Assembly: GCF_000143845.1 (NCBI RefSeq)
Contig: NC_014363.1
Location: 1,907,186-1,971,185 of the forward strand
DNA length: 64,000 bases
Source of the DNA: Olsenella uli DSM 7084
Lineage (GTDB): Bacteria; Actinomycetota; Coriobacteriia; Coriobacteriales; Atopobiaceae
Direction: 5' to 3'
This document shows positions 1 to 64,000 of the stretch, piece after piece (within the stretch, counting starts at the first letter, position 1; every line of letters starts with the position of its first letter). The notes below the pieces were generated by a model. That model did not search any database, was not told the DNA's origin, and saw only the letters and a program-made list of their open reading frames with translations. Both the position numbers and the translations under genes were made by a program.

Positions 1-532
1 CGCTGCGCACCTGCTTGTACTGGAACTTGTGGTTCTCCTTGGCCAGCTGTCCGGGCACGCTGTTCCAGACATCACGTGCACGTGCGACATCCGTAGGGTT
101 AGGGGCGTACTTGGCCATATCCGCCAGGTAGAGGTTGAGGATGTCGCGGTGCACGCGAACGGCGTCCCGTACATCTCCCGAGCGCGCGTAGGCATCGACG
201 GCCTCCGGCATGCCTCCCACGAGAAGATAGGTGCGATAGTGGTCCATAGCCTGGTCGTGGAGCTGGTAGGCATGCATCTCCGCGTACGCCTCACGTATCC
301 CCTCGAGCATGAGGCCGTGGCCCGTCGCCACCATGAACTCGTCGAACGTCATCGGGTGGATCGTCATGGTGTTGACCTTGCCCACCGGCAGCGAATAGTC
401 CCCCTTGTTCACCGCCACGCCAAGGAGGCTGCCCGCCGCTATGACGTGGTGTGGGAAGCCCGACTTCTGAACGTACTTGAGCGCGGTCAGTGCACGGTTG
501 GACGCTTGCACCTCGTCGAAGACGTAGAGCAT
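1..532 (-). pseudogene. Truncated DUF4143/AAA-type ATPase fragment, open at the window edge
   Basis: The minus frame starting at the ATG at 532 reads LYVFDEVQAS, then AAGSLLGVAV and a region rich in DEF and GGMPEAVDAY motifs. This is the Walker B/sensor part and following domain of the DUF4143 family of AAA ATPases. The family normally has about 400 residues with an N-terminal P-loop. No P-loop appears upstream in any frame; a short open stretch beginning at 689 is out of frame with it. I therefore read this as a 5'-truncated remnant. Its 3' end lies outside the window. It sits at the edge of a restriction island, a common place for such remnants. Function is not inferable beyond the family. 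Confidence 0.6.
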
Positions 533-821
533 GCCAAAAGGAGCAGTGAGCCGGAGGCCGTGCGTGCGCGTCCACCACGTCCGCGGGGCGTGGCAGTCGT
601 AGCCATGCGGGCACACGTCGCGCGTCGGGAGCGCCCCCCACCAGGGGAGCGTTTCCTTTTGTGTAGGGTTTGTACAGGTCAGATACCATGAGGGTACGCG
701 ATTGAGGCCGCGCTACGGCGGAGGCCAAGCCCCTCCGCCACCCGTCCCGCACGCGCAGGCACCCCTAATGCTTGTGGGGACGGGATGGGGCCAGACCTTG
801 CTCACGGCCTCCTAACTGACA

Positions 822-2894
822 TTACTTTTCGCTCTCGCTGACCAGCTCGACGATCAATTCATCGTGGTCGATTCCCATCGCATCGAAGATCTCCCCAAGG
901 TTAGATGCCATACTCCATACTGAAAGGCTATGCCTGGCGTAGAGGTTGTCTAGCACCTTGACGTAGAGCGAGCCTTCGTCGCTCTCGGAGAAGTAGGTCT
1001 TAGCGTGACTTGCGACCGACATAGCACCCTTGCGGAACTGCGCGGCGTCAAGCTCCGAAAGAATGGAGAGCATGTCGGTGTACATGTTCTTCCAGACCCC
1101 CTCTTGGTGCCTGTCCCCGAAGAACGACCAGGCGTTGATCTTCCTGCCGCTGAGGTCATGGATCTCGTCGAGGGTGAAGCGATTGGACTCATCCACCCTC
1201 ATGACAACGGAATCCGTCGGCATGGGCCAGAGCTGGCAGAACAGATCCTGCATCATGGCGCAGCGAGCCTCCAGCTCCTCCTCATCCCATTTCTGCCGCT
1301 GGGCAATCCAAGCGTTCATGTGGACGTGGCTATCCTTGAAGCCGTCCTCCATGTCGCGCTTCTGCACGAAGGGCCTATTGGAGTACTTGGGGTTGAAGCC
1401 CGTGAGCGTGAGGTTGGCGATGCGGTTCAGCCACTTCGCATGAATCGCGTCCGCAAGCGGACCGAGGTCGCGCCTCCAAATGGGAGTGAGTGTCTGGGGC
1501 ATGACGTGCTCGATAGTGAGCTTGGGAGGATCGGCCTCGAACGCGCCGCGCACGTCGAGCTGCTCGGGCCCGTCACCGTTCTCGAGGTACTGGAAGAGGA
1601 AGAGCTTGTAGTCCTTCTTGACGCCCGTGAAGAAGTCGCGCGACTCGACGCTGGCCCGGAACTCATCGTCTCGCACGAAACGGGTCACGCCGGTCTCACT
1701 CTTAGAGAGAAGGATGTGTGCCAGCATCTGGTCGTAGGTGGTGTCCTCAGCCTTTCTCCGCTCGCGGCACACGTCATCGTGCAGGGTCATGAAAACCTTG
1801 TTGAGGCCGTTGGATCCTATGTTGCACACCCAGCGCCGGAACATGTAGGACTCGACGAGTTTGACCGCCCTGGCGACCTCGCCCCAGGAGACCTCGCCCC
1901 TCGAGCGCGTCATGAAAAGCGCAAGTAGGTAGGGGCTCGTAATGTCAAAGCCGAGGAGGTTGAGCCTGCGCATGGCGTCGTCCACAGCGGGGATGCCGCT
2001 CGCCGCATGCATGAACTCGCTGTACCGTTCCGAGTAGTCGCGGAGCTTCGCCATGAGCTTCCTGATGTCCTTGCCCTCTGCGTAGCCTTTGAACTCCTCG
2101 TAGACAGCGCTCTTGTTGGGCGTCTTGCGGTCCGCCGCCGTGAGGTAGTGGCGGATGAAGGAGCTCACGTCGTAGCCCGTGTTCTTCTCGATTCGGTTCC
2201 AGTATTGGGTGTAGTAGACCTCCTGCTCGTGTGACGGGATGTCCATCAGCACAAAGTTGCGAATCTTGTCGCCCTCGGAGAGGTCGAGCCCGGTGGAGTT
2301 CAGCGACTCGAACACGAGCTGCGGGTTGTCGCTAGCCTCCAGCTTGATGTTGATGATGACGAGTCGTTTGCAGGCGTCGTATATGTCGCGAGGGCCGAAG
2401 AAGCTGTCGCTGAGCCTCCGCCGCAGGTAGGCGTAGTTGTCGGACACGCTGCTGCCATGGGCGGTCTTCATGCCGTAGGTGACGGCGGTCAGTATGTCGT
2501 TGTCGTCCTTGACGAGCTTCAGCCGGAGCTTGGGCTTTCCGTCGCCCCCGTCGTCCGGGTTGTCGATGATGTAGTTGGAACGGATGCTGGCAGCCATGCG
2601 GCGGTCCTTTTCTTCACCAGTCTGCTCCAGAGCGTTGGCGATGGCGAGGAAGAGGAGGTAGACGGTGGTAATGCGCTGCTGCCCGTCAATGAGGATGCGT
2701 TCGTCCCGCTCGCCCTCGAGGGACACGATGCTGCCAAAGAAGTGGTTCTTCGTGTCGTTCTTCAGCATCTTTTCGAGGTCGTCGAAGAGACGCTTGCACT
2801 GCTTCTGCGTCCAGTCGTAGTTACGCTGGAACACAGGGACGGAGAAGTCGGACTTCATCATCAGGTGGAACAGCTGCTCGTCATAGCCCTTCAT
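822..2894 (-). CDS. DUF262/DUF1524 (GmrSD-like) family protein
   Basis: Predicted nucleotide-dependent defence protein. The N-terminus carries DUF262 (ParB/sulfiredoxin-like) hallmarks: VFQRNYDW at about residues 21-28 and IDGQQRIT at about 69-76. The C-terminal half contains LTIEHVMPQTL, the His-containing core of the DUF1524 HNH-like nuclease domain. Architecture and length (690 aa) match single-chain GmrSD-type type IV restriction proteins, which cut modified DNA; that role is family knowledge, not shown here. I chose the ATG at 2894, which opens MKGYDEQLF, over the TTG at 2957, because the DUF262 fold starts there. The gene is divergent from the silent hsdS cassette, and its 5' end lies about 100 bp from the outer inverted repeat of the shufflon. 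Stop at 822. Confidence 0.8.
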   Translation of the reverse strand: MKGYDEQLFHLMMKSDFSVPVFQRNYDWTQKQCKRLFDDLEKMLKNDTKNHFFGSIVSLEGERDERILIDGQQRITTVYLLFLAIANALEQTGEEKDRRMAASIRSNYIIDNPDDGGDGKPKLRLKLVKDDNDILTAVTYGMKTAHGSSVSDNYAYLRRRLSDSFFGPRDIYDACKRLVIINIKLEASDNPQLVFESLNSTGLDLSEGDKIRNFVLMDIPSHEQEVYYTQYWNRIEKNTGYDVSSFIRHYLTAADRKTPNKSAVYEEFKGYAEGKDIRKLMAKLRDYSERYSEFMHAASGIPAVDDAMRRLNLLGFDITSPYLLALFMTRSRGEVSWGEVARAVKLVESYMFRRWVCNIGSNGLNKVFMTLHDDVCRERRKAEDTTYDQMLAHILLSKSETGVTRFVRDDEFRASVESRDFFTGVKKDYKLFLFQYLENGDGPEQLDVRGAFEADPPKLTIEHVMPQTLTPIWRRDLGPLADAIHAKWLNRIANLTLTGFNPKYSNRPFVQKRDMEDGFKDSHVHMNAWIAQRQKWDEEELEARCAMMQDLFCQLWPMPTDSVVMRVDESNRFTLDEIHDLSGRKINAWSFFGDRHQEGVWKNMYTDMLSILSELDAAQFRKGAMSVASHAKTYFSESDEGSLYVKVLDNLYARHSLSVWSMASNLGEIFDAMGIDHDELIVELVSESEK

Positions 2895-2962
2895 CGTGCC
2901 CCCATCCACGTACTTGTCGATAGCAAAAGTCTTAACAGATACCCGGGACACGAACAACGGTC

Positions 2963-4399
2963 ATGCACGCCACCGCCACATCTCCCACCCCTGTCGGTGA
3001 GGATAGTTGCCATTATGAGAAGGTCGGCGGTGCCGAGCCCGCCTGCGTCGACCCCGAGCTGCCCTTCGACCTGCCGGATGGCTGGGAGTGGGCACGGCTA
3101 GGATCAATATCACTCGGAATCTCAACGGGACCATTTGGAAGCGCCCTGCACAAAGGCGACTATGTATCCCGTGGGGTGCCCATTGTTAATCCAGCGAACA
3201 TTTCTAATGGGCTGATAACTCCAACCTCCTTCGTATCGGAAGCCACGCGCGAAAGGCTAAGCTCCTATATCTTGTCATTGGGGGACCTGGTAATTGGGCG
3301 ACGGGGCGAAATGGGCCGCGTAGCCGTTGTTGGCGATGAATGTGTTGGTTGGTTGTGTGGCACCGGCTGCTTTATCGCGCGTTGTCCCGGAGGAGGGGAG
3401 CTTTCCTCTAACTTATTAAGTCTCGTATTCTCCTCGACGTATACAAAAGCCTTTCTCGAGGAAAACGCCATCGGCACAACAATGAAGAATCTTAGTAGGG
3501 AGATTCTGGGAGAGGTGCTCGTGCCCGTCCCGCCCCTCGCGGAGCAGCGCCGCATAGTCGTCGCCCTCGACGAGCTCCTTGGCCTCGTGGACGAGGTGGA
3601 GCGCTCCCAGGCGGAGCTCGAGGGGCTGCTGGACAGGGCGAGGGCGAAGGTCCTCGACCTCGCCATCCGCGGCAGGCTCGTCCCCCAGGACCCGTCCGAC
3701 GAACCCGCCGAGGCGCTCCTGGCCCGCGTGCGGGAGGAGAGGCTGCTCATGGCGGCCGACGGGAGGCTGAGGAGGAGGGACGTCGAGGGCGACTCGGTCA
3801 TCTTCCGCGGTGAGGATAACTCCTATTATGAGAAGGTCGGCGGCGCCGAGCCCGTCTGCGTCGACTCCGAGCTGCCCTTCGACCTGCCGGAAGGCTGGGA
3901 GTGGGCAAGACTGCCGTCTTTGTTCGTAATTGATCCACGATCGAGGCAAGATGATGTTGCCCTTGTCTCGTTTGCCCCGATGGCTTCAATCGATCCGGGC
4001 TTTACGTCACATGTGAAATATGAAGTCAGGCCGTGGGGAGAAGTCAAAAGGGGGTTCACTCACTTCGAAGAGGGCGACGTCCTGTTCGCGAAGATTTCGC
4101 CATGCTTTGAGAACAGGAAGTCCTTCGTCGCGGAGTCTCTTGAGAACAAGCACGGTGCGGGTACGACCGAGCTCATCGTGCTTAGGTGCATCTGCGGTAT
4201 GACGCCTTGGTTCGCGCTCTGCTTCCTGAAAAGCCCGACATTCATTGACGCCGCCAAGGGGACCTTCATGGGAACGGTAGGCCAGCAGCGGGTCAAACGG
4301 GAATTCATAGACAGCGTGTTGTTCCCAGTTCCTCCCCTATCGGAGCAGGCGCGAATCGCCAAGTCAGCATCCAAACTCCTAGACTCAATTGGGTTGTAG
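2963..4399 (+). CDS. Silent type I restriction specificity (HsdS) cassette with two TRDs
   Basis: Encodes two target-recognition domains separated by a central conserved helix region, but lacks the first 60 or so residues of a normal HsdS. Coding similarity to the expressed gene begins at inverted repeat A (2993) with GEDSCHYEKVGG. TRD1' follows (LGISTGPFGSALHKG region), then the conserved VPPLAEQRRIVVALDEL helix region encoded by repeat B, then TRD2' (LFVIDPRSRQDD region), ending in VPPLSEQARIAKSA. No plausible ribosome site or N-terminal constant region precedes it, so it is probably a donor of sequence rather than a working gene. It opposes the expressed hsdS and overlaps the third half-cassette by 15 bp, tail to tail. 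Confidence 0.85.
   Translation: MHATATSPTPVGEDSCHYEKVGGAEPACVDPELPFDLPDGWEWARLGSISLGISTGPFGSALHKGDYVSRGVPIVNPANISNGLITPTSFVSEATRERLSSYILSLGDLVIGRRGEMGRVAVVGDECVGWLCGTGCFIARCPGGGELSSNLLSLVFSSTYTKAFLEENAIGTTMKNLSREILGEVLVPVPPLAEQRRIVVALDELLGLVDEVERSQAELEGLLDRARAKVLDLAIRGRLVPQDPSDEPAEALLARVREERLLMAADGRLRRRDVEGDSVIFRGEDNSYYEKVGGAEPVCVDSELPFDLPEGWEWARLPSLFVIDPRSRQDDVALVSFAPMASIDPGFTSHVKYEVRPWGEVKRGFTHFEEGDVLFAKISPCFENRKSFVAESLENKHGAGTTELIVLRCICGMTPWFALCFLKSPTFIDAAKGTFMGTVGQQRVKREFIDSVLFPVPPLSEQARIAKSASKLLDSIGL
2993..3099 (+). repeat. Inverted repeat A, left copy (107 bp)
   Basis: Base-for-base identical, in inverted orientation, to 7083-7189. It encodes the start of TRD1 (GEDSCHYEKVGG to DGWEWARL) in both S loci. 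It begins with GTCGGTGAGG and ends with GGCACGGCT; identity stops abruptly on both sides. Inversion between the copies would exchange both TRDs at once and flip the recombinase. Confidence 0.97.
3518..3831 (+). repeat. Inverted repeat B, left copy (314 bp)
   Basis: Matches 6363-6676 in inverted orientation over 314 bp; every stretch I compared was identical. It encodes the central conserved helix region of HsdS and ends inside the TATTATGAGAAG core at the entrance to TRD2. Inversion between the copies would exchange TRD2 only. Confidence 0.95.
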
Positions 4400-4915
4400 G
4401 AGCAGGAGCAACCTGGCAACTTCTCTGACGATTCTGTTCTGTTCGGGTTGCGGAGGTATCGGTACAAGCATTTCGTCCATGTCATCCTTGCGCACCGAGG
4501 GGGAGTTGTCGCCTCTCATGTGGACGTTAATTGCGTTCACGAAGTAGTCAGATTTCATGCAGAGAAATAGCCACTCGGAGTCGATTGAATCCGATGACGC
4601 GGTGCATACGTAGAAGCCCGTTGAGGCGACGCAACCGTCGTGCTCGTCAAATGCGAGGGCGATGTTCCTCAGGTAGGGTCTGACCATAGAAAAGAGGACT
4701 GACCCCTTGGCAACTGCTCTGCGCGCTCGGCTTGGCGCGTCGGCAGTTGACAGCAGCTTGGGCTCGATGATTTTGCACCGTACGTTGTCTATGGAATCAA
4801 TGTCGATATAGCGGAATAGCTTTCCTGTTGGCCTGTGACTCCCTTGCGGTTGGCATATCGAGCTAAGCCTCACCCACGCCCAGGAATCCGGAACGTCGAA
4901 GGGCACCTCGATCAA
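4385..4915 (-). CDS. Silent HsdS half-cassette (third TRD2 variant)
   Basis: Encodes a single target-recognition domain with its distal conserved helix: EVPFDVPDSWAWVRLSSI at the start and PIPPQPEQNRIVREVARL at the end, both typical of HsdS halves. The open frame continues upstream of 4915 through ISYYEK, encoded by a 16-bp core at 4934-4949 that also occurs in the other cassette. There is no full HsdS N-terminus and no central region. The 3' end overlaps the 3' end of the plus-strand cassette, so 3820-4949 is a compact tail-to-tail pair of TRD modules bounded by inverted copies of the core. The cassette would be expressed only after recombination. Confidence 0.85.
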   Translation of the reverse strand: MIEVPFDVPDSWAWVRLSSICQPQGSHRPTGKLFRYIDIDSIDNVRCKIIEPKLLSTADAPSRARRAVAKGSVLFSMVRPYLRNIALAFDEHDGCVASTGFYVCTASSDSIDSEWLFLCMKSDYFVNAINVHMRGDNSPSVRKDDMDEMLVPIPPQPEQNRIVREVARLLLLLQPN

Positions 4916-4933
4916 GATGGTGCTTCCGACGTT

Positions 4934-4949
4934 CTTCTCATAATAGGAG
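4934..4949 (-). repeat. 16-bp recombination core (CTCCTATTATGAGAAG) at the third TRD
   Basis: The minus strand reads CTCCTATTATGAGAAG, identical to the plus-strand sequence at 3820-3835 and inverted relative to it. Both copies are read in the same frame (SYYEK), so inversion of 3820-4949 gives in-frame joints. A 12-bp version (CTCCTATTATGA) is in the expressed gene at 6363-6374, in direct orientation with this copy. A related ATTATGAGAAGG lies inside repeat A. This is the best candidate for the recombinase recognition core. Confidence 0.75.
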
Positions 4950-5001
4950 ATGGCGGAATCATGGTCTTTTCCTGGAACGACGACACCGAGAGGAGAAGGC
5001 T

Positions 5002-5808
5002 ATGAGCTACCAGGAATTCGAGCAGCACCTTAGGAGAGAGGGGCTCTCATCAAACACCGTCGAGTCCTATCTGTGGACGGTGGAGTACTTCCACGCTAAC
5101 TACGACGGCCTATGCGAGGAGAACCTGCTCGCATACAAAGGCTACCTGATGGAGTACTTCAAACCAAAGACCGTGAACCTCAGGATTCAAGCGATGAACA
5201 AGTACCTCGATTTCCTTGGGTTGCAACACCTTCGAGTAAGGGTGGTGAAGATACAGCAGAAACCCTTCTTGGAGAATGTAATTAGCAACTCCGATTACCG
5301 GTTTCTAAAGACATGCCTCAAGGACGCTGGGAACTACCAGTGGTACTTCGTGGTCTGGTTCCTCGGGGCCACCGGCGCGAGAGTCAGCGAGCTCATAAAG
5401 CTGAAGGTAGAGCATGTCGAAGAGGGGCATTTTGACATCTACTCGAAAGGTGGAAAGCTGAGAAGGCTCTACATTCCAAAAAAGCTCAGGGAAGAAGCCT
5501 TGTCGTGGCTGAGAGAGCGAGGCAGAAAGAGCGGCTACCTCTTCGTCAACAGATACGGCAAGACGATCACTCCTAGGGGCATTTCGCAGCAACTCAAGAA
5601 GTACGCGCGAAAATACGGTATCGAGGAGTCCGTTGTATACCCCCACTCATTTCGACATCTCTTCGCTAAAAACTTTCTTGAGCGATATAACGACATTGCG
5701 CTGCTTGCCGACTTAATGGGACACGAGAGCATCGAGACGACGAGAATCTACCTTCGTAGGACAGCAAGCGAGCAGAGAGAGATAGTCGATAGAGTGGTTA
5801 CATGGTAA
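5002..5808 (+). CDS. Tyrosine recombinase/integrase of the hsdS shufflon
   Basis: A 268-aa XerC/D-like site-specific recombinase. The N-terminal SAM-like core-binding domain spans about residues 1-80. The catalytic domain shows R127 in GATGARVSEL, HSFRH with H215 and R218, H241 in LMGHESIETT, and the Tyr nucleophile at Y250 in RIYLRR. All key residues are intact. A strong ribosome site (GAGAGGAG) precedes the ATG. It lies between the silent cassettes and the expressed hsdS and overlaps the hsdS 3' end by 11 bp, tail to tail. Recombinases in this position are known to invert hsdS segments in phase-variable type I systems. It lies inside the repeat-A segment, so it would itself be flipped by a repeat-A inversion. 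Confidence 0.93.
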   Translation: MSYQEFEQHLRREGLSSNTVESYLWTVEYFHANYDGLCEENLLAYKGYLMEYFKPKTVNLRIQAMNKYLDFLGLQHLRVRVVKIQQKPFLENVISNSDYRFLKTCLKDAGNYQWYFVVWFLGATGARVSELIKLKVEHVEEGHFDIYSKGGKLRRLYIPKKLREEALSWLRERGRKSGYLFVNRYGKTITPRGISQQLKKYARKYGIEESVVYPHSFRHLFAKNFLERYNDIALLADLMGHESIETTRIYLRRTASEQREIVDRVVTW

Positions 5809-7375
5809 GAACGGCAGTCAGTAGAGTAGCTATTGTTTCTGCGGCAGATGCTATGCGTTCTTGTTCGTGAGACGGAGGGATGGGCAGAAGGGCCCCCTGT
5901 CCGTCCCTCGTCCCAAGCCGAGGCATCTTTACGCCATATGAGCAACGGTTTGCATAACTCAAGAAATAGTCAGACATCAATACAAGCCTGATGTAACTGG
6001 GAGCTACCGTGCCATAGAGTTCTATAGGGATGATCTCGGAAGTGCAATAACCTGGCTCGGGAGCAATGAGCACCTTGTTGAGATAGGGTCGGAGTTTGCT
6101 GTAAAGGAGCTGACCGGCGCAGAATGGCCTCTTGACGCTAGACGACCTTCGCTCCCCGCCACAGACCCTTCTGAGAATCCTTCCCGATCCCTTCTCGATG
6201 TCTTCAAGGTCAAGCACCCAGGCCTCATCGTCGATCTTCTCAGGATTGACGCTTTCGGACGAGCCGTAATTCGAAATTGCACCGAAGCGAGACCAAGCCC
6301 ATGTGCGCGGTATAGCGAATACCTCACCTTCGATAGGTATGACTCGATTGTCTCCAAAGCGTTCATAATAGGAGTTATCCTCACCGCGGAAGATGACCGA
6401 GTCGCCCTCGACGTCCCTCCTCCTCAGCCTCCCGTCGGCCGCCATGAGCAGCCTCTCCTCCCGCACGCGGGCCAGGAGCGCCTCGGCGGGTTCGTCGGAC
6501 GGGTCCTGGGGGACGAGCCTGCCGCGGATGGCGAGGTCGAGGACCTTCGCCCTCGCCCTGTCCAGCAGCCCCTCGAGCTCCGCCTGGGAGCGCTCCACCT
6601 CGTCCACGAGGCCAAGGAGCTCGTCGAGGGCGACGACTATGCGGCGCTGCTCCGCGAGGGGCGGGACGGGCACGAGAAATGACCTGATTGACTGTAGCCC
6701 GACGGTCTTTTGGGCGATGCCCGTTGCGACAGAGTCTGCACAGCTTCTAATCCATCCTGACTGCAGGCAATAAGAGAGGTAGTGATTGCCAAGCAGCTTG
6801 TTCGGCCTGATGATTCCAATGTGCCTTTGCACGCAGAAGCGCCTATCATCTAAGACCCTAATGACGATTCCATAAGAACCGGTCACCGTGTAGAGGACAT
6901 CACCTCGCATGGGTCGCCTGTACTCGCCTAAAGACTCGTAATAGCTTTCGGGAACAAAACGTGTGTCTTCGAAGTTTAGATAGCCAGACGAAACGTTCGA
7001 TATAACCAGAAATGGTATGCCGCTGGAAACTTGTGGCGGCGGTTGATGGTCCCCATCTGCCACTGACAGAACGATGCTTCCGAGCCGTGCCCACTCCCAG
7101 CCATCCGGCAGGTCGAAGGGCAGCTCGGGGTCGACGCAGGCGGGCTCGGCACCGCCGACCTTCTCATAATGGCAACTATCCTCACCGACGTAGATGATGG
7201 AGTCCTTGGCGACATCGCGCCTCTTGAGCTTTCCCTCGGCGACCATGCGCTGCTTCTCAACCCTTACCCTCTCGAGAAGAACGGATGCCGGTTCGTCATT
7301 TGGGTCTTGGGAAACGAGCTTTCCGCGCACGGCCAGATCGAAAATCTTCTGCCTCAGACGTTTCGTGTCAATCAT
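5798..7375 (-). CDS. hsdS: Type I restriction-modification specificity subunit (expressed copy)
   Basis: A 525-aa DNA-recognition subunit that directs HsdM and HsdR to a bipartite target. Order: N-terminal conserved helix region (residues 1-60, DLAVRGKLVSQDP), TRD1 (about 75-235), central conserved region (about 236-335, PVPPLAEQRRIVVALDEL then DLAIRGRLVPQDP), TRD2 (about 340-500) and a short distal helix (PIPPSHEQERIASA). The two conserved blocks resemble each other, as expected for the pseudo-twofold HsdS fold. Its ATG overlaps the hsdM stop by 4 bp. Of the three S loci only this one has the N-terminal constant part, so it is the expression site. Residues about 63-98 are encoded by repeat A and about 234-338 by repeat B, so both TRDs can be exchanged by inversion. 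Confidence 0.95.
   Translation of the reverse strand: MIDTKRLRQKIFDLAVRGKLVSQDPNDEPASVLLERVRVEKQRMVAEGKLKRRDVAKDSIIYVGEDSCHYEKVGGAEPACVDPELPFDLPDGWEWARLGSIVLSVADGDHQPPPQVSSGIPFLVISNVSSGYLNFEDTRFVPESYYESLGEYRRPMRGDVLYTVTGSYGIVIRVLDDRRFCVQRHIGIIRPNKLLGNHYLSYCLQSGWIRSCADSVATGIAQKTVGLQSIRSFLVPVPPLAEQRRIVVALDELLGLVDEVERSQAELEGLLDRARAKVLDLAIRGRLVPQDPSDEPAEALLARVREERLLMAADGRLRRRDVEGDSVIFRGEDNSYYERFGDNRVIPIEGEVFAIPRTWAWSRFGAISNYGSSESVNPEKIDDEAWVLDLEDIEKGSGRILRRVCGGERRSSSVKRPFCAGQLLYSKLRPYLNKVLIAPEPGYCTSEIIPIELYGTVAPSYIRLVLMSDYFLSYANRCSYGVKMPRLGTRDGQGALLPIPPSHEQERIASAAETIATLLTAVLTM
6363..6676 (-). repeat. Inverted repeat B, right copy (314 bp)
   Basis: Reverse complement of 3518-3831, within the expressed hsdS. 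Homology stops after TATTATGA, where the expressed TRD2 diverges. Confidence 0.95.
7083..7189 (-). repeat. Inverted repeat A, right copy (107 bp)
   Basis: Reverse complement of 2993-3099, inside the expressed hsdS (about residues 63-98). It forms the outer boundary of the 4.2-kb invertible segment. Confidence 0.97.
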
Positions 7376-8862
7376 TCTTCAATGTCTCCAAGCAGCTCCT
7401 CCAGCCTTGAGACTGCCGAGGCGATGCTGTCGCTCTTCTCCCGTATCTCTGCCAAAAGGTCGGAGAGCTGCACCTCGGAGATGTCATCCCCCGTCTTTAT
7501 CCAAGTAATGTCTAGGCTCGCCTTGTCTCTGTCCAGAATCTCTTGGAGCGTGAAACGCCTCCACCGTCCGTTGGGGTTCTCTTCGGAGTAGGTTTCCTCG
7601 CGGTCACCAATGGCAGCGGGCTTGTAGCAGTCGACGAAGTCCTGCAGGTGCTCCCTAGTCATGGGCCGCTGCTTCAGAGTGTGGTGCACCCCAGTGCGGT
7701 AGTCATATATCCAGACCTCCCTTGTCTGCCAGTCGGGACTCGCGGGTCTGTTATCGAAAAAGATGACATTCGCCTTCACTCCCTGGGCGTAGAAGATGCC
7801 GGTAGGAAGCCTGAGGATTGTATGCAGGTTGGTGGTTTCGAGGAGTTTGCGTCGCACCGTCTCTCCCGCACCTCCCTCGAATAGAACGTTGTCCGGCACG
7901 ACGACTGCGGCGTGTCCGTCCTGCCTGAGGATGGTGTGGATATGCTGCACGAAGTTGAGCTGCTTGTTGGACGTGACCGCCCAGAAGTCCCGTCTGTTGT
8001 AGGTGCCTTCCTCTTCCTCCTGCAACCCTTCGTCGTTCGTGAAGGAGTATGAGGACTTCTTCCCGAATGGAGGGTTGGTCAGCACGTAATCATAACGAGT
8101 CCCAGGATCAGCGAGCAGTGAGTCGTTCCTGTAGATGGGAGGCTCGCCATTGAAGTCGCTGATATTGTGTAGGAAGAGGTTCATGAGGCACAGCTTGTAG
8201 GTGCTCGGCACAATCTCCCAACCTGCGAAGGTTGAGTATCGAAGGAAGTGACGCTGGTCCCGGTCGAGGGTGTAGTGCTCGGAATCCTCAATGTAGTCTT
8301 TCGCGGCCAGAAGGAACCCTCCGCTTCCACAACAGGGGTCCACAACCGTCTTTCCGGGCTGCGGCTGAACGCAGTCAACCATCGCGCTGATGAGCGCCCT
8401 TGGGGTGAAGTACTGGCCTGCGCCGCTCTTCGTGTCCTCTGCAACCTTCTGCAAGAGGCCCTCGTAGATGTCGCCCTTCACGTCGGAAGACATCGACGAC
8501 CACTTCTCCGCATCAATCATTGTGATGACCCTAGAGAGAATGGCGGGATTGGAAATCTTGTTCTGGGCCCCTGAGTAGATCTGCTGCAGGGTGCCACCCG
8601 TCTCCCCAAGGGTCTTCAGCACATACTCGTAGTGGCGGAAGAGCTCATCGCCCCTCTTTGACTTGAGCGTGTCCCACGTGCAGTCGCCAGGGATGCGCAT
8701 GTCCCTCTTGTAGGGCGGCTTGCTGTACTCGTCTGCCATCTTGAGGAACAGCAGGTATGTCAGCTGCTCGAGGTAGTCGCTATTCGAAACCCCGTCATTC
8801 ATCAGGACGGTCGCCATCGACCAGACCTTCTGATTAATCGTGGATTGAGAGCTCAATTCCAT
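7372..8862 (-). CDS. hsdM: Type I restriction-modification DNA methyltransferase subunit
   Basis: N6-adenine methyltransferase subunit that combines with HsdS to form the methylase. The N-terminal helical domain (INQKVWSMATVLMNDG) is followed by the SAM-binding motif DPCCGSGGF at about residues 175-183 and the catalytic NPPF at 263-266; both are intact. I chose the ATG at 8862 (MELSSQ). A TTG at 8883 is possible but would overlap hsdR, and AGGAGG lies directly against the 8862 ATG, so a slightly later start is also possible. About 496 aa, normal for the family. It lies 4 bp after hsdR and overlaps hsdS by 4 bp, so it is translationally coupled. Confidence 0.95.
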   Translation of the reverse strand: MELSSQSTINQKVWSMATVLMNDGVSNSDYLEQLTYLLFLKMADEYSKPPYKRDMRIPGDCTWDTLKSKRGDELFRHYEYVLKTLGETGGTLQQIYSGAQNKISNPAILSRVITMIDAEKWSSMSSDVKGDIYEGLLQKVAEDTKSGAGQYFTPRALISAMVDCVQPQPGKTVVDPCCGSGGFLLAAKDYIEDSEHYTLDRDQRHFLRYSTFAGWEIVPSTYKLCLMNLFLHNISDFNGEPPIYRNDSLLADPGTRYDYVLTNPPFGKKSSYSFTNDEGLQEEEEGTYNRRDFWAVTSNKQLNFVQHIHTILRQDGHAAVVVPDNVLFEGGAGETVRRKLLETTNLHTILRLPTGIFYAQGVKANVIFFDNRPASPDWQTREVWIYDYRTGVHHTLKQRPMTREHLQDFVDCYKPAAIGDREETYSEENPNGRWRRFTLQEILDRDKASLDITWIKTGDDISEVQLSDLLAEIREKSDSIASAVSRLEELLGDIEE

Positions 8863-8866
8863 CCTC

Positions 8867-11608
8867 CTATGCGACCAGGGCAAGACTCAAATCGTAAAGC
8901 AGCACTTCGTATCTATCCCCGAACAGTTCGTAATACCGACCAAGGCCACCTCTGTCTGCAAACGGGAAGAGCTCCAGGTCGTCCACGGTAACTTCTGCGC
9001 TTGTGGAAACGAAATCGCGTAGGTCTCTCAGCCACTCCATCTGCTCGTCCGTGAAGTGGCCGTGCCCCGCGTTCTCGGAGAAGACCCACTCCTTGAAACG
9101 CATCCTCACGTGGTCCGCGAAGGATATGAGGTCGTCCTCTTGCCCGATTTCGAAGCGCACGAGGGAGATGATGTCGGTGAGCTGATTGACAACGCTCTTC
9201 CTGGACACCTTGTCGGGACTTGTAATCTCGTAGGCATTCCACAACATCTCGTTCGAGAGGTGGTAGGGGGCTTCCTTGAGCCTGCTATAGACCTCCTTGA
9301 TCATCTTCAGAGTGAGGGGCCTCTGTCGATACGATTGGGAGTAGATGACCTGAAGGGCTTCCAGCTCGTCTTTGTTGTCGTCGAGGAACTCCCTGAAGGT
9401 CTTGATGGCATCGGCGGCACGCGCCTCGTGGTCGTCGTCCCATCCCACGAAGAGGACCGTGTCCAGGTTGACGTTGTCGATGATCTGATCGTGGGCTTTC
9501 CTGACGTTCTCGAGGTAGTTTCTAAGATCGGGATTGAGAATGGGCCCTATGGCCTCGTCGATGAGGGCATCCTGCACAGCGTCGAGGACGAATTCGCTCG
9601 GCATCTCATCCTCGAGCAGCATCGCAGGTTCGGTGATGAGGTCCATGTCGAATGCGTCCAGCATCTTGCGCGCAATCTCGTTGATCGGGACGCCGCCGGT
9701 CATCTCCTCGGCTTGCTTGCGCTCCTTCTCGGTCATCGCCCTGTCGAGCCTCAGGAGCCTGTTCGCCAGTGATGTCAGAGTATCCTCGTCCCTGGCGCCC
9801 ATCACCACGCTCATCATGAGGTCCTTGAGGCTTACGGTGGGCTTTCTCTCCAGTGGTCGCGTCTCTGTTTTGAGAGTCTTGGTGACCCCGACGGCGTCGA
9901 CGACGACGTACCTCACCTTGCTCGACCTGGCATCAGGGGTCACCTTCACGAGGTCATCGTATGGGAGAACGCGCCGCGCACGGCCGAGCATCTGCTCGAA
10001 GTAGTTCTTGGACCTGACGTCACGCATGAATAGGAGGCACTCGAGGGGCTTCACGTCCGTACCCGTGGCTATCATGTCGACAGTCACGGCGATTCGGGGA
10101 TTAAACCCATTGCGGAACTCGGAGAGGGTTGACTGGGGATCGTCCGCTTGGTGGGTGATCTTTTTGCAGAACTCGTTTCCCTGGCCGAACTCCTCGCGGA
10201 CAATGCGGATGATGTCGTCGGCATGGCTGTCGGTCTTGGCGAAGATCAAGGTCTTTGGCACCACGTCTCGCCCGGGGAATATCTCGGTGGTCACCTTCTC
10301 CTTGAACGTCCGTATGACCATTCTTATCTGCGACGGGTTCACTACGTCCCTGTCAAGCTTCGAGGGGTCGTAGGTTATGTCCTCGTCCATCTGCTCCCAT
10401 CTGAGCTGACGGGAGAGCCTGTCTCTCTTCTCGATGTACTGCTTGAGGATGGTTCCGCCCTTAGTGCCCACCTCAGTCTCAATGAGGAAGACGTCGCCAC
10501 CGACGTTGACGCCGTCGATGACTGCCTCCTCGTGGGTGTACTCGCTGACCACGTTCTGGTTGAAGAACGCGAACGTGCGCTTGTCGGGGGTTGCCGTGAG
10601 GCCGATGAGGAAGGCATCGAAGTAGTCGAGCACCTGCTGCCAGACGTTGTAGATGGAGCGATGGCACTCGTCGACTATCACGAAGTCGAAGAACTCGGGA
10701 GGATAGGCCGAGTTGTACTCAACCTCCCTAACCCCTCCTCTGACGTCGTGCTCGTTGGGGGACTCCTCCTCGTCGCGCTCGTCGAGATCCCGTCCCCTGA
10801 GGATGGAGTACATCCGCTGGATGGTGCTTATGCAGACGTCGGCATCCTTCGGTATGACCGACGAACTCAAACGGGCGACATTATAGAGCTCAGGGAACAA
10901 GCGGGCATCATCCCCAGGCTTGTACTTTCTGAACTCCTCCTCGGCCTGTATGCCGAGATTTCTCGTATCCACAAGGAAGAGAATCCTCTTCGCCCTTGCG
11001 AACTTGAGGAGACGGTAGACGTTCGTGATGGCGGTGTAGGTCTTTCCCGCACCGGTGGCCATCTGGATGAGCGATCGCGGCTTGTCCTCGGAGAACGACC
11101 GCTCGAGACCCCGAATCGCCTTCACTTGGCAGTCCCTGAACCCGGCCGGGTTGAGTTCCGGAAAGGCCTTCATCCGGTTCCTGAGAGTTGACGAGTCTGA
11201 CAGCCAGCTTTGGAGTTGCTCGGGCCTGTGGAAGGAGTACACCTCCCTAGAGCGGTAGTTGACATCCTGATAGTCACAGAAGTGCGTCAGGACATCGGTG
11301 GCTTCGTAAGCAAAGCGTATGTGGACTGAGCCCCTAGAATACTTCAGACCGCTCTCCGCGTACCTCTTCGACTGCTCAGCCACTGTCGTAAGTTGATGCC
11401 CCTTGTCGTGCGCCTTCGCCTCGATGACGCCGACCGGCACCCTGTCAATGAACAGGAGGTAGTCGACCGGACCTGAATTCGTGGGGTACTCACGTACTGC
11501 TACGCCAAACTTGGCTGCGGGATTGAGCTCGGACATGTCCTGGACAACATAGCCCGCCTGCTCGAGCTTCGCATCAATTTCCATCCGTGCTTTTTCCTCT
11601 GGATGCAT
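8867..11608 (-). CDS. hsdR: Type I restriction endonuclease subunit R
   Basis: Motor and nuclease subunit that translocates DNA and cleaves unmethylated DNA with HsdM/HsdS. The N-terminal PD-(D/E)xK nuclease shows D49 and E63-A-K65 (VGVIEAKAHD). The SF2 helicase domain shows Walker A ATGAGKT at 184-190, DECH at 313-316 and GLTATPDKRT shortly after. The C-terminal part is the usual helical HsdM-contact region. At 913 aa it is full length and every catalytic motif is present. It is preceded by a small RHH-like gene 10 bp upstream and followed directly by hsdM. Confidence 0.95.
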   Translation of the reverse strand: MHPEEKARMEIDAKLEQAGYVVQDMSELNPAAKFGVAVREYPTNSGPVDYLLFIDRVPVGVIEAKAHDKGHQLTTVAEQSKRYAESGLKYSRGSVHIRFAYEATDVLTHFCDYQDVNYRSREVYSFHRPEQLQSWLSDSSTLRNRMKAFPELNPAGFRDCQVKAIRGLERSFSEDKPRSLIQMATGAGKTYTAITNVYRLLKFARAKRILFLVDTRNLGIQAEEEFRKYKPGDDARLFPELYNVARLSSSVIPKDADVCISTIQRMYSILRGRDLDERDEEESPNEHDVRGGVREVEYNSAYPPEFFDFVIVDECHRSIYNVWQQVLDYFDAFLIGLTATPDKRTFAFFNQNVVSEYTHEEAVIDGVNVGGDVFLIETEVGTKGGTILKQYIEKRDRLSRQLRWEQMDEDITYDPSKLDRDVVNPSQIRMVIRTFKEKVTTEIFPGRDVVPKTLIFAKTDSHADDIIRIVREEFGQGNEFCKKITHQADDPQSTLSEFRNGFNPRIAVTVDMIATGTDVKPLECLLFMRDVRSKNYFEQMLGRARRVLPYDDLVKVTPDARSSKVRYVVVDAVGVTKTLKTETRPLERKPTVSLKDLMMSVVMGARDEDTLTSLANRLLRLDRAMTEKERKQAEEMTGGVPINEIARKMLDAFDMDLITEPAMLLEDEMPSEFVLDAVQDALIDEAIGPILNPDLRNYLENVRKAHDQIIDNVNLDTVLFVGWDDDHEARAADAIKTFREFLDDNKDELEALQVIYSQSYRQRPLTLKMIKEVYSRLKEAPYHLSNEMLWNAYEITSPDKVSRKSVVNQLTDIISLVRFEIGQEDDLISFADHVRMRFKEWVFSENAGHGHFTDEQMEWLRDLRDFVSTSAEVTVDDLELFPFADRGGLGRYYELFGDRYEVLLYDLSLALVA

Positions 11609-11618
11609 CTTTGTACTC

Positions 11619-11834
11619 CTAGGAGGTTATCTGGAGGCCGTCACGGCACTCGAATAACTCGGCATTTGCCTCAACCTCATCAACCACCAGGCTTGTTATC
11701 AATGCCGAAACGCTGATGCACCGGGACTCTGCGAGCACGGAGAGAGCATGCTTCAATTCTGGCGTTACAGCAAAGATGACGCGATCACTCTTCTTTCCGA
11801 GAAGCATCGTCTTCCGCAAGTCGCTGGCCTGCAT
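11619..11834 (-). CDS. Small ribbon-helix-helix-like protein heading the hsd operon
   Basis: A 71-aa protein with a central segment (DRVIFAVTPELKHALSVLAE) that fits a ribbon-helix-helix strand plus helix, followed by a second helix (SVSALITSLVVDEVE). The family assignment is inference from this pattern. GGAGG lies 5 bp before the ATG at 11834, so that start is preferred to the GTG at 11840. It lies 10 bp upstream of hsdR on the same strand and is probably cotranscribed. A role as autorepressor or controller of the restriction operon is plausible. There is no toxin partner beside it, so a toxin-antitoxin reading is not supported. Confidence 0.65.
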   Translation of the reverse strand: MQASDLRKTMLLGKKSDRVIFAVTPELKHALSVLAESRCISVSALITSLVVDEVEANAELFECRDGLQITS

Positions 11835-11840
11835 ATACAC

Positions 11841-11890
11841 CTCCGCATGACATACGATTTATATAAACGATACCACACTAATATAAGCGG
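11841..11890 (-). promoter_or_regulatory. AT-rich promoter/operator region of the RHH-hsdRMS operon
   Basis: A sharply AT-rich stretch in GC-rich surroundings, just upstream of the RHH start. It contains the 10-bp palindrome TTTATATAAA at 11858-11867 and a further TATA-rich block near 11880. A promoter overlapped by an operator for the RHH protein is inferred from position and composition. From 11891 to 12009 I see no gene. Confidence 0.45.
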
Positions 11891-12187
11891 TTTTATGACC
11901 AGACATCATCGAGATTAATTCAACGATTGGAAGTATCCCCGCCCACGGGCAGGGCCCGTCCCCGGGACCCCTCCCGGCCGCCACGCACAGCCGAGGTCAA
12001 GGGTCCCACTGTTGATGTTCACTAAGAAGTGACGCGAATGGTCATCGGGAACCGAGCACCGTGGTCATGAAGAATTGAGCAGTTTGGTCAGGAACTGGCC
12101 GTGCCCCGGGGCGTCAGGGACACGGCCAGAACTATGCTCTCCCGAGGTGCCGACCTTGGCGAGTGCCACCCCGGGAAAAAAGGGGAA

Positions 12188-13085
12188 ATGACCGTGTCCT
12201 TAGACGAACAAGAGGATATCAGGCGGATGGACAGGGACGGGGTGCCGAGGTCGCGGATTGCCCGCGAGCTCGGCGTCAGCAGGAACACCGTCGCCAAGTA
12301 CGCGAACATGGAGGACATGTCGCCCGAGGCCCCGCTGGCCCGCAGGAGGGCCCGCCCGGCCACGGACGGCCTGTCCGCGTGGATCGACTCGGTGCCGGAG
12401 GCCGACCTGGGCGCCCCTCGCAAGCGGCGCCACACGGCCAAGAGGGTCTACGACAGGGCGATGGCCGAGATGGGCTACGAGGGCTCGTGCTCGTCGATCA
12501 GGAGGTACGTGGGGCCTGGAGGGAGGGGCACGTCCCGGCACCGAGGGAGGGCTACCTCGGGCTCGAGTGGGGGCCGGGGACGGCCCAGGTCGACTTCGGG
12601 AACTTCCGGGCGAGGGTCGCGGGCGTCCCGCGCGCCCTCAAGCTCCTCGTCGTGACGCTGCCGCACCCCAACGCCCGCTTCTGCGTGGCGATGCCGCGCG
12701 AGAGGGCGGAGGTCCTCCGCTGGGGCCTGCGCCGCGTCCTCGAGTGGATGGGGCGGGAGCCGCGCGTCCTGGTGCCCGACAACGCCACCGAGGCCGGCAG
12801 GATGCTGTCCGGCAGGGTCACGGAGTCGGTCCTCTTCTCGCAGTTCCGCGCGCACTACCGCTGCGAGAGCCGCTGCTGCAACCCCTGCCCCGGCAACGAG
12901 AAGGGGTCCGTGGAGAACGACGTGGGGCTCCTGCGCCGCAACCCCCTCGCCCCCGTGCCCGAGGCCGCCTCGCCGGGGGAGCTCAACGAGAGGCTCAGGG
13001 CCGGCAGGAGGAGGGCCCCCAGGGCGATGGCGAGGGCGGCCGAGGGCTCCGGCTTCGCCGCCGCGTGCGAGGCGGTCGGGAGGAC
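12188..13085 (+). pseudogene. istA: IS21-family transposase IstA, frameshifted
   Basis: The ATG at 12188, after AAGGGGAA, opens an HTH domain (DRDGVPRSRIARELGVSRNT). Around 12510 the frame shifts; the integrase core continues in another frame: GLEWGPGTAQVDFG with the first catalytic Asp, VPDNATEA with the second, and ENDVGLLRRN beyond. The C-terminal part is missing because the sequence runs directly into istB near 13085. Two lesions (frameshift and 3' deletion) make it non-functional. Confidence 0.85.
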
Positions 13086-13439
13086 CTCGTGCTCATGGGC
13101 GACGTCGGGACCGGCAAGACGCACATGGCCGAGGCGCTCTGCGTGCTGGCGTGCCAGTCGGCGCGCCCCGCGCGCTTCTTCACCGCCTCCTCGCTCGTCG
13201 ACGAGCTGGGGTTCCTCCCGCTCGACGCCGACGGCGCGAGGCCGCTCTTCCAGGTGGTCTCCCAGGCCTGCGGGACCCAGTCCGTCGTCTTCACGACCAG
13301 CCTCGAGCTCTCGAGGTGGGGGTCCGTCTTCGGCGACGACCAGATGGCCGCCGCCGTGATAGACCGCGTCGTCCACCACGGCAGGCTCCTGCAGTTCAGG
13401 GGCGAGTCCTGCCGCGTGAGGCACGCGCTCATACAGTAG
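13086..13439 (+). pseudogene. istB: IS21-family helper ATPase IstB, internally deleted
   Basis: Begins abruptly at LVLMGDVGTGKTHMAEAL (Walker A), lacking the usual N-terminal 90 or so residues. After FFTASSLV it jumps directly to DELGFLPLD (Walker B), so the roughly 60 residues normally between these motifs are deleted. The C-terminal part (VVFTTSLELSRWG to HALIQ) is intact to the TAG at 13437. The AAA+ ATPase would be inactive. Confidence 0.85.
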
Positions 13440-13519
13440 CCCTGCTCAGAAAGCGTACCCAGGAAGGGTGACCAAACCGCGCAAAAGTTGTTGACCATTC
13501 TGCTCAGATCGTGTTGACA

Positions 13520-13976
13520 AAACACAGGCCCCACGGAACCTCGCGCAAATCGGAGGGCGATTGGTGGAGGTTGCCGAGGAGCGCCTGTGCCCTCCGCCTA
13601 CCACGGGACGGAGGTACTTTGCCTCCCAAGGGTGGCAAGCGCGCACGGAGCGTACGTGGCCCACAACCCGAGAGGGGAACAAGGACCTGGCAGCGAACAA
13701 AAGCACCAAGAACCACAGGAGCAAGGCAGGGCGCCAGCAGGCACGCGAGGCCGAGGCCAAGGCGCAGGCGGCGCTCGACCGCCTCGGCGAGGGCGAGCGC
13801 GGCATCGAGATACTCGTGCCGATGCTCGTGAAGTGCCGCGACGACCCGCCCGAGGGGGCCTACGGTTACTTCAGGCGCGGGGTGCGCAGGACATGAATTG
13901 ACTCTCGAAATTGGTATCGTCCGCGCAGTTCGGAAGCAGATCCTGTGGCCACCTGTGGCCTTCTTGTGGCCAAAAT
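13520..13976. other. Gap after the IS remnant; one weak unassigned open frame
   Basis: A plus-strand frame ending at 13896 has protein-like composition in its last 70 codons (EAKAQAALDRLGEGERGIEI, then a conserved-looking CRDDPPEGAYGYF). I recognise no family and see no convincing start or ribosome site. It may be the tail of a gene truncated by IS insertion. Nothing else is supported here. Confidence 0.3.
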
Positions 13977-14010
13977 AAGAAAAAGGCCAGAGGTCTTAGC
14001 CCTCTGACCT
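13974..14010 (-). terminator. Rho-independent terminator downstream of tRNA-Pro
   Basis: On the minus strand a 9-bp stem GGTCAGAGG/CCTCTGGCC (one wobble) with a 7-nt loop is followed by TTTTTCTTATTTT. It lies just after the 3' end of tRNA-Pro. Confidence 0.85.
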
Positions 14011-14018
14011 GCGTTTTC

Positions 14019-14095
14019 TGGTCGGGACGACTGGATTCGAACCAGCGACCTCTCGGTCCCGAACCGAGCGCGCTACCAAACTGCGCCACGTCCCG
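14019..14095 (-). tRNA. tRNA-Pro (CGG anticodon)
   Basis: A 77-nt cloverleaf with encoded CCA. The anticodon loop TTCGGGA gives CGG, with stem CTCGG/CCGAG. The T-arm contains GGTTCGAATCC and the acceptor stem is CGGGACG/CGTCCCG. Confidence 0.95.
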
Positions 14096-14112
14096 TTCAG
14101 CGAGGAACCACT

Positions 14113-15069
14113 CTAGCAGAATTGGGCGCCCGAGCCAACCGTCATTGTCGCGCACGACCACCAACCCTGTGTATCCAGCGCATGTCCAGCAAGGTCACAA
14201 GCGCGTTCGTGCGTGTCGCAGACGGCAAAGACGCAGCTGCCCGAGCCCGTCACGCAAAGGCCCCGGACGCCTTCTTGCCTGCCCAGCCATTCACAGACCA
14301 CCGCGTCTTCGGGTACGATCCGCAACGCGGCGGGCCCGAGGTTGTTGTAGAGCCCATCGCAGACGGCCTCCAGGTCACCGCGGCTCAGGGCATCGCGCAT
14401 GGCCCGAGCGTCACGCGGGCTCGCAGGCCGCTCGTCAAAGGCCCCAAATGCGTCGGCCGTCGGGACGCCCGCACGCGGGCGCACGAGAAGGATGGGGACA
14501 TCGCCCAGCTCCGGGTACGACTCCACGAGCACGTCGCCGGCGCCCACGAGATAGGACGGCCTTGGGTCCAGGAAGAACGCCACGTCGGCCCCAACCGAAC
14601 GGGCGACGGACACGACACGCTCGTCGCTCGCGCCAACCTCCCACAGGCTGCAGAGGGCGAGTATCACGGACGCGGCGTCGGACGAGGAGCCACCCAGCCC
14701 GGACTGAGGGGGTATGTTCTTCTCGATCTCGATCTGGTAGTCACGGGACACACCGAACTCCCGACACATGCGCATGGCGGCGATCCAGGCGGTGTTGTCC
14801 CGCGTCGCGACGCCCACGTCCTCGCTCATCGCGAGACAGACGCGAGACGATGGGCCCGATGCCGCGCCTGGTGCGGAGCCCGGAGCGACGCGGCGCGCAG
14901 CATCCTCCGACGACCGACGGTCGAACTCCGTGACGGCCACGCGATCCGCCAAGGCGACGGCGACCATGATGGAGTCCGCACGATGATAACCCCGGTCGTC
15001 ACGGCCGGGGTGGATGCCTAGGTGCAGATTGAGCTTTGCCGGTGCGGCGAGCGTGACCGATCGAGCCAT
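14113..15069 (-). CDS. ispE: 4-diphosphocytidyl-2-C-methyl-D-erythritol kinase
   Basis: GHMP kinase that phosphorylates CDP-ME in the non-mevalonate (MEP) isoprenoid pathway. The N-terminus APAKLNLHLGI and the glycine-rich ATP motif PPQSGLGGSSSDAASVI are both present; the third GHMP motif is near the C-terminus (CVTGSGSCVFAV). At 318 aa it is slightly longer than average; an Ala/Gly/Ser-rich insert near residue 65 (ARRVAPGSAPGAASGPSS) accounts for this. It lies 18 bp downstream of veg on the same strand, and tRNA-Pro follows. Confidence 0.95.
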   Translation of the reverse strand: MARSVTLAAPAKLNLHLGIHPGRDDRGYHRADSIMVAVALADRVAVTEFDRRSSEDAARRVAPGSAPGAASGPSSRVCLAMSEDVGVATRDNTAWIAAMRMCREFGVSRDYQIEIEKNIPPQSGLGGSSSDAASVILALCSLWEVGASDERVVSVARSVGADVAFFLDPRPSYLVGAGDVLVESYPELGDVPILLVRPRAGVPTADAFGAFDERPASPRDARAMRDALSRGDLEAVCDGLYNNLGPAALRIVPEDAVVCEWLGRQEGVRGLCVTGSGSCVFAVCDTHERACDLAGHALDTQGWWSCATMTVGSGAQFC

Positions 15070-15087
15070 GGCAGGACGGCGCGGGGC

Positions 15088-15387
15088 CTACGCGTCCTCG
15101 ACGAGGGCGCCGAAGTCAAGCACGCGCTCGCCCGTGTCGGGGTCGTAGAGCTCGACGGTGCTGGTCAGGACGTCTACATACTGGTAGGACTGACGTGCCG
15201 TACGGCCACGTCTCTCCTCGACCTCCACGACGAACAGCGAGGGATGGGCCCCCACAAGGGTGCCGGTGCGCTCCACGATGCGGGAGCGACCCATGTTGGC
15301 GCGCACCCTGATGCGCTTTCCCTGCAGGGTGGCAAGTTCCTCGCGGATCTGGTCTACTCTGTTGACGGGTGGGACTTCTGCTTCCAT
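15088..15387 (-). CDS. veg: Veg family protein
   Basis: A 99-aa protein with the Veg signature: NRVDQIREEL then LQGKRIRVRANMGRSRIVER and SLFVVEVEER. Veg of Firmicutes has been linked to biofilm matrix gene expression through SinR; its role in Actinobacteria is not established. GGAGG lies 6 bp before the ATG at 15387. Veg next to ispE is a conserved arrangement in several Gram-positive groups. Cytoplasmic, no membrane segment. Confidence 0.85.
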   Translation of the reverse strand: MEAEVPPVNRVDQIREELATLQGKRIRVRANMGRSRIVERTGTLVGAHPSLFVVEVEERRGRTARQSYQYVDVLTSTVELYDPDTGERVLDFGALVEDA

Positions 15388-15505
15388 CAAAACCTCCAAG
15401 CAGTGGCCGCCGGGCGCATGAGGCCCCGCGACCTCTGATACCATGCGGCCTTTGATTGTATGGCACATAACTTGCGTTCACTAAACACCGACGAAGGAGC
15501 GGCGC

Positions 15506-16603
15506 ATGAATACGACACGCATACAGCGGGTGCTCGAGAACCTCTCCGCAGACGGCCTGTCGCAGGCCCTGATCACGGACCCGTTGTCCATCTGGTACCT
15601 GACGGGCTACTACACCGAGCCCTACGAGCGCTTCCTCGCACTCTACCTGGCACAGGACAGCTCCGCCGCAGCGGGCTTCCGCACGACGCTGTTCTGCAAC
15701 CGCCTCTTCCCGGACGCATCGGGCTTCGCCGACCAGATCGTGGCCTTCGATGACACCGAGGACCCCATCGCGCTGGTCTCGGACGTAGCCGAGAGGGACA
15801 TGCCCCTCGGCATCGACAAGGAGCTCTCTGCCCGCTGGCTGCTTCCGCTGATGGACGCCGGCGTCGCCACAAGCTTTGCCCTGGCATCCACCGCCGTAGA
15901 CGCCGCACGCTCCGTGAAGGACGGCGAGGAGCAGGAGTTCATGCGGGCGGCAAGTCGCGTGAACGACGAGGCCATGGGCTGGCTGGTCGCACAGGTGCGC
16001 GAAGGCGTGACGGAGCGGGAGATAGCCGCAGGCCTTCTGGGGGAGTATCGCCGCCTGGGGGCGGAGGGCCACGCCTTCACGCCGATCGTCAGCTTTGGTC
16101 CCAACGCCGCCGACCCGCACCATGAGCCAGACGGCACCGTCTTCCACAAGGGTGACATGGTCCTCTTCGACGTCGGTTGCAAGCGTCGGGCCTACTGCTC
16201 GGACATGACGCGCACGTTCTTCTCGGCCGAGCCCACCGCCCGCCAGCTCGAGGTGTACGAGGCGGTGCGTCGCGCCAACGAAGCGGCCGAGGCCATCGTC
16301 AGGCCCGGCGTCACCTTTGCCCAGATAGACCTGACGGCTCGACGCGTTATCGAGGAGGCTGGCTTCGGCCCCTATTTCACGCACCGCCTGGGGCACCAGA
16401 TCGGCCTCACGGACCACGAGCCTGGGGACGTCAGCTCAACGCACGACGAGGCGGTCCGCCCGGGCCAGTGCTTCTCCATAGAGCCGGGCATCTATCTGCC
16501 AGGAGAGATGGGCGTTCGCATAGAGGACCTGGTCATCGTGGGTGAAGACGGTTGTGAGGTGCTGAACTCCTATCCCAAGGGGCCCACGGTCCTCTCGGTC
16601 TAG
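15506..16603 (+). CDS. Xaa-Pro aminopeptidase-like M24 metallopeptidase
   Basis: Cytoplasmic peptidase that removes N-terminal residues preceding proline. The N-terminal creatinase-like domain (ITDPLSIWYLTGYY) is followed by the pita-bread M24 domain with its metal ligands: VLFDVGCKRRAYCSDMTRTF (two Asp), THRLGHQIGL (His), FSIEPGIYL (Glu) and VRIEDLVIV (Glu). At 365 aa it matches the PepQ/PepP type. The ribosome site GAAGGAG precedes the ATG. It is divergent from veg and ispE, with promoters in the roughly 115-bp gap. Confidence 0.9.
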   Translation: MNTTRIQRVLENLSADGLSQALITDPLSIWYLTGYYTEPYERFLALYLAQDSSAAAGFRTTLFCNRLFPDASGFADQIVAFDDTEDPIALVSDVAERDMPLGIDKELSARWLLPLMDAGVATSFALASTAVDAARSVKDGEEQEFMRAASRVNDEAMGWLVAQVREGVTEREIAAGLLGEYRRLGAEGHAFTPIVSFGPNAADPHHEPDGTVFHKGDMVLFDVGCKRRAYCSDMTRTFFSAEPTARQLEVYEAVRRANEAAEAIVRPGVTFAQIDLTARRVIEEAGFGPYFTHRLGHQIGLTDHEPGDVSSTHDEAVRPGQCFSIEPGIYLPGEMGVRIEDLVIVGEDGCEVLNSYPKGPTVLSV

Positions 16604-16621
16604 CGCACGCCTCGCACAGCG

Positions 16622-16735
16622 ATCGGCACAGGCCACACGGCACAGGCTACACGGCACGGACCGCACAGCACAGGCCACACGGCACGGACCGCACAGCACA
16701 GCACAGGCCACACGATGCGAACCGCACGATGCGGG
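16622..16735. repeat. Degenerate short tandem repeats (ACACGGCACGG/CCGCACAGCACAGG type)
   Basis: Overlapping near-repeats of GGCCACACGGCACGG and ACCGCACAGCACA follow the peptidase stop. No coding frame is credible. It looks like a slipped-strand minisatellite. 16736-16884 contains further loosely repeated CCTCCGGT words. Confidence 0.7.
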
Positions 16736-16884
16736 CGAGAGCGGTCGCAGGATACGAGGTGCGAGTGGGTTTGCGACGTGGATTTCGGTTGCTGGCGCAC
16801 GCCGGTCGCGGGCGCAGCCTCCGGTTGCCGACGTGGCCTCCGGTCTCTGGCAGGCTCCGGTCACTAGTGGCCTCCGGTCGCCGG

Positions 16885-17095
16885 AAGTGAGTACTTCTCC
16901 GGAGAAGTGAGTGCTTTTTTCGGCACCCGACGGGGACGAATCATCTGGAAAGTGCGCATCCTCCCAAGTATCCGCAGGTACACGCGTTGTCGTATTTCGT
17001 CGGAGGTGGGTGCCGGCACTCACCTCAGGAAAAAAGTACTCACTTCCGAGACGCCGGTACTCACTTCTCCGGAGAAGCACTCACTTCTGGTAGTC
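16885..17095. repeat. AAGTGAGTRC palindromic repeat cluster
   Basis: The 14-bp palindrome CTTCTCCGGAGAAG occurs at 16894-16907 and 17064-17077. Each is flanked by AAGTGAGTAC/AAGTGAGTGC words, with further copies (some followed by TTTTTTC) in both orientations, making at least six. The left and right halves form a loose inverted repeat about 200 bp long. No gene is apparent inside. Confidence 0.75.
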
Positions 17096-17150
17096 TCGGC
17101 GCCCGCTCCCGGCGGTTCCGACGGCGCCAATGTTCACCTCGAAATACCCA

Positions 17151-17222
17151 GCGCGGTGCCTGGCGCGGTGCCTGGCGCGGTGCCTGGCGTGGTACCCAGC
17201 GCGGTGCCTGGTGCGGTGCCCG
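17151..17222. repeat. 12-bp tandem repeat, six copies
   Basis: Six head-to-tail units of GCGCGGTGCCTG, the fourth diverged (GCGTGGTACCCA) and the last two with single changes. It lies about 80 bp past the nagB stop, in non-coding sequence. Confidence 0.85.
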
Positions 17223-17303
17223 ACGCGAAGGAAGCGCGGAAGGACGGGGGCAGTGGGTCTAGAAGACCTGCCCCCGCTCGCACACCCGCGCGCTTCCACG
17301 GCA

Positions 17304-18038
17304 TCACAGCTGGGGGCACTTGGAGAGCGCGGCCTCGTCGGCAATGACCACGCAGTTGGTATGCAGCTGCAGAATTGAAGCGGGGCAGCCGGGGTCCACC
17401 GGGCCGTAGCACATCCGCTGGACCGCATCGGCCTTGGCCTCGCCGTTGGCGATAACCAAGATCATGCGGGCGTACATGATGGTCTGGACGCCCATGGTGT
17501 ACGCCTGACGCGGGACGTCCCCCTCGCGCTCGAACAGGCGCGCGTTGGCCTTGATGGTGCTCTCGGTGAGGTCGACGCAGTGCGTCCCCTTGGAGAAGAA
17601 GTCATCGGGCTCGTTGAAGCCTATGTGCCCGTTATGCCCTACGCCCAGCAGCTGCAGGTCCGGGTAACCGGCCTCGGCGACCATGCGGTCGTATTCCCGA
17701 CAGGCGACGTCGGCGTCGGGGTTGGCGCCGTCCGGCACGTGTGTGTTGGCCTCGTCGATGTTGATGTGGGCAAAGAGGTTCTCGTGCATGAAGTAGTGGT
17801 AGCTCTGAGGGTCAGAGTGCCTGAGGCCACGATATTCGTCCAGGTTGTAGGTGGAGACGCGGCTGAAGTCCACGTCGCCCTTGCGGTACCACTCCGCCAG
17901 CTGCTGGTATGCGCCAAGCGGGGTGGTGCCCGTGGCAAGACCCAGGACACAGTCTGGCTTCATGATGACTTGAGCTGATATAACGTTTGCTGCCTTGCGA
18001 CTCATGTCCTTATAGTCTGTAGTGCGGACAATTCTCAT
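17304..18038 (-). CDS. nagB: Glucosamine-6-phosphate deaminase
   Basis: Converts glucosamine-6-phosphate to fructose-6-phosphate and ammonia, letting amino sugars enter glycolysis. The substrate loop LGLATGTTPLGAY, YNLDEYRGL with the catalytic Asp region, and GVGHNGHIGFNEP with the catalytic His are intact. At 244 aa it is the short Gram-positive form. GGGGG lies just before the ATG at 18038, so that start is preferred to the upstream ATG at 18050. It appears to be a single gene with no nagA nearby. Confidence 0.95.
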   Translation of the reverse strand: MRIVRTTDYKDMSRKAANVISAQVIMKPDCVLGLATGTTPLGAYQQLAEWYRKGDVDFSRVSTYNLDEYRGLRHSDPQSYHYFMHENLFAHINIDEANTHVPDGANPDADVACREYDRMVAEAGYPDLQLLGVGHNGHIGFNEPDDFFSKGTHCVDLTESTIKANARLFEREGDVPRQAYTMGVQTIMYARMILVIANGEAKADAVQRMCYGPVDPGCPASILQLHTNCVVIADEAALSKCPQL

Positions 18039-18143
18039 TACATCCCCCATAACGTCCTAGCATGATCCGAGCGGGTGCCCACATTATATGGCGTGAGGCC
18101 CGACACGTCGAGCACGGGGGCCAGCGGCGTAGGACGGCGGGAG

Positions 18144-18779
18144 CTAGAGGAGGCGCGCCAGGTCTTGGAGGGCATGGAAGCGATGGGAGATGGCGTTCTT
18201 CTCGGCCGGCGAGAGCTCCGCCATCGTCCGTCCCGGCGCATCGTCGGGAAGGAACAGCGGGTCATAGCCAAAGCCACCGTCCCCACGTGCCTGGAAGGCG
18301 ATGCGACCGTTGCAGTCGCCATTGCCTGCGGTCGCGCCCTCGCCGTCCCCGTCGCGCTCGACCAGCACCACGCTCGAGTGGAAGTGAGCCCCTCGCCTGC
18401 CTTCGGGCACGTCGGCGAGCTCGCGGAGCAGCTTGGCGTTGTTTGCGGCATCGTCGCCATGGGTCCCCGCGTAGCGGGCCGAGAGGATCCCGGGCGCTCC
18501 GTCGAGGGCGTCCACGCAGAGGCCGGAATCGTCGGCAACCGCCATGGACAGGCCCGTCTCGTCCAGGGCGGCGACGGCCTTGATGTGGGCGTTGTCGGAG
18601 AAGGTCTCGCCGTCCTCCACGGGATCGGGGAAGTCTCCCAGCTCACCGAGGGCTACGAAGCGCACGTCCCGCATCACGGTCGAGAGGATGGCCTCTATCT
18701 CGATGACCTTGTGGGGGTTGCCCGTCGCGACGACGACGGTCCTCGCGGGGTCGAGGGAGCCGATGTCGATGGTTGTCAT
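18144..18779 (-). CDS. rdgB: XTP/dITP diphosphatase (RdgB/HAM1 family)
   Basis: House-cleaning pyrophosphatase that removes non-canonical purine nucleotides such as XTP and dITP. Family motifs: VVVATGNPHKVIEIE at the N-terminus, VADDSGLCVDALDGAPG, SARYAG and the C-terminal FGYDPLFLPD and AELSPAEKNAISHR. There is a Gly/Asp-rich insertion near residue 135. It is downstream of rph on the same strand, the classic rph-rdgB pairing, but separated by about 155 bp containing a tandem repeat. Confidence 0.95.
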   Translation of the reverse strand: MTTIDIGSLDPARTVVVATGNPHKVIEIEAILSTVMRDVRFVALGELGDFPDPVEDGETFSDNAHIKAVAALDETGLSMAVADDSGLCVDALDGAPGILSARYAGTHGDDAANNAKLLRELADVPEGRRGAHFHSSVVLVERDGDGEGATAGNGDCNGRIAFQARGDGGFGYDPLFLPDDAPGRTMAELSPAEKNAISHRFHALQDLARLL

Positions 18780-18820
18780 GTTCTTCTCCTCCGAATGCTG
18801 TAGCTGCGGACTGGGGCGCT

Positions 18821-18880
18821 GGATGCCGGAGCGCTGGGCGCCGGCGAGTCGGATGCCGGAGCGCTGGGCGCCGGCGAGTC
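18821..18880. repeat. 30-bp tandem duplication between rph and rdgB
   Basis: Two exact 30-bp copies starting GGATGCCGGAGCGC, followed by a partial third (GGGTGCCGGG). It lies in the intergenic gap. Confidence 0.9.
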
Positions 18881-18935
18881 GGGTGCCGGGGTGCCGCCAG
18901 ATACCGCCGGGTGCCGCTGGATGCCGCGGACTGCG

Positions 18936-19739
18936 TCATTCCTGAAATCCGGTGACCTGGTTCTGAAGCGCCACGAGACGCCCGATGCCCACCTGACCCA
19001 GGTCGAGCAGGGCGTTCAGCTGGGCGCGGTCGATGGTCGAGCGCTCGCCGGTGCCCTGGACCTCGACGATGCCACCAGCGTCCGTGCCAACGAGGTTCAT
19101 GTCAACCTGAGCGTGGGAGTCCTCGGGATAGTCGAGGTCAAGCAGCAGGCTTCCATCCACCATGCCCATGGAGATGGCAGCAACCTGGCCGGTCAGCGGC
19201 AGACGTGCGAGGCGCCCGGCATCGACGGAAGCCATGAGCGCGTCGTGCAGGGCCACCCACGCACCCGTGATGGATGCCGTGCGCGTGCCCCCGTCGGCCT
19301 GGATCACGTCGCAGTCGCAAATGACCGTGAGCTCGCCCAGGCGATGCAGGTCGACCACGGCACGCAGGCTGCGGCCGATCAGGCGCTCGATCTCCATCGA
19401 GCGACCCTTGCGGCCCTTGTACTCGCGGCGGCTGCGCGTGCTGGTGGACGCGGGCAGCATGGCATACTCGGCGCTGACCCAGCCCGCGCGCGAGCCCTTG
19501 CGCCAGGCAGGCACGCCCTCCTCCACCGTGGCCGTGCAGATGACACGCGTGTCGCCGAACTCCGCCAGGCACGAGCCGTCGGCATTCTTCATGATGTCGC
19601 GCGTGAGCTTGGCGGGGCGCATCTGGTCGGCGGCACGGCCGTACGAACGGGTGAGGGAGGGGACCTGGACGGTCGCGGGCGCTGGGATGGTGCCCCCTGG
19701 TGCAGGGCTTGCGGGTGTAGGCGCTTCGGACGCAGACAT
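18936..19739 (-). CDS. rph: Ribonuclease PH
   Basis: Phosphorolytic 3'-5' exoribonuclease that trims tRNA 3' ends. Motifs: SYGRAADQMRP, GDTRVICTATVEEGVP, EYAMLPASTSTRSRRE, DVIQADGGTRTASITGA and the C-terminal VEVQGTGE. I chose the ATG at 19739, preceded by GGGAGGC. It gives 267 aa, with an Ala/Pro-rich N-terminal extension of about 28 residues (SASEAPTPASPAPGGT) not usual in the family. tRNA-Val lies just upstream on the same strand. Confidence 0.95.
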   Translation of the reverse strand: MSASEAPTPASPAPGGTIPAPATVQVPSLTRSYGRAADQMRPAKLTRDIMKNADGSCLAEFGDTRVICTATVEEGVPAWRKGSRAGWVSAEYAMLPASTSTRSRREYKGRKGRSMEIERLIGRSLRAVVDLHRLGELTVICDCDVIQADGGTRTASITGAWVALHDALMASVDAGRLARLPLTGQVAAISMGMVDGSLLLDLDYPEDSHAQVDMNLVGTDAGGIVEVQGTGERSTIDRAQLNALLDLGQVGIGRLVALQNQVTGFQE

Positions 19740-19794
19740 CTTGCCTCCCATACGAAGCCGGGCCCCGCTGCCTGCGGAGCCCGGACGGTCCCTC

Positions 19795-19870
19795 TGGTGG
19801 GCGATGACGGGTTCGAACCGCCGACCTTGTGCGTGTAAGGCACCTGCGCTAGCCGCTGCGCCAATCGCCC
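19795..19870 (-). tRNA. tRNA-Val (TAC anticodon)
   Basis: A 76-nt cloverleaf with encoded CCA. Acceptor GGGCGAT/ATCGCCC; anticodon loop CTTACAC gives TAC; T-loop GGTTCGAACCC. Confidence 0.95.
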
Positions 19871-19939
19871 GTTGCAGGCAGAGTGTACCATAGCGCCCCC
19901 AGCCCCCCGCAGGGCGACCGCAGCGCCTATACTGGTCCC

Positions 19940-21538
19940 ATGAACACGACACTCACATCCATCACACGGCTCCTCGCACGCGAGGGTCTGCTTGCAGATA
20001 GCGCCAACGTCTTCGACGAGGCCGGCGCCAATGGGTCCGGCGGCGCCGAGGGGGGCGTCTCCGCCGACGTCTGCGGTGTGGACTGCGACTCACGCCACGC
20101 AGCCCCCGGCCACCTCTTCGTCTGCAAGGGCAACGCCTTCAGGGCCAGCTACCTCGCACAGGCGCTCGCGGCGGGTTGTGTGGGCTACCTCTGCGACGAG
20201 GCGCGGGCGGGCGAGCTGGCGGCCCACTGCCCACAGGTACCACGACTGGTGTCCCATGACCTGCGCCGCGCGATGGCGCTCGTCTCGGCCGAGGCCTGGG
20301 GCCATCCCGATCGCAACCTCGGCGTGCTGGGCATCACGGGGACCAAAGGCAAGTCCACGGTAGCCTACATGCTGCGCTCGATTCTGGATAGCGACGCAGA
20401 CGGCACACGTGGCGCGCCGCACACCGGCATCCTTGGCTCCATAGAGACCTTCGACGGCATCGAGCGGGAGGAGAGCGTGAACACCACGCCCGAGGCGCCA
20501 GACCTCTGGCGCCACCTCCACAACGCCGCCACGTCAGGACTGAGCCACATGGTCATGGAGGTCTCCAGCCAGGCCCTCAAGTACGATCGGGTGGTGGGGC
20601 TGGGCCTGGACGTGGCCTGCTTCCTCAACATCGGTTGCGACCACATCTCACCCGTGGAGCACCCCAGCTTCGAGGACTACTTCGAGAGCAAGCTGCGCAT
20701 CTTCGACCAGGCATGCGTCGCCGTCGTGAACCTGGACTCCGACAAGGCCGACGTCATCCTCGAGCGTGCGGCGCGCTGCGGGCGCACAGTGACCTTCTCG
20801 GCAACGGGACAGGGCGCGGGCGGCGCCCCTGCGGGGGCGGGAGGCGCGGACGTCTGGGCCGAGGGCATCAGCTCCCGCGAGGGGCGCATCCAGATGATGG
20901 TGCGCACCCCCAGCTGGTCCGAGCCCGTCACGGTGTCGATGCCCGGCCTGTTCAACGCCGACAACGCGCTTGCCGCCATCGCCATCTGCGAGGCCTGCGG
21001 CATCGGACGCGAACGGGTCGTGGCCGGGCTTGCGCGCGTGCGGGTTCCCGGCCGCATGGAGCTTCTGCCCACCGCCGACCCAAAGGTCACGGGAATCGTT
21101 GACTACGCGCACAACAAGCTGTCATACCAGCGCTTCTTCTCGTCCATGGCGCAGGAGTTTGCCGGACGGGCCATCATCGCGGTCCTAGGCGCCCCCGGCG
21201 GAAAGGCCTACGAACGCCGCCGGGAGCTGCCACAGGAGGCGTCCAAGTGGGCCGACTACCTCATCTACACCGAGGAGGACCCCGCGGGCGACCCCGTGGA
21301 GGAGATTTGCTCCCAGCTGGCCGCAGCAACGCCCGCAGGACAGGACTTCGAGGTCATCGTCGACCGCCCGGCAGCCATCAGGCGTGCCGTCGAACTGGCC
21401 TTTGGCTACCCTCAGGGCGCCCTCGTATGCCTGCTGGCAAAGGGCGACGAGACGCTTCAGCACGTGGGGAACTCCTTCGTCCCCTGCGAGACCGACGGCA
21501 CCCTCTTCGAGCGCGCGGTGGGGGAGCGTCTGGGGTAG
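19940..21538 (+). CDS. murE: UDP-N-acetylmuramoyl-tripeptide synthetase (MurE-like Mur ligase)
   Basis: ATP-dependent ligase adding the third residue of the peptidoglycan stem peptide in the cytoplasm. The P-loop GITGTKGKST is at about 131-140, with NTTPEAPDLW and VMEVSSQALKYDR in the central domain, DYAHNK at the domain 2/3 boundary and AKGDETLQH near the C-terminus. The position of the DAP-specific DNPR motif instead reads EEDPAGDP, closer to L-Lys-type enzymes; a non-DAP third residue is inference. There is an Ala/Gly-rich insertion near residue 300. The ATG at 19940 aligns with the family start. Convergent with the Fe-ADH gene. Confidence 0.88.
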   Translation: MNTTLTSITRLLAREGLLADSANVFDEAGANGSGGAEGGVSADVCGVDCDSRHAAPGHLFVCKGNAFRASYLAQALAAGCVGYLCDEARAGELAAHCPQVPRLVSHDLRRAMALVSAEAWGHPDRNLGVLGITGTKGKSTVAYMLRSILDSDADGTRGAPHTGILGSIETFDGIEREESVNTTPEAPDLWRHLHNAATSGLSHMVMEVSSQALKYDRVVGLGLDVACFLNIGCDHISPVEHPSFEDYFESKLRIFDQACVAVVNLDSDKADVILERAARCGRTVTFSATGQGAGGAPAGAGGADVWAEGISSREGRIQMMVRTPSWSEPVTVSMPGLFNADNALAAIAICEACGIGRERVVAGLARVRVPGRMELLPTADPKVTGIVDYAHNKLSYQRFFSSMAQEFAGRAIIAVLGAPGGKAYERRRELPQEASKWADYLIYTEEDPAGDPVEEICSQLAAATPAGQDFEVIVDRPAAIRRAVELAFGYPQGALVCLLAKGDETLQHVGNSFVPCETDGTLFERAVGERLG

Positions 21539-21612
21539 GCGGCTCGCGAGCGCCCGGGACGAGGCGACGCCTCCACCCGAAAGACCACTGCCAGGCGATG
21601 GCGTCAGCTCAC

Positions 21613-21647
21613 AGGGGGGCCGAGACGCGCTGTCTCGGCCCCCCCCG
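21613..21647. terminator. Strong GC hairpin between convergent genes
   Basis: Stem GGGGGCCGAGAC pairs with GTCTCGGCCCCC around a short GCGCT loop. It lies between the murE and Fe-ADH stops and could serve both. No long T-run on either side, so terminator function is likely but not certain. Confidence 0.65.
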
Positions 21648-21696
21648 AACAAAGTGCCCATCTGCGCGCGAGCGGGCCTGAAATGGCCGTGCGAGA

Positions 21697-22911
21697 CTAG
21701 AAGTCCACGTCCACGTCGTTGTAGACGCACTCGAGGAGGTGCTCCATCTCCTCCTGCGTCGGCTGGCGCGGGTTGGATCCCGTGCAGGCGTCGAGGATGG
21801 CGTTTGCGGCGACGTCGTGCCTCTTCGCCTCGAACTCCTCGTAGTCGATGCAGGAGGCCTCGCTCTTCACGCCGCCCTCGCCGTAGTTCTTGATGCCCTG
21901 CGGAATGTCGAGCACGTCGTTGAGACCACGGATCATCTGGACGAGAGACGCAACGAGCTCGTCGTCGGTCGCACCATCCAGGTGGAAGACCTCCTTTGCC
22001 AGGTAGGCGTAGCGCTCCTTGGCGCGCGCGTCCTTGGCGTTGAACTGGATGACCTTACCCAGATACATGGCGTTGGCGCAGCCATGGATGATGTGGCCGC
22101 CCGAGAACGCGGCCCCCGTCTTGTGGGCCATGGAGTGCACGATGCCCAGCAGGCCCGAGGAGAAGGCGATGCCCGCAAGGCACTGGGCGTCATGCATGTG
22201 CTGGCGTGCGTCCTTATCGCCCTTGTAGGACTTGGGCAGCCACTCGACGATCTCCCTCATGGCGTGGAGCGCCATGGCATCAGTGTACATGGAGGCCGCA
22301 GTGGAGACATAGGCCTCGATGGAGTGCGTGAGGGCATCCATGCCGGTATGGGCGCAGAGCTTGGCAGGCATGGTGTAGGTGAGCTCGGGGTCGACGATGG
22401 CGACATCCGGCGTGATCTCGAAGTCGGCGATGGGGTACTTGATGCCCTTCGAGTAGTCGGTGATGATCGAGAACGCCGTGACCTCCGTCGCGGTGCCAGA
22501 GGTCGATGAGATCGCGCAGAAGTGCGCCTTGGTGCGCAGCTCGGGCAGACCGAAGACCTTGCACATGTCCTCGAAGGTGGTCTCGGGGTACTCGTACTTG
22601 ATCCACATGGCCTTGGCCGCATCAATGGGCGAGCCGCCGCCGATGGCGACGATCCAGTCGGGCTGGAACTCGCTCATGGCCTGGGCACCCCTCATGACGG
22701 TCTCGACGGAGGGGTCGCTCTCGACGCCCTCGAACAGCTTGACCTCCATGCCGGCGGACTCGAGGTCGGCCTGAACGTCCTGCAGGAAGCCACCACGACG
22801 CATGCTGCCGCCACCCGTGACGATGATGGCCCTCTTCCCGCCCAGGTTCTTTACCTCGTGGCGGGCACCCTCTCCAAAGTAGAGGTCACGCGGATTGGTA
22901 AAACGTCCCAT
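21697..22911 (-). CDS. Iron-containing alcohol dehydrogenase
   Basis: A 404-aa group III (Fe-dependent) NAD(P)H alcohol dehydrogenase, likely reducing aldehydes during fermentation. Cofactor motif VAIGGGSPIDAAK at about 88-100; metal ligands D192 and H196 in HTGMDALTHSIEAY, then H259/H263 in GIVHSMAHKTG and H273/H276 in SGGHIIHG. All are intact. It resembles butanol-dehydrogenase-type members; the substrate cannot be read from sequence. Stand-alone gene, divergent from the helical-repeat pair. Confidence 0.92.
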   Translation of the reverse strand: MGRFTNPRDLYFGEGARHEVKNLGGKRAIIVTGGGSMRRGGFLQDVQADLESAGMEVKLFEGVESDPSVETVMRGAQAMSEFQPDWIVAIGGGSPIDAAKAMWIKYEYPETTFEDMCKVFGLPELRTKAHFCAISSTSGTATEVTAFSIITDYSKGIKYPIADFEITPDVAIVDPELTYTMPAKLCAHTGMDALTHSIEAYVSTAASMYTDAMALHAMREIVEWLPKSYKGDKDARQHMHDAQCLAGIAFSSGLLGIVHSMAHKTGAAFSGGHIIHGCANAMYLGKVIQFNAKDARAKERYAYLAKEVFHLDGATDDELVASLVQMIRGLNDVLDIPQGIKNYGEGGVKSEASCIDYEEFEAKRHDVAANAILDACTGSNPRQPTQEEMEHLLECVYNDVDVDF

Positions 22912-23333
22912 ACTATCCTCCTCTGGACCGCGAGCCTTGCGCGGTCAAGCCATACAGGCGACCTGGTGCCACCTGACACTACCGAAGTACCGCAGTGAAA
23001 CTGGCCTGGATTCCCCCGGTGCGGCATACGTCGGCTCCCTGCCGCGCCCCTGGCCTCCATCCATTATCTGGCATATTGCGCACAGTTCAATTCTTTACTT
23101 TTCCAAATGAACACGCTCTTGTGTACGTTTGGGTCCATCGACAAGGCCGGCCTCGGAACGCCGTCCGCCATCCCACGACCAGGTGGTCCCGAGGCCACGA
23201 CCGTCCGCAGTCGGGTACGATTGTGCGACGTAGGGCATCCACGGACGCCGGCACAGGACGCGCGCGGACGCCGCAGCACACATCCGCTGCGCCACGCTCG
23301 CAGCGCACTGCCCAGGGGGAGGGGGCACGACGC
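22912..23333. other. Divergent intergenic region
   Basis: No gene seen. It separates the divergent Fe-ADH and helical-repeat genes, so promoters for both should lie here. The only AT-rich patch is near 23060-23110 (TTCAATTCTTTACTTTTCC). I could not identify a convincing -35/-10 pair or a Rex-type operator. Confidence 0.4.
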
Positions 23334-24392
23334 ATGGCATATGACGCCAACCGCGAGGACTACCAGCGCCTGGGCCTGCGCTTCGCCCGTTCGCTCGACG
23401 GCAGCGACGCACAGGGCGTGACTCGGGCGTTCGCGACGTTCGGGCGACGCTTCGCCCAGAACCGCGACTCGCTCCCACAGACGGATGCGGACCGTGCCTT
23501 CCACCTGGTTGCCGTCGCCGCGACGTCGATAGACTACGAACTCCCCTTCGCGAGCGACGAGCGGGCGGGGCAGATCATCGAGCGCGGCCATCGGCTCCTG
23601 GACGAGGCGCTGGAGCTCGATCCCGACTGCCATGACGCCATCCGCATGCGCGAGGCGGCCGCCATCGGCTCCTTCGAGGGCTACTACGACTTCCTGCGCG
23701 AGGGGGCGGACGAGGTGCGCGCCCACTGCGAGGAGGCCCGCAGGAAGGCGGCCGCAGGGTTCGACGACGAGCGCGCCGCGCTCGAGGCAGACATCGCCAT
23801 GCGCCCCTACCTGCGCTGGCTTGCGACCCAGGCCGCGAAGGCCGTCATCTGCGGCCATAACCGCGAGGCCGTCCGCCTGGTCGAGTCCTCGCTCGAGCTG
23901 GACCCGCAGGACACGTCCGACGCCCGCTTCACCGCCGCCATCGCCTACGCCAAGCTCGAGGACGAGGCTGGCCTGGACGCGCTCGCCCGACACGAGGCGT
24001 CCAGGGGGGTGCGACGGGACGGGGATGACGCCTGGATGCAGCTCGCACGCATCACGCTCGCCCACCGCCAGCACGACCTCATGGGTGCCCGCATGCGACT
24101 CAGGCGCCTGGCACAGACCTACCCCTACGCCGCCGACGCCCTCCTCGCCCAGAAGGAGCTGCCCGACGGCGTGTTCGCCCGTCTCGCCGTCCCGCCCTTC
24201 AGCGAAGACGAGCTCATCTTGGCCCTCTCGGAGGGCACCGTCCTTCTGCAAGAGGGACGCGACCGAGACGGGCGCGGCTCGCTGGGCTGCTGGCTCGCCA
24301 CGGAGGCGCGGCGCATGGGAGCGCGCGAGATGCCCATGCCCCGAGGCGGCACGCGCGAGGGCAGGCAGCGCGAAGACGGGCAGCGCCCGTGA
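23334..24392 (+). CDS. TPR-like helical-repeat protein (paralogue 1)
   Basis: An unrecognised 352-aa, Arg/Ala-rich, all-helical cytoplasmic protein with no signal peptide. It contains TPR-like segments (LLDEALELDPDCHDAIRMRE, SSLELDPQDTSDARFTAAIA). The block AYAKLEDEAGLDAL followed by DAWMQLARITL is shared with the next gene, so the two are tandem paralogues. The ATG at 23334 is preceded by GGGAGGGGG; the frame stays open upstream, but that part does not look conserved. Its stop overlaps the start of the next gene (GTGA). Function unknown; a scaffold or regulatory repeat protein is a guess. Confidence 0.7.
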   Translation: MAYDANREDYQRLGLRFARSLDGSDAQGVTRAFATFGRRFAQNRDSLPQTDADRAFHLVAVAATSIDYELPFASDERAGQIIERGHRLLDEALELDPDCHDAIRMREAAAIGSFEGYYDFLREGADEVRAHCEEARRKAAAGFDDERAALEADIAMRPYLRWLATQAAKAVICGHNREAVRLVESSLELDPQDTSDARFTAAIAYAKLEDEAGLDALARHEASRGVRRDGDDAWMQLARITLAHRQHDLMGARMRLRRLAQTYPYAADALLAQKELPDGVFARLAVPPFSEDELILALSEGTVLLQEGRDRDGRGSLGCWLATEARRMGAREMPMPRGGTREGRQREDGQRP

Positions 24393-25360
24393 ACGCCCAC
24401 GAGGAGCTGGTCTTGCGCCTTGCCACCAAGCGTCGTGCAAGGCTGGGCCTGAGCGACGCCGCCTACGCCGAGCTCGTGGAGGCCGTGCGCAAGGATCCCC
24501 AAGGCTTCGTGGACGATGGCGAGGAGGAGGCGTTCTCGCTGGTCGCGTCGGCCCTCGACCGCTACGAGAATGACCGCGAGGGCGACGATCTGCTGGATGA
24601 TGACGCGTTTGCAGCAGCGCGCGGCAGACGCATGGCCCGTATGAGGAGCGACTGTGCCGAGGCACTCTCACATGACCCGGGTTGCGTCGATGCCCTGCTG
24701 ATGGACGCCATCGCCACGGATGCCGGCTCCGATGCGCTCGTTGGCGCACTCATGGACATCGAGCGCCGCTTCGCCGAGAGGAGGCCCGCGTCTCGTGGCG
24801 GAGACCCTCAAGACGCCTGGGAGGACGTCTTCGCCCACCCGTACCTGCGCTTGGCGGCCACTCTCTCGCGCGCCTGCCTCGACTCGGCCCGCTACCGCAT
24901 GTCCGCACAGGTCGCCTGGCGGCTGATGGACGCAGTGCCGAGCGACGTCCTGGGGGCACGGCACGGCTGTGCCCTGGCCTACGCACGCCTTGAGGACGAG
25001 GACGCGCTCGACGAACTCGACGAGCGCTTCGGTCGGCGAGGCGACGCCTGGATGCAGCTCAGTCGCGTAATCCTCCCTTACAAGCTGGGACGCATGGGAG
25101 CCGCACGGCGCGCGCTGCGTGGATTCGACAGCCTCTGCGAGGGCGGCGTCTACGCGCTGCTGCGCCCCATTCTCATCGACACCTACCTGCCCGACCGCCC
25201 CCTCGCCGAACCCTACGGCTTCGAGGAGGCCACCCTGGCCGTGCATGAGGCCGATCCCATCATCGTCGATGTGCCCGACCTCCCCATCTGGGTGCAGGAG
25301 CAGCCTGGCATGCTGGAGTCCGCGATGTCGTTCGCACGTCGGTCGGGGCTCGACTGGTAG
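24389..25360 (+). CDS. TPR-like helical-repeat protein (paralogue 2)
   Basis: A 323-aa paralogue of the preceding gene, starting at a GTG that overlaps its stop by 4 bp, so translation is coupled. Shared landmarks are CAEALSHDPGCVDALLMDAI, AYARLEDEDALDEL and DAWMQLSRVILPYKLGRMGA. No catalytic motif, signal peptide or membrane segment. The C-terminus (FEEATLAVHEADPIIVDVPD) is acidic and differs from paralogue 1. Function unknown. Confidence 0.7.
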   Translation: MNAHEELVLRLATKRRARLGLSDAAYAELVEAVRKDPQGFVDDGEEEAFSLVASALDRYENDREGDDLLDDDAFAAARGRRMARMRSDCAEALSHDPGCVDALLMDAIATDAGSDALVGALMDIERRFAERRPASRGGDPQDAWEDVFAHPYLRLAATLSRACLDSARYRMSAQVAWRLMDAVPSDVLGARHGCALAYARLEDEDALDELDERFGRRGDAWMQLSRVILPYKLGRMGAARRALRGFDSLCEGGVYALLRPILIDTYLPDRPLAEPYGFEEATLAVHEADPIIVDVPDLPIWVQEQPGMLESAMSFARRSGLDW

Positions 25361-25919
25361 CCGAAGGTCGACGTTCCGCCAGACAGTCGGAAGGCAGTCG
25401 GAACTGGGTTTGGCGTACAACCGGATGACCAGGCGGACATCGTACCCGACAAACAATTCGTGTGGACGCCTCGCGCGGAGGGGTTCGTGCGGGAGGTTCC
25501 CGTGGTGTCTTATCATGGACGCTTTGCACGAATGGGCAATTCACAATAACTCGTGTGTCGTCCGCTTCTCATGATCGCGTGGACGGCAGGAGAACTTTTG
25601 TGAAAAATAATGAAACTATTTTCACAATACCTTACCACACATCCATTTTGGAAGGCCTCTCGGACGACAGGCGAAGTAGCGTGAGTCGCCCCAGACCTTC
25701 CGCTCACACTAGCTCCCCTGCCATCCAGTGACGGTGAAAAAACGGACGACAGAGAAAGCTCTGTGAGTCTGCTGTCCGCCGAGACTCACAATAACTCGTG
25801 TGCCGTCCACAGGGGTCTCGGAAGCATCAACATGCCCCCATCACTCCAGAGCCCGTCACCCTCTGGCGTCACGCCGGCTCCGACCCTGACGTCATGTGAG
25901 CACGCAGCCCCCGCTTAGA
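25361..25919. other. Non-coding region with a duplicated 24-bp word
   Basis: No gene seen. The word TCACAATAACTCGTGTG(T/C)CG, continuing for a few more shared bases, occurs at 25541 and 25786 in direct orientation; a shorter relative (ACAATTCGTGTGGACG) is near 25451. An imperfect inverted repeat GTGAAAAATA/TATTTTCAC is near 25600-25625, and GGACGACAG...CTGTCC lies near 25744-25778. The region separates the 3' end of the helical-repeat pair from the 3' end of the EIIA gene. Confidence 0.5.
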
Positions 25920-26369
25920 TCAGCCAATCTTCTCCGCCATGAGGACATAGAGCTCGTGGGCGTTCGCACAGGCGCCAATCGCCTCGAGGAGCCGCTGGTC
26001 CTGGATGACCTCCATGAGGCGCCGGAGCATCTCGACCTGACCATGGGCCTCGAGCGCCAGCATGAAGAGCACGCGGGGACGCAGCGTGGTGTCGGGGTCG
26101 CCCATCATCTTGAGCTCGACGGGCTCTCTGAGCGTCACGATCGAGACGGCGGGCTCGTTGATGTGAGCCGGATCGCAATGCGGGATGGCGATGTCAAAGG
26201 CAACGGCGGGCAGCGCCGTGGGAAAGACCGCCTCCCGATCGACAATGGCCTGGGGGTAGCTGTCCTTGGCATATCCGGCGTCGACGAAGCCCTGGGCCAC
26301 TTTCCTGAGAGCTTCCTCGCCATCGTGCGCATCGAGACCAACCCGAACGAGCTCTTCCTTAAGCAGCAT
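25920..26369 (-). CDS. PTS sugar transporter EIIA, fructose/galactitol type
   Basis: Phosphocarrier that passes phosphate from HPr to an EIIB protein. A 149-aa PTS_EIIA type-2 domain with the active His at about residue 64 in DIAIPHCDPAHI, then LREPVELKMMGDP and VLFMLAL. The ATG at 26369 follows AAGGGAG. It stands alone, about 5 kb from the EIIC/EIIB genes at 30.9-32.7 kb that it plausibly serves. A 16-bp palindrome upstream suggests control by a GntR-type repressor. Confidence 0.88.
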   Translation of the reverse strand: MLLKEELVRVGLDAHDGEEALRKVAQGFVDAGYAKDSYPQAIVDREAVFPTALPAVAFDIAIPHCDPAHINEPAVSIVTLREPVELKMMGDPDTTLRPRVLFMLALEAHGQVEMLRRLMEVIQDQRLLEAIGACANAHELYVLMAEKIG

Positions 26370-26434
26370 GCACGTCTCCCTTCGCGCAGAGCGCCGCACG
26401 CGACGCTCCAGCGTTCCTTCCGCTCTAGAGCTTG

Positions 26435-26450
26435 TACATACTAGTATGTA
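26435..26450. promoter_or_regulatory. 16-bp perfect palindrome (TACATACTAGTATGTA) upstream of EIIA
   Basis: A perfect palindrome 65 bp upstream of the EIIA start. Its GT/TA/AC spacing resembles operators of GntR/HutC-type repressors. It is followed by a direct repeat TATAAGTAGTCAGA at 26449 and 26466 (period 17 bp). Operator function is inferred. Confidence 0.5.
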
Positions 26451-26481
26451 TAAGTAGTCAGACTCTATAAGTAGTCAGATT

Positions 26482-26517
26482 CCGCGCATGTGAGCCGCCA
26501 AGACTCCACATGCGCGG
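26482..26517. repeat. 11-bp perfect inverted repeat CCGCGCATGTG/CACATGCGCGG
   Basis: Two perfect 11-bp arms around a 14-nt spacer, in the divergent gap between EIIA and the LXG-like cassette. Could be a regulator site or RNA hairpin. 26570-26640 is AT-richer, with duplicated TAGCTTTAA, and is the likely promoter of the cassette. 26641-26882 holds nothing I recognise. Confidence 0.6.
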
Positions 26518-26882
26518 ACCACTGGAGCCCGCATGTGCAAGCTGCCAACCCCCGCGAGGCGCTTGCCTAGGGGAGTATAGCTTTAACCTAGCTTTAAATA
26601 ACTGGGGTGGCAATTCTTAGTATGATGAATGGCAAGGTCGGCACTGCCTTCCGTCTCTTGGACACGCCTTCCTCGAGGGGCGGGGCTTGTCATACCTGTC
26701 CGGCAGATCCACGGGCCGCCGTCCCTTCGTCGCCGCCCCGCTCCATCGAGGGCCACGCAGGCGAACTACGCCGCACAGGCCTTGCCCCAGCTCCGAGCGA
26801 GCCTACCCGCAGGACGGCGTGGACATGGGCAACAACGCGTCCGAGACATGGGAGGCGCCGCGTCCGGGGAGGGGGAAGCCCG

Positions 26883-27302
26883 ATGAACGTCGACGATTAC
26901 AGACGGATGCGCCTCGCACTCGAAGACCGCCTCTGGGGGAATCGAGAGAGCCGCGAGCGTGCCGAGCAGGGAAACGAGATCCTGGAGATGATCGGCCGCG
27001 ACATGCGCGCGTGGTCAGACGAGTTCGCCTACCTGACGCGCGGGATCCCCGACATGGACGCCAATGTGGCTGAGCTGCAGGATGGCGTGAACCGGTCCAT
27101 GCTCGACATAGCCTACGGCTGTGACGAGCGGCTGCAGGAGCTCGATGCCGAGAGGCGTTCCATCGAGGACCACATGGAGTCGCTCGACGGCGAGTTTGCC
27201 CGCTGGGCGCGCGACGAGCGGGAGGCGGGCGGCACCCCTGGTGCGCCCGATGCAGGATGGGGAGGCAACCCAGGATGGGGAGGTGGCCGCTATGACAGGT
27301 GA
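26883..27302 (+). CDS. Small helical protein, DUF5082/YwqH-like, first gene of LXG-like cassette
   Basis: A 139-aa, mostly helical protein with long amphipathic helices (RRMRLALEDRLWGNRESRER and QELDAERRSIEDHMESLD) and a Gly/Trp-rich tail (GWGGNPGWGGG). No signal peptide or membrane segment. By size, helical content and position it fits the DUF5082-type helper that precedes LXG effectors in cassettes such as ywqHIJK of Bacillus; this is inference from context. The ATG at 26883 follows GGGGAGGGGG. It overlaps the next gene by 11 bp. Confidence 0.6.
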   Translation: MNVDDYRRMRLALEDRLWGNRESRERAEQGNEILEMIGRDMRAWSDEFAYLTRGIPDMDANVAELQDGVNRSMLDIAYGCDERLQELDAERRSIEDHMESLDGEFARWARDEREAGGTPGAPDAGWGGNPGWGGGRYDR

Positions 27303-27549
27303 CGGCGAGAGGCTCTCGAACGAGGACCTCGCCAGGTCGTATACGGACAGCATCACCACCGACTTCGAGGCCGAAGAGGTCGGAGGCGTCGACGGCGACA
27401 ACACGAGCGCCGCCGCGGGTGCCAAGAGCATGGCAGACGCCATACGCTCGCTCATGGCAGGCGCGGCAACCGAGGTGAACCTGGACGCAGCGGCAATCAG
27501 CGGCGTCGCTGGCGACTTTGCCGCCTGGGACGAGCTCATGTCCCGCTGA
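27292..27549 (+). CDS. Small WXG100/DUF5344-like protein of LXG-like cassette
   Basis: An 85-aa acidic, helical protein starting at the ATG at 27292 inside the end of the previous gene. The size and helix-turn-helix character fit the WXG100-like or DUF5344 helpers that bind the N-terminal helices of LXG effectors and guide them to a type VII secretion system. No WXG motif is present, so assignment rests on context. It ends 13 bp before the large effector-like gene, whose ribosome site lies in that gap. Confidence 0.55.
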   Translation: MTGDGERLSNEDLARSYTDSITTDFEAEEVGGVDGDNTSAAAGAKSMADAIRSLMAGAATEVNLDAAAISGVAGDFAAWDELMSR

Positions 27550-27562
27550 GAAGGAGGGGCGC

Positions 27563-29413
27563 ATGGGGGCGATCATCAGACCAGCCGAACTCATCTCGAT
27601 GCTCGACAGGAAGTCGGCCATGATGGACAGGGCCGGCGAAGAGTGCTCGGAGCGTCGACAAGCGGTGAGCGAGTTTTGCAACGACACCTACCTCACGGCC
27701 GAGGCGTGGGACGCAGCACGCAGTCGGCTCAGCAACTACAGCGTGCTCTACGCGGGCATCACAGAGGCCCTCGAGAGGGTCAGGTCGGCAGACGACACGG
27801 TCAGGGGCGCGCTCTCGTCCAACTTTGGAGCCGTCGCCGAGGTCAACGAGGACGAGTACGTACGGAAGAGGGACGAAGCCCAGAACATGCTCGACAGGAT
27901 CGCAGAGCTGGAATGCACGCCCTACGGCAACGACCCTGGCTTCAGCGCCGGGCTCTCGCTCATGCGCTACTGGTGCGACCGAGCTCGCATCGCCGCCCAA
28001 GACATGCTCGACAGGATCGCGGACTACCTGGGCACCACCAACGGGATCTACGAGGGCGCCGGCTCCTGCTCCGACATGCTCGCCACGCTGGCCAGGGGCA
28101 CGGCCTCCCTATCAGGATCCGAGTTCAGCAAGAGCGGCGTCGGTTGGCCCAGCGCGGCGGACGCGAGCTGGATCGGCGAGCTCAAGGACATGCTTGGGAG
28201 CAACGTCAAGTCCCTCGAGGACCTGTACAGCAACGGCGAGCTCGATGACGGGACGCTCGAGGGGATCTTCGACAGGCCCGTCGAGCTGTGGACCGACGGG
28301 GAGGCGACCGCCGTCGCGCAGCTCTACCGGAGGGCGGGCAGCCAAGCCGTCGGAGGCGACTCCACGCTGCTCGAGCGGTTCCTCAACGACGGCTATTGGT
28401 CATGCGAGGGGATGCGCCATATCGGCTATTCGAACTACCAGAGCCCCAACGAGATCTATATGGTCCGATACTCCATGCGGGACGGCCTCGCGGGGTTCCT
28501 CTCCGCCTATGCCGTCGCAACGACATCAGCCGCCTTTCAGGCCAACTCCCCGCTGGGCGACACAGAGAGGCTCCTCGCGAGCACCGCGGCGGGCCTCCTT
28601 GCCAGCGGGAGAACCTACACGCGCACCAAGGGCTTCGACTCGTACACCACTGCGGCAGCCGCCCTCAAGGAGCTGGGCCCCAACCTGAGCGTGAGCTACA
28701 ACAGATCCGAGACCGTCCAAGACGGCAAGGGCGAGGAGCACACATACACCTACACGGAGGTCACATACGGAGGGCAAGTGGACGTCTCGGCCGACGGAGG
28801 GGGCAGTCTCTACTCCCACGGCGGCTTCGTCGCAATGACCGCGACGACAGACGTCAACGCCGCGTTCTCCGAGATGCGCGACATCGTCGCGGGCAGGAAC
28901 TACAAGAACGAGTACCAAGCCGCCGGGGAGGGCTTCTGGGGTGCCGCCGGCGACGCGGTCACTGGCAAGGTCCTCGACGGCGTTCCCGTCCTCGGCACCG
29001 CGAGGAGCCTGGTCACCAGCACCGTCGAAAGCTACAGAGAGCAAAGTGCCGCCAACCATTCGATAGACACCGTCTTCGAGCTCGACCGGGCGGACACGGA
29101 AGCCCATTACAGCTTCTACGAGTACGGCACGCTCGTCTCGGACGCAAGCGGGGACGGCGCATACGTCGTGGCCCCCGGGTTTGCCAACGACGGGGATCGC
29201 CAGAAATTCACCAATGCATACAGCCAATATCGCTACGACAACACCAATGGTGGTACCACCTATGACAGCTACCTCGACTGGGCGCGATCGAAGCCCGAGG
29301 GTAGATACTCGATGACTTCCTCAGAAACTTGGATTGGTATGGAACCTCCGAACAACTATGAGATTGCAAATAACCCAGATTCCTTTGTCTGGGGTGATTC
29401 GAGTGCTAAGTGA
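27563..29413 (+). CDS. Putative LXG-type type VII secretion effector (polymorphic toxin candidate)
   Basis: A 616-aa protein with no signal peptide. The N-terminal 200 residues are helical (SMLDRKSAMMDRAGEECSER, then AWDAARSRLSNYSVLYAGI), closely resembling the LXG-domain pattern of a long helical export domain. The middle part is Ala/Gly-rich, with a short hydrophobic stretch near GFLSAYAVATTSAAFQA. The C-terminal 170 or so residues (from GKVLDGVPVLGTARSL to the end) show no nuclease, ADP-ribosylation or deaminase motif that I recognise. AAGGAGGGGC precedes the ATG. It is followed by a lipoprotein gene that may supply immunity. Effector identity is inferred from N-terminal shape and gene order; the toxin activity, if any, is unknown. 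Confidence 0.6.
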   Translation: MGAIIRPAELISMLDRKSAMMDRAGEECSERRQAVSEFCNDTYLTAEAWDAARSRLSNYSVLYAGITEALERVRSADDTVRGALSSNFGAVAEVNEDEYVRKRDEAQNMLDRIAELECTPYGNDPGFSAGLSLMRYWCDRARIAAQDMLDRIADYLGTTNGIYEGAGSCSDMLATLARGTASLSGSEFSKSGVGWPSAADASWIGELKDMLGSNVKSLEDLYSNGELDDGTLEGIFDRPVELWTDGEATAVAQLYRRAGSQAVGGDSTLLERFLNDGYWSCEGMRHIGYSNYQSPNEIYMVRYSMRDGLAGFLSAYAVATTSAAFQANSPLGDTERLLASTAAGLLASGRTYTRTKGFDSYTTAAAALKELGPNLSVSYNRSETVQDGKGEEHTYTYTEVTYGGQVDVSADGGGSLYSHGGFVAMTATTDVNAAFSEMRDIVAGRNYKNEYQAAGEGFWGAAGDAVTGKVLDGVPVLGTARSLVTSTVESYREQSAANHSIDTVFELDRADTEAHYSFYEYGTLVSDASGDGAYVVAPGFANDGDRQKFTNAYSQYRYDNTNGGTTYDSYLDWARSKPEGRYSMTSSETWIGMEPPNNYEIANNPDSFVWGDSSAK

Positions 29414-29427
29414 CGGGGAGGCGGATT

Positions 29428-30300
29428 GTGAGGAAACTAGGGGATGCCGCACGCCAAGCGATATTTGCTCTCGCAGCGATTACTGTCATGCTCGTCGCCG
29501 CCCTCCTCTGCGGCTGCGATGCGGGCTCACCGGAGGACCATAGTGGGGAGTGGTTCGTCATAGGAAGCCAGGGCGAGCCCGTCGGCACGGCCCGCTTCTC
29601 CGACGCCGACGGGTACGGCTTCGCGGCCAACGGGCTCGCAGCCGTGGAGGATGAGGAGACTGGCCTGTGGGGCTTCGTCGACGAGACGGGATCCTGGGCC
29701 GTCGAGCCGGCGTTCCTCAGAGCCCGCAAGTTCGCACCCAACGGACTGGCGGCGGCACAGGACGCAGAGACCGGCAGATGGGGCTTCGTCGACGAGACGG
29801 GATCCTGGGCCATAGAGCCCCGATACGCGGACGCCTGGTCGTTCTACGACAACGGCACGACGCAGGTACAGGACGAGTCGAGCCTCGACATCGTCTGGCT
29901 GGACGAGGAGGGCAAGGTCGTCGAGGGCGCAACCGCCGTGCGCCCGTGGGCCAGGAAGGACGACGGGACAGGGTTGTACGGCATCGCGGCGGCCGGCGGG
30001 GACTGGCTGTGCGAGCCTGCCTTCTCCTACCTGCAGACCGACCGCCACTCCGACTACCTCCTCGCCCGGCCGCAGGGCTCGGGGCTCTGCGGCGTCGTCG
30101 ACGCGGGCGGCGCTTGGGTCGTCGGGCCCGCCTACGCCGACCTGGTCGTCGCCTTCGACGCCGACCCGCTTGCGGCGAAGGACCCCGAGACGGGACTCTG
30201 GGGCTACGTCGGCTGGGACGTCGGCTGGGTGGTACAGCCGGCCTTCTCCGACGCGACGCGCATGGGCGACAACGGACACGCGCTCGCGAGGATGCCCTGA
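29428..30300 (+). CDS. WG-repeat lipoprotein, possible immunity protein
   Basis: Begins with a basic N-terminus and hydrophobic helix ending in a lipobox-like LLCGC with Cys at about residue 30, so it should be exported and lipid-anchored to the outer face of the membrane. The mature part is built of repeats of the WG type: GLWGFVDETGSWAVEPAF, GRWGFVDETGSWAIEPRY, GLCGVVDAGGAWVVGPAY and GLWGYVGWDVGWVVQPAF. I chose the GTG at 29428, with GGGAGG upstream, rather than a GTG overlapping the previous stop. It directly follows the LXG-like gene, the usual place for an immunity gene; that role is inferred. Confidence 0.75.
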   Translation: MRKLGDAARQAIFALAAITVMLVAALLCGCDAGSPEDHSGEWFVIGSQGEPVGTARFSDADGYGFAANGLAAVEDEETGLWGFVDETGSWAVEPAFLRARKFAPNGLAAAQDAETGRWGFVDETGSWAIEPRYADAWSFYDNGTTQVQDESSLDIVWLDEEGKVVEGATAVRPWARKDDGTGLYGIAAAGGDWLCEPAFSYLQTDRHSDYLLARPQGSGLCGVVDAGGAWVVGPAYADLVVAFDADPLAAKDPETGLWGYVGWDVGWVVQPAFSDATRMGDNGHALARMP

Positions 30301-30317
30301 CCTCGACCCGGCTTTGG

Positions 30318-30824
30318 CTAGGGCTTCTTACCCCTTCCCGATGCGCCCTGAGAGCTAGCCCCCCGGCGTGCGCGTGCCTTGAGGGTGTTGGGGTTGAGCC
30401 TGTCCTCAAGCTCGCAGACGCGCGAGAAGAGCTCCTCGCCGTCACTGAACCACTGGGCGTGGACCCAGTATCTTCCACGTAGGAAGCCATCATTGTCCAT
30501 GCGTACGTACATGCGCAGCTCAGAGGGATACTCGCGCACCCTGATGTCATGGACGTCCTTGAGGCGATAGCTGTCGGTGCGCCCCAGGGACTCGAAGGAT
30601 ATGCACTCCTCTGAGATGGTGATGGTACGCGGATACGCCTTTGACACGAAGGTCTTGAAGGCACCGTAGGTCGCGACGACGACCAGGACCGCCATCAGAC
30701 CGGGCACGACGCCACGGACGGCGAAGGCGGCACAGACCACGGCAATCGCAATACAGATGACGCCCTGGCCCACGACCTCCCACATGAAACGTCCTCGTGC
30801 GTATGTGTAGGTCTTCTCTTCCAT
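30318..30824 (-). CDS. Small membrane protein with PH-like cytoplasmic domain
   Basis: A 168-aa protein. After a short N-terminus (EEKTYTYARGRFMWEVV) there are two closely spaced membrane helices (GVICIAIAVVCAAFAV and GLMAVLVVVATYGAF). The remaining part alternates strands (TITISEECISFESLG, LKDVHDIRVRE) like bacterial PH-like domains, ending in a basic tail (KARARRGASSQGASGRGKK). Function unknown. The ATG at 30824 follows GGAGAG. It converges with the lipoprotein gene, 17 bp apart. Confidence 0.7.
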   Translation of the reverse strand: MEEKTYTYARGRFMWEVVGQGVICIAIAVVCAAFAVRGVVPGLMAVLVVVATYGAFKTFVSKAYPRTITISEECISFESLGRTDSYRLKDVHDIRVREYPSELRMYVRMDNDGFLRGRYWVHAQWFSDGEELFSRVCELEDRLNPNTLKARARRGASSQGASGRGKKP

Positions 30825-30957
30825 CTCTCTCCAACCGGCCAGACGCAATGCAGAATGCAACGCGGAAGGTCCCGCGGACGAATCCGCAGGACCCAGCGTG
30901 GCGCCTTATGGGTCGAGCGCGCGAGAGGCGCCGCCCGATCCCAGCCTTGATCCCAGC

Positions 30958-32376
30958 CTAGGCGTTGCTCCTGGCCTTGGCCGCAGACTCGTGAAGCTCG
31001 GAGGCCTCCCTCAAGATGCGCGCCCGGTTCCATACGGCCAGAGCGATGACCGCCGCGCCCAGGACGATCAGGCCCGCGAAGGTCCCCAGCGTGCCAACAC
31101 GAACGATGAGCCAGCTCAGGGGGTTGGCACCGTCGCAGATCGACGAGATGGCCGCAGCGCCGCCCATGTCGAAGTTGACGTTGGCCGCAGCGGTGGTGAT
31201 GAGCGGCGAGAGGTCGGTGGCGATGTAGAAGCCGACGGCCAGCACGATGATGCCGACGATCAGGCCACGGAAGCCGTTCTCATGCACGATCGGGGTGATC
31301 AGGACGAACATGTAGGGGATGCAGGCAAGGTCGGCCAAGGGGACGACCTTGTTGCCCGGCAGGACGAAGGCCAGGAAGACGGCGACGGGAACCAGAATCA
31401 GGGCCAGCGTCAGGGTCACGGGGTGACCGGTGCCGACGGCGGAGTCGAGGCCGATGTAGATCTTGCCGCGCGAGGCGAAATGCTTCTGGATGAACGCGGA
31501 GGCGGCGTCGGAGATGGGAAGCAGGCCCTCCATCAGCAGGGCGGCCATGCGGGGGATGAGGACCATGACGGCACCCATCGCGACCGCGATGTAGAGGAAG
31601 GACTGGGTGGTGGTGCCATCGGCGTTGGTGGTGGGCAGAAAGCCGTAGCCTGCGAGGACTCCGATGATCAGGCCGATGATGGACCCCAGCATGACGGGGT
31701 CGCCAAAAACGCCAAACTGCTTCTGGAGCCCGCGCACGTCTATGTTGATGTCCTTGATGACAGGGACGCGGTCGAGGACCCAGTCGACGGCGAAGGCGAT
31801 GGGCGCGTAGGCACCCGCGAAGCCGTGGGGGATCGAGACGCCGGGAAGGCCGAGGGACTCCTCGACGAGCGGGGCGGTGAGGTCCCCGATGACGAGAACG
31901 ATGACCTCGTTGACGATGGCGGCGGCGATGCCCAGGCCCACGTTGTTGGTCACGACGGCGACGAGGGCGCCCGTGAAGGCGAAGTGCCAGTAGTTCCAGA
32001 TGTCGACGTCGGCGGTCTGCGTGGTGTTGGTGAGCAGCATGAGCACGTTCACCAAAAGCCCCAACGGGATGATGATCGTCCCGACGACGGAGCCCATGGC
32101 GATGGCCGAGGCTGCGGGCCATCCCACGTCCATCACGGACAGCGCCAGACCGAAGCGCTCGACCATAGCCGAGACGGCGGAGGCAAGGTCGGTGCCCATG
32201 AGCTGGTTGATGACCAGATTCAGGCCAATGAAGCCGATGCCGACGGTGAGGCCGGCCTTGAGGCTCTTGCCAAGGCCCGCGCCAAAGCAGACCCCGATGA
32301 TGGTCAGCACGACGGGCATGACCACGGAGACGCCCAGGCTGGACAGCCCGTTGAAGAAGCCAACGATAACGTCCAT
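30958..32376 (-). CDS. PTS EIIC, galactitol family
   Basis: A polytopic membrane permease of the PTS galactitol (GatC/SgcC) type, about 472 aa, that transports and phosphorylates an unidentified polyol or sugar with EIIA and EIIB. Multiple hydrophobic helices begin with SVVMPVVLTIIGVCFGAGLG. Family features include GWPAASAIAMGSVVGTIIIP and GLDSAVGTGHPVTLTLAL. GAGGAG precedes the ATG at 32376. The C-terminus ends in a cytoplasmic helix (ILREASELHESAAKA). EIIB lies 69 bp upstream on the same strand, so the pair is one operon. Confidence 0.92.
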   Translation of the reverse strand: MDVIVGFFNGLSSLGVSVVMPVVLTIIGVCFGAGLGKSLKAGLTVGIGFIGLNLVINQLMGTDLASAVSAMVERFGLALSVMDVGWPAASAIAMGSVVGTIIIPLGLLVNVLMLLTNTTQTADVDIWNYWHFAFTGALVAVVTNNVGLGIAAAIVNEVIVLVIGDLTAPLVEESLGLPGVSIPHGFAGAYAPIAFAVDWVLDRVPVIKDINIDVRGLQKQFGVFGDPVMLGSIIGLIIGVLAGYGFLPTTNADGTTTQSFLYIAVAMGAVMVLIPRMAALLMEGLLPISDAASAFIQKHFASRGKIYIGLDSAVGTGHPVTLTLALILVPVAVFLAFVLPGNKVVPLADLACIPYMFVLITPIVHENGFRGLIVGIIVLAVGFYIATDLSPLITTAAANVNFDMGGAAAISSICDGANPLSWLIVRVGTLGTFAGLIVLGAAVIALAVWNRARILREASELHESAAKARSNA

Positions 32377-32445
32377 TGATGTACTCCTCACTACACGCAG
32401 GCGATACGTATGCGGGACGCCGGGGCGCGCCCCATGAGGCGTCCC

Positions 32446-32730
32446 CTACTGCCTCATGAAATCGACGATCTGCTGCTCGATGGCGGCCTTGCCGATACCG
32501 GTCAGGAAGGGGATACCCGAGATGAAGGGGCACTCGATGCCGTCGGGCTTGGCGGTGGTGGCGATCATGAGATCCGCACCCTTGGACTTGCCGACGGCCT
32601 CTGCGATGGAGCACTGCTGGATGCGGTACTCGCCGGCAAAGCCGTTGGAGTCGAGGAGGTCGGAGATCTTGGCGACGACGGCCGTAGAGGTAGCGACGCC
32701 AGAACCGCAGGCGATGATGATGTCCTTCAT
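32446..32730 (-). CDS. PTS EIIB, galactitol family
   Basis: A 94-aa soluble phosphocarrier. The phosphorylated Cys is residue 8 in IIACGSGVATST, the galactitol-class EIIB signature. It accepts phosphate from EIIA (probably the gene at 25.9 kb) and donates it to substrate bound by EIIC, encoded immediately downstream. Upstream is a broken TIM-like gene and then a GntR regulator, all on the same strand. Confidence 0.92.
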   Translation of the reverse strand: MKDIIIACGSGVATSTAVVAKISDLLDSNGFAGEYRIQQCSIAEAVGKSKGADLMIATTAKPDGIECPFISGIPFLTGIGKAAIEQQIVDFMRQ

Positions 32731-32813
32731 GACTCTTCCTTTCGACGGAGACCCAAGACCCCTCTGCGCTCTTGCCAGGGGGCATCACAGAGTGTACACG
32801 ACCTGCGGGAGGG

Positions 32814-33186
32814 CTACTCCCCCATCACGATGACGCGAACCTTGCGGGCGCGCCTGCGGGTGAGGATGCCGACCTCGTCGGCACGGGCGATGGTCGCCGC
32901 AAGTTCGTGAACGCCCAGGGGATTCTCGGCGTGGTTCAGGAAGGTGGCCCTGACGCCAGCCGCGGCCAGGCCTCAGGCTCTCCATGGATTGTGCGCAGGG
33001 GATGAGGTGCGGGCAGTTCTCGACGACCCAGGGCAAGTCGATGAGCTGTGCGGTGAACAGACACTCGAAGTCATACCGCTCACAGAGCCCGTCGGCCTTC
33101 CTGGCCAGCCTGCGGACGTCCTCGCCATAGAGATAGGACTTGGGGTTGACGACGAAGAACGGGCTGCGGAGCCTGGCTTTCTCCAT
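32814..33186 (-). pseudogene. Triosephosphate-isomerase-like gene with internal deletion and frameshift
   Basis: The first part from the ATG at 33186 reads FFVVNPKSYLYGEDVRRLAR to PHLIPCAQSMESL, a TIM-barrel N-terminal region. The end, in another frame, reads AAAGVRATFLNHAENPLGVH and VGILTRRRARKVRVIVMGE to a TAG at 32814. A TIM homologue of about 250 residues would need well over 100 residues between these parts, so the centre is deleted and the frame is broken. TIM-like genes accompany some sugar PTS operons. Its loss suggests that the pathway served by this PTS is decaying or has been rewired. Confidence 0.8.
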
Positions 33187-33340
33187 GCTCTCCTCTTTTC
33201 GTGACGTCTGTGAAGAACTCGTCATGGGTGAGCATAGCAAGCACGGGGACAACTTATATAGATTTTAAGGGACAAGTCTCGCCGACAACAGCCATGGACG
33301 GACTTGAGGCGACGGGCGACTTCTGCGACGGGCGGGTCCG

Positions 33341-34189
33341 CTAACGGGACTGGACGGCATCCCCCACAATCGCCTGACCGGCAGGCAACCAGGTCACGCT
33401 GCGCTCGATGGGGGTGCCGTCCTCGACGCGAATGAGCTGGTTCACGGTCATGACGGGGGCGTTCTTGTCACAGCGCAGGTAGGCGCCGTGCTCCGAACCC
33501 GCGATGCGTGCCGAGTAGCTCATGGTGCTGCGCACGATCCTGAGGCCGGAGCAGCGTTCGACCGCGTCGAACGCGGACTCGCGCGTGTAGTCGGCCTCGT
33601 CCAGGCCGGGACAAGCGACTATGTTCATCCACGACTCCTGGCAGAGCACCGGTGCCCCCTCGACGGTGCGCACGCGCCTCAGGAACAGAAGTGGCGTGCC
33701 CTGGGGCAGCTGCAGGCAGTTCGTGATGTCCAACGGCGCAGGCATGACCTGGTTGCACAGGACGTAGGTCTTGAAGTCCTTCCCCTGCTCACGCAGGGAC
33801 GCGGCAAACGAGAGGGGCCTCACCCCCGAGGGGTGGGACAGCCCCCCCTCCGAGACGAACGTGCCCCTGCCGTGCTCCTGTATGACGAGGCCCTCATCCA
33901 CCAGCACCTTGATGGCACGCCGCACCGTACCTCGACTGAGTCCGAAGGCATCCATGAGCTCGTGCTCCGAGGGGATGCGAGAGTTGGTGGACCACTGGTG
34001 CGCGTAGACCTTTCCGCGGATGAAGTCTGCAAGGGCCTCGTAGAGCGGTCCTGCGACATCCTGCGGCAGCTCCGCGCCCACAAGGTCGTCGCTGTTTGAC
34101 CGACGTTGCCCCTCGCGCATGCGGTCCTGCCGCTTGTGTGGCTGTACGTCCGACGGTCTCCCAAGGATGTCCAGGCGGGGGTTTGGCAT
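33341..34189 (-). CDS. GntR-family regulator with UTRA domain (HutC type)
   Basis: A 282-aa transcription regulator. The winged helix at about 48-115 includes IPSEHELMDAFGLSRGTVRR and VIQEHGRGTFV. The C-terminal UTRA effector domain shows PLLFLRRVRTVEGAPVLCQE and ends NQLIRVEDGTPIERSVTW. A 45-residue polar N-terminal extension is unusual. The ATG at 34189 follows GGGAG. It lies upstream of the EIIB/EIIC genes on the same strand and most likely controls them and perhaps EIIA; effector unknown. Confidence 0.9.
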   Translation of the reverse strand: MPNPRLDILGRPSDVQPHKRQDRMREGQRRSNSDDLVGAELPQDVAGPLYEALADFIRGKVYAHQWSTNSRIPSEHELMDAFGLSRGTVRRAIKVLVDEGLVIQEHGRGTFVSEGGLSHPSGVRPLSFAASLREQGKDFKTYVLCNQVMPAPLDITNCLQLPQGTPLLFLRRVRTVEGAPVLCQESWMNIVACPGLDEADYTRESAFDAVERCSGLRIVRSTMSYSARIAGSEHGAYLRCDKNAPVMTVNQLIRVEDGTPIERSVTWLPAGQAIVGDAVQSR

Positions 34190-34291
34190 GTCAGGCTCCC
34201 AGATCGATTGTGTGGGGAACGGGTTTGGCCCCACAAACATACACCCGATTCTCAGGGCCGGATGGGACCTTTTGCTATACTTGGGAGTTGC

Positions 34292-34366
34292 GTCCCCATC
34301 GTCTAGCGGTCAGGACATCGCCCTTTCAAGGCGACGACACGAGTTCGAGTCTCGTTGGGGGCACCA
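34292..34366 (+). tRNA. tRNA-Glu (TTC anticodon)
   Basis: A 75-nt cloverleaf with encoded CCA. Anticodon loop CTTTCAA in stem CGCC/GGCG gives TTC; T-loop AGTTCGAGT. TATACT lies about 16 bp upstream as a -10 candidate. Confidence 0.95.
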
Positions 34367-34446
34367 ACGCATGCGTCGGGCCGTGGGCTTCTCGCCCACG
34401 GCCCCTTCGCTGCCACCGTCATCCTTCGTAGCATGAGAGGGCGCAC

Positions 34447-35211
34447 ATGGCCCAGACAGGTGACGACAGGGACGCCAAGGCAAGGTCGCTCGACGCCAGC
34501 CTGCACGAGCAGCTGTACTATCAGCTGTACAGCATCCTCTTCGAGGACATCGTCAACGGCACGTACCCCGTCGGAGAGCAGATCCCGTCAGAGACCGAGC
34601 TCATGGAGCGCTACTCTGTGAGTCGTGCGACCGTGCGCAGGTCCATGGAGATCCTGGTGAACAACGGGCTCATCGTGCGCAGGCGCGGCCGGGGCTCGCA
34701 GGTCGTCTCGAGCAAGCCGGCAACCGCGCTCAAGAGCGTGGGTTCGTGCATCAAGCGCACCCACCCCGATCGGGTCGTGCCCGTCAAGAGGGTCGTGTCC
34801 GCCCAGATCGTGGGTGCCGAGGGCACGGCAGCCCGCGAGCTGGGCGTCGAGGAGGGGCGCGAGCTCTACCGCCTCGAGCGCATCCGCTGCTCGGCTGGCG
34901 TCCCCTACTATCTGGAGACCATCTACCTCACGCGCGACTTCGCGCCCAACGCCCTGGACCATGACTTCTCGGGCGAGTCGCTCCGCGCGTACTACGCCAA
35001 CATCCTGCACGTCAGATGGACCCATGCCCGCCAGCGCGTCAGCGCGCGGGCGGCCGACGCACGCTGCGCGGGGCTTCTGGGGATCGCCGAGGGGAGTGCG
35101 ATCCTCTCGGTCGACAGGACGTCCTTCGACCACGACGACATCGCCCGCGAGTACATGACCTCGCTCTACCGCTCCGACCAGTTCTACCTCGACATGTCCC
35201 TCGAGGCTTGA
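34447..35211 (+). CDS. GntR-family regulator with UTRA domain
   Basis: A 254-aa HutC-type regulator. The winged helix at about 20-90 includes IPSETELMERYSVSRATVRR and IVRRRGRGSQVV. The UTRA domain runs from about residue 100 (ELYRLERIRCSAGVPYYLET) to the end (IAREYMTSLYRSDQFYLDM). Conserved Arg and Glu ligand-site positions appear intact. The ATG at 34447 directly follows tRNA-Glu. No adjacent enzyme or transport gene reveals its ligand. It could be a second regulator of the divided PTS genes, but nothing in the sequence proves this. Confidence 0.9.
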   Translation: MAQTGDDRDAKARSLDASLHEQLYYQLYSILFEDIVNGTYPVGEQIPSETELMERYSVSRATVRRSMEILVNNGLIVRRRGRGSQVVSSKPATALKSVGSCIKRTHPDRVVPVKRVVSAQIVGAEGTAARELGVEEGRELYRLERIRCSAGVPYYLETIYLTRDFAPNALDHDFSGESLRAYYANILHVRWTHARQRVSARAADARCAGLLGIAEGSAILSVDRTSFDHDDIAREYMTSLYRSDQFYLDMSLEA

Positions 35212-35233
35212 GGCCCCGGCGGCCGGGGGACGC

Positions 35234-35318
35234 TGGTAGGGGCGGTGGGGTTCGAACCCACAAGCCTTGCGGCGAGGGATTTTAAGTCCCCTGCGTATGC
35301 CAATTCCGCCACGCCCCC
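35234..35318 (-). tRNA. tRNA-Leu (TAA anticodon)
   Basis: An 85-nt class II tRNA with encoded CCA and a long variable arm (CGCCGCAAGGC). Anticodon loop CTTAAAA gives TAA; T-loop GGTTCGAACCC. The acceptor stem has a terminal G-T pair. Confidence 0.93.
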
Positions 35319-35409
35319 AGCGCAGGCAAGGGCGCTGTAGCACCTCGGAGCGCCCAAAGGCCACCACAGCGTCACACCACGGTACCACATGGCCCCCATA
35401 CAGGCCGCG

Positions 35410-36396
35410 CTATCTCAGCGACGACAGGCGCGGCCGCCACGGAAGGGGACACCCTCCTCCCCGCACCGCTGCCGCGACGCAGAGGGAGAGGCCGAACAGC
35501 AGGTCGCTCTCGCTTACCGTGAGGACGTCGAAGCTGGCCTGCGCCATCAGCTCGGCCACCACCACGGCCCCGCCCAGTATCACGCTGGCGCGCTGGGGTT
35601 GCAGCCCCGCAAGCCGGCTCCTCTCGGCCACCGTTAGGGTTGCCAGTCGATGGGCCATGCCCTCGACCGTCGCCCGAGAGAGGTCGCTCAGGTGCACGCG
35701 GCGGGAGTCGTAAGGCTCGAGCTCCTCGTCGATCGCAACGAGGCTGGTCACGGTGCCGCCCGTGACCACAAGGCGCTCCGGAGCGGAAGTAAGGACGCTC
35801 CCCTTTGCCAGGGCATCCGAGAAGAGCTCTGCCACAAAGCTGCGGGCGGCGTCCACGTCCTGCGGGAGAGGTGGGTCGTTACGGGAGAGGAAGCGCTCCG
35901 TCACCCTGCGGCAGCCGACATCGACCGAGCAGACCGCATCAAGGGCGAGGCCGGCACCTGAGAGCGTCCCCGCAGCCAGCTCGGTGGAGCCACCGCCACT
36001 GTCCGCGACCAGGATGCGTCGCCCGATGAAGTCCCGGGCCACGCCCAGGAAGGTGAGCGAGCCCTCAAGGGACCCCGCAATCACCTGCGCGTCCAGGCCA
36101 CGCTGCACGAGCCGCGCCAGCAAGGCGTCGGAGTTGCCCGCATCGCGGGCCGCCGAGGTGAGCGTGCAGCAGGCGACGGGGGCGCCGGCCTCGCGCGCAC
36201 AGGCGAGGTAGGCGTCGACGCAGGAGAGGACGCGCTCGGCCGCGACGTCCGAGATGCGGCCCGTCTGCGTCAGACCCTCGCCCAGGTTGCAGATGGTCGA
36301 CTGCTTGAGCAGACGGGCGACGTGCTCGCCATCCACGTCGGCGATCGCCAGGCGGGCGGTGACGGTGCCGATGTCGATGACGGCTACTCGTTCCAT
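35410..36396 (-). CDS. ppx: Ppx/GppA family phosphatase (exopolyphosphatase-like)
   Basis: A 328-aa member of the sugar kinase/Hsp70-like fold family that hydrolyses polyphosphate or pppGpp. Motifs: VAVIDIGTVTARLAIADVD (phosphate 1), RILVADSGGGSTELAAG (phosphate 2), ERLVVTGGTVTSLVA. It is the short form, with only the two catalytic domains, typical of Actinobacteria Ppx1/2. Its start overlaps the end of the upstream divIC-like gene by 13 bp, so they are coupled. Confidence 0.9.
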   Translation of the reverse strand: MERVAVIDIGTVTARLAIADVDGEHVARLLKQSTICNLGEGLTQTGRISDVAAERVLSCVDAYLACAREAGAPVACCTLTSAARDAGNSDALLARLVQRGLDAQVIAGSLEGSLTFLGVARDFIGRRILVADSGGGSTELAAGTLSGAGLALDAVCSVDVGCRRVTERFLSRNDPPLPQDVDAARSFVAELFSDALAKGSVLTSAPERLVVTGGTVTSLVAIDEELEPYDSRRVHLSDLSRATVEGMAHRLATLTVAERSRLAGLQPQRASVILGGAVVVAELMAQASFDVLTVSESDLLFGLSLCVAAAVRGGGCPLPWRPRLSSLR

Positions 36397-37049
36397 GTCG
36401 CCTCCGGGTCGTACGCAAACAGGAGGTCAAGGACCTTTGTCAGGGCGGGGCGCTTGTCCTCGTAGGCCTTCCTCGCAGAGGGATCGGCCTGCTCGCCGGC
36501 GGGCAGGCCGCTCACGACGACGCTCGTCTCCCCCTCGCTCACATACCCACGCTCGCGCGCCTCGTCCTGGATGCCCTCGGGCGTCATCAGGCGGTCGCGC
36601 TCCGCCGCGAGCTCGTCGTTTGCCGCGTTGAGCGCGTCAAAGCGCGCCTGCAGGTCCTCGCCCGTGCGGCGGGCATCGTAGTAGTCGCGCAGCGGCACGT
36701 ACACCATCCCCAGGGCGGCGGCGATCGCCAGCACGACGACGAGGGCGCGCTGGTGGGCACCGAGGAGGCCGATGACGCGCTGCAGACGTCCTCGCATCGT
36801 GCGTCTGGGTGCCTGGGCGCGTGTGTCCTGCGCATCCCGGGAGACGCGGTCGCGGGCGGGACGGGCGTCGCGGGCGGGACGGGCGTCGAAGGCGGTGACA
36901 TCACGGGCGGGACGGGCATCGCGGGCGGCGGCATCGATGCGGGAGGGGTGACCCTTGCAGACGGCCTGACCACCGCGCACGTCCGTACGCCGATGGGCAG
37001 TCGGGCGAGATGGACGTGCCTCGTTCGATATGTCACTCTGATGGGTCAT
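36384..37049 (-). CDS. Septum formation initiator (DivIC/FtsB family)
   Basis: A 221-aa bitopic division protein expected to bridge divisome components FtsL and FtsQ. The order is a long basic cytoplasmic N-terminus with repeated DARPARD units, one membrane helix (ALVVVLAIAAALGMVYVPL), a short coiled coil (LQARFDALNAANDELAAERD) and the conserved MTPEGIQDEARERGYVSEGE element. The repeated N-terminus is unusual and is encoded by a GC-rich repetitive stretch at 36850-36940. I took the ATG at 37049; the exact start is uncertain. Overlaps ppx. Confidence 0.85.
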   Translation of the reverse strand: MTHQSDISNEARPSRPTAHRRTDVRGGQAVCKGHPSRIDAAARDARPARDVTAFDARPARDARPARDRVSRDAQDTRAQAPRRTMRGRLQRVIGLLGAHQRALVVVLAIAAALGMVYVPLRDYYDARRTGEDLQARFDALNAANDELAAERDRLMTPEGIQDEARERGYVSEGETSVVVSGLPAGEQADPSARKAYEDKRPALTKVLDLLFAYDPEATWNE

Positions 37050-37137
37050 GCCGTCGCTTCGTCTCAGCTGTGTTTGCAAGGCAGGGCGCCATGCGCCTTG
37101 GACTCAGTTATAGCAGAGCCCCGTGCGAGCGGCCTCC

Positions 37138-38055
37138 CTACCGGGCGCGCTCCTCGTGCTTCACACGGTCCCAAAGGTCGTTGAGCCGCTCGGCACCCAG
37201 AGCGTCCAGGTCGAGTCCCTCCTCACGCGCAATGGCCTCCATGCGTCCCCAGCGCCGACGGAACTTGCGGTTGCTTGCCTCGAGGGCCTCCTCGGCATCG
37301 ACGCCCTCGAAGCGGGCCACGTTCACGAGCGAGAACAGGATGTCGCCAAACTCCTCCGTAGCGGCATCGCTGCCCCGCTCCTCACGCTCGAACTCGCGCC
37401 GCTCACTTTCTGCCTGCGCCCACACGGACGCGACGTCCTCCCACTCGAAGCCCGCCTTCGCCGCGCGCTTCGAGATCTTCTGCGCCTGCATGAGCGCAGG
37501 CAGGGAGTGGGGGACGCTGTCGAGAAGGCCTGGCTCCACCTCATCCGATGCCAGCCCCCTGGCCGCACGCTCGGCTCGCTTCACGCCGTCCCAGACGTCC
37601 ATGACCTCCGCCGCGCTGTCGGGCGAATCCTCTCTGGAAAGGTCACCGAAGACGTGGGGGTGACGGCGCACGAGCTTCTCGTTCAGCTCGCGGCAGACGT
37701 CGTCGAGCGTGAACTCACCAGCGTCCGCGGCGATCTGGGCGTGGAGAAGGACCTGCTCGAGCACGTCACCGAGCTCCTCTCGCATGTGAGGGGCATCGTC
37801 CTGCTCGATGGCGTCGACGGCCTCGTAGGCCTCCTCTATCAGGTTGCGCGTGAGCGAGCCGTGCGTCTGCTCCTTGTCCCAGGGGCAGCCGTCCGGCTGG
37901 CGCAGGCGCCAGATGGTGCGCACGAGACGGTCGAACTCGGGATGCGTACCGGGCGCGCCCGCGCGGGTGCGGGTCTGAGCGTCGACGTCGTCCGAGTGCC
38001 CCCCGCGCACACCCCGGGCGCACGACCTCGTCTTAGCGAAAGTGCCGATCTTCAA
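37138..38055 (-). CDS. mazG: Nucleoside triphosphate pyrophosphohydrolase
   Basis: All-alpha NTP pyrophosphatase that hydrolyses (d)NTPs to NMPs. It has two MazG domains: DGCPWDKEQTHGSL with EEAYEAVDAI and EELGDVLEQV in the first, and a second copy with EEFGDILFSLVNVAR. The 305 aa include a polar N-terminal extension of about 35 residues before the conserved FDRLVRTIWRLR. It is upstream of the divIC-ppx pair on the same strand and may share its operon. I took the ATG at 38055 for lack of a better internal start; the extension may be untranslated. Confidence 0.9.
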   Translation of the reverse strand: MKIGTFAKTRSCARGVRGGHSDDVDAQTRTRAGAPGTHPEFDRLVRTIWRLRQPDGCPWDKEQTHGSLTRNLIEEAYEAVDAIEQDDAPHMREELGDVLEQVLLHAQIAADAGEFTLDDVCRELNEKLVRRHPHVFGDLSREDSPDSAAEVMDVWDGVKRAERAARGLASDEVEPGLLDSVPHSLPALMQAQKISKRAAKAGFEWEDVASVWAQAESERREFEREERGSDAATEEFGDILFSLVNVARFEGVDAEEALEASNRKFRRRWGRMEAIAREEGLDLDALGAERLNDLWDRVKHEERAR

Positions 38056-38171
38056 AAGAAGCCACCCCTAAGAGCTCTACGATGCCGATGGTGATACCGT
38101 TTATGATGCCGTAGTGTACACCAGACACCGCCGCAAGGAATGCTACGAGAAAGCTGGCTGATGCTGCGGCC

Positions 38172-38505
38172 TCACGAGGTCGCTTCGCTCAGCGATGGTG
38201 TTCCACGATGGGGCCCATGGTTCATGTCAGTCGCGGTCATGAGAATGCCACCTGCGGCAACGAGCATGAAGAACGCCTGCGGAAGCAGGTTTTGGAAGCT
38301 ATCGACCTCGAAGAAGCGCGGGGCAGTGGTGTAGGCGACGTAGAGCGCGGGGATGATGGTGGTGATGGCCAGGCCTCTGGCGAAGTCGCCTTGCCTACGG
38401 CACCATCGCTCCCGTTCTCGGTGTACGCCGTGAAGACGGTGCCCACGCCGACGTGCTCCATCGCCTGTTCGTCTCGTACCGAGGAGAGTCCCCCAGCGGC
38501 TGCTG
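38172..38505 (-). pseudogene. Remnant of a membrane-protein gene with a frameshift
   Basis: Two frames carry parts of one protein: MEHVGVGTVFTAYTENGSDG in one frame, then DFARGLAITTIIPALYVAYT and LPQAFFMLVAAGGILMTATD in another. A single lost base near 38395 explains the switch. The second part has two membrane helices. The 5' end runs into the 31-bp tandem array. I do not recognise the family; a transporter fragment is likely. Confidence 0.5.
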
Positions 38506-38519
38506 CCAGTACTTCTCCG

Positions 38520-38727
38520 CGACGTAGTGCCGCGCGCGTTGCCGACGCCACGACGTAGTGCCGCACGCGTTGCTGACTCCACGACGTAGTGCCGCACGCG
38601 TTGCTGACTCCACGACGTAGTGCCGCACGCGTTGCCGACGCCACGACGTAGTGCCGCACGCGTTGCTGACTCCACGACGTAGTGCCACACGCGTTGCTGA
38701 CTCCACGACGTAGTGCCGCACGCGTTA
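38520..38727. repeat. 31-bp minisatellite, seven copies
   Basis: Units starting CGACGTAGTGCCGCACGCGT begin at 38520, 38551, 38582, 38613, 38644, 38675 and 38706: exact 31-bp periodicity with one to three differences per unit. Copies alternate between ...GCTGACTC and ...GCCGACGC endings. There are no unique spacers, so it is not a CRISPR array. Because 31 is not a multiple of 3, an array frame shifts at every unit and is not coding. Confidence 0.95.
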
Positions 38728-38775
38728 CAGAAAACGGCGCTATGGCGGCCAACGAAGCCGTTTGTTGCAAAAAGT

Positions 38776-38808
38776 GGCGCTGTGGCAGTTCATTTGTGCC
38801 ACAGCGCC
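38776..38808. repeat. 12-bp perfect hairpin GGCGCTGTGGCA/TGCCACAGCGCC
   Basis: Perfect arms with a 9-nt loop, 50 bp beyond the minisatellite. GGCGCTATGGCGGCC, a near-relative of the arm, is at about 38736. From 38809 to 39143 I see no supportable gene; short frames there look like noise. Confidence 0.75.
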
Positions 38809-39143
38809 GATAATCGCAACGCATGACCGTTTTGTGCCTGACGCCAGAGGACCAGCAGTCGCTCTGCGGTCGACATGGACGGAAGCCTCACGTAAGCCTC
38901 GGTCGCCCAGTCGTGAGCGGAATGGTTCCTGAAAGGATTTGCGTACGCGTGGCCTGCGATGCGCGGACGTTCCCCGGCATCCACACGTTCGACCACCAGA
39001 TACCACCAGACAGGAATAGCGCTCAGGGATCCGAGGCATGCGCGCCAGAAACTCCATGAGCGCCGGCTGCTCGGGCGGGACGGCTCGGGAGGGACGGAAC
39101 GGGCGGGAACAGCGGGCGACAGCGCCCGTCGCCACGGTGCGGC

Positions 39144-42100
39144 CTACCCCTCTTCCCCCTCGTCGTCCCCGCCGATCTCTTCCAGCACGCCCAGTGCGAC
39201 GGGAAGCAGCTCCTCCTTGCCCGTGCGGAACGGGTAGCTGAGCTTTTTGGTCTTGGGGTAGACGACCGCGCGGTGCGCCCTGAGCCTCTGCGCCGCCGCC
39301 CGTGGCACCTCGACGCCCTGGTACGTGAGCCTGCCTCCTGCAAGCGAGACGCTCGTCGCACCCAGGCGCCCCGCACGGATGCGGACGCGGGCGCGATCGA
39401 AGAGATTCCTGCCCGCAAGCGGCAACGCACCGCAGTCATCCTCGAGCTCACGCTGGAGCGCGTCGACCTCGGCCAGCTCGGACGCAGCAGCGAGCCTACG
39501 GTAGGCCAGGACCCGACGGTCCACGTCAGGCAGGTACTCGTCCGCCAGGTAGAAGTCTGCCGGCAGGTTGATGGTAACCTCGGACCGGACGACCTCGTCC
39601 GTCTCGCCACGTGCCTCGCTCACGGCCTCGCCCAGCATCTGGGTGAAGAGGTCGAAGCCCACGCTCGAGAGGTTGCCGTGCTGCTCGGCTCCCATGAGCG
39701 AGCCTGCACCGCGAATCTCGAGGTCGCGCATGGCGATGCGCATGCCGCTGCCCAGGTCCTGGTACTCGTTGATGGCCGTCAGGCGATCGGTGGCCTCGGG
39801 CGTGAGGGGGAGCTCGCCGGGGAACATGAAGTAGGCGTACGCCTGGGTGCGGCCGCGCCCCACACGTCCTTTCAGCTGGTAGAGCTGGGCAAGGCCCAGG
39901 CGCTGCGAGTCCTCGATGATGAGGGTGTTGGTATGCGGGTTGTCGATGCCGCTCTCGATGATGGTCGTTGCCACGAGCACGTCGATCTCGTGCTCGGAAA
40001 ACGCCAGCATGATGTCCTCGGCCTGGGTCGCGCTCATCTTGCCATGCGCCACGCCCACACGCGCCTCGGGAGCGGCCTCGCGGACGCGCTCCACCGCATC
40101 CTCGATCGTGGTGACGCGGTTGCTGACGTAGTAGACCTGTCCCTCGCGCCCAAGCTCCGCACGGATGGCCTCGGACACCAGGTCGGGATCCCACTCGCCC
40201 ACCGTCACCCTGACCGGCAGCCGCCCGGGCGGGGGGGTGAGGATGAGGCTCATGTCGCGCACGCCGCTCATGGCCATCTGCATGGTGCGGGGGATGGGCG
40301 TGGCCGAGAGGGTCAGCACGTCCACCTGCTCGCGCATGTTCTTGAGCTGCTCCTTGTGCTGCACGCCGAAACGCTGCTCCTCGTCGATGATCACGAGTCC
40401 CAGGTCGTGCGGGTTGACATCGGACGAGAGCAGGCGGTGCGTGCCGATGAGGACGTCGACCGTCCCCTTCGCGAAGCCCTCGAGTGCGCGGCGCTGCTGG
40501 GCGGGGGTCACGAAACGCGAGAGCACCTTGACCGAGAGGTCGAAGGGCACGAAGCGCGAGAAGAAGGTCTCGAAGTGCTGCTGGGCCAGGATCGTCGTGG
40601 GACAGAGCACCATGACCTGGCGTGCGTCCTGGCAGCACTTGAAGGCGGCGCGCAGGGCGACCTCGGTCTTGCCGAAGCCCACGTCCCCACAGAGCAGGCG
40701 GTCCATGGGCTTGGAAGCCTCCATGTCGGCCTTGATGTCCGCTATGGCGCGGGCCTGGTCGATCGTGACCTCGTAGGGAAAGCTGGACTCCATCTCCTGT
40801 TGGGCGGGCGTGTCCGGGGCAAAGGCGTGCCCGCTCACGGCCGAGCGCCGCGTGTAGAGGTCCACCAGGTCGAAGGCCAACCGCTTGGCCGAGGCGCGGG
40901 CCTTGCCGGTGGCGCGCGACCAGTCCGCAGTGTTCAGGCGCGTGAGCCTGGGGGAGCTGCCGTCAGGCCCCACGTAGCGTGTGATGCGGTCCACCTGCTC
41001 GAGCGGGACGAAGAGCTTGTCTCCGCCGGCGTACTCCAGGAGGAAGTAGTCCCTCTCCCGCCCCGCGACCTCCTGGCGGACGATGTCCGAGAAGAGCGCG
41101 ATGCCGTGGGTCGCGTGGACGACGTAGTCGCCCGGCTTGAACGGAAAGGTGACGCTTGTCGGGTCCGCCCTGCGTGCGCGGCGACGCTTGGCCATGCGGA
41201 CCGTGAGGTCCGAGACCGAGAGCACGGCCAGCCGTGCGGAGGGCACCACGATGCCTGCGGGAATCGGGGCGTCGAAGAAGGTCACCATGGCGCGGGCGAG
41301 GGGCGCGGGCGACGTGGCGGCGTCCGGCGAGGTCACGGGGACGCTGTTCTCGGATGCCGTGGCAAGCGACTCCACGAGGGGAATGCCCTCGTCGGTGAAG
41401 CTGAGTTCGAGGGCCTCTCGAGCGGCGCGATCGGGCACCGCGAAGGCCACGGACATGCCGTCGGCCACCATCTGGCGCACGCGGCCCAGGAGCTTGGCGT
41501 CCGACCCCGCGATGCCCGGCTGCCTCACCTGGATGCCGACGGTACCGGCACCACCCGACTTGGCACCTGCGGCGGCACCCGCGATGACGCCCGCACCGGC
41601 ACCCGCCCGCAGGATGGACGAGAGGGACAGGCGCTGCTGCCTGCCAAAGTCAAGCTCGCGCGGAGGTGTGAACAGCCCCGCAGGCGAGAGATGCGCCGCG
41701 CGGGTGGCGGCCGCGATCTCGTCATCGGCGCGCATGCAGTCGTCAAAGAGGGCGCGTGGCTCGGCAAGGACCACGAGCGTATCGCCCGCGATGTGGTCGA
41801 TGGGGCTCGCAGAGGAACCGTAGAGCTCGACCAGGTACTTGTCGAGCGTGGGGTCTGCGGCGCGACGCTCGATGAGCTCGAGCTCAGCCGCGACCTTGGC
41901 GCTCTCCTGGGCCCTTGAGTAGAGGGCGCGCCTGGCGAGGGCAACCGTATGGTCGCTCAGGGCAATCTCGCGGCATGGCGTGACCACGACCTCGGCGAGT
42001 TCGCCAATGGTCTGCCCCGTCGAGGGCAGCATCCGACGCACGCGGTCGACCTCGTCGCCAAAGAACTCGACACGCACCGGTGCGCTGGCCTGGGCGGGAT

Positions 42101-42659
42101 AGACGTCGACGGCATCGCCATGCACGTGGAAGGTGCCCGGCACGCTAACCCCGCCCGCATCGCCGGCGTCGACGTAACCCATGCCCACGAGCAGGCTTGC
42201 CGCTTCCTCGAAGGCGACCTCGTCTCCCACCGCGAACGCGCTCGAGGCAAAGTAGCCAGAGCCCACGGGGGGCACGCGGCGCAGCAGCGAGCGGGCACTC
42301 GCCACCACCAGGCAGTCCTCCCCCGCCGAGAGGCGCGCGATGGCGTTGCAGCGTGTGCCGACCACCGCATCGTCAGGCGCCTTGTCGGCCCATGGCCAGT
42401 CGCGACGCTCGGGATAGCGGCAGACGACGCCGGCTCCCAGCCAGGCGGCAAGTGTGCGAGCCGCACGGTCCGCAGCCTCCTCGCCCGAGACCACGAGCAG
42501 GCAGGGACGGGGGTGGTCGGCCCAAAGGGCCGCAAGCAGGAGGGGTCGCGCGCTCTGGGCTATGCCGAGGGTGGCATCGTCGCCCGCACGCAGGTCTGCG
42601 AGCAGGGGCGCGAGCTCTGGGGCAGAGAGGAGCTTCTGCGACACGCGGTTGATGAACAT
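39144..42659 (-). CDS. mfd: Transcription-repair coupling factor
   Basis: A DNA translocase that removes RNA polymerase stalled at lesions and recruits UvrA. About 1171 aa. In order: UvrB-like N-terminal region (VFFGDEVDRVRRML-type block), RNA-polymerase interaction domain (FKPGDYVVHATHGIALF), the RecG-like helicase motor with Walker A LLCGDVGFGKTEVAL, LVIIDEEQRFGVQHKE and TLSATPIPRT, then the TRCF C-terminal domain (LPADFYLADEYLPD). An Ala/Gly-rich linker near the middle of the N-terminal half (AGAGAGVIAGAAAGAKSG) looks like a low-complexity insertion. The ATG at 42659 opens MFINRVSQKL and is preferred to the upstream in-frame start at 42767. Confidence 0.96.
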   Translation of the reverse strand: MFINRVSQKLLSAPELAPLLADLRAGDDATLGIAQSARPLLLAALWADHPRPCLLVVSGEEAADRAARTLAAWLGAGVVCRYPERRDWPWADKAPDDAVVGTRCNAIARLSAGEDCLVVASARSLLRRVPPVGSGYFASSAFAVGDEVAFEEAASLLVGMGYVDAGDAGGVSVPGTFHVHGDAVDVYPAQASAPVRVEFFGDEVDRVRRMLPSTGQTIGELAEVVVTPCREIALSDHTVALARRALYSRAQESAKVAAELELIERRAADPTLDKYLVELYGSSASPIDHIAGDTLVVLAEPRALFDDCMRADDEIAAATRAAHLSPAGLFTPPRELDFGRQQRLSLSSILRAGAGAGVIAGAAAGAKSGGAGTVGIQVRQPGIAGSDAKLLGRVRQMVADGMSVAFAVPDRAAREALELSFTDEGIPLVESLATASENSVPVTSPDAATSPAPLARAMVTFFDAPIPAGIVVPSARLAVLSVSDLTVRMAKRRRARRADPTSVTFPFKPGDYVVHATHGIALFSDIVRQEVAGRERDYFLLEYAGGDKLFVPLEQVDRITRYVGPDGSSPRLTRLNTADWSRATGKARASAKRLAFDLVDLYTRRSAVSGHAFAPDTPAQQEMESSFPYEVTIDQARAIADIKADMEASKPMDRLLCGDVGFGKTEVALRAAFKCCQDARQVMVLCPTTILAQQHFETFFSRFVPFDLSVKVLSRFVTPAQQRRALEGFAKGTVDVLIGTHRLLSSDVNPHDLGLVIIDEEQRFGVQHKEQLKNMREQVDVLTLSATPIPRTMQMAMSGVRDMSLILTPPPGRLPVRVTVGEWDPDLVSEAIRAELGREGQVYYVSNRVTTIEDAVERVREAAPEARVGVAHGKMSATQAEDIMLAFSEHEIDVLVATTIIESGIDNPHTNTLIIEDSQRLGLAQLYQLKGRVGRGRTQAYAYFMFPGELPLTPEATDRLTAINEYQDLGSGMRIAMRDLEIRGAGSLMGAEQHGNLSSVGFDLFTQMLGEAVSEARGETDEVVRSEVTINLPADFYLADEYLPDVDRRVLAYRRLAAASELAEVDALQRELEDDCGALPLAGRNLFDRARVRIRAGRLGATSVSLAGGRLTYQGVEVPRAAAQRLRAHRAVVYPKTKKLSYPFRTGKEELLPVALGVLEEIGGDDEGEEG

Positions 42660-42711
42660 CGCATCCCAATCAGACAACGGGGCAACAATCAGACGTCGGA
42701 GGCAGGCAACA

Positions 42712-42742
42712 GGAAGCCCAAGGTCAGCAACCTTGGGCTTCC
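42712..42742. repeat. 13-bp perfect hairpin 53 bp upstream of mfd
   Basis: GGAAGCCCAAGGT pairs perfectly with ACCTTGGGCTTCC around a 5-nt loop. No T-run follows on either strand. It may end transcription arriving from the glycogen block or act in the mfd leader. Confidence 0.7.
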
Positions 42743-42849
42743 GAGGCCAAGCCAATTGCACGAGCACAGGGCCAATCTCGGTACGATCACATCATGCCAT
42801 GGTACGACTCCATCGCACCGCAGCACGGCCACATCATGCCACAACGCCC

Positions 42850-42938
42850 GTGCACACGATTTCAAAACGCGTGCACGGGGCTTTTTCTGAGCTGGGCTTT
42901 TGCTATCCGTGTGCACACGATTTCAAAACGCGTGCACG
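42850..42938. repeat. Duplicated 28-bp near-palindrome
   Basis: The same 28 bp, GTGCACACG, then ATTTCAAAA, then CGCGTGCACG, occurs at 42850-42877 and 42911-42938, 61 bp apart. Each copy is itself a near-palindrome (GTGCACRCG arms around ATTTCAAAA). It lies between the GH13-GH77 gene and mfd. A paired operator or twin terminator hairpin is possible. Confidence 0.8.
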
Positions 42939-43047
42939 CGCCACGACATGGATGGGGCGTACGCCGCACAGACCCGCGCATACGCCCCACGACACACGGA
43001 CGTGTACGAAACGCCGGGCGACGACGCCCGCGCACGCCATACGGCCC

Positions 43048-46000
43048 CTACGCCCTCCCGCTCCCCTCGGCCAGAGACGTCAGGAACTCGGAGGAGGCCG
43101 CAAGCGCCTCGGCATCCGCCTGCCAGCTCCAGTTGCCCTCCGCCACGCCCGGCACATTCATGCGCGCGCGGTCATCCAGCAAAAGCACGTCCTGCAAAGG
43201 GACGATCGCGACATCGGCCGAAGTCGCCAGCGTCACGTCGAGCAGACGGCGCGCACGCTCCACGTCGGCGGCGGAGGCGGCACCATCCGCATCAGGACCA
43301 GATCCATAGCGCTCGGCGCACCAGCCCACGAGCGTCTGGGTGTCGTGCGTGCCGCTGTAGACCATCTTGTGGGGCTGGGGCACATAGGAGTCGCACGGGT
43401 CGCCGTCATAGAACTGGACCACGTCCATGCCGGGGAATCCCGTCGCGGCCACAAGCGCGCGGACCGCCGGGGTCACGGTCCCCAGGTCCTCGACCACGAC
43501 CGGCAGCTGACCAAAGCGCTCGGCAGCGCGGCGGAACAGCTCCAGGCCAGGCCCGAAGTTCCAGGCACCCTCAAGCGCCCCCTTCCCATCCGGGATGGCA
43601 TAGTAGGACGAGAAGCCCAGGAAGTGGTCGAGACGGACGTAGTCATAGAGCCGGAAGGCGCGCTCGAAGCGGCGCAGCCACCAGTCGTAGCCCGTCGCAC
43701 GCATGGCGCGCCAGTCGTAGGTGGGGTTTCCCCAGAGCTGACCGTCCTTCGCGAAGGCATCGGGCGGACAGCCCGCCTGACACGAGGGGTTACCGTCCTC
43801 GTCGAGGCAGAACAGAGGGCGCTCCGCCCAGACGTCCGCGGAGTCAGCCGAGACGTACATGGGCATGTCGCCGATGATCTTGATGCCCAGCCTATGCGCA
43901 TGGCGGCGCACCTCGTCCCACTGGCGCATGAACTCGTACTGCACCGCGCACTCGCGCTGGACGCCGACGACGAGCTCCTTCGAGCGGGCGAGACGGGGCG
44001 ACCAGCTGCGGTAGCGCTTGGGCCACGTCTGCCAGCGCTTGTCGCCCAACAGCCCCTTGATCGTGCGGAAGGTGGCGTAGGGCAGGAGCCAGCGCTCGTT
44101 CTCCTCGAGGAAGCGACGGTATTCCGGCGTCCCCTCGAAGTCCGTGTGAAACGCCGTGGGGCCCTCCCCCTTGGCCGGCGTGCCCCACATGAGCGCAGGG
44201 TTGCCCGCAAACGCCGAGGGACCCGCATAGGGAGAGCCATGGCGGTCCGTGGGGTTGACCGGCAGGACCTGCCAGTAGCGCTGGCCGGATACGGCGAGGT
44301 AGTCGATGAAGCGGTACGCGGGCTCGCCAAGGGTCCCGGGGCGCCCCGGCTGATCGACGTTGGGGATGGACGTGATGTGGCAGAGCACCCCCATGCCGCG
44401 CGGCATGGGGGCCTGCAGGCGGCGCTGGCGCTGGAAGCAGAGCACCGAACTGCCGAGGGGCCAGAGGAAGACCTCCGCCTCTCCCCCCTCGACCTTGGGC
44501 GTACGTCCGCTCACGACGTCATCGACCACCTCGAGTGGGGCGGGCACGCGGACGGTCCGCGACTCGTGCAGGCTGGCGTTCACGAGCACGCACACCTGCA
44601 TGTCGACATCGCGCCTCCAGAAGCCAAAGACGTCATCGCCGAGGCCGAACGGCTCGAAGTCGCCGGTGGTCAGGGCGGGCAGCGTCTTGCGGACGGCGAT
44701 GGCGTTGCGGTAGATGGCGCGGCAGTCCTCGTCCTCGTGACCCCAAGGGTAGGACGCTCGGTCGTAGGGGTCCGAGTAGCCCTCGAGGCCCGCCTCGTCC
44801 CCGTAGTAGACGCAGGGCACGCCCGGCAACGTCATCTGCAGGAGCGCGGCGAGCCAGAGACGGCTCACGGCCATCCTGCGGTGGTCCTCGTCCAGGCGGA
44901 AGCGGTAGCGCCCGTCGTCATCGAGGCTCTCGGGCGACGGGGCATCCCCCAGGACCGTGAGCAGGCGGATCCTGTCGTGGCTCCCCAGCAGGTTGAGGGC
45001 GCTGTAGGTCGCGTCGTGTGGGTAGTTCTCGTAGAGCGACTCCAGGGTATCCGCCAGCTCGCGGGCGCCCATATGGTTGGTGAGGTAGCCCTTGAGCGCA
45101 TGGCGCAGGGGGTAGTTCATGGTGCCGTCGAGCTCGCGCCCCTGAAAGTAGTGGCGCAGGCGACCATAGGCGACCTTGTGGGTCGCGTCCTCCCACACCT
45201 CGCCGATGAGCAGGGCATCAGGCTTCTCGGCCAGGGCCGCCGCCTTGATGTCGGCTATGAACTCGTCGGTCAGCTCGTCGGCGACGTCCAGGCGCCAGCC
45301 GCGGGCACCCAGGCGCAGCCACTTGCGCACGACGCCGTCACGCCCGCAGATGAGCTCGCGGAACTCGGCGCTGTCCTCGTTCACGTCGGGCAGGTCGTCG
45401 ATGCCCCACCAGCTCTCATAGCTGCCATCGTCGTTGAAGGTGAACCAGTCCCGGTAGCGCGAGTGCTCGCTCACGAAGGCGCCGTCGGGGTAGTTTCCGT
45501 ACTTGTTGAAGTAGAGGGAGTCTGCCCCCACATGGTTGAAGACCCCGTCGAGGATGATGGATATGCCACGGGAGCCGGCCTCCGCGCAGAGGCGCGAGAA
45601 GGTCTCCTCGTCGCCCAGCATGGGATCGATCCTCAGGTAGTTGGCCGTGTCGTAGCGATGGCTGGAGGCTGCCTCGAAGATGGGGTTAAAGTAGATGACC
45701 GTGATGCCCATGGACTCGAGGTAGGGCAGCTTCTCGCGTACGCCATCCAGGGTTCCCCCGTAGAAGTCCCAGACGGCGATGCGTCCATCGGGTGTGCGGT
45801 CATAGCGGGGATAGGTGCCCCAGTCCTCGACCAGCCGGCGCTCGGGACCCCGGCGCGGCGTTCCGAGCGAGGCCGCGACCCTCTCCTCCCACCCCTTCCC
45901 ACGGGCAAAGCGATCCGGGAAGATCTGGTAGGCGATGCCACCCTTGTACCACTCGGGCAGCTCGGGGCGCAGCCGCTCGAAGACGGTGATCTGGAACGAG

Positions 46001-46338
46001 GGGGGCTCGCCATAGGCAAAGGCGCCCTCGCCGCAACCGTACTCGCGCGCCGCCCCATAGCGCCACACGGCGCCGTCCGCAGCGGTGATGTTGAAGCTGT
46101 ACCAGATGACCTCCGGGGTGCTGGGCTCGAACGTGCGCGTGAAGCGCAGGTGGTCGCCGACCTCCTCGCCGTCCATGTCGAGAAGGAGCTCCCCCTGCTC
46201 GTCCACCCACAGCCTCAGCCGGGCGGTTGCGGCCGGCTCGTCCCAGACATCAATTGACAGAGAGACGGCGCCGCCCACTTGAACGGCGCCGAAGGGTCTT
46301 CTGTACGAGATGTCCGAGGTGTTGTGCTTTGCCCTCAA
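43048..46338 (-). CDS. GH13-GH77 fusion: alpha-amylase/neopullulanase-like plus 4-alpha-glucanotransferase
   Basis: A 1096-aa bifunctional alpha-glucan enzyme. An N-terminal beta-sandwich (about 1-125) precedes a GH13 barrel with DGVFNHV (264-270), the nucleophile D351 in GWRLDVADEL, acid/base E380 in LLIGEVWED and SHD at 453-455. From about residue 645 a GH77 (MalQ) domain begins (RGMGVLCHITSIPN), with GSPYAGPSAFAGNP, nucleophile D904 in YVRLDHFLGF and E950 in VVVEDLGTV. Both active sites look intact. No signal peptide, so it is cytoplasmic and would trim and rearrange glycogen-derived or imported maltodextrins. It ends the glycogen block, 11 bp after glgA on the same strand. Confidence 0.93.
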   Translation of the reverse strand: MRAKHNTSDISYRRPFGAVQVGGAVSLSIDVWDEPAATARLRLWVDEQGELLLDMDGEEVGDHLRFTRTFEPSTPEVIWYSFNITAADGAVWRYGAAREYGCGEGAFAYGEPPSFQITVFERLRPELPEWYKGGIAYQIFPDRFARGKGWEERVAASLGTPRRGPERRLVEDWGTYPRYDRTPDGRIAVWDFYGGTLDGVREKLPYLESMGITVIYFNPIFEAASSHRYDTANYLRIDPMLGDEETFSRLCAEAGSRGISIILDGVFNHVGADSLYFNKYGNYPDGAFVSEHSRYRDWFTFNDDGSYESWWGIDDLPDVNEDSAEFRELICGRDGVVRKWLRLGARGWRLDVADELTDEFIADIKAAALAEKPDALLIGEVWEDATHKVAYGRLRHYFQGRELDGTMNYPLRHALKGYLTNHMGARELADTLESLYENYPHDATYSALNLLGSHDRIRLLTVLGDAPSPESLDDDGRYRFRLDEDHRRMAVSRLWLAALLQMTLPGVPCVYYGDEAGLEGYSDPYDRASYPWGHEDEDCRAIYRNAIAVRKTLPALTTGDFEPFGLGDDVFGFWRRDVDMQVCVLVNASLHESRTVRVPAPLEVVDDVVSGRTPKVEGGEAEVFLWPLGSSVLCFQRQRRLQAPMPRGMGVLCHITSIPNVDQPGRPGTLGEPAYRFIDYLAVSGQRYWQVLPVNPTDRHGSPYAGPSAFAGNPALMWGTPAKGEGPTAFHTDFEGTPEYRRFLEENERWLLPYATFRTIKGLLGDKRWQTWPKRYRSWSPRLARSKELVVGVQRECAVQYEFMRQWDEVRRHAHRLGIKIIGDMPMYVSADSADVWAERPLFCLDEDGNPSCQAGCPPDAFAKDGQLWGNPTYDWRAMRATGYDWWLRRFERAFRLYDYVRLDHFLGFSSYYAIPDGKGALEGAWNFGPGLELFRRAAERFGQLPVVVEDLGTVTPAVRALVAATGFPGMDVVQFYDGDPCDSYVPQPHKMVYSGTHDTQTLVGWCAERYGSGPDADGAASAADVERARRLLDVTLATSADVAIVPLQDVLLLDDRARMNVPGVAEGNWSWQADAEALAASSEFLTSLAEGSGRA

Positions 46339-46349
46339 ATCTGCCTCTT

Positions 46350-47831
46350 CTATCTGTAGCGAGCTATCTCGGGATGGAGGCCATGGTAGATGTCAAGGTA
46401 CTCGACCGCCGCACGCCTCCAGCTGAAGTCGCTCCCCATGGCCTGCGCCTGTAGCTTAGCCCATGCCTCGCGGTCCGTCCAGAACACCTCGCAGGCGGCC
46501 AGCAGGGTGTCGGCCATCTCGTCGGCGTTCATGTTCGCGAAGCGGAAGCCCGTCCCCTCGCCGGTGAAGCGGTTGTAGGGCTGGACGCTGTCCTGGAGTC
46601 CCCCGGTCTCGCGCACGACGGGAAGCGTGCCGTAACGCATGGCGATCATCTGGGAGAGGCCGCACGGCTCGAACTCGGACGGCATGAGCAGGATGTCACC
46701 ACCCGCGTACATGCGGTGCGACAGCGCGTTGTCGAACGCGATGCGCGCGCACATCCGGTCGCCATAGGTCCAGTCGAAGTACCTGAACGCGTCCTCCTGG
46801 TCCTTGTCGCCCGTGCCCAGGATTGCCACCTGCACGCCGCGCTCCATCAGGCGGTTCATGGCATAGCGCACCAGGCCCAGGCCCTTCTGGTTGGTAAGGC
46901 GTCCGATCATGACCACCAGCGGGCGCGACGGGTCCTCCGCCAGGCCGAGCTCGCGCTGGAGCTCCGCCTTGTCCTGACCCTTGCCGCCAAGGTCCTCAAC
47001 CGTGTAGGTATGGGCGATGTAGCCATCCGTCGCGGGATTCCAGGTGTCGACGTCGATGCCGTTGAGGATGCCGCAGAGCGCCGCAGAGCGCCGACGGAAG
47101 ATGGCGTCCATGCCCTCGCCGTAGAACGGCATCTGGAGCTCGTTGGCGTAGCTCGGGCTCACCGTGGTGATGAGGTCCGAATAGCAGAGCGCGCCCTTCA
47201 TGAAGTTGACGGAGTCGCGGTCACAATAGAGCTGGCCCGCCGCGGTGGGGTTGTCGGCCAGGCCCAGGATGTCGCCTAGGACCTTGTCGCCATACTGCCC
47301 CTGGAACTTCACGTTGTGCACCGTGAAGACGGTCTTGACGTTGCGGCAGGCATCGGAGGACATGTAGAACTCGCGCAGGAAGACGGGGGCGAGCGCCGTC
47401 TGCCAGTCGTTGCAGTGGAGCACGTCGCACTGCAGCTCGGGCAAGAACTGGATGGCCTCGCAGATGGCCTTCGAGAAGAACGCGAAGCGCTCGCCGTCGT
47501 CGAAGTAGCCGTAGATTCCGTCACGCTTGAAGTAGGCCTCGTTGTCCACGAAGTAGAAGTCGATGCCCTGGAACGTGAGCTTCTCGATGCCGCAGTAGAC
47601 GTTGCGCCAGGAGAGGGGGACGTAGAAGTCCGCGACGTGCCTCATCTGCTCCTGGTACTTCTCCGGGATGGCGCCGTACTTGGGGAGGATGACGGCGACC
47701 TTGGCACCGGCCTCCTTGAGCGCCCTCGGGAGCGACCCCGCGACATCACCCAGGCCGCCCGTCTTCACGAACGGGACGGCCTCGGAGGCCGCGAGGAGGA
47801 TCCTGATTTTCCTTCTGATCCTGTCAGACAT
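46350..47831 (-). CDS. glgA: Glycogen synthase (ADP-glucose type, GT5)
   Basis: Elongates alpha-1,4-glucan chains from ADP-glucose. The N-terminal KTGGLGDVAGSLP loop with the ADP-glucose-binding Lys is near residue 20; the C-terminal GT-B domain shows MIGRLTNQKGLGL and SEFEPCGLSQMIAMRYGTLP with the catalytic Glu. About 493 aa. The ATG at 47831 is preferred to a TTG at 47840. It follows glgD by 12 bp, so the two are coupled. Confidence 0.95.
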   Translation of the reverse strand: MSDRIRRKIRILLAASEAVPFVKTGGLGDVAGSLPRALKEAGAKVAVILPKYGAIPEKYQEQMRHVADFYVPLSWRNVYCGIEKLTFQGIDFYFVDNEAYFKRDGIYGYFDDGERFAFFSKAICEAIQFLPELQCDVLHCNDWQTALAPVFLREFYMSSDACRNVKTVFTVHNVKFQGQYGDKVLGDILGLADNPTAAGQLYCDRDSVNFMKGALCYSDLITTVSPSYANELQMPFYGEGMDAIFRRRSAALCGILNGIDVDTWNPATDGYIAHTYTVEDLGGKGQDKAELQRELGLAEDPSRPLVVMIGRLTNQKGLGLVRYAMNRLMERGVQVAILGTGDKDQEDAFRYFDWTYGDRMCARIAFDNALSHRMYAGGDILLMPSEFEPCGLSQMIAMRYGTLPVVRETGGLQDSVQPYNRFTGEGTGFRFANMNADEMADTLLAACEVFWTDREAWAKLQAQAMGSDFSWRRAAVEYLDIYHGLHPEIARYR

Positions 47832-47843
47832 ATGGCTCAATCC

Positions 47844-48938
47844 CTACTCCGAGGCCTTTTCCTTGATGAGCAGAGCCTCGGGGGTACCCCTCAGCTCGGT
47901 ACCAGCAGGAACGACGTTGTTGCGGTCGACGATCGCGTTCTCGACGCGCGCACCGCTCTCGATCGTGCAGCCCTGCATGATGATGGCGTTGTTCACGACC
48001 GCTCCGCTCTCGACGACGATGCCGCGGCCGAGGATGGAGTTCGAGACGGTGCCGTAGATGCGGCAGCTGCCTGCGATGCGCGAGTTGGTGACGCGCGAGC
48101 CGCCCTCGAACTTCGCCGGGGCGTTGTCGTGCGCCTTGGTCCTGATGGGACGCTCGGCGGGGAACAGCTCGGCGGAGATCTTGGGGTCGAGCAGATCCAT
48201 GTTGGCGCGGTAGTAGCGGTCCTTGTTAAAGATGGCCGCAGCGTAGCCGTCGAACTCGCAGGTCTGAACGTTGACGCGCTCGTAGTCACCGACCATGGCC
48301 TCGAAGAGGTCGAGGTAGTCGGTCTGGGCGTACCACTCGAGCATCTGGAGCAGGAGGGCGCGGCTCATGACGAAGCAGTCGAGGAAGGCGGTGTCACCAA
48401 ACTCGACGCCGTGCTTGACGCCCTTGACACGCGTGCCGTCGACGGCAAACCCCGTGATGTCGACGTCCTTGGCCGTTGCCTTCTTGGTGAGGACGGTGAT
48501 GTCGGCGCCCGAGGCGCGATGCGTGGCGGCAAGCCAGTTGTAATCGGCGTTGTAGACGAAGCTCGCCGAGGACAGGACTATGAGCTCGGAGGTGTCTCGC
48601 CTGAGGTAGACCTTGTTGTGCTCGAGGTCGCGCAGCAGGAAGCGCGACCCCGTGCGCGAGGTGCCGAACGCAGAGCCCGGCAGGGTGAAGAGGCCGCCCT
48701 TCTTGCGGTTGAGGTCCCAGTCGCGACCGGAGCCCACGTGATCGATGAGCGATCGGTAGTTGTACGGCATGACCATGCCCACGGTGCGGATGCCGCTGTT
48801 CACCATGTTGGAGAGGGCGAAGTCGACGACGCGATAGCGCCCGAGATAGGGCATGGATGCGACCGGGCGCGTCTCGGAGAGCGCGCTCGGGAACTTCGTG
48901 GAGTAGTTTGCCGTGATGAGGCCGATGAGCTTCTCCAT
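47844..48938 (-). CDS. glgD: Glucose-1-phosphate adenylyltransferase, GlgD subunit
   Basis: Partner of GlgC in heteromeric ADP-glucose pyrophosphorylase. It keeps the nucleotidyltransferase fold (YLGRYRVVDFALSNMVNSGI) and C-terminal left-handed beta-helix (GTVSNSILGRGIVVESGAVV), but the glycine-rich AGGQGSRL nucleotide loop of GlgC is replaced by TANYSTKFPS, as is typical of GlgD. It is therefore probably regulatory rather than catalytic. 364 aa. It follows glgC by 2 bp. Confidence 0.94.
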   Translation of the reverse strand: MEKLIGLITANYSTKFPSALSETRPVASMPYLGRYRVVDFALSNMVNSGIRTVGMVMPYNYRSLIDHVGSGRDWDLNRKKGGLFTLPGSAFGTSRTGSRFLLRDLEHNKVYLRRDTSELIVLSSASFVYNADYNWLAATHRASGADITVLTKKATAKDVDITGFAVDGTRVKGVKHGVEFGDTAFLDCFVMSRALLLQMLEWYAQTDYLDLFEAMVGDYERVNVQTCEFDGYAAAIFNKDRYYRANMDLLDPKISAELFPAERPIRTKAHDNAPAKFEGGSRVTNSRIAGSCRIYGTVSNSILGRGIVVESGAVVNNAIIMQGCTIESGARVENAIVDRNNVVPAGTELRGTPEALLIKEKASE

Positions 48939-48940
48939 TG

Positions 48941-50089
48941 CTACTCCTCCCCCTTTCCAACGACGACGTCGTTGCCGATGACGGCGGTGTCCCTTGTCTG
49001 GTCGACGCTCCCAAGCACGACGTCCTCCTCGACGACGGCGTGCTCCCCCAGGATGGCGCGGGCGATGTGGGCGCCGGCCTTGACGGTGGCGCCGGGGAGC
49101 AGCACCGAGTCCTCGACGACGGCACGCTCGCCCACGAAGCAGTCGGTCGACACGATGGAGTGCTGTACCTTGCCATGGATGTTGCTGCCGTTGCCGACGA
49201 GGCAGTCTTCGACGGAGCCGTGGGGCCCGATGTAGGCGGGCGGGCGCGTCGAGGCGTTGCTCATGATGGGGGCGCCGGTGTCGAACAGGTCGAACTCGGG
49301 CCGGGAGCCCAGGAGGTCCATGCTCGTCTCGTGATAGGACGAGATGGTCCCCACGTCGCGCCAGAAGCCGTTGTACTCATAGGTGTAGAGGCGCTTGCCG
49401 GCCGCAAGGAGCTTCGGGATGATGTCCTTGCCGAAGTCGTGCTCAGACTGCTGGTCGATGGCATCCTCGCTGAGGGCCTCGACCAGAAGCTGGGCATTGA
49501 AGATGTAGATGCCCATGGAGGCCAGGTTGGAGTCCGGCTTGTTGGGCTTCTCGGTGAACTTCTGGATGCGCTCGTCCTCGTCCTGGGTGATGATGCCGAA
49601 GCGGGATGCCTCCTCCCAGGGCACGGGCATGACGGCGATGGTCAGGTCCGCCTCGTGACGCTTGTGGTTCTCGAGCATCTTCTGGTAGTCCATGTTGTAG
49701 AGCTGGTCACCCGAGAGGATCAGGACGAAGTCCGGATCGTTCTGCTCGATGAAGCCGATGTTCTGCGTGACCGCATCGGCGGTGCCGGCGTACCACGCAC
49801 CGCCGGTCTGCGTCGCGTACGGGGGGAGGATCGAGATTCCACCGTCGCTCTCGTCCAGGTTCCAGGCGGCGCCGGAACCCAGATAGGAGTGGAGCAGGTA
49901 CGGCCTGTACTGGGTCAGCACGCCGACCGTGTCGATGCCCGAGTTGGCGCAGTTCGACAACGCGAAGTCGATGATGCGATACTTGCCACCGAACGAGACG
50001 GCCGGCTTGGCGATGTCCTTGGTGAGGACGCCGAGCCTGCTGCCCTGCCCGCCGGCAAGAAGCATCGCGATGCATTCCTTCTTGCTCAT
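48941..50089 (-). CDS. glgC: Glucose-1-phosphate adenylyltransferase, catalytic subunit
   Basis: Makes ADP-glucose from glucose-1-phosphate and ATP, the committed step of glycogen synthesis. Motifs: [48 protein letters not shown] and [15 protein letters not shown], with a C-terminal beta-helix. About 382 aa. GGGGAG before the ATG at 50089 decides the start over the ATG at 50110. It follows glgP by 35 bp in the same direction. Confidence 0.95.
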
Positions 50090-50124
50090 AAGCTCTCCCC
50101 TTTCATACACGAAAGCAATAACTA

Positions 50125-52563
50125 CTACGACTCAATATGCCAAATATCGGCAGCATACTCACGGATGGTTCGGTCACTGGAGAAGTAGCCGGAGCGAGCA
50201 GTGTTGTGCACGGCCGCGCGGTTCCATCCCCGGCGGTCGCCATAGGCGCCGACCAGCTCCTCCCAGGCGCTCACGTAGGTGTAGAAGTCTGCCAGGACGA
50301 GGTCGTGGTCGTTGTTGACCATGAGCTCGTCGCGTATGCTCTCGAAGTTGCCCGAGAGGTGCGCGAGCGTCCCGTCGGTCAGCTCGTCGATCACGCGGCC
50401 CAGACGCTCGCGATCGCGGTTGTAGAGGTCCCAGGCCCAGTAGGTCCCACCGGCCCTGAGGGCGTCGACCTCCTCGGTGCGCAGACCGAAGATCTTGATG
50501 TTCTCCTCGCCCACGAGGTCGCAGATCTCGACGTTGGCGCCGTCGTAGGTGCCCAAGGTGATGGCACCGTTCATCATGAGCTTCATGTTCGAGGTGCCCG
50601 AGGCCTCGGAGCCGGCCCACGAGATCTGCTCGGAGATCTCTGCGGCCGGATAGATGAGCTGGGCACTTGATACCGCGAAGTTGGGGACGAACGCGACGCG
50701 GATCTTGTCGTTCACGCGCGCGTCGCCGTTGACGGCCTCGGCAACCGAGTTGATCAGGCGGATGACCTCCTTGGCAAAGGAGTAGCTCTGAGCTGCCTTG
50801 CCCGAGAAGATGAAGGCCGTCGGACGCGGGTCGAACGAGGGGTCGCTCAGGATGCGGTTGTAGACGTCCAGGATCTTGAACACGTTGAGCAGCTGGCGCT
50901 TGTAGGCATGGAAGCGCTTCACCTGTACGTCGAAGACCATGGCGCAGTCGAGCTCGACGCCGCTGGTGCGCCGGATGTAGTCCGCCAGGCGCCGCTTGTC
51001 CCAGGCCTTGGCCTTCTCGAACTCCTCCAAGAACGAGGGGTCGTCCTCGTAGCGCCCGAGTTGCGCCAGCTCGTTGGCGTCACGCAGCCAGCCCTCGCCG
51101 ATGACGTCGCAGATGAGGCGACTGTACGAGGGGTTGGCGTTGCCCAGGAAGCGACGGTGCGAGATGCCGTTGGTCTTGTTGTTGAACTTCTCGGGTTCGA
51201 GGGCGTAGAAGTCGTGAAGGGTCTGGGCCTCGAGGATTCCCGTGTGCAAGGCGCTCACGCCGTTGACGGAATGAGAGAAGATCACGGAGAGGTTTGCCAT
51301 GCGCACCTGACCGTCCCATAGGATGGCCGTGTTGGCGAGCTTCTCCTGCCAGCCCTCGACATCATGGGGGAAGCCCTCGCGGTAGCGGCGGTCGATCTCC
51401 TCGATGAACATGTACGTGCGCGGGAGCAGCTCGCGGAAGATGCCGATCGGCCACTTCTCCAGCGCCTCGGGCATGACCGTGTGGTTGGTGTAGCTGATGG
51501 TCTCGTGGGCGATCTTGAACGCGAGGTCGAAGTCGACCCGCTTGTCGTCGACCAGGATGCGCATGAGCTCCGGCCCACACATGGCGGGGTGGGTGTCGTT
51601 GGTGTGGATGGAGACATGCTTGCCGAAGTCGGCCCATTTGTCGGGGCCGTACTTGTTCTCGAAGGAGCGAAGGATGGTCTGCAGCCCGGCCGAGACGAAC
51701 AGGTATTCCTGCTTGAGGCGCAACAGGCGTCCATGCTCGCCGGAGTCGTTGGGATAGAGGATCTGTGAGATGGCCTCCGCGTCGGAGCGGAACTTCACGG
51801 CCTTGGCGTAATTGCCCGCATTGAACGCATCGAGGTCGAAGTCCTCGGCCGCAGGCTCGGCGCTCCAGAGGCGCAGGTTGTTGACGGTCTTGGCACCGTA
51901 GCCGACGATGGGCACGTCGTAGGGCACGGCCTTGATGAGGTCTCCGCCCTCCTGGGTGAACCAGAAGCGCCCCCCCTCCTCGTGGCGCACGACATGGCCG
52001 CCAAACTGGACGAGGACCGCAGCCTCGCTCTTGCGCGTCTCCCAGGGGAAGCCGTGCTCGAGCCAGTTGTCCATCTTCTCGACCTGGCGCCCACCCTCGA
52101 TCTCCTGCCTGAAGAGGCCGTAGCGGTAGCGCATGCCGTTGCCGTTGCCGTTTATGCCCAGGGCGGCCATGGAGTCCAGGAAGCAGGCGGCGAGACGCCC
52201 GAGGCCACCGTTGCCAAGGCCCGGGTCCACCTCTTGCGCTACGAGGTCCTCGAGCGTGGTACCCAGCTCGGCGCACCCGGCCTTGACGATAGCACGAATG
52301 CCGAAGTTCAGCAGGTAGTTGTCGAGCAGGGGCCCCAGGAGGAACTCGAGCGAGAAGTAGTAGACCTCCTTATCGTCCTTGTGAGAGTCCACCTTGAGGT
52401 TGCGGGACTTGTTCGCGATGAGCCCGGCGAGGACGCAGAAGCGCTCCTGCTGGCTCAACTCGTCGTACTTCTTCGCGAAGAACGTCTCGCATGCCTCGCG
52501 ATACTGGGCGACGAAGTCGTCCTTGTCCTTGAAGAGCTCCCTGTCGCCGTTGGCTGAACCCAT
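50125..52563 (-). CDS. glgP: Glycogen/maltodextrin phosphorylase
   Basis: Releases glucose-1-phosphate from alpha-1,4-glucan ends using PLP. An 812-aa GT35 enzyme: [17 protein letters not shown] near the N-terminus, THTNDTHPA-type region ([16 protein letters not shown]), and the PLP-Lys motif [20 protein letters not shown] near the C-terminus. All conserved. It lies between glgB and glgC on the same strand, so catabolic and anabolic steps are likely co-transcribed. Confidence 0.96.
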
Positions 52564-52617
52564 GTCTCTCCCTCACTCGGTCTCGGCGCGTGCCGTGTGC
52601 GCCGAGGCGGTCGTCTG

Positions 52618-54717
52618 CTACCTGGATGCCTTGCTGGGTGCCTTGCGGCCCCGCGCCTTGGCGGGGGCCTTCTTGTGGGGCGTCTTGGCGGGGGCCTTCG
52701 CCGGGGCAGCGCCCTTCGCCACCGAGCCCCTCTTCGTGCTCCCCTTCCTGGCAGGGGCCTTCTTCTTGGGAAGGGGGCCCGCATAGGTCAGGATCAGGCC
52801 TGCCAGAGGCGGCAGACGCAGCTCGATGGACTGGTCGCGCAGGTTCCAGGGCTCCTCCTCGCTCTTGAACCTGACGCCCTCGTTGGTGACGCCCGAGCCG
52901 CCGTACCTGAGGTCGTCCGAGTTGAGGCTCTCGACCCAATATCCCGGCTTGGGCAGGCCGACGCGGAACTGCTCGCGCGGGTTGACGTCGAAGTTGATGA
53001 GGATGACCACGTCGTCCGCGGGATCGTCGCCGTGACGCACGAACGATATGACCGACTGCTCGCTGTTGTCCGCATCTATCCACTCGAAGCCATCGGGCGT
53101 GTAGGCCCGCTGCCAAAGGGCGGGGTGCTCGTTGTAGAAGTGGTTGAGCGCAGCGACGAACGTCTGCTGGTGGGCGTGGGTCTCGTACTGGTCCGCGAGG
53201 AAATACTGGATGCCCTCGTAGTAGCGCCATTCGATGAACTGGGCGATCTCGTTGCCCATGAAGTTAAGCTTGGCGCCCGCGTGCGACATCTGGTAGAGGG
53301 CCAGCGTCCTCATGCCCGCGAACTGGCGCCAGTTGTCGCCCGGCTGGCGGGTGATGAGCGAGCACTTGCCGTGCACCACCTCGTCATGGCTGAGCGGCAG
53401 CACGAAGTTCTCGTTGAACTGGTACATGGCCGAGAAGGTCAGCAGCTTGTGGTTGCCCGGACGCCAGGGGAAGTCGGTCTGCATGTAGTGCAGGGTGTCG
53501 TTCATCCAGCCCATGTCCCACTTGAGGTGGAAGCCGAGGCCGCCATCCTGGGGAGGATAGGTGACGAGCGGCCAGGCCGTGGACTCCTCGGCGATCATCA
53601 TCACGTCCGGATAGTACTTGCCGATCGTGTCGTTGCACTGTTGGATGAAGCGGATGGAGGCGAAGTCCTCCTCGGTGCCCTTGTCGTTGAACTTCTTCTG
53701 CCGTGGGTCGTCCACCCCGAAGTTCAGGTACAGCATGCTGGTGACGCCGTCCATGCGGATGCCATCGGCATGGTACTCGCCCACCCAGTAGAGCAGGTTC
53801 GAGATGAGGAAGCTGCGCACCTCCCCGCGGTCCAAGTCGAACTTGAAGGTGCCCCAGTTGGGATGCTCCTCCTTCTCGTACAGCTTGTCACCGTTGAAGT
53901 GGACCAGGCCGTGCTCGTCGCGGCAGAAGCCGCCCGGGACCCAGTCCAGGATGACCCCGATACCCGCCTGGTGGCAGGCGTCGACGAAGTGCTTGAACTG
54001 CTTGGCCTCGCCATAGCGGGAGGTGGGGGCAAAGTAGCCCGTGACCTGGTAGCCCCAAGAGCCGTCGAAGGGGTGCTCCATCACGGGCAGGACCTCTATG
54101 TGCGAGTAGCCCATGCGCCTGACGTAGCCCACCAGCTCGTCCGAGAGCTCGTCGTAAGTCAGGTAGCTGCCGGCGTGGTCATCGCTGTCTGGGTCACCGT
54201 TGCCGGCCAGGCCGTCATCGTGACGCCTCCAGCTGCCCAGATGCACCTCGAAGATGTTGAGCGGGGACTTCATCATGTCGCGCTTGGCACGCTTGGCCAG
54301 GTAGCCCGCGTCTTTCCACGCGTAGCCCGAGAGGTCGGTCGTGCGCGATGCCGTCCCCGGGGGGCACTCCGCGTAGAACGCGTAGGGGTCGGCCTTGTAC
54401 AGGAGGTCACCATACCTGGTCTCCACCACGTACTTGTACAGGTCACCCGCGCTCACGCCCGCGACGAAGCCCGACCAGACGCCACCGTTCTCGGAGCAGG
54501 AAAGGTAATTCTTCTCGATGTCCCAGTCGTTGAAGTCGCCGATGACACGCACGCTCCTGACGTCCGGCGCCCACACGGCAAACTGGTAGCCTGCGACGCC
54601 ATCCGACGTGGCCGGGTGCGCGCCCAGCTTCTCGTAGCTGCGATACCACTCGCCCTTCGCAAGCAAGAAGAGGTCGTCGCTGGTAAGGGCCAGATCCGCA
54701 GAGGAACGGATGTCCAT
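52618..54717 (-). CDS. glgB: 1,4-alpha-glucan branching enzyme with basic C-terminal tail
   Basis: Introduces alpha-1,6 branches into glycogen. N-terminal CBM48-like domain (YQFAVWAPDVRSVRVIGDFN), GH13 barrel with GIRMDGVTSMLY (nucleophile Asp), MMIAEESTAWP (Glu) and LPLSHDEVVHGK (His-Asp), then a beta domain ending around GLILTYAGPLP. The last 50 or so residues are an Ala/Lys/Pro-rich, strongly basic, low-complexity extension (KKAPARKG, APAKAPAKTPHKKAPAKAR) like histone-H1-like or nucleoid-protein tails and not part of the normal enzyme. First gene of the glycogen block; the ATG at 54717 is internal to the conserved start. Confidence 0.95.
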   Translation of the reverse strand: MDIRSSADLALTSDDLFLLAKGEWYRSYEKLGAHPATSDGVAGYQFAVWAPDVRSVRVIGDFNDWDIEKNYLSCSENGGVWSGFVAGVSAGDLYKYVVETRYGDLLYKADPYAFYAECPPGTASRTTDLSGYAWKDAGYLAKRAKRDMMKSPLNIFEVHLGSWRRHDDGLAGNGDPDSDDHAGSYLTYDELSDELVGYVRRMGYSHIEVLPVMEHPFDGSWGYQVTGYFAPTSRYGEAKQFKHFVDACHQAGIGVILDWVPGGFCRDEHGLVHFNGDKLYEKEEHPNWGTFKFDLDRGEVRSFLISNLLYWVGEYHADGIRMDGVTSMLYLNFGVDDPRQKKFNDKGTEEDFASIRFIQQCNDTIGKYYPDVMMIAEESTAWPLVTYPPQDGGLGFHLKWDMGWMNDTLHYMQTDFPWRPGNHKLLTFSAMYQFNENFVLPLSHDEVVHGKCSLITRQPGDNWRQFAGMRTLALYQMSHAGAKLNFMGNEIAQFIEWRYYEGIQYFLADQYETHAHQQTFVAALNHFYNEHPALWQRAYTPDGFEWIDADNSEQSVISFVRHGDDPADDVVILINFDVNPREQFRVGLPKPGYWVESLNSDDLRYGGSGVTNEGVRFKSEEEPWNLRDQSIELRLPPLAGLILTYAGPLPKKKAPARKGSTKRGSVAKGAAPAKAPAKTPHKKAPAKARGRKAPSKASR

Positions 54718-54976
54718 GAGCCATCTCCCAAGGTCGCATTAAGTCCGGTCAAGACGGAAGGCACACAAAAACTACAACAGCCTGTCCCTCCATTCTATTT
54801 CATATGTGCCCAATGGGGGCGGCTCTCTTTTCTAAATGTGCCCTGATCGCTCGTCGCCCCACGCTTGCGCAGACGTGCATCCTGCTCGTGCGGGCGTATG
54901 GCTATGATTTGCAAGGGAAAGGTGATTTCCAGAGGCATGGACAGAGAGGCCTCCGGAGGCAGATGGAGGAGGGGAC
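54718..54976. promoter_or_regulatory. Divergent glgB/nth intergenic region
   Basis: This 259-bp gap must contain the promoters of the glycogen block (minus) and nth (plus). An AT-rich stretch (CATTCTATTTCATATGTG) is near 54791-54808, followed by ATGTGCCCAATGGGGGC and a second ATGTGCCC at about 54837. No confident -35/-10 pair could be assigned. Confidence 0.4.
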
Positions 54977-55672
54977 ATGCCACGCGAGTCGAAGAAGCTC
55001 AGGCGCGAGCGCGCCATCGAGTTCTGCCGGAGGATGGGCAGGCTGTATCCCCACGTCGAAAGCGCGCTGGAGTTCCATGACGCGTTCTCGCTCGTGATTT
55101 GCGTGCTGCTCTCGGCGCAGACCACCGACGTGGCCGTGAACAAGGTCACGCCCGAGCTGTTCCGCCGCTGGCCCACGCCCGAAGCCATGTCCCAGGCCGA
55201 TCCCGCAGAGCTCGGCGAGGTCATCCGCACCATCGGCTTCTGGCGCTCGAAGGCGGCGCACTGCGTCGGGGCTTCCCAGATGATCGTTGCCGACTATGGC
55301 GGGGAGGTGCCCGGCTCCATGGAGGAGCTCACACGCCTTCCCGGCGTGGGACGCAAGACGGCGAACATCGTGCTCAACAAGGCGTTCCATAGCGTCGAGG
55401 GCATTGCCGTGGACACGCACGTCTATCGCATCGCCACGCGCCTGCGCCTGACCAGCGCGCCCACGCCGCTCCAGGCGGAGCGGGACCTTCTCGAGACCAT
55501 TCCCCGCGAGCTGTGGGGGCCGGTCAACGAGCAGTGGATCCACTTCGGCCGTGAGACCTGCACGGCCCAACATGCCAAGTGCGAGGCCTGCGTCGCCGCC
55601 GATATCTGCCCTTCGGCCTTCCAGCCCAACCGCTGGTTCAAGGGCAAGACCGCGCGGGCGAGGCGTCGGTGA
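54977..55672 (+). CDS. nth: Endonuclease III
   Basis: Base-excision glycosylase/AP lyase for oxidised pyrimidines. A 231-aa HhH-GPD protein: HhH LPGVGRKTANIVL with catalytic K127, D146 in GIAVDTHVYR, and the [4Fe-4S] ligands C195, C202, C205 and C211 (C-X6-C-X2-C-X5-C). All intact. It is divergent from glgB and stands alone. Confidence 0.96.
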   Translation: MPRESKKLRRERAIEFCRRMGRLYPHVESALEFHDAFSLVICVLLSAQTTDVAVNKVTPELFRRWPTPEAMSQADPAELGEVIRTIGFWRSKAAHCVGASQMIVADYGGEVPGSMEELTRLPGVGRKTANIVLNKAFHSVEGIAVDTHVYRIATRLRLTSAPTPLQAERDLLETIPRELWGPVNEQWIHFGRETCTAQHAKCEACVAADICPSAFQPNRWFKGKTARARRR

Positions 55673-55773
55673 GGGCGGCGGGATGGACCGCACGCCCGTA
55701 TGAGACGCGGCCCCGAGGACGACGCGCGGCACCCCGCACGGCCACGCCGCCCGCGCGGGGCACCCGTTCGCCC

Positions 55774-57093
55774 CTACGCGCGGGCGAGCGCCTGGTCGAG
55801 GTCGGCGATGATGTCGTCCACGTTCTCTATGCCCACGGAGAGCCGGACGAGGTCCTCGGAGAGGTGGGCGGCCCGGAGCTGCTCGGCAGTCAGCTGGGAG
55901 TGCGTGGTGGACGCCGGATGGATGATGAGGGACTTGGCATCGCCCACGTTGGCGAGGTGCGTAAAGAGCCTCGCGTTGTCGACTACGTTCAGGCCGCCCC
56001 GTCGCCCGCCCTTGACGCCAAAGACCACGACGCCGCCAAAGCCATTGTGCAGCATGCGCGATGCCACCTCGTGGCTGGGATCGCCTTCGAGGCCCGGATA
56101 GCGCACCCAGGCAACCTTGGGGTGGCTCTCGAGGAAGCGGGCGACATCCAGGGCGTTGTCGGAGTGGCGCTGGACGCGTAGGCTCAGCGTCTCAATGCCG
56201 ATCCCGATGAGCTGGGCGGCATAGGGAGAGAGGGTGGGTCCGAAGTCCCGCAGCTTGTTGGCCAGGACGCGGGTCGAGAAGGGCGCGACGGGAGCGGAGT
56301 CGGCAAAGACCACGCCATGGTAGGAGGGGTCAGGCCGGGCGATGGTAGCGAACCGGTCGGGGTCGCGCCTCCAGTCGAACTTGCCGCTATCGACAACGGC
56401 GCCCCCCAAGGTGGCACCATGGCCGCCGATCCACTTGGTCAGCGACTCTATGACGACGGCCGCCCCATCGTCGGAGGGGCGATAGAGGTACGGGGTCGCA
56501 AAGGTGTTGTCCACGAACACGGGTACGGGCGAGGGAAGCGAGGCGGCCGCCTCGACGAGGGCGGGGACGTCCGTCACGTCGACCAGGGGGTTGCCGATGG
56601 TCTCCACGAACCAGAGCTTAGTGTTCTCCCTGGTGGCGGCGGTGAAGGCGTCGAGGTCGTTGTTCTCGACGAAAGTCGTCTCGATACCCAGGTCGCCCAA
56701 GGTGTGCAGAAAGATGTTCCAGGTGCCGCCATAGAGCGAGTCGGAGGCGACGATGTGGTCGCCCGCACCCGCCAGGTTGGTGATGGCAAGGATCTCCGCT
56801 GCATGGCCGGAGGCGACGGCAACCGCACCCGCGGCCCCCTCGATTGCGGCGATGCGCGCGGCGACGGCATCGGTGGTGGTGTTGGTCAGGCGACCGTAGA
56901 CGTTGCCGGACTTGGCGAGCGCGAACTTGGCGGCACCGTCCGCAGCGTCATCAAACTGGAACGCGGCGGAGGCGTAGATGGGCAACGCCGCAGAGCCGGT
57001 GGCGGGATCCGGCGCCAGACCGGCATGTACCTGTAGGGTATCGAAGTGCTGGGCGGGGTCTTGGGCGAAGCTGGGATCAAGCTCGAATGCCAT
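55774..57093 (-). CDS. metY: O-acetylhomoserine aminocarboxypropyltransferase (sulfhydrylase)
   Basis: PLP enzyme of the Cys/Met metabolism family that makes homocysteine from O-acetylhomoserine and sulfide. A 439-aa chain. Features: FDTLQVHAGLAPDPATGSAA, VYGRLTNTTTDA, AVAVASGHAAEILAI, FVDNTFATPYL and the PLP Lys in SLTKWIGGHGATLGG. The length and the long insert after the PLP Lys favour MetY over cystathionine synthases. It stands alone; no SAM riboswitch could be seen upstream. Confidence 0.92.
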   Translation of the reverse strand: MAFELDPSFAQDPAQHFDTLQVHAGLAPDPATGSAALPIYASAAFQFDDAADGAAKFALAKSGNVYGRLTNTTTDAVAARIAAIEGAAGAVAVASGHAAEILAITNLAGAGDHIVASDSLYGGTWNIFLHTLGDLGIETTFVENNDLDAFTAATRENTKLWFVETIGNPLVDVTDVPALVEAAASLPSPVPVFVDNTFATPYLYRPSDDGAAVVIESLTKWIGGHGATLGGAVVDSGKFDWRRDPDRFATIARPDPSYHGVVFADSAPVAPFSTRVLANKLRDFGPTLSPYAAQLIGIGIETLSLRVQRHSDNALDVARFLESHPKVAWVRYPGLEGDPSHEVASRMLHNGFGGVVVFGVKGGRRGGLNVVDNARLFTHLANVGDAKSLIIHPASTTHSQLTAEQLRAAHLSEDLVRLSVGIENVDDIIADLDQALARA

Positions 57094-57341
57094 GGCGTAC
57101 TTCCCTTCGGTGGTCGGCTATGCCGAGTATCTATCGTCAATCGCTATCATCAAATGATATCCCGTTGGAAAATCCCAGCTATATCCAGTGGCCCATCTTT
57201 CCCACAAACTATTGTTTACGCAGTTAGAACACTATTAGTTGCTTATGATCGAATGTTATCGTTTATATAGATAGCAAATTGGATTACCAAGTCTCGACCG
57301 AGGAAGCGAGCGCAGGGGGTTGGACGCCATGAGAAATCGGA

Positions 57342-57526
57342 TGCGACAAAACTGGCGGTTATGTGTATTCCCAAAGGGGCACATGTGATGCCGACGGCCC
57401 CAATCCGGACTCAATCGGTAAAAATCGGCCCCCATTCGTCTGAAAAACGACCAAATGGGGACCAAAACAGTATGTCCGATAAAGAAGTATTAGTTGTAGC
57501 CACACATAACTGCCAATTTTGTTACA
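57342..57526. mobile_element. MITE-like element with 25-bp terminal inverted repeats
   Basis: The ends 57342-57366 and 57502-57526 are inverted copies with about four mismatches, both carrying ACAAAA(C/T)TGGC and GTTATGTGT. Between them lies about 135 bp with a second nested inverted repeat (CCCCATTCGTC/GACCAAATGGGG) and paired CGGTAAAAATCGG. It contains no gene. The composition is more AT-rich than its surroundings. A non-autonomous element or a structured RNA are both possible. 57094-57341 and 57527-57621 contain no gene I can support. Confidence 0.5.
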
Positions 57527-57621
57527 TCTGGCTTTTGCTACGAGATCTCGCCCACGCCGCACAAAGCGCAACCTAATAGCCCCATCGACAGTTTCACCCG
57601 GCCACCAGTCAACCTGACAGT

Positions 57622-57643
57622 CAGCTGGTCTGGCGACCAGCTG
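57622..57643. terminator. Hairpin CAGCTGGTC/GACCAGCTG downstream of rubrerythrin
   Basis: A perfect 9-bp stem with a 4-nt TGGC loop, 15 bp past the rubrerythrin stop. No T-run follows, so it could be a terminator or an mRNA-stabilising hairpin. Confidence 0.55.
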
Positions 57644-57657
57644 GTCCGATGGCGAGG

Positions 57658-58203
57658 CTAGTAGTTGATGGACTGCTCCTCGAAATAAGACTGCGGGTGA
57701 TTGCAGACCGGGCAGACGCTCGGAGCGACGGGGCCAATGTGCAGGTGGCCACAATTGAGGCACTTCCACACCTTGACGCCCTCGCGGTCGAAGACCTCAC
57801 CCTTCTCGACGCGCTCGACCAGCTTGTTGTAACGCTCCTCGTGGTGCTTCTCGACTTCGCCAACCAGACGGAACTTGGCGGCGATCTCTGCGAAGCCCTC
57901 CTGCTCGGCGGTGGCAGCGAAGCCGGGATACATGCTGGTCCACTCGTCGTTTTCGCCCGCAGCGGCATCCTTGAGGTTGGTCAGGGTCTCGGGCACGGTC
58001 CCGCCATGCAGGTACTTGAACCACATCTTGGCATGCTCGCGCTCGTTGCCTGAGGTCTCGGCGAAGATGTTGGAGATCTGGACGTAGCCGTCCTTCTTGG
58101 CCCTGCTGGCATAGTAGGCGTACTTGTTAGTTGCCATGGACTCGCCGGCAAAGGCCGCCTCGAGGTTCCTCTTGGTCTGCGAGCTCTCGAAATCGACTGC
58201 CAT
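57658..58203 (-). CDS. Rubrerythrin
   Basis: Non-haem diiron peroxidase that detoxifies hydrogen peroxide in anaerobes. A 181-aa protein: ferritin-like four-helix domain with [17 protein letters not shown] and [17 protein letters not shown] (first ExxH), then [13 protein letters not shown], and a C-terminal rubredoxin domain [10 protein letters not shown] with CPVCNHP. All metal ligands are present. AGGAG precedes the ATG at 58203. Its presence supports an anaerobic or microaerophilic lifestyle. Confidence 0.95.
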
Positions 58204-58283
58204 GCGCAAGCTCCTCTCTCGTTGGTTTGCAGCATCACTCCCCCGTGACGCGTGCCTGTCGCTAGCGTAACACCCGCCATTGC

Positions 58284-59156
58284 CTATGCAAGCCAGATAC
58301 CGTCGCGCAGACGGCAAAAACCCTCTTTGGCCAGCTCCCCGAGGATCGACTCCACGTCCGCGACCGAAAGGCACGTCCTCCCCCTTCTCTCCTCCCGCTC
58401 GCCCAGCTCGTCGGCGATGGCGGCAGCGCTCGCACCACCTCGGGTGTCCGTGCGATGGGCCAGCAGGATGCGAACGACCTCCGCGCGCTTCTGGCGATGG
58501 CTCCCCTCGAACTTGGACTGGCGCACATGGGAGGCGGAGCGGCGCGAGGGGTTGGGCAGCGTTCGCTTGAGGTACGCACCGTAGTCGAGAAGCGCGTAGT
58601 ACCAGGTGCGCGGGTCGTCGTTGGGATCGCTGTCGTCCATGGGGCAGCTACGCTCCACCAGCGGCAGCAACTCGCGATCCGTCACGTCGACGGCATCCGG
58701 GTAAAGCTCGTGGATGAAGACGGAGCGCACGTTGGTCTCGAGGTAGACGCCGGGAAGGTTATAGGAGAAGGCTCGGATGCCCGCCGCCGTCGCAGGACCG
58801 ATGCCAGGCAGGGCGAGGAGGTCCGCATACGCGCGCGGCATCTGGCCTCCCCGCGCGGAGACCATGCCCGCCGCCTTCCAGAGCGAGAGCGCACGCCGGT
58901 TGTAGCCCATGCCCTGCCACTCCTCCAGCACGTCGGCCGAGTCCGCCGCGGCAAGTGCATCCGGGGTGGGGAAGAGCTCCACCCAGCGCTGCCAGCGGCC
59001 ATCCACACGCGTGACCTGGGTCTGCTGGAGCATGACCTCGGAGATCCAGACCTGGTATGGGTCACGGGTCCTGCGCCACGGGAGGTCGCGGTAGAGCTCG
59101 GCGCCGCGTGCGAGCACAAGACGCCTGAACGACTCGAGCGTCGGGTCCTCTCCCAT
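58284..59156 (-). CDS. MutY-like HhH-GPD adenine glycosylase, lacking the Fe-S cluster
   Basis: A 290-aa HhH-GPD DNA glycosylase. [11 protein letters not shown] with E40, the MutY catalytic Glu, and Hh[10 protein letters not shown] at 116-124 place it with MutY. Two features differ: the family LDGNV Asp motif is replaced by LETNV at 139-143, and the four-Cys [4Fe-4S] motif is absent, with a basic segment in its place. There is no NUDIX-like C-terminal domain; instead a short helical C-terminus ([11 protein letters not shown]). It probably still acts on mismatched or damaged adenine but could have another substrate. It lies 6 bp downstream of an Rrf2 regulator, so they are coupled. Confidence 0.82.
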
Positions 59157-59162
59157 GCGGGC

Positions 59163-59654
59163 CTACCGGGCGCTGGGCACGTCGCGTGGCGCCTCGGAGG
59201 CGTCGGCCAGGCGGAAGTGGCTGCCCTCGTCCAGCATGGGATGCTTGTGCTCACAGACAACCTGGTAGAGGGTAACGGAGTCGAAGTAGTCACGCAGGAT
59301 GCGCTCGGCCTCGCACCAGATGGGGTTGTAGTGGCACTCGGAGCGGAAGGGGCAGGGGCCCTCGTGGCCGCCCACAGTGTCGCAGGAGGAGATGTAGATG
59401 GGTCCCTGGATAGCCTCGACGACCTGACGGACCGTGGTCCGTCGCGGGTCGACGGCAAGCCTCATGCCTCCCCGCGAGCCGCGCGTGCTCTCGATGATCC
59501 CGGCGCGCACGAGATCATGCTGGATGGAGCGGGCGAACGAGTAGGGTATGTTGTCCTTCTCCGATGCAGCGCGCACGGAGATGATGCCGCCTTCGCTGCG
59601 CACGAGCTCGGAGAGCATGCGCAGCGCATAGTCCGTCTTCCTGGAGATGTCCAC
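59163..59654 (-). CDS. Rrf2-family transcriptional regulator with four-Cys motif
   Basis: A 163-aa regulator. N-terminal winged helix (RKTDYALRMLSELVRSEGG and ESTRGSRGGMRLAVDP), then cysteines at 91, 101, 107 and 114 (SSCDTVGGHEGPC, SECHYNPIWC) that could hold an iron-sulfur cluster, as in IscR/NsrR-type members. The spacing is longer than in IscR, so cluster binding is inference. Followed at 6 bp by the MutY-like gene, suggesting redox or nitrosative control of a repair gene. Confidence 0.9.
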   Translation of the reverse strand: MDISRKTDYALRMLSELVRSEGGIISVRAASEKDNIPYSFARSIQHDLVRAGIIESTRGSRGGMRLAVDPRRTTVRQVVEAIQGPIYISSCDTVGGHEGPCPFRSECHYNPIWCEAERILRDYFDSVTLYQVVCEHKHPMLDEGSHFRLADASEAPRDVPSAR

Positions 59655-59735
59655 GTTGGCACCCTTCCTTCGAGAGGCGCGGCACCCGACCGCAGCCCCT
59701 GGTCACTTCCGGTCCGACCACCTGCCGTCCATCGC

Positions 59736-60434
59736 CTACTTCCAGTCTAGGATCTCCCAGTTGCGTTTCTTGGACGTATGCTTGAGCGATGCGCCGGGAC
59801 TCACCGCGAACGGCTTGTCTGCGGCACCGAGCAGGTCCTTGTCCGAATGGTGGTCGCCATACGCATAGGCGATCACCCAGTTCCCCTTGCCCAGATGCTC
59901 ATCCGCCCAGCGCACCACGGCGCGCGTCTTGGCGGGGCCCGCCACGACTTCGCCCTCCACCTCGCCGGTGTAGCCTCCGTCCGCGCTTCGCTCCATGTCG
60001 GTTGCCACCAGGCCGTCAACGCCCAGGTATTGGGCAGCAGCCTGGGCGATGTCTCGAAACGTCGCCGAGACGAGCAGCGTCACGCAGCCCTCGTCCCTAC
60101 AGTGCCGCACCTCGTCCATCGCCGCAGGGCGATAGCGCCTGAGCAGCACCGCATCATGGAAGCCGCGCATGAGGGCACGGACCTCGCCGGGAGTGCGTTC
60201 GGACAGCGCCGAGAAGATGATCTCGCGGGACTCGTTCTGGCGATACGGCAGGTGCAGGACGTAGCGGGCGCCCCACCAACCCAGTCGCAACGCACTTGAA
60301 AGCGAGAGGTAGCCGCGAGCGAAGAGGTAGCGCGAGAAGAGCGAGCCCGACTGGCCGCTGATCGTGGTGCCGTCGAAGTCGAAGACGGCGAGGCGGGCCG
60401 GGTTCTGTGGGCTGTAAGTCCTCTGCTGGGGCAC
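59736..60434 (-). CDS. HAD-IB family hydrolase (SerB-like phosphatase)
   Basis: A 232-aa HAD phosphatase. Motif I VFDFDGTTISGQSG with nucleophile D19 and D21, motif II TLLVSATFRD with Ser, and motif III AYGDHHSDKDLL are all present. The IB cap subdomain is helical (RYLFARGYLSLSSALRLG). Substrate unknown; relatives include phosphoserine and lipid phosphatases. The GTG at 60434, preceded by GAGAGGAA, is the best start; upstream sequence in the same frame runs into tRNA-Asp and is not coding. Confidence 0.85.
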   Translation of the reverse strand: MPQQRTYSPQNPARLAVFDFDGTTISGQSGSLFSRYLFARGYLSLSSALRLGWWGARYVLHLPYRQNESREIIFSALSERTPGEVRALMRGFHDAVLLRRYRPAAMDEVRHCRDEGCVTLLVSATFRDIAQAAAQYLGVDGLVATDMERSADGGYTGEVEGEVVAGPAKTRAVVRWADEHLGKGNWVIAYAYGDHHSDKDLLGAADKPFAVSPGASLKHTSKKRNWEILDWK

Positions 60435-60552
60435 GCGGTTCCTCTCTGACGGGCTCTTGCGCAAGCCAGCCGTGGCATGCGCAGGGTAAAGTGTATGCCA
60501 GCGGTGGCATATATGGGACGCAAATCCTGCCTTTGGCAGACAATTCCGCAGG

Positions 60553-60586
60553 CAGAAAAAGGGACCCCGGATGCACCGAGGTCCCC
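60553..60586 (-). terminator. Rho-independent terminator of the tRNA-Asp unit
   Basis: On the minus strand GGGACCTCGG/CCGGGGTCCC with a TGCAT loop is followed by TTTTTCTGCC, directly after the second tRNA-Asp. Confidence 0.9.
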
Positions 60587-60597
60587 AGACAGGCGAA

Positions 60598-60674
<77 letters not shown>

Positions 60675-60681
60675 GAACAAG

Positions 60682-60707
60682 AGAGCCCCGGTCGCCCGAG
60701 GCTCTCG
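60682..60707 (-). terminator. Hairpin between the two tRNA-Asp genes
   Basis: On the minus strand GAGAGCCTCGG pairs with CCGGGGCTCTC around GCGA, followed by TTGTT. It may be a processing hairpin or a weak terminator. Confidence 0.6.
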
Positions 60708-60718
60708 AAGGCTACGAA

Positions 60719-60795
<77 letters not shown>

Positions 60796-60951
60796 GTTCA
60801 TCAGTGCGGGAGTAATAATACACAGGAGGGCCGCGTCTTGTCCACCCCTTTTTTGCATGCGGCGCCCTACATACCCTCTGCACAACGCCCCAGTCCCGCC
60901 GCCTCGCGGCAGGGCGACGTCGCTGCGGCCGCACCCGCCGGCGCAGCCGCG

Positions 60952-61866
60952 CTACGCCAGCGCGACCGTCGTCGTGCTGCCACTCGAGTCCGTGACGACG
61001 AGGTTGGGGTCCTCGAGCGAGACCGAGACGAGCTCCCCCTGGCCACCGACTGCGTTGCCGTCGGCATCGACCACCTGCGTGGGCAGGCCACCGGCACCCA
61101 TCGTGTACGCGATGACGTCCCAGCTCCCGTCAGAGAGGTTCTCGGGGATGACGAGGGCGCCGTTGTACAGGACGAGCTGGACCGGAGTTCCGCTCAGCGT
61201 GAAGAGCGTGGTACTGGAGCCGCTGGTCGATGAGGCCGACTGCGAAACGAGGTCATAGCCGCCCGTATCGTTCTGCTTGAGGTAGTACCGGGTGCCGCGG
61301 TACTCGATGGCACCCTCGATGGCCGTCTGGGTCTGCTCGACCTCCTGCTGGGGCGTCTCGGCGGGCTTGAAGGTCATGATGCGCTGGAACAGGAAGGCCC
61401 CGCCGCAGAGGAGGGCGACGACGAGCAGCGCGATGGGGATGATGATGCGCCTGTCCCCCCTGACCTTGGTCTCATGGCGCTCGAACTGCGGCGCGTGTGC
61501 GCCATGCAGGCGCATGTCGCCGCCCAGGCCGGCCCGGCCCCGCAAGTTCGCCGAGTTCGGGGAGGTGCGCGAGACATTTTCCCTGTTCTCGACGGTGGCG
61601 CCTTCCCCCACCTCGATGCGACGGAACGAACCCGTCGCGGCGGGATCCAGCACGGGACGCGGCGCGTCCTGCTCGGTCGAGTCGCTGCCTATGACGGGAA
61701 GGGCCTCGCGCAGGTTCGCGCGGCGCTCGTCGGCTCCCGGGAAGCGCTGGGCCGCAGGGGCAGCCTGCTGCCGCGTGGATGCGCGCGACGGGCGTGCGCC
61801 GCCCGAGCCCGCGGCGTGCCTGCCGTGGCGCGGCGCGGACGAGCTGCCGCTTGCGTGCTGGGACAT
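60952..61866 (-). CDS. Hypothetical single-pass membrane protein
   Basis: A 304-aa protein with a long, low-complexity basic N-terminus (cytoplasmic, about 1-138), one membrane helix at about 141-160 (IIIPIALLVVALLCGGAFLF) and an extracytoplasmic domain of about 140 residues with a Ser/Thr-rich linker (SQSASSTSGSSTTL) and beta-strand pattern (VQLVLYNGALVIPENL). The family is not recognised. It follows recR in the same direction with a 31-bp gap, so it may share its transcript. Confidence 0.75.
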   Translation of the reverse strand: MSQHASGSSSAPRHGRHAAGSGGARPSRASTRQQAAPAAQRFPGADERRANLREALPVIGSDSTEQDAPRPVLDPAATGSFRRIEVGEGATVENRENVSRTSPNSANLRGRAGLGGDMRLHGAHAPQFERHETKVRGDRRIIIPIALLVVALLCGGAFLFQRIMTFKPAETPQQEVEQTQTAIEGAIEYRGTRYYLKQNDTGGYDLVSQSASSTSGSSTTLFTLSGTPVQLVLYNGALVIPENLSDGSWDVIAYTMGAGGLPTQVVDADGNAVGGQGELVSVSLEDPNLVVTDSSGSTTTVALA

Positions 61867-61897
61867 GTCAGACCTCCTGAACGTGGGTTCTTCTCGC

Positions 61898-62521
61898 CTA
61901 GATTGTCCTACGTGCCTCGATGGCCCTCCCCAGGGTCACCTCGTCCGCGTACTCGAGGTCCCCCCCCACGGGCAGGCCACTCGCAAGACGCGACACCGCA
62001 ACGCCCAACGGACGGATGACGCGGGAGAGGTAGGTCGCCGTGGTCTCGCCCTCGACGTCGGGGTTGGTGGCCAGGATGACCTCCTTGACCGATTCGTCGG
62101 CAAGGCGCTGGAGCAGCTCCTTGACATGCAGCTGGTCGGGCCCGATCTTGTCCATGGGCGAGATCACTCCCCCAAGCACATGATAGAGCCCGTGGTAGGC
62201 GCCCGTACGCTCGATTGCGGAAACGTCACGGGGCTCCGACACCACGCAGATGGTCCCCCGGTCGCGCGAGAGGTCCGCACAGACGTCACAGGTGTCGCGC
62301 GTGGCATACGAGAAGCACACCGGGCAGAAGTGGACCTGCTGCTTGACCTGCATGATGGCCCCACTCAGCCTACGGGCCGCCTCGACGTCCGCCTCGAGCA
62401 GCCAATAGGCTATGCGCTGTGCCGACTTGGGGCCGATGCCCGGCAACCTGCCCAGCTCGTCGAGCAGGCGCTGCAGAGCCCTGCCGTCGCTTGTCGTGCC
62501 ATCCGGCGTGCGGGCGTCCAC
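61898..62521 (-). CDS. recR: Recombination mediator RecR
   Basis: Acts with RecO/RecF to load RecA at gaps. A 207-aa protein: HhH LPGIGPKSAQRIAYWLL, four-Cys zinc finger (HFCPVCFSYATRDTC with CDVC), Toprim domain (ICVVSEPRDVSAIE to EVILATNPDVEGE) and the C-terminal Walker-like LASGLPVGGDLEY. Full length. It starts 1 bp after the ybaB stop. Confidence 0.96.
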   Translation of the reverse strand: MDARTPDGTTSDGRALQRLLDELGRLPGIGPKSAQRIAYWLLEADVEAARRLSGAIMQVKQQVHFCPVCFSYATRDTCDVCADLSRDRGTICVVSEPRDVSAIERTGAYHGLYHVLGGVISPMDKIGPDQLHVKELLQRLADESVKEVILATNPDVEGETTATYLSRVIRPLGVAVSRLASGLPVGGDLEYADEVTLGRAIEARRTI

Positions 62522-62522
62522 C

Positions 62523-62831
62523 CTAGAACAGCCCCGGGATGTTCATGCCACCGGTCACGGAGCCCAGCTGCTGGTTGGCTGCGTCCTGGGCGCTGGAGAG
62601 GCACTCGTTGACGGCCGCCAGGAGGGAGTCCTGGAGAAGCTCGACGTCAGCGGGGTCGCAGGCGTCGGGATCGATGGTGATGGAGGTGATCCTCATGTCT
62701 GCCGTCCCCTCGACCTTGACCATGCCGCCGCCGGCAGAGGCCGAGACGGGGATGTCCGCGAGACGGTCCTGGGCGTCGGCCAGCTGCCTCTGCATCTTCT
62801 GGGCCTGCTTCATCATCTGCTGCATGTTCAT
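62523..62831 (-). CDS. YbaB/EbfC family nucleoid-associated protein
   Basis: A 102-aa DNA-binding protein of the YbaB/EbfC family: MQQMMKQAQKMQRQLADAQD then VKVEGTADMRITSITIDPDA and a C-terminal helix. AGGAG lies 8 bp before the ATG at 62831, which is preferred to the ATG at 62837. Between dnaX and recR, the standard conserved order. Confidence 0.92.
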   Translation of the reverse strand: MNMQQMMKQAQKMQRQLADAQDRLADIPVSASAGGGMVKVEGTADMRITSITIDPDACDPADVELLQDSLLAAVNECLSSAQDAANQQLGSVTGGMNIPGLF

Positions 62832-62873
62832 GCACATCTCTCCTCTTCGTGGGGCCTTGGGCGGTTGGGGTGG

Positions 62874-64000
62874 TTAGTCGTCGAGGTCGTCGTCTTCCTC
62901 GGGGTCGGGCACGAACTCGTCCTGGGCGTCGTAGTCATCGTCATCCAGGCCCACGGGGTCTTCTGCGACGTCGGACGGGGACTCGACGCTCATGTTGACG
63001 CCCGTGCCAAAGACGTCGGTCAGCATCGACATGATGCTTCGCGCCTCGTCGGGCAGGACATCGGGTTGGGTTGTCGGGCTGGGCTCGGAGGCGGGAGCCG
63101 GCGCGGCCGTCGACTTGGGTGCGGGAGCCGGCGCGGCCGTCGGCTTGGGTGCGGGAGCCGGTGCGGGCTCGGCCGGCACGTCGTCGTAGGGGACCTCCTC
63201 GTACGGAGGCGCGTCATCCCACGGGGCCGGATATGGGGGGGCCTCCTGGACAGGGGCCCCCGCTTCCCCGGCAGCGGGGGCGCAACGTGGCGCGGGAGCG
63301 GACGGGGGTGGCGTCGGCGCAGGCGCGGGCTCTGCGCGAGGCGCGGGTGTGGGCTCTGCGCGAGGCGCGGACACGGGAGCCGAGACGACCTCGCGCTTGC
63401 TGCGGGCGATGTCCGCCCCCCTGAGGCTCGACTCGGCATAGGTCAGCGAGCGCTCCCCGAAGACCGCGGAGACGGCGCGCTCCACCACGTCACGGACGTC
63501 GGGGCGCTCGAGCATCTTGCAGGCGAAGGCGGAGCCCTTCGGCAGGTTGATGAGCAGATGAGAGCCGTCATCCGAGACGGGTGTGGACGCCATGAGCAAC
63601 GAGCCGCGCGGCGGGTTGGTCCGGACCAGCCCGTCGACGACCTGCCTCCACTTACGCTGCAGCTCACCCGCGTCCGTGATGGCGCCGCGCACGCCGGGGG
63701 CCGCGGGGGCAGGGGCGGAATCCGTTGCGGCAGGCGATGCCGCCGCGGGGGCAGGGGGCACGGCGGGCGTCTCCGGAGCGGGACCAGGAGACGCGACGGG
63801 CTTCGGCTGGGTCGCGGGAACGGGATGTGGCTTGGGGAGGGGCGCGGGCTCGATCCCAGGCCGCGACGATGCGGTGGCAGGCCGGACGGACTCCCGCGGT
63901 GTCGGGACGCCGGATGCCCTGAGCGAGGCCAGCTGATGCTCGAGGCGGGAGATGCGGTCGGCCAAAGACTCGAGCGTCAGATCGCTCTTGGGACGGGCGA
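62874..64000 (-). CDS. dnaX: DNA polymerase III subunit gamma/tau, C-terminal part
   Basis: Incomplete: the frame stays open to the window edge, so the N-terminal AAA+ clamp-loader domain lies outside. The visible 375 or so residues contain a helix (LTLESLADRISRLEHQLASL), a long Pro/Ala-rich linker, a tau-like domain (ELQRKWRQVVDGLVRTNPPR to VERAVSAVFGERSLTYAES), a second Pro/Ala linker with AAPAPAPKST-type repeats, and an acidic C-terminus (DDDYDAQDEFVPDPEEDDDL). Identity follows from the domain plus the dnaX-ybaB-recR order. Stop at 62874. Confidence 0.9.
   Translation of the reverse strand, partial: ARPKSDLTLESLADRISRLEHQLASLRASGVPTPRESVRPATASSRPGIEPAPLPKPHPVPATQPKPVASPGPAPETPAVPPAPAAASPAATDSAPAPAAPGVRGAITDAGELQRKWRQVVDGLVRTNPPRGSLLMASTPVSDDGSHLLINLPKGSAFACKMLERPDVRDVVERAVSAVFGERSLTYAESSLRGADIARSKREVVSAPVSAPRAEPTPAPRAEPAPAPTPPPSAPAPRCAPAAGEAGAPVQEAPPYPAPWDDAPPYEEVPYDDVPAEPAPAPAPKPTAAPAPAPKSTAAPAPASEPSPTTQPDVLPDEARSIMSMLTDVFGTGVNMSVESPSDVAEDPVGLDDDDYDAQDEFVPDPEEDDDLDD

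Follow-up and report, generated by a model that had tools for sequence, protein, structure and literature searches.

A four-gene cassette of Olsenella uli DSM 7084 with a candidate LXG-type effector of the type VII secretion system T7SSd and a WG-repeat lipoprotein as its probable immunity protein

The stretch of DNA analysed here (the window) comprises 64,000 nucleotides of the chromosome of Olsenella uli DSM 7084, an oral actinobacterium, positions 1,907,186-1,971,185 of a genome that consists of one contig of 2,051,896 bp. Four co-oriented open reading frames lie in it on the forward strand; each has a plausible ribosome-binding site, and neighbouring frames adjoin closely or overlap, a layout well beyond chance. 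The first two encode small helical proteins, g1 (26883-27302) one of 139 aa (P0001) and g2 (27292-27549) one of 85 aa (P0002). They are followed by g3 (27563-29413), the gene of a 616-aa candidate effector (P0003), and by g4 (29410-30300), which encodes a lipoprotein of 296 aa and starts with GTG, an alternative in-frame GTG start being present at 29428. An earlier reading made from the letters alone (hereafter the sequence-only reading) had proposed a four-gene set of two small helical helpers, a 616-aa protein and a lipoprotein, and all four frames were confirmed. The promoter search at the cassette returned none beyond chance, and its ends display no obvious flanking repeat or tRNA that would hint at an integration mechanism.

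The limits of the cassette are set by comparison with Olsenella sp. Marseille-P4559 (locus L006). The only block aligning to its contig NZ_LR027573.1 spans 26847-30291 on the forward strand; this 3.45-kb block is 90% identical at the DNA level and its flanks are unrelated. Since it recurs in a different genus between unrelated sequences, g1-g4 make up exactly one unit. The P0003 orthologue found there shares 92% protein identity and was the sole relative of P0003 among the genome contig matches listed. For the housekeeping protein Mfd the identity between the two genomes is 78%, and the higher values of the cassette therefore point to probable horizontal transfer. Within one family, the cassette thus seems to pass from genus to genus. 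At L006 the lipoprotein gene is found in about four tandem copies, some of which are incomplete or interrupted by masked bases.

The N-terminal domain of the g3 product (residues 1-215; 27563-28207, forward strand), the putative export domain, is LXG-like; in place of LxG it has LTA, a decayed form of the motif. In direct scans P0003 gave no Pfam match at E<=1 and none in NCBIfam, scoring below the Pfam LXG cut-off (PF04740, 26.5 bits), and a search of the whole genome with PF04740 returned nothing at E<=1. The relationship becomes visible through relatives. A family search recovered residues 1-215 from one further gene of this genome as well as from other genera, in proteins that carry other C-termini. 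Profile A2, built from eight sequences (P0003 and relatives), matches the effectors of loci L074 (E 2.6e-12) and L075 (E 5e-9), which themselves exceed the PF04740 cut-off with 31.9 and 27.2 bits, respectively. The LxG motif is conserved among the relatives as LTG, LQG, LNG, LSG or LKG, and LTA is shared by P0003 and its orthologue. The AF2 model of residues 1-215 is helical and confident (pLDDT about 82), and its best Foldseek match among 350,542 PDB chains is the LXG domain of TelA (8gmh; probability 1.00, TMt 0.62, E 1.9e-3), the E value being modest and long helical BAR-type proteins ranking close behind. PDB sequence searches with profiles of the N-domain and the C-terminal part yielded coiled-coil spike proteins and noise only. 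The LXG-like helical N-terminus of the sequence-only reading is thus borne out by the TelA match and the bridging profile; membership in PF04740 itself holds for the relatives in L074 and L075 and not for P0003. In addition, the C-termini behind this N-domain are of the glycine-zipper type (L023, L024, L025), of the Rhs type in proteins of ~1,600 aa (L026, L027) or of several unassigned types, so the C-terminus does vary between paralogues and relatives.

The two genes upstream of g3 also gave nothing in the direct Pfam and NCBIfam scans. Proteins of the g2 family are encoded directly upstream of most of the related effectors; a turn motif is conserved among them, and at the C-terminus they have FxxxD or a related xxxxD. 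In g2 the turn reads D-N-T...G, which resembles DxxTxxxGN without being identical to it, and the C-terminal signal is FAAWD. TIGR04197 (Lap1, DUF3130) weakly matches 12 of the 16 family members at E<=1 (best E 7.5e-5), P0002 itself being without a match. The product of g1 is Lap2-like by position and size. P0001 did not match DUF3958 (PF13125, Lap2); helical proteins of 102-135 aa adjoin the effectors of the relatives, and two of these score weakly to that family (0.018 and 0.55). On such sequence features g2 probably belongs to the TIGR04197/Lap1-like group and not to DUF5082 or DUF5344, families to which neither g1 nor g2 gave a score. The earlier comparison with ywqHIJK thus retains its approximate layout and loses its families, and since g2 is Lap1-like, the layout is nearer to that of the telC/telD cassettes (Lap1, Lap2, LXG toxin, immunity). 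The FxxxD motif of Lap1 is required for the export of its partner toxin and dispensable for complex formation (PMC9600955).

The variable part of g3 begins near residue 215 and is about 400 aa long (215-616), considerably longer than the approximately 170 residues assigned to it in the sequence-only reading. Searches with residues 215-616 in Pfam, NCBIfam and PDB sequences revealed no family, sequence or solved-structure match, and a plasmid search with residues 200-616 gave no match. Distant relatives of this part occur in three further genomes, and there is one truncated relative. Its middle helical domain (residues about 215-360; 28205-28642, forward strand) is shared with the effector of L028 over its full length, and in pairwise shuffle tests P0003 resembles the effectors of L071 (Z 12.4) and L033 (Z 9.0, 0/1000 shuffles), control C-termini giving Z near 0. 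The domain is also present in the truncated L032 protein, which has a different, WXG-like N-terminus and is located in a T7SS locus. The L033 effector scores poorly with the small profile A3 (16/1000 shuffles), and L028 against L033 is not significant (Z 1.5); its membership therefore rests on P0003 and L032. For the C-terminal segment, a candidate toxin tip (residues about 424-616; 28832-29410, forward strand), L028 gives Z 10 and the L033 effector Z 4, the latter being the less certain relationship; the segment also recurs in an orphan C-terminal fragment of 118 aa in L033 that sits beside a WG gene. The AF2 model of residues 200-616 has a mean pLDDT of 40, too poor for fold inference. Peak hydrophobicity of P0003 is 1.15 versus 1.7-2.2 in the glycine-zipper relatives, and because no segment is as hydrophobic as theirs, a simple pore is slightly disfavoured. 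Several further candidates were rejected. The weak P0003 matches to apparent GH3 beta-glucosidases (L029-L031) and to a lipoprotein-like toxin protein (L034) were dismissed as chance, and the C-terminus of L074, alike by eye in its SYxDW...SKP ending, failed the shuffle tests.

Similarly to the other frames, the lipoprotein placed after the effector by the sequence-only reading was confirmed: g4 has a signal peptide and the lipobox LCGC. It also carries WG repeats (PF14903, E 1.1e-18, 67.4 bits against a cut-off of 25.6). A WG-repeat protein is encoded by the next gene in all four middle-domain lineages that could be read (the window together with its L006 orthologue, L028, L033 and L071) and in none of the nine lineages with other C-termini (P 0.0014). 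A second WG lipoprotein is encoded near the T7SSd locus of the same chromosome, and in genome G039 the region downstream of the T7SSd locus encodes several WG-repeat proteins. Within the family, EssC is missing from 10 of the 17 genomes that have WG proteins, which indicates that WG repeats are not exclusively devoted to immunity and have other uses too. Judging from its pairing with middle-domain effectors, g4 is probably the immunity protein that shields the producer, and a WG-repeat lipoprotein would apparently be a new type of immunity partner; our literature search found no paper tying WG repeats to T7SS immunity.

No secretion machinery had been seen in the window, and the sequence-only reading expected it to be encoded elsewhere. 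It is indeed found at about 1.745-1.763 Mb of the same chromosome, about 150 kb upstream of the cassette, where a T7SSd locus with open frames comprises a Ser/Thr kinase (TsdD), an Ig-like surface protein, WXG100/TsdA (E 1e-19), EssC/TsdC with an FHA domain, a second WXG100-like protein and a WXG100-Rhs protein. The ATPase EssC/TsdC scores 694 bits, below the cut-off of 778, which was set for Firmicutes EssC. T7SSd was named in 2024 on the basis of genome context, with few proposed substrates. For O. uli it has been described with an Rhs substrate at its locus, and for the T7SSd locus of Olsenella sp. HMSC062G07 the same article names an LXG-like protein (Garrett, Higginson, Palmer 2024, PMC11217815). 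Among 400 Coriobacteriia genomes surveyed, EssC is present in all nine that have a strong N-domain match (E about 5e-8 or better) against 48 of the 400 overall (Fisher P 2.5e-9, genus level 7e-7, neither value being corrected for phylogeny). Two weak N-domain matches (6e-4) were in EssC-negative genomes. In genome G406 an effector, a Lap1-like gene and a WG lipoprotein gene lie between the EssC and kinase genes of the T7SSd operon, and in G039 EssC and two small helical genes are directly followed by an Rhs-type effector.

The computed features, namely gene content, the LXG-like relationship, the presence and co-occurrence of the machinery, the WG pairing and the transfer of the unit, suggest that g3 most likely encodes an LXG-type effector of the T7SSd of Actinomycetota with a putative toxin domain matching no known toxin. 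We consider it quite probable that the cassette as a whole encodes an antibacterial effector for export by the T7SSd of its host, together with its export helpers and immunity protein. Counting against this are P0003 without an LXG match, P0002 without a TIGR04197 match and P0001 without a DUF3958 match, and also the LTA motif, the modest E value of the TelA match, the empty PF04740 search of the genome and the WG proteins in genomes that lack EssC. In the scheme that we infer for export, toxicity, immunity and compartment, g1 (Lap2-like) and g2 (Lap1-like, with the FxxxD signal) would associate, in the cytoplasm, with the helical LXG-like N-terminus of g3, and the complex would be recruited to the EssC-type ATPase (TsdC) of the T7SSd locus 150 kb away; this docking of g3 by its two helpers is proposed by analogy with LXG-Lap complexes. 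From there g3 would be exported to a neighbouring cell, where residues 215-616 would act, and g4 on the outside of the membrane would bind and neutralise incoming toxin, the unit spreading horizontally. Because the presumed neutraliser is a lipoprotein outside the membrane, the putative toxin most likely meets its target there or at the membrane itself, and not in the cytoplasm. A membrane-disturbing or wall-precursor activity would be our preferred guess, held weakly.

One may ask whether the effector would instead act in the cytoplasm of the target cell, with the WG lipoprotein not being the immunity protein, or not the only one, and a Lap-like helper or another gene giving protection. For S. 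aureus EsxX, separate cytoplasmic and extracellular immunity families are known (PMC12744356), WG proteins exist without T7SS, and the tip domain matches no family, all of which would suit such a toxin. We nevertheless regard it as unlikely, as WG proteins pair specifically with one class of middle domain (4/4 vs 0/9), their lipoprotein genes are tandemly duplicated beside the toxin, and the 3.45-kb unit carries no other gene. A still less probable reading is that T7SS exports a protein with no toxic role, an adhesin, a nutrient-binding or a signalling protein, for which the WG lipoprotein would be the receptor. It would fit with P0003 being without a toxin motif and its toxicity being a prediction, and PMC12607788 reports non-toxic roles for T7SS substrates. 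Against it speaks that the same N-domain carries C-termini of the glycine-zipper and Rhs types, as antibacterial toxins typically do; the tandem lipoprotein arrays, the orphan fragment beside a WG gene and the horizontal transfer are likewise typical features of toxin-immunity loci.

The replacement of LxG by LTA in P0003 and its orthologue raises the question of whether the genes are non-functional in this strain, export having been lost through decay of the motif or through a silent T7SSd. We judge this the least probable of the alternatives and very improbable indeed: the four frames are open here, as are g1-g3 and at least one lipoprotein gene of the 90% identical block of the other genus, and the T7SSd genes are open too. 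Since the orthologue shares LTA, the change would seem to be tolerated.

If the cassette does encode an effector of T7SSd, it represents a concrete candidate substrate with helpers that is encoded away from the machinery, and the N-domain profile finds further candidate substrates. We would give about an even chance to the broader proposal that residues 215-616 define a new class of envelope-acting antibacterial toxins and that WG lipoproteins are their dedicated, array-forming immunity family across the T7SSd loci of Coriobacteriia. If WG lipoproteins do confer immunity, a role can be given to a so far uncharacterised family of repeats, and the orphan WG arrays next to T7SSd loci could be read as resistance islands.

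Among known systems, the YwqHIJK cassette of B. subtilis reportedly consists of a helper, a second helper, an LXG toxin and a downstream neutraliser; the layout is alike, and the difference lies in g1 and g2, neither of which gave a DUF5082 or DUF5344 score. TelC and TelD of the S. intermedius T7SSb (PMC9600955) are closer, with two small helical helpers, one of which has FxxxD, an LXG-type effector, an immunity protein and a polymorphic C-terminus. The cassette described here differs in its presumed secretion subtype, the T7SSd of Actinomycetota, in the reversed helper order (Lap2-like first), in the LTA motif and an effector below Pfam LXG detection, in a toxin domain with no sequence link to a known one, and in its candidate immunity protein, a WG-repeat lipoprotein. 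TelC is a lipid II phosphatase whose site of action is the outer membrane face, and TipC is its outward-facing immunity protein (PMC10765036). An immunity domain facing outside would be common to TipC and g4 and suggests extracytoplasmic action, TipC being a single-pass membrane protein and g4 a WG-repeat lipoprotein. The T7SSd locus of the present chromosome, with its Rhs protein, fits the one described for O. uli and represents the same machinery; the accessible text of PMC11217815 treats substrates at the T7SSd locus, and neither the cassette 150 kb away nor immunity by WG lipoproteins is among them there. Within the WG_beta_rep proteins (PF14903), g4 is a clear member.

Two neighbouring effectors of genome G060 (L032:9081-10292 and 11151-12069) have a WXG-like N-terminus in common (86% over 107 aa) and differ in their bodies, and one of the two carries the middle domain of P0003, the effector of the cassette. 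The presence of this domain behind a WXG-like N-terminus indicates that it is swapped between unrelated export domains. In L033 (10866-12356), a locus with an effector related to P0003, the WG-repeat lipoprotein ends in GSGSKGYEDWLEDR, and the effector next to it has a closely similar C-terminus, GSKSYEDWLDEQK; the resemblance perhaps reflects recombination or mimicry.

The genome of the window also contains a smaller second cassette of this kind (L023:7978-10423, approximately 421977-424422 of G000:C1), which encodes a Lap1-like protein of 83 aa, an effector of 476 aa whose C-terminus is of the glycine-zipper type and, downstream of it, a hydrophobic protein that is likely the immunity protein. 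In the window itself, a tandem 17-bp repeat, TATAAGTAGTCAGAxTC (26449-26482), possibly an operator, lies between the P0003 cassette and a divergent PTS EIIA gene (25920-26399, - strand). Type I restriction-modification specificity and endonuclease subunits are encoded at window positions 2963-4399 and 8867-11608.

Downstream of the T7SSd locus of genome G039 (L086 and L087; G039:C1:938000-966000) there are several WG-repeat proteins and one Rhs protein, the latter 86% identical to the Rhs protein at the T7SSd locus of the O. uli genome. This group resembles an orphan immunity island.
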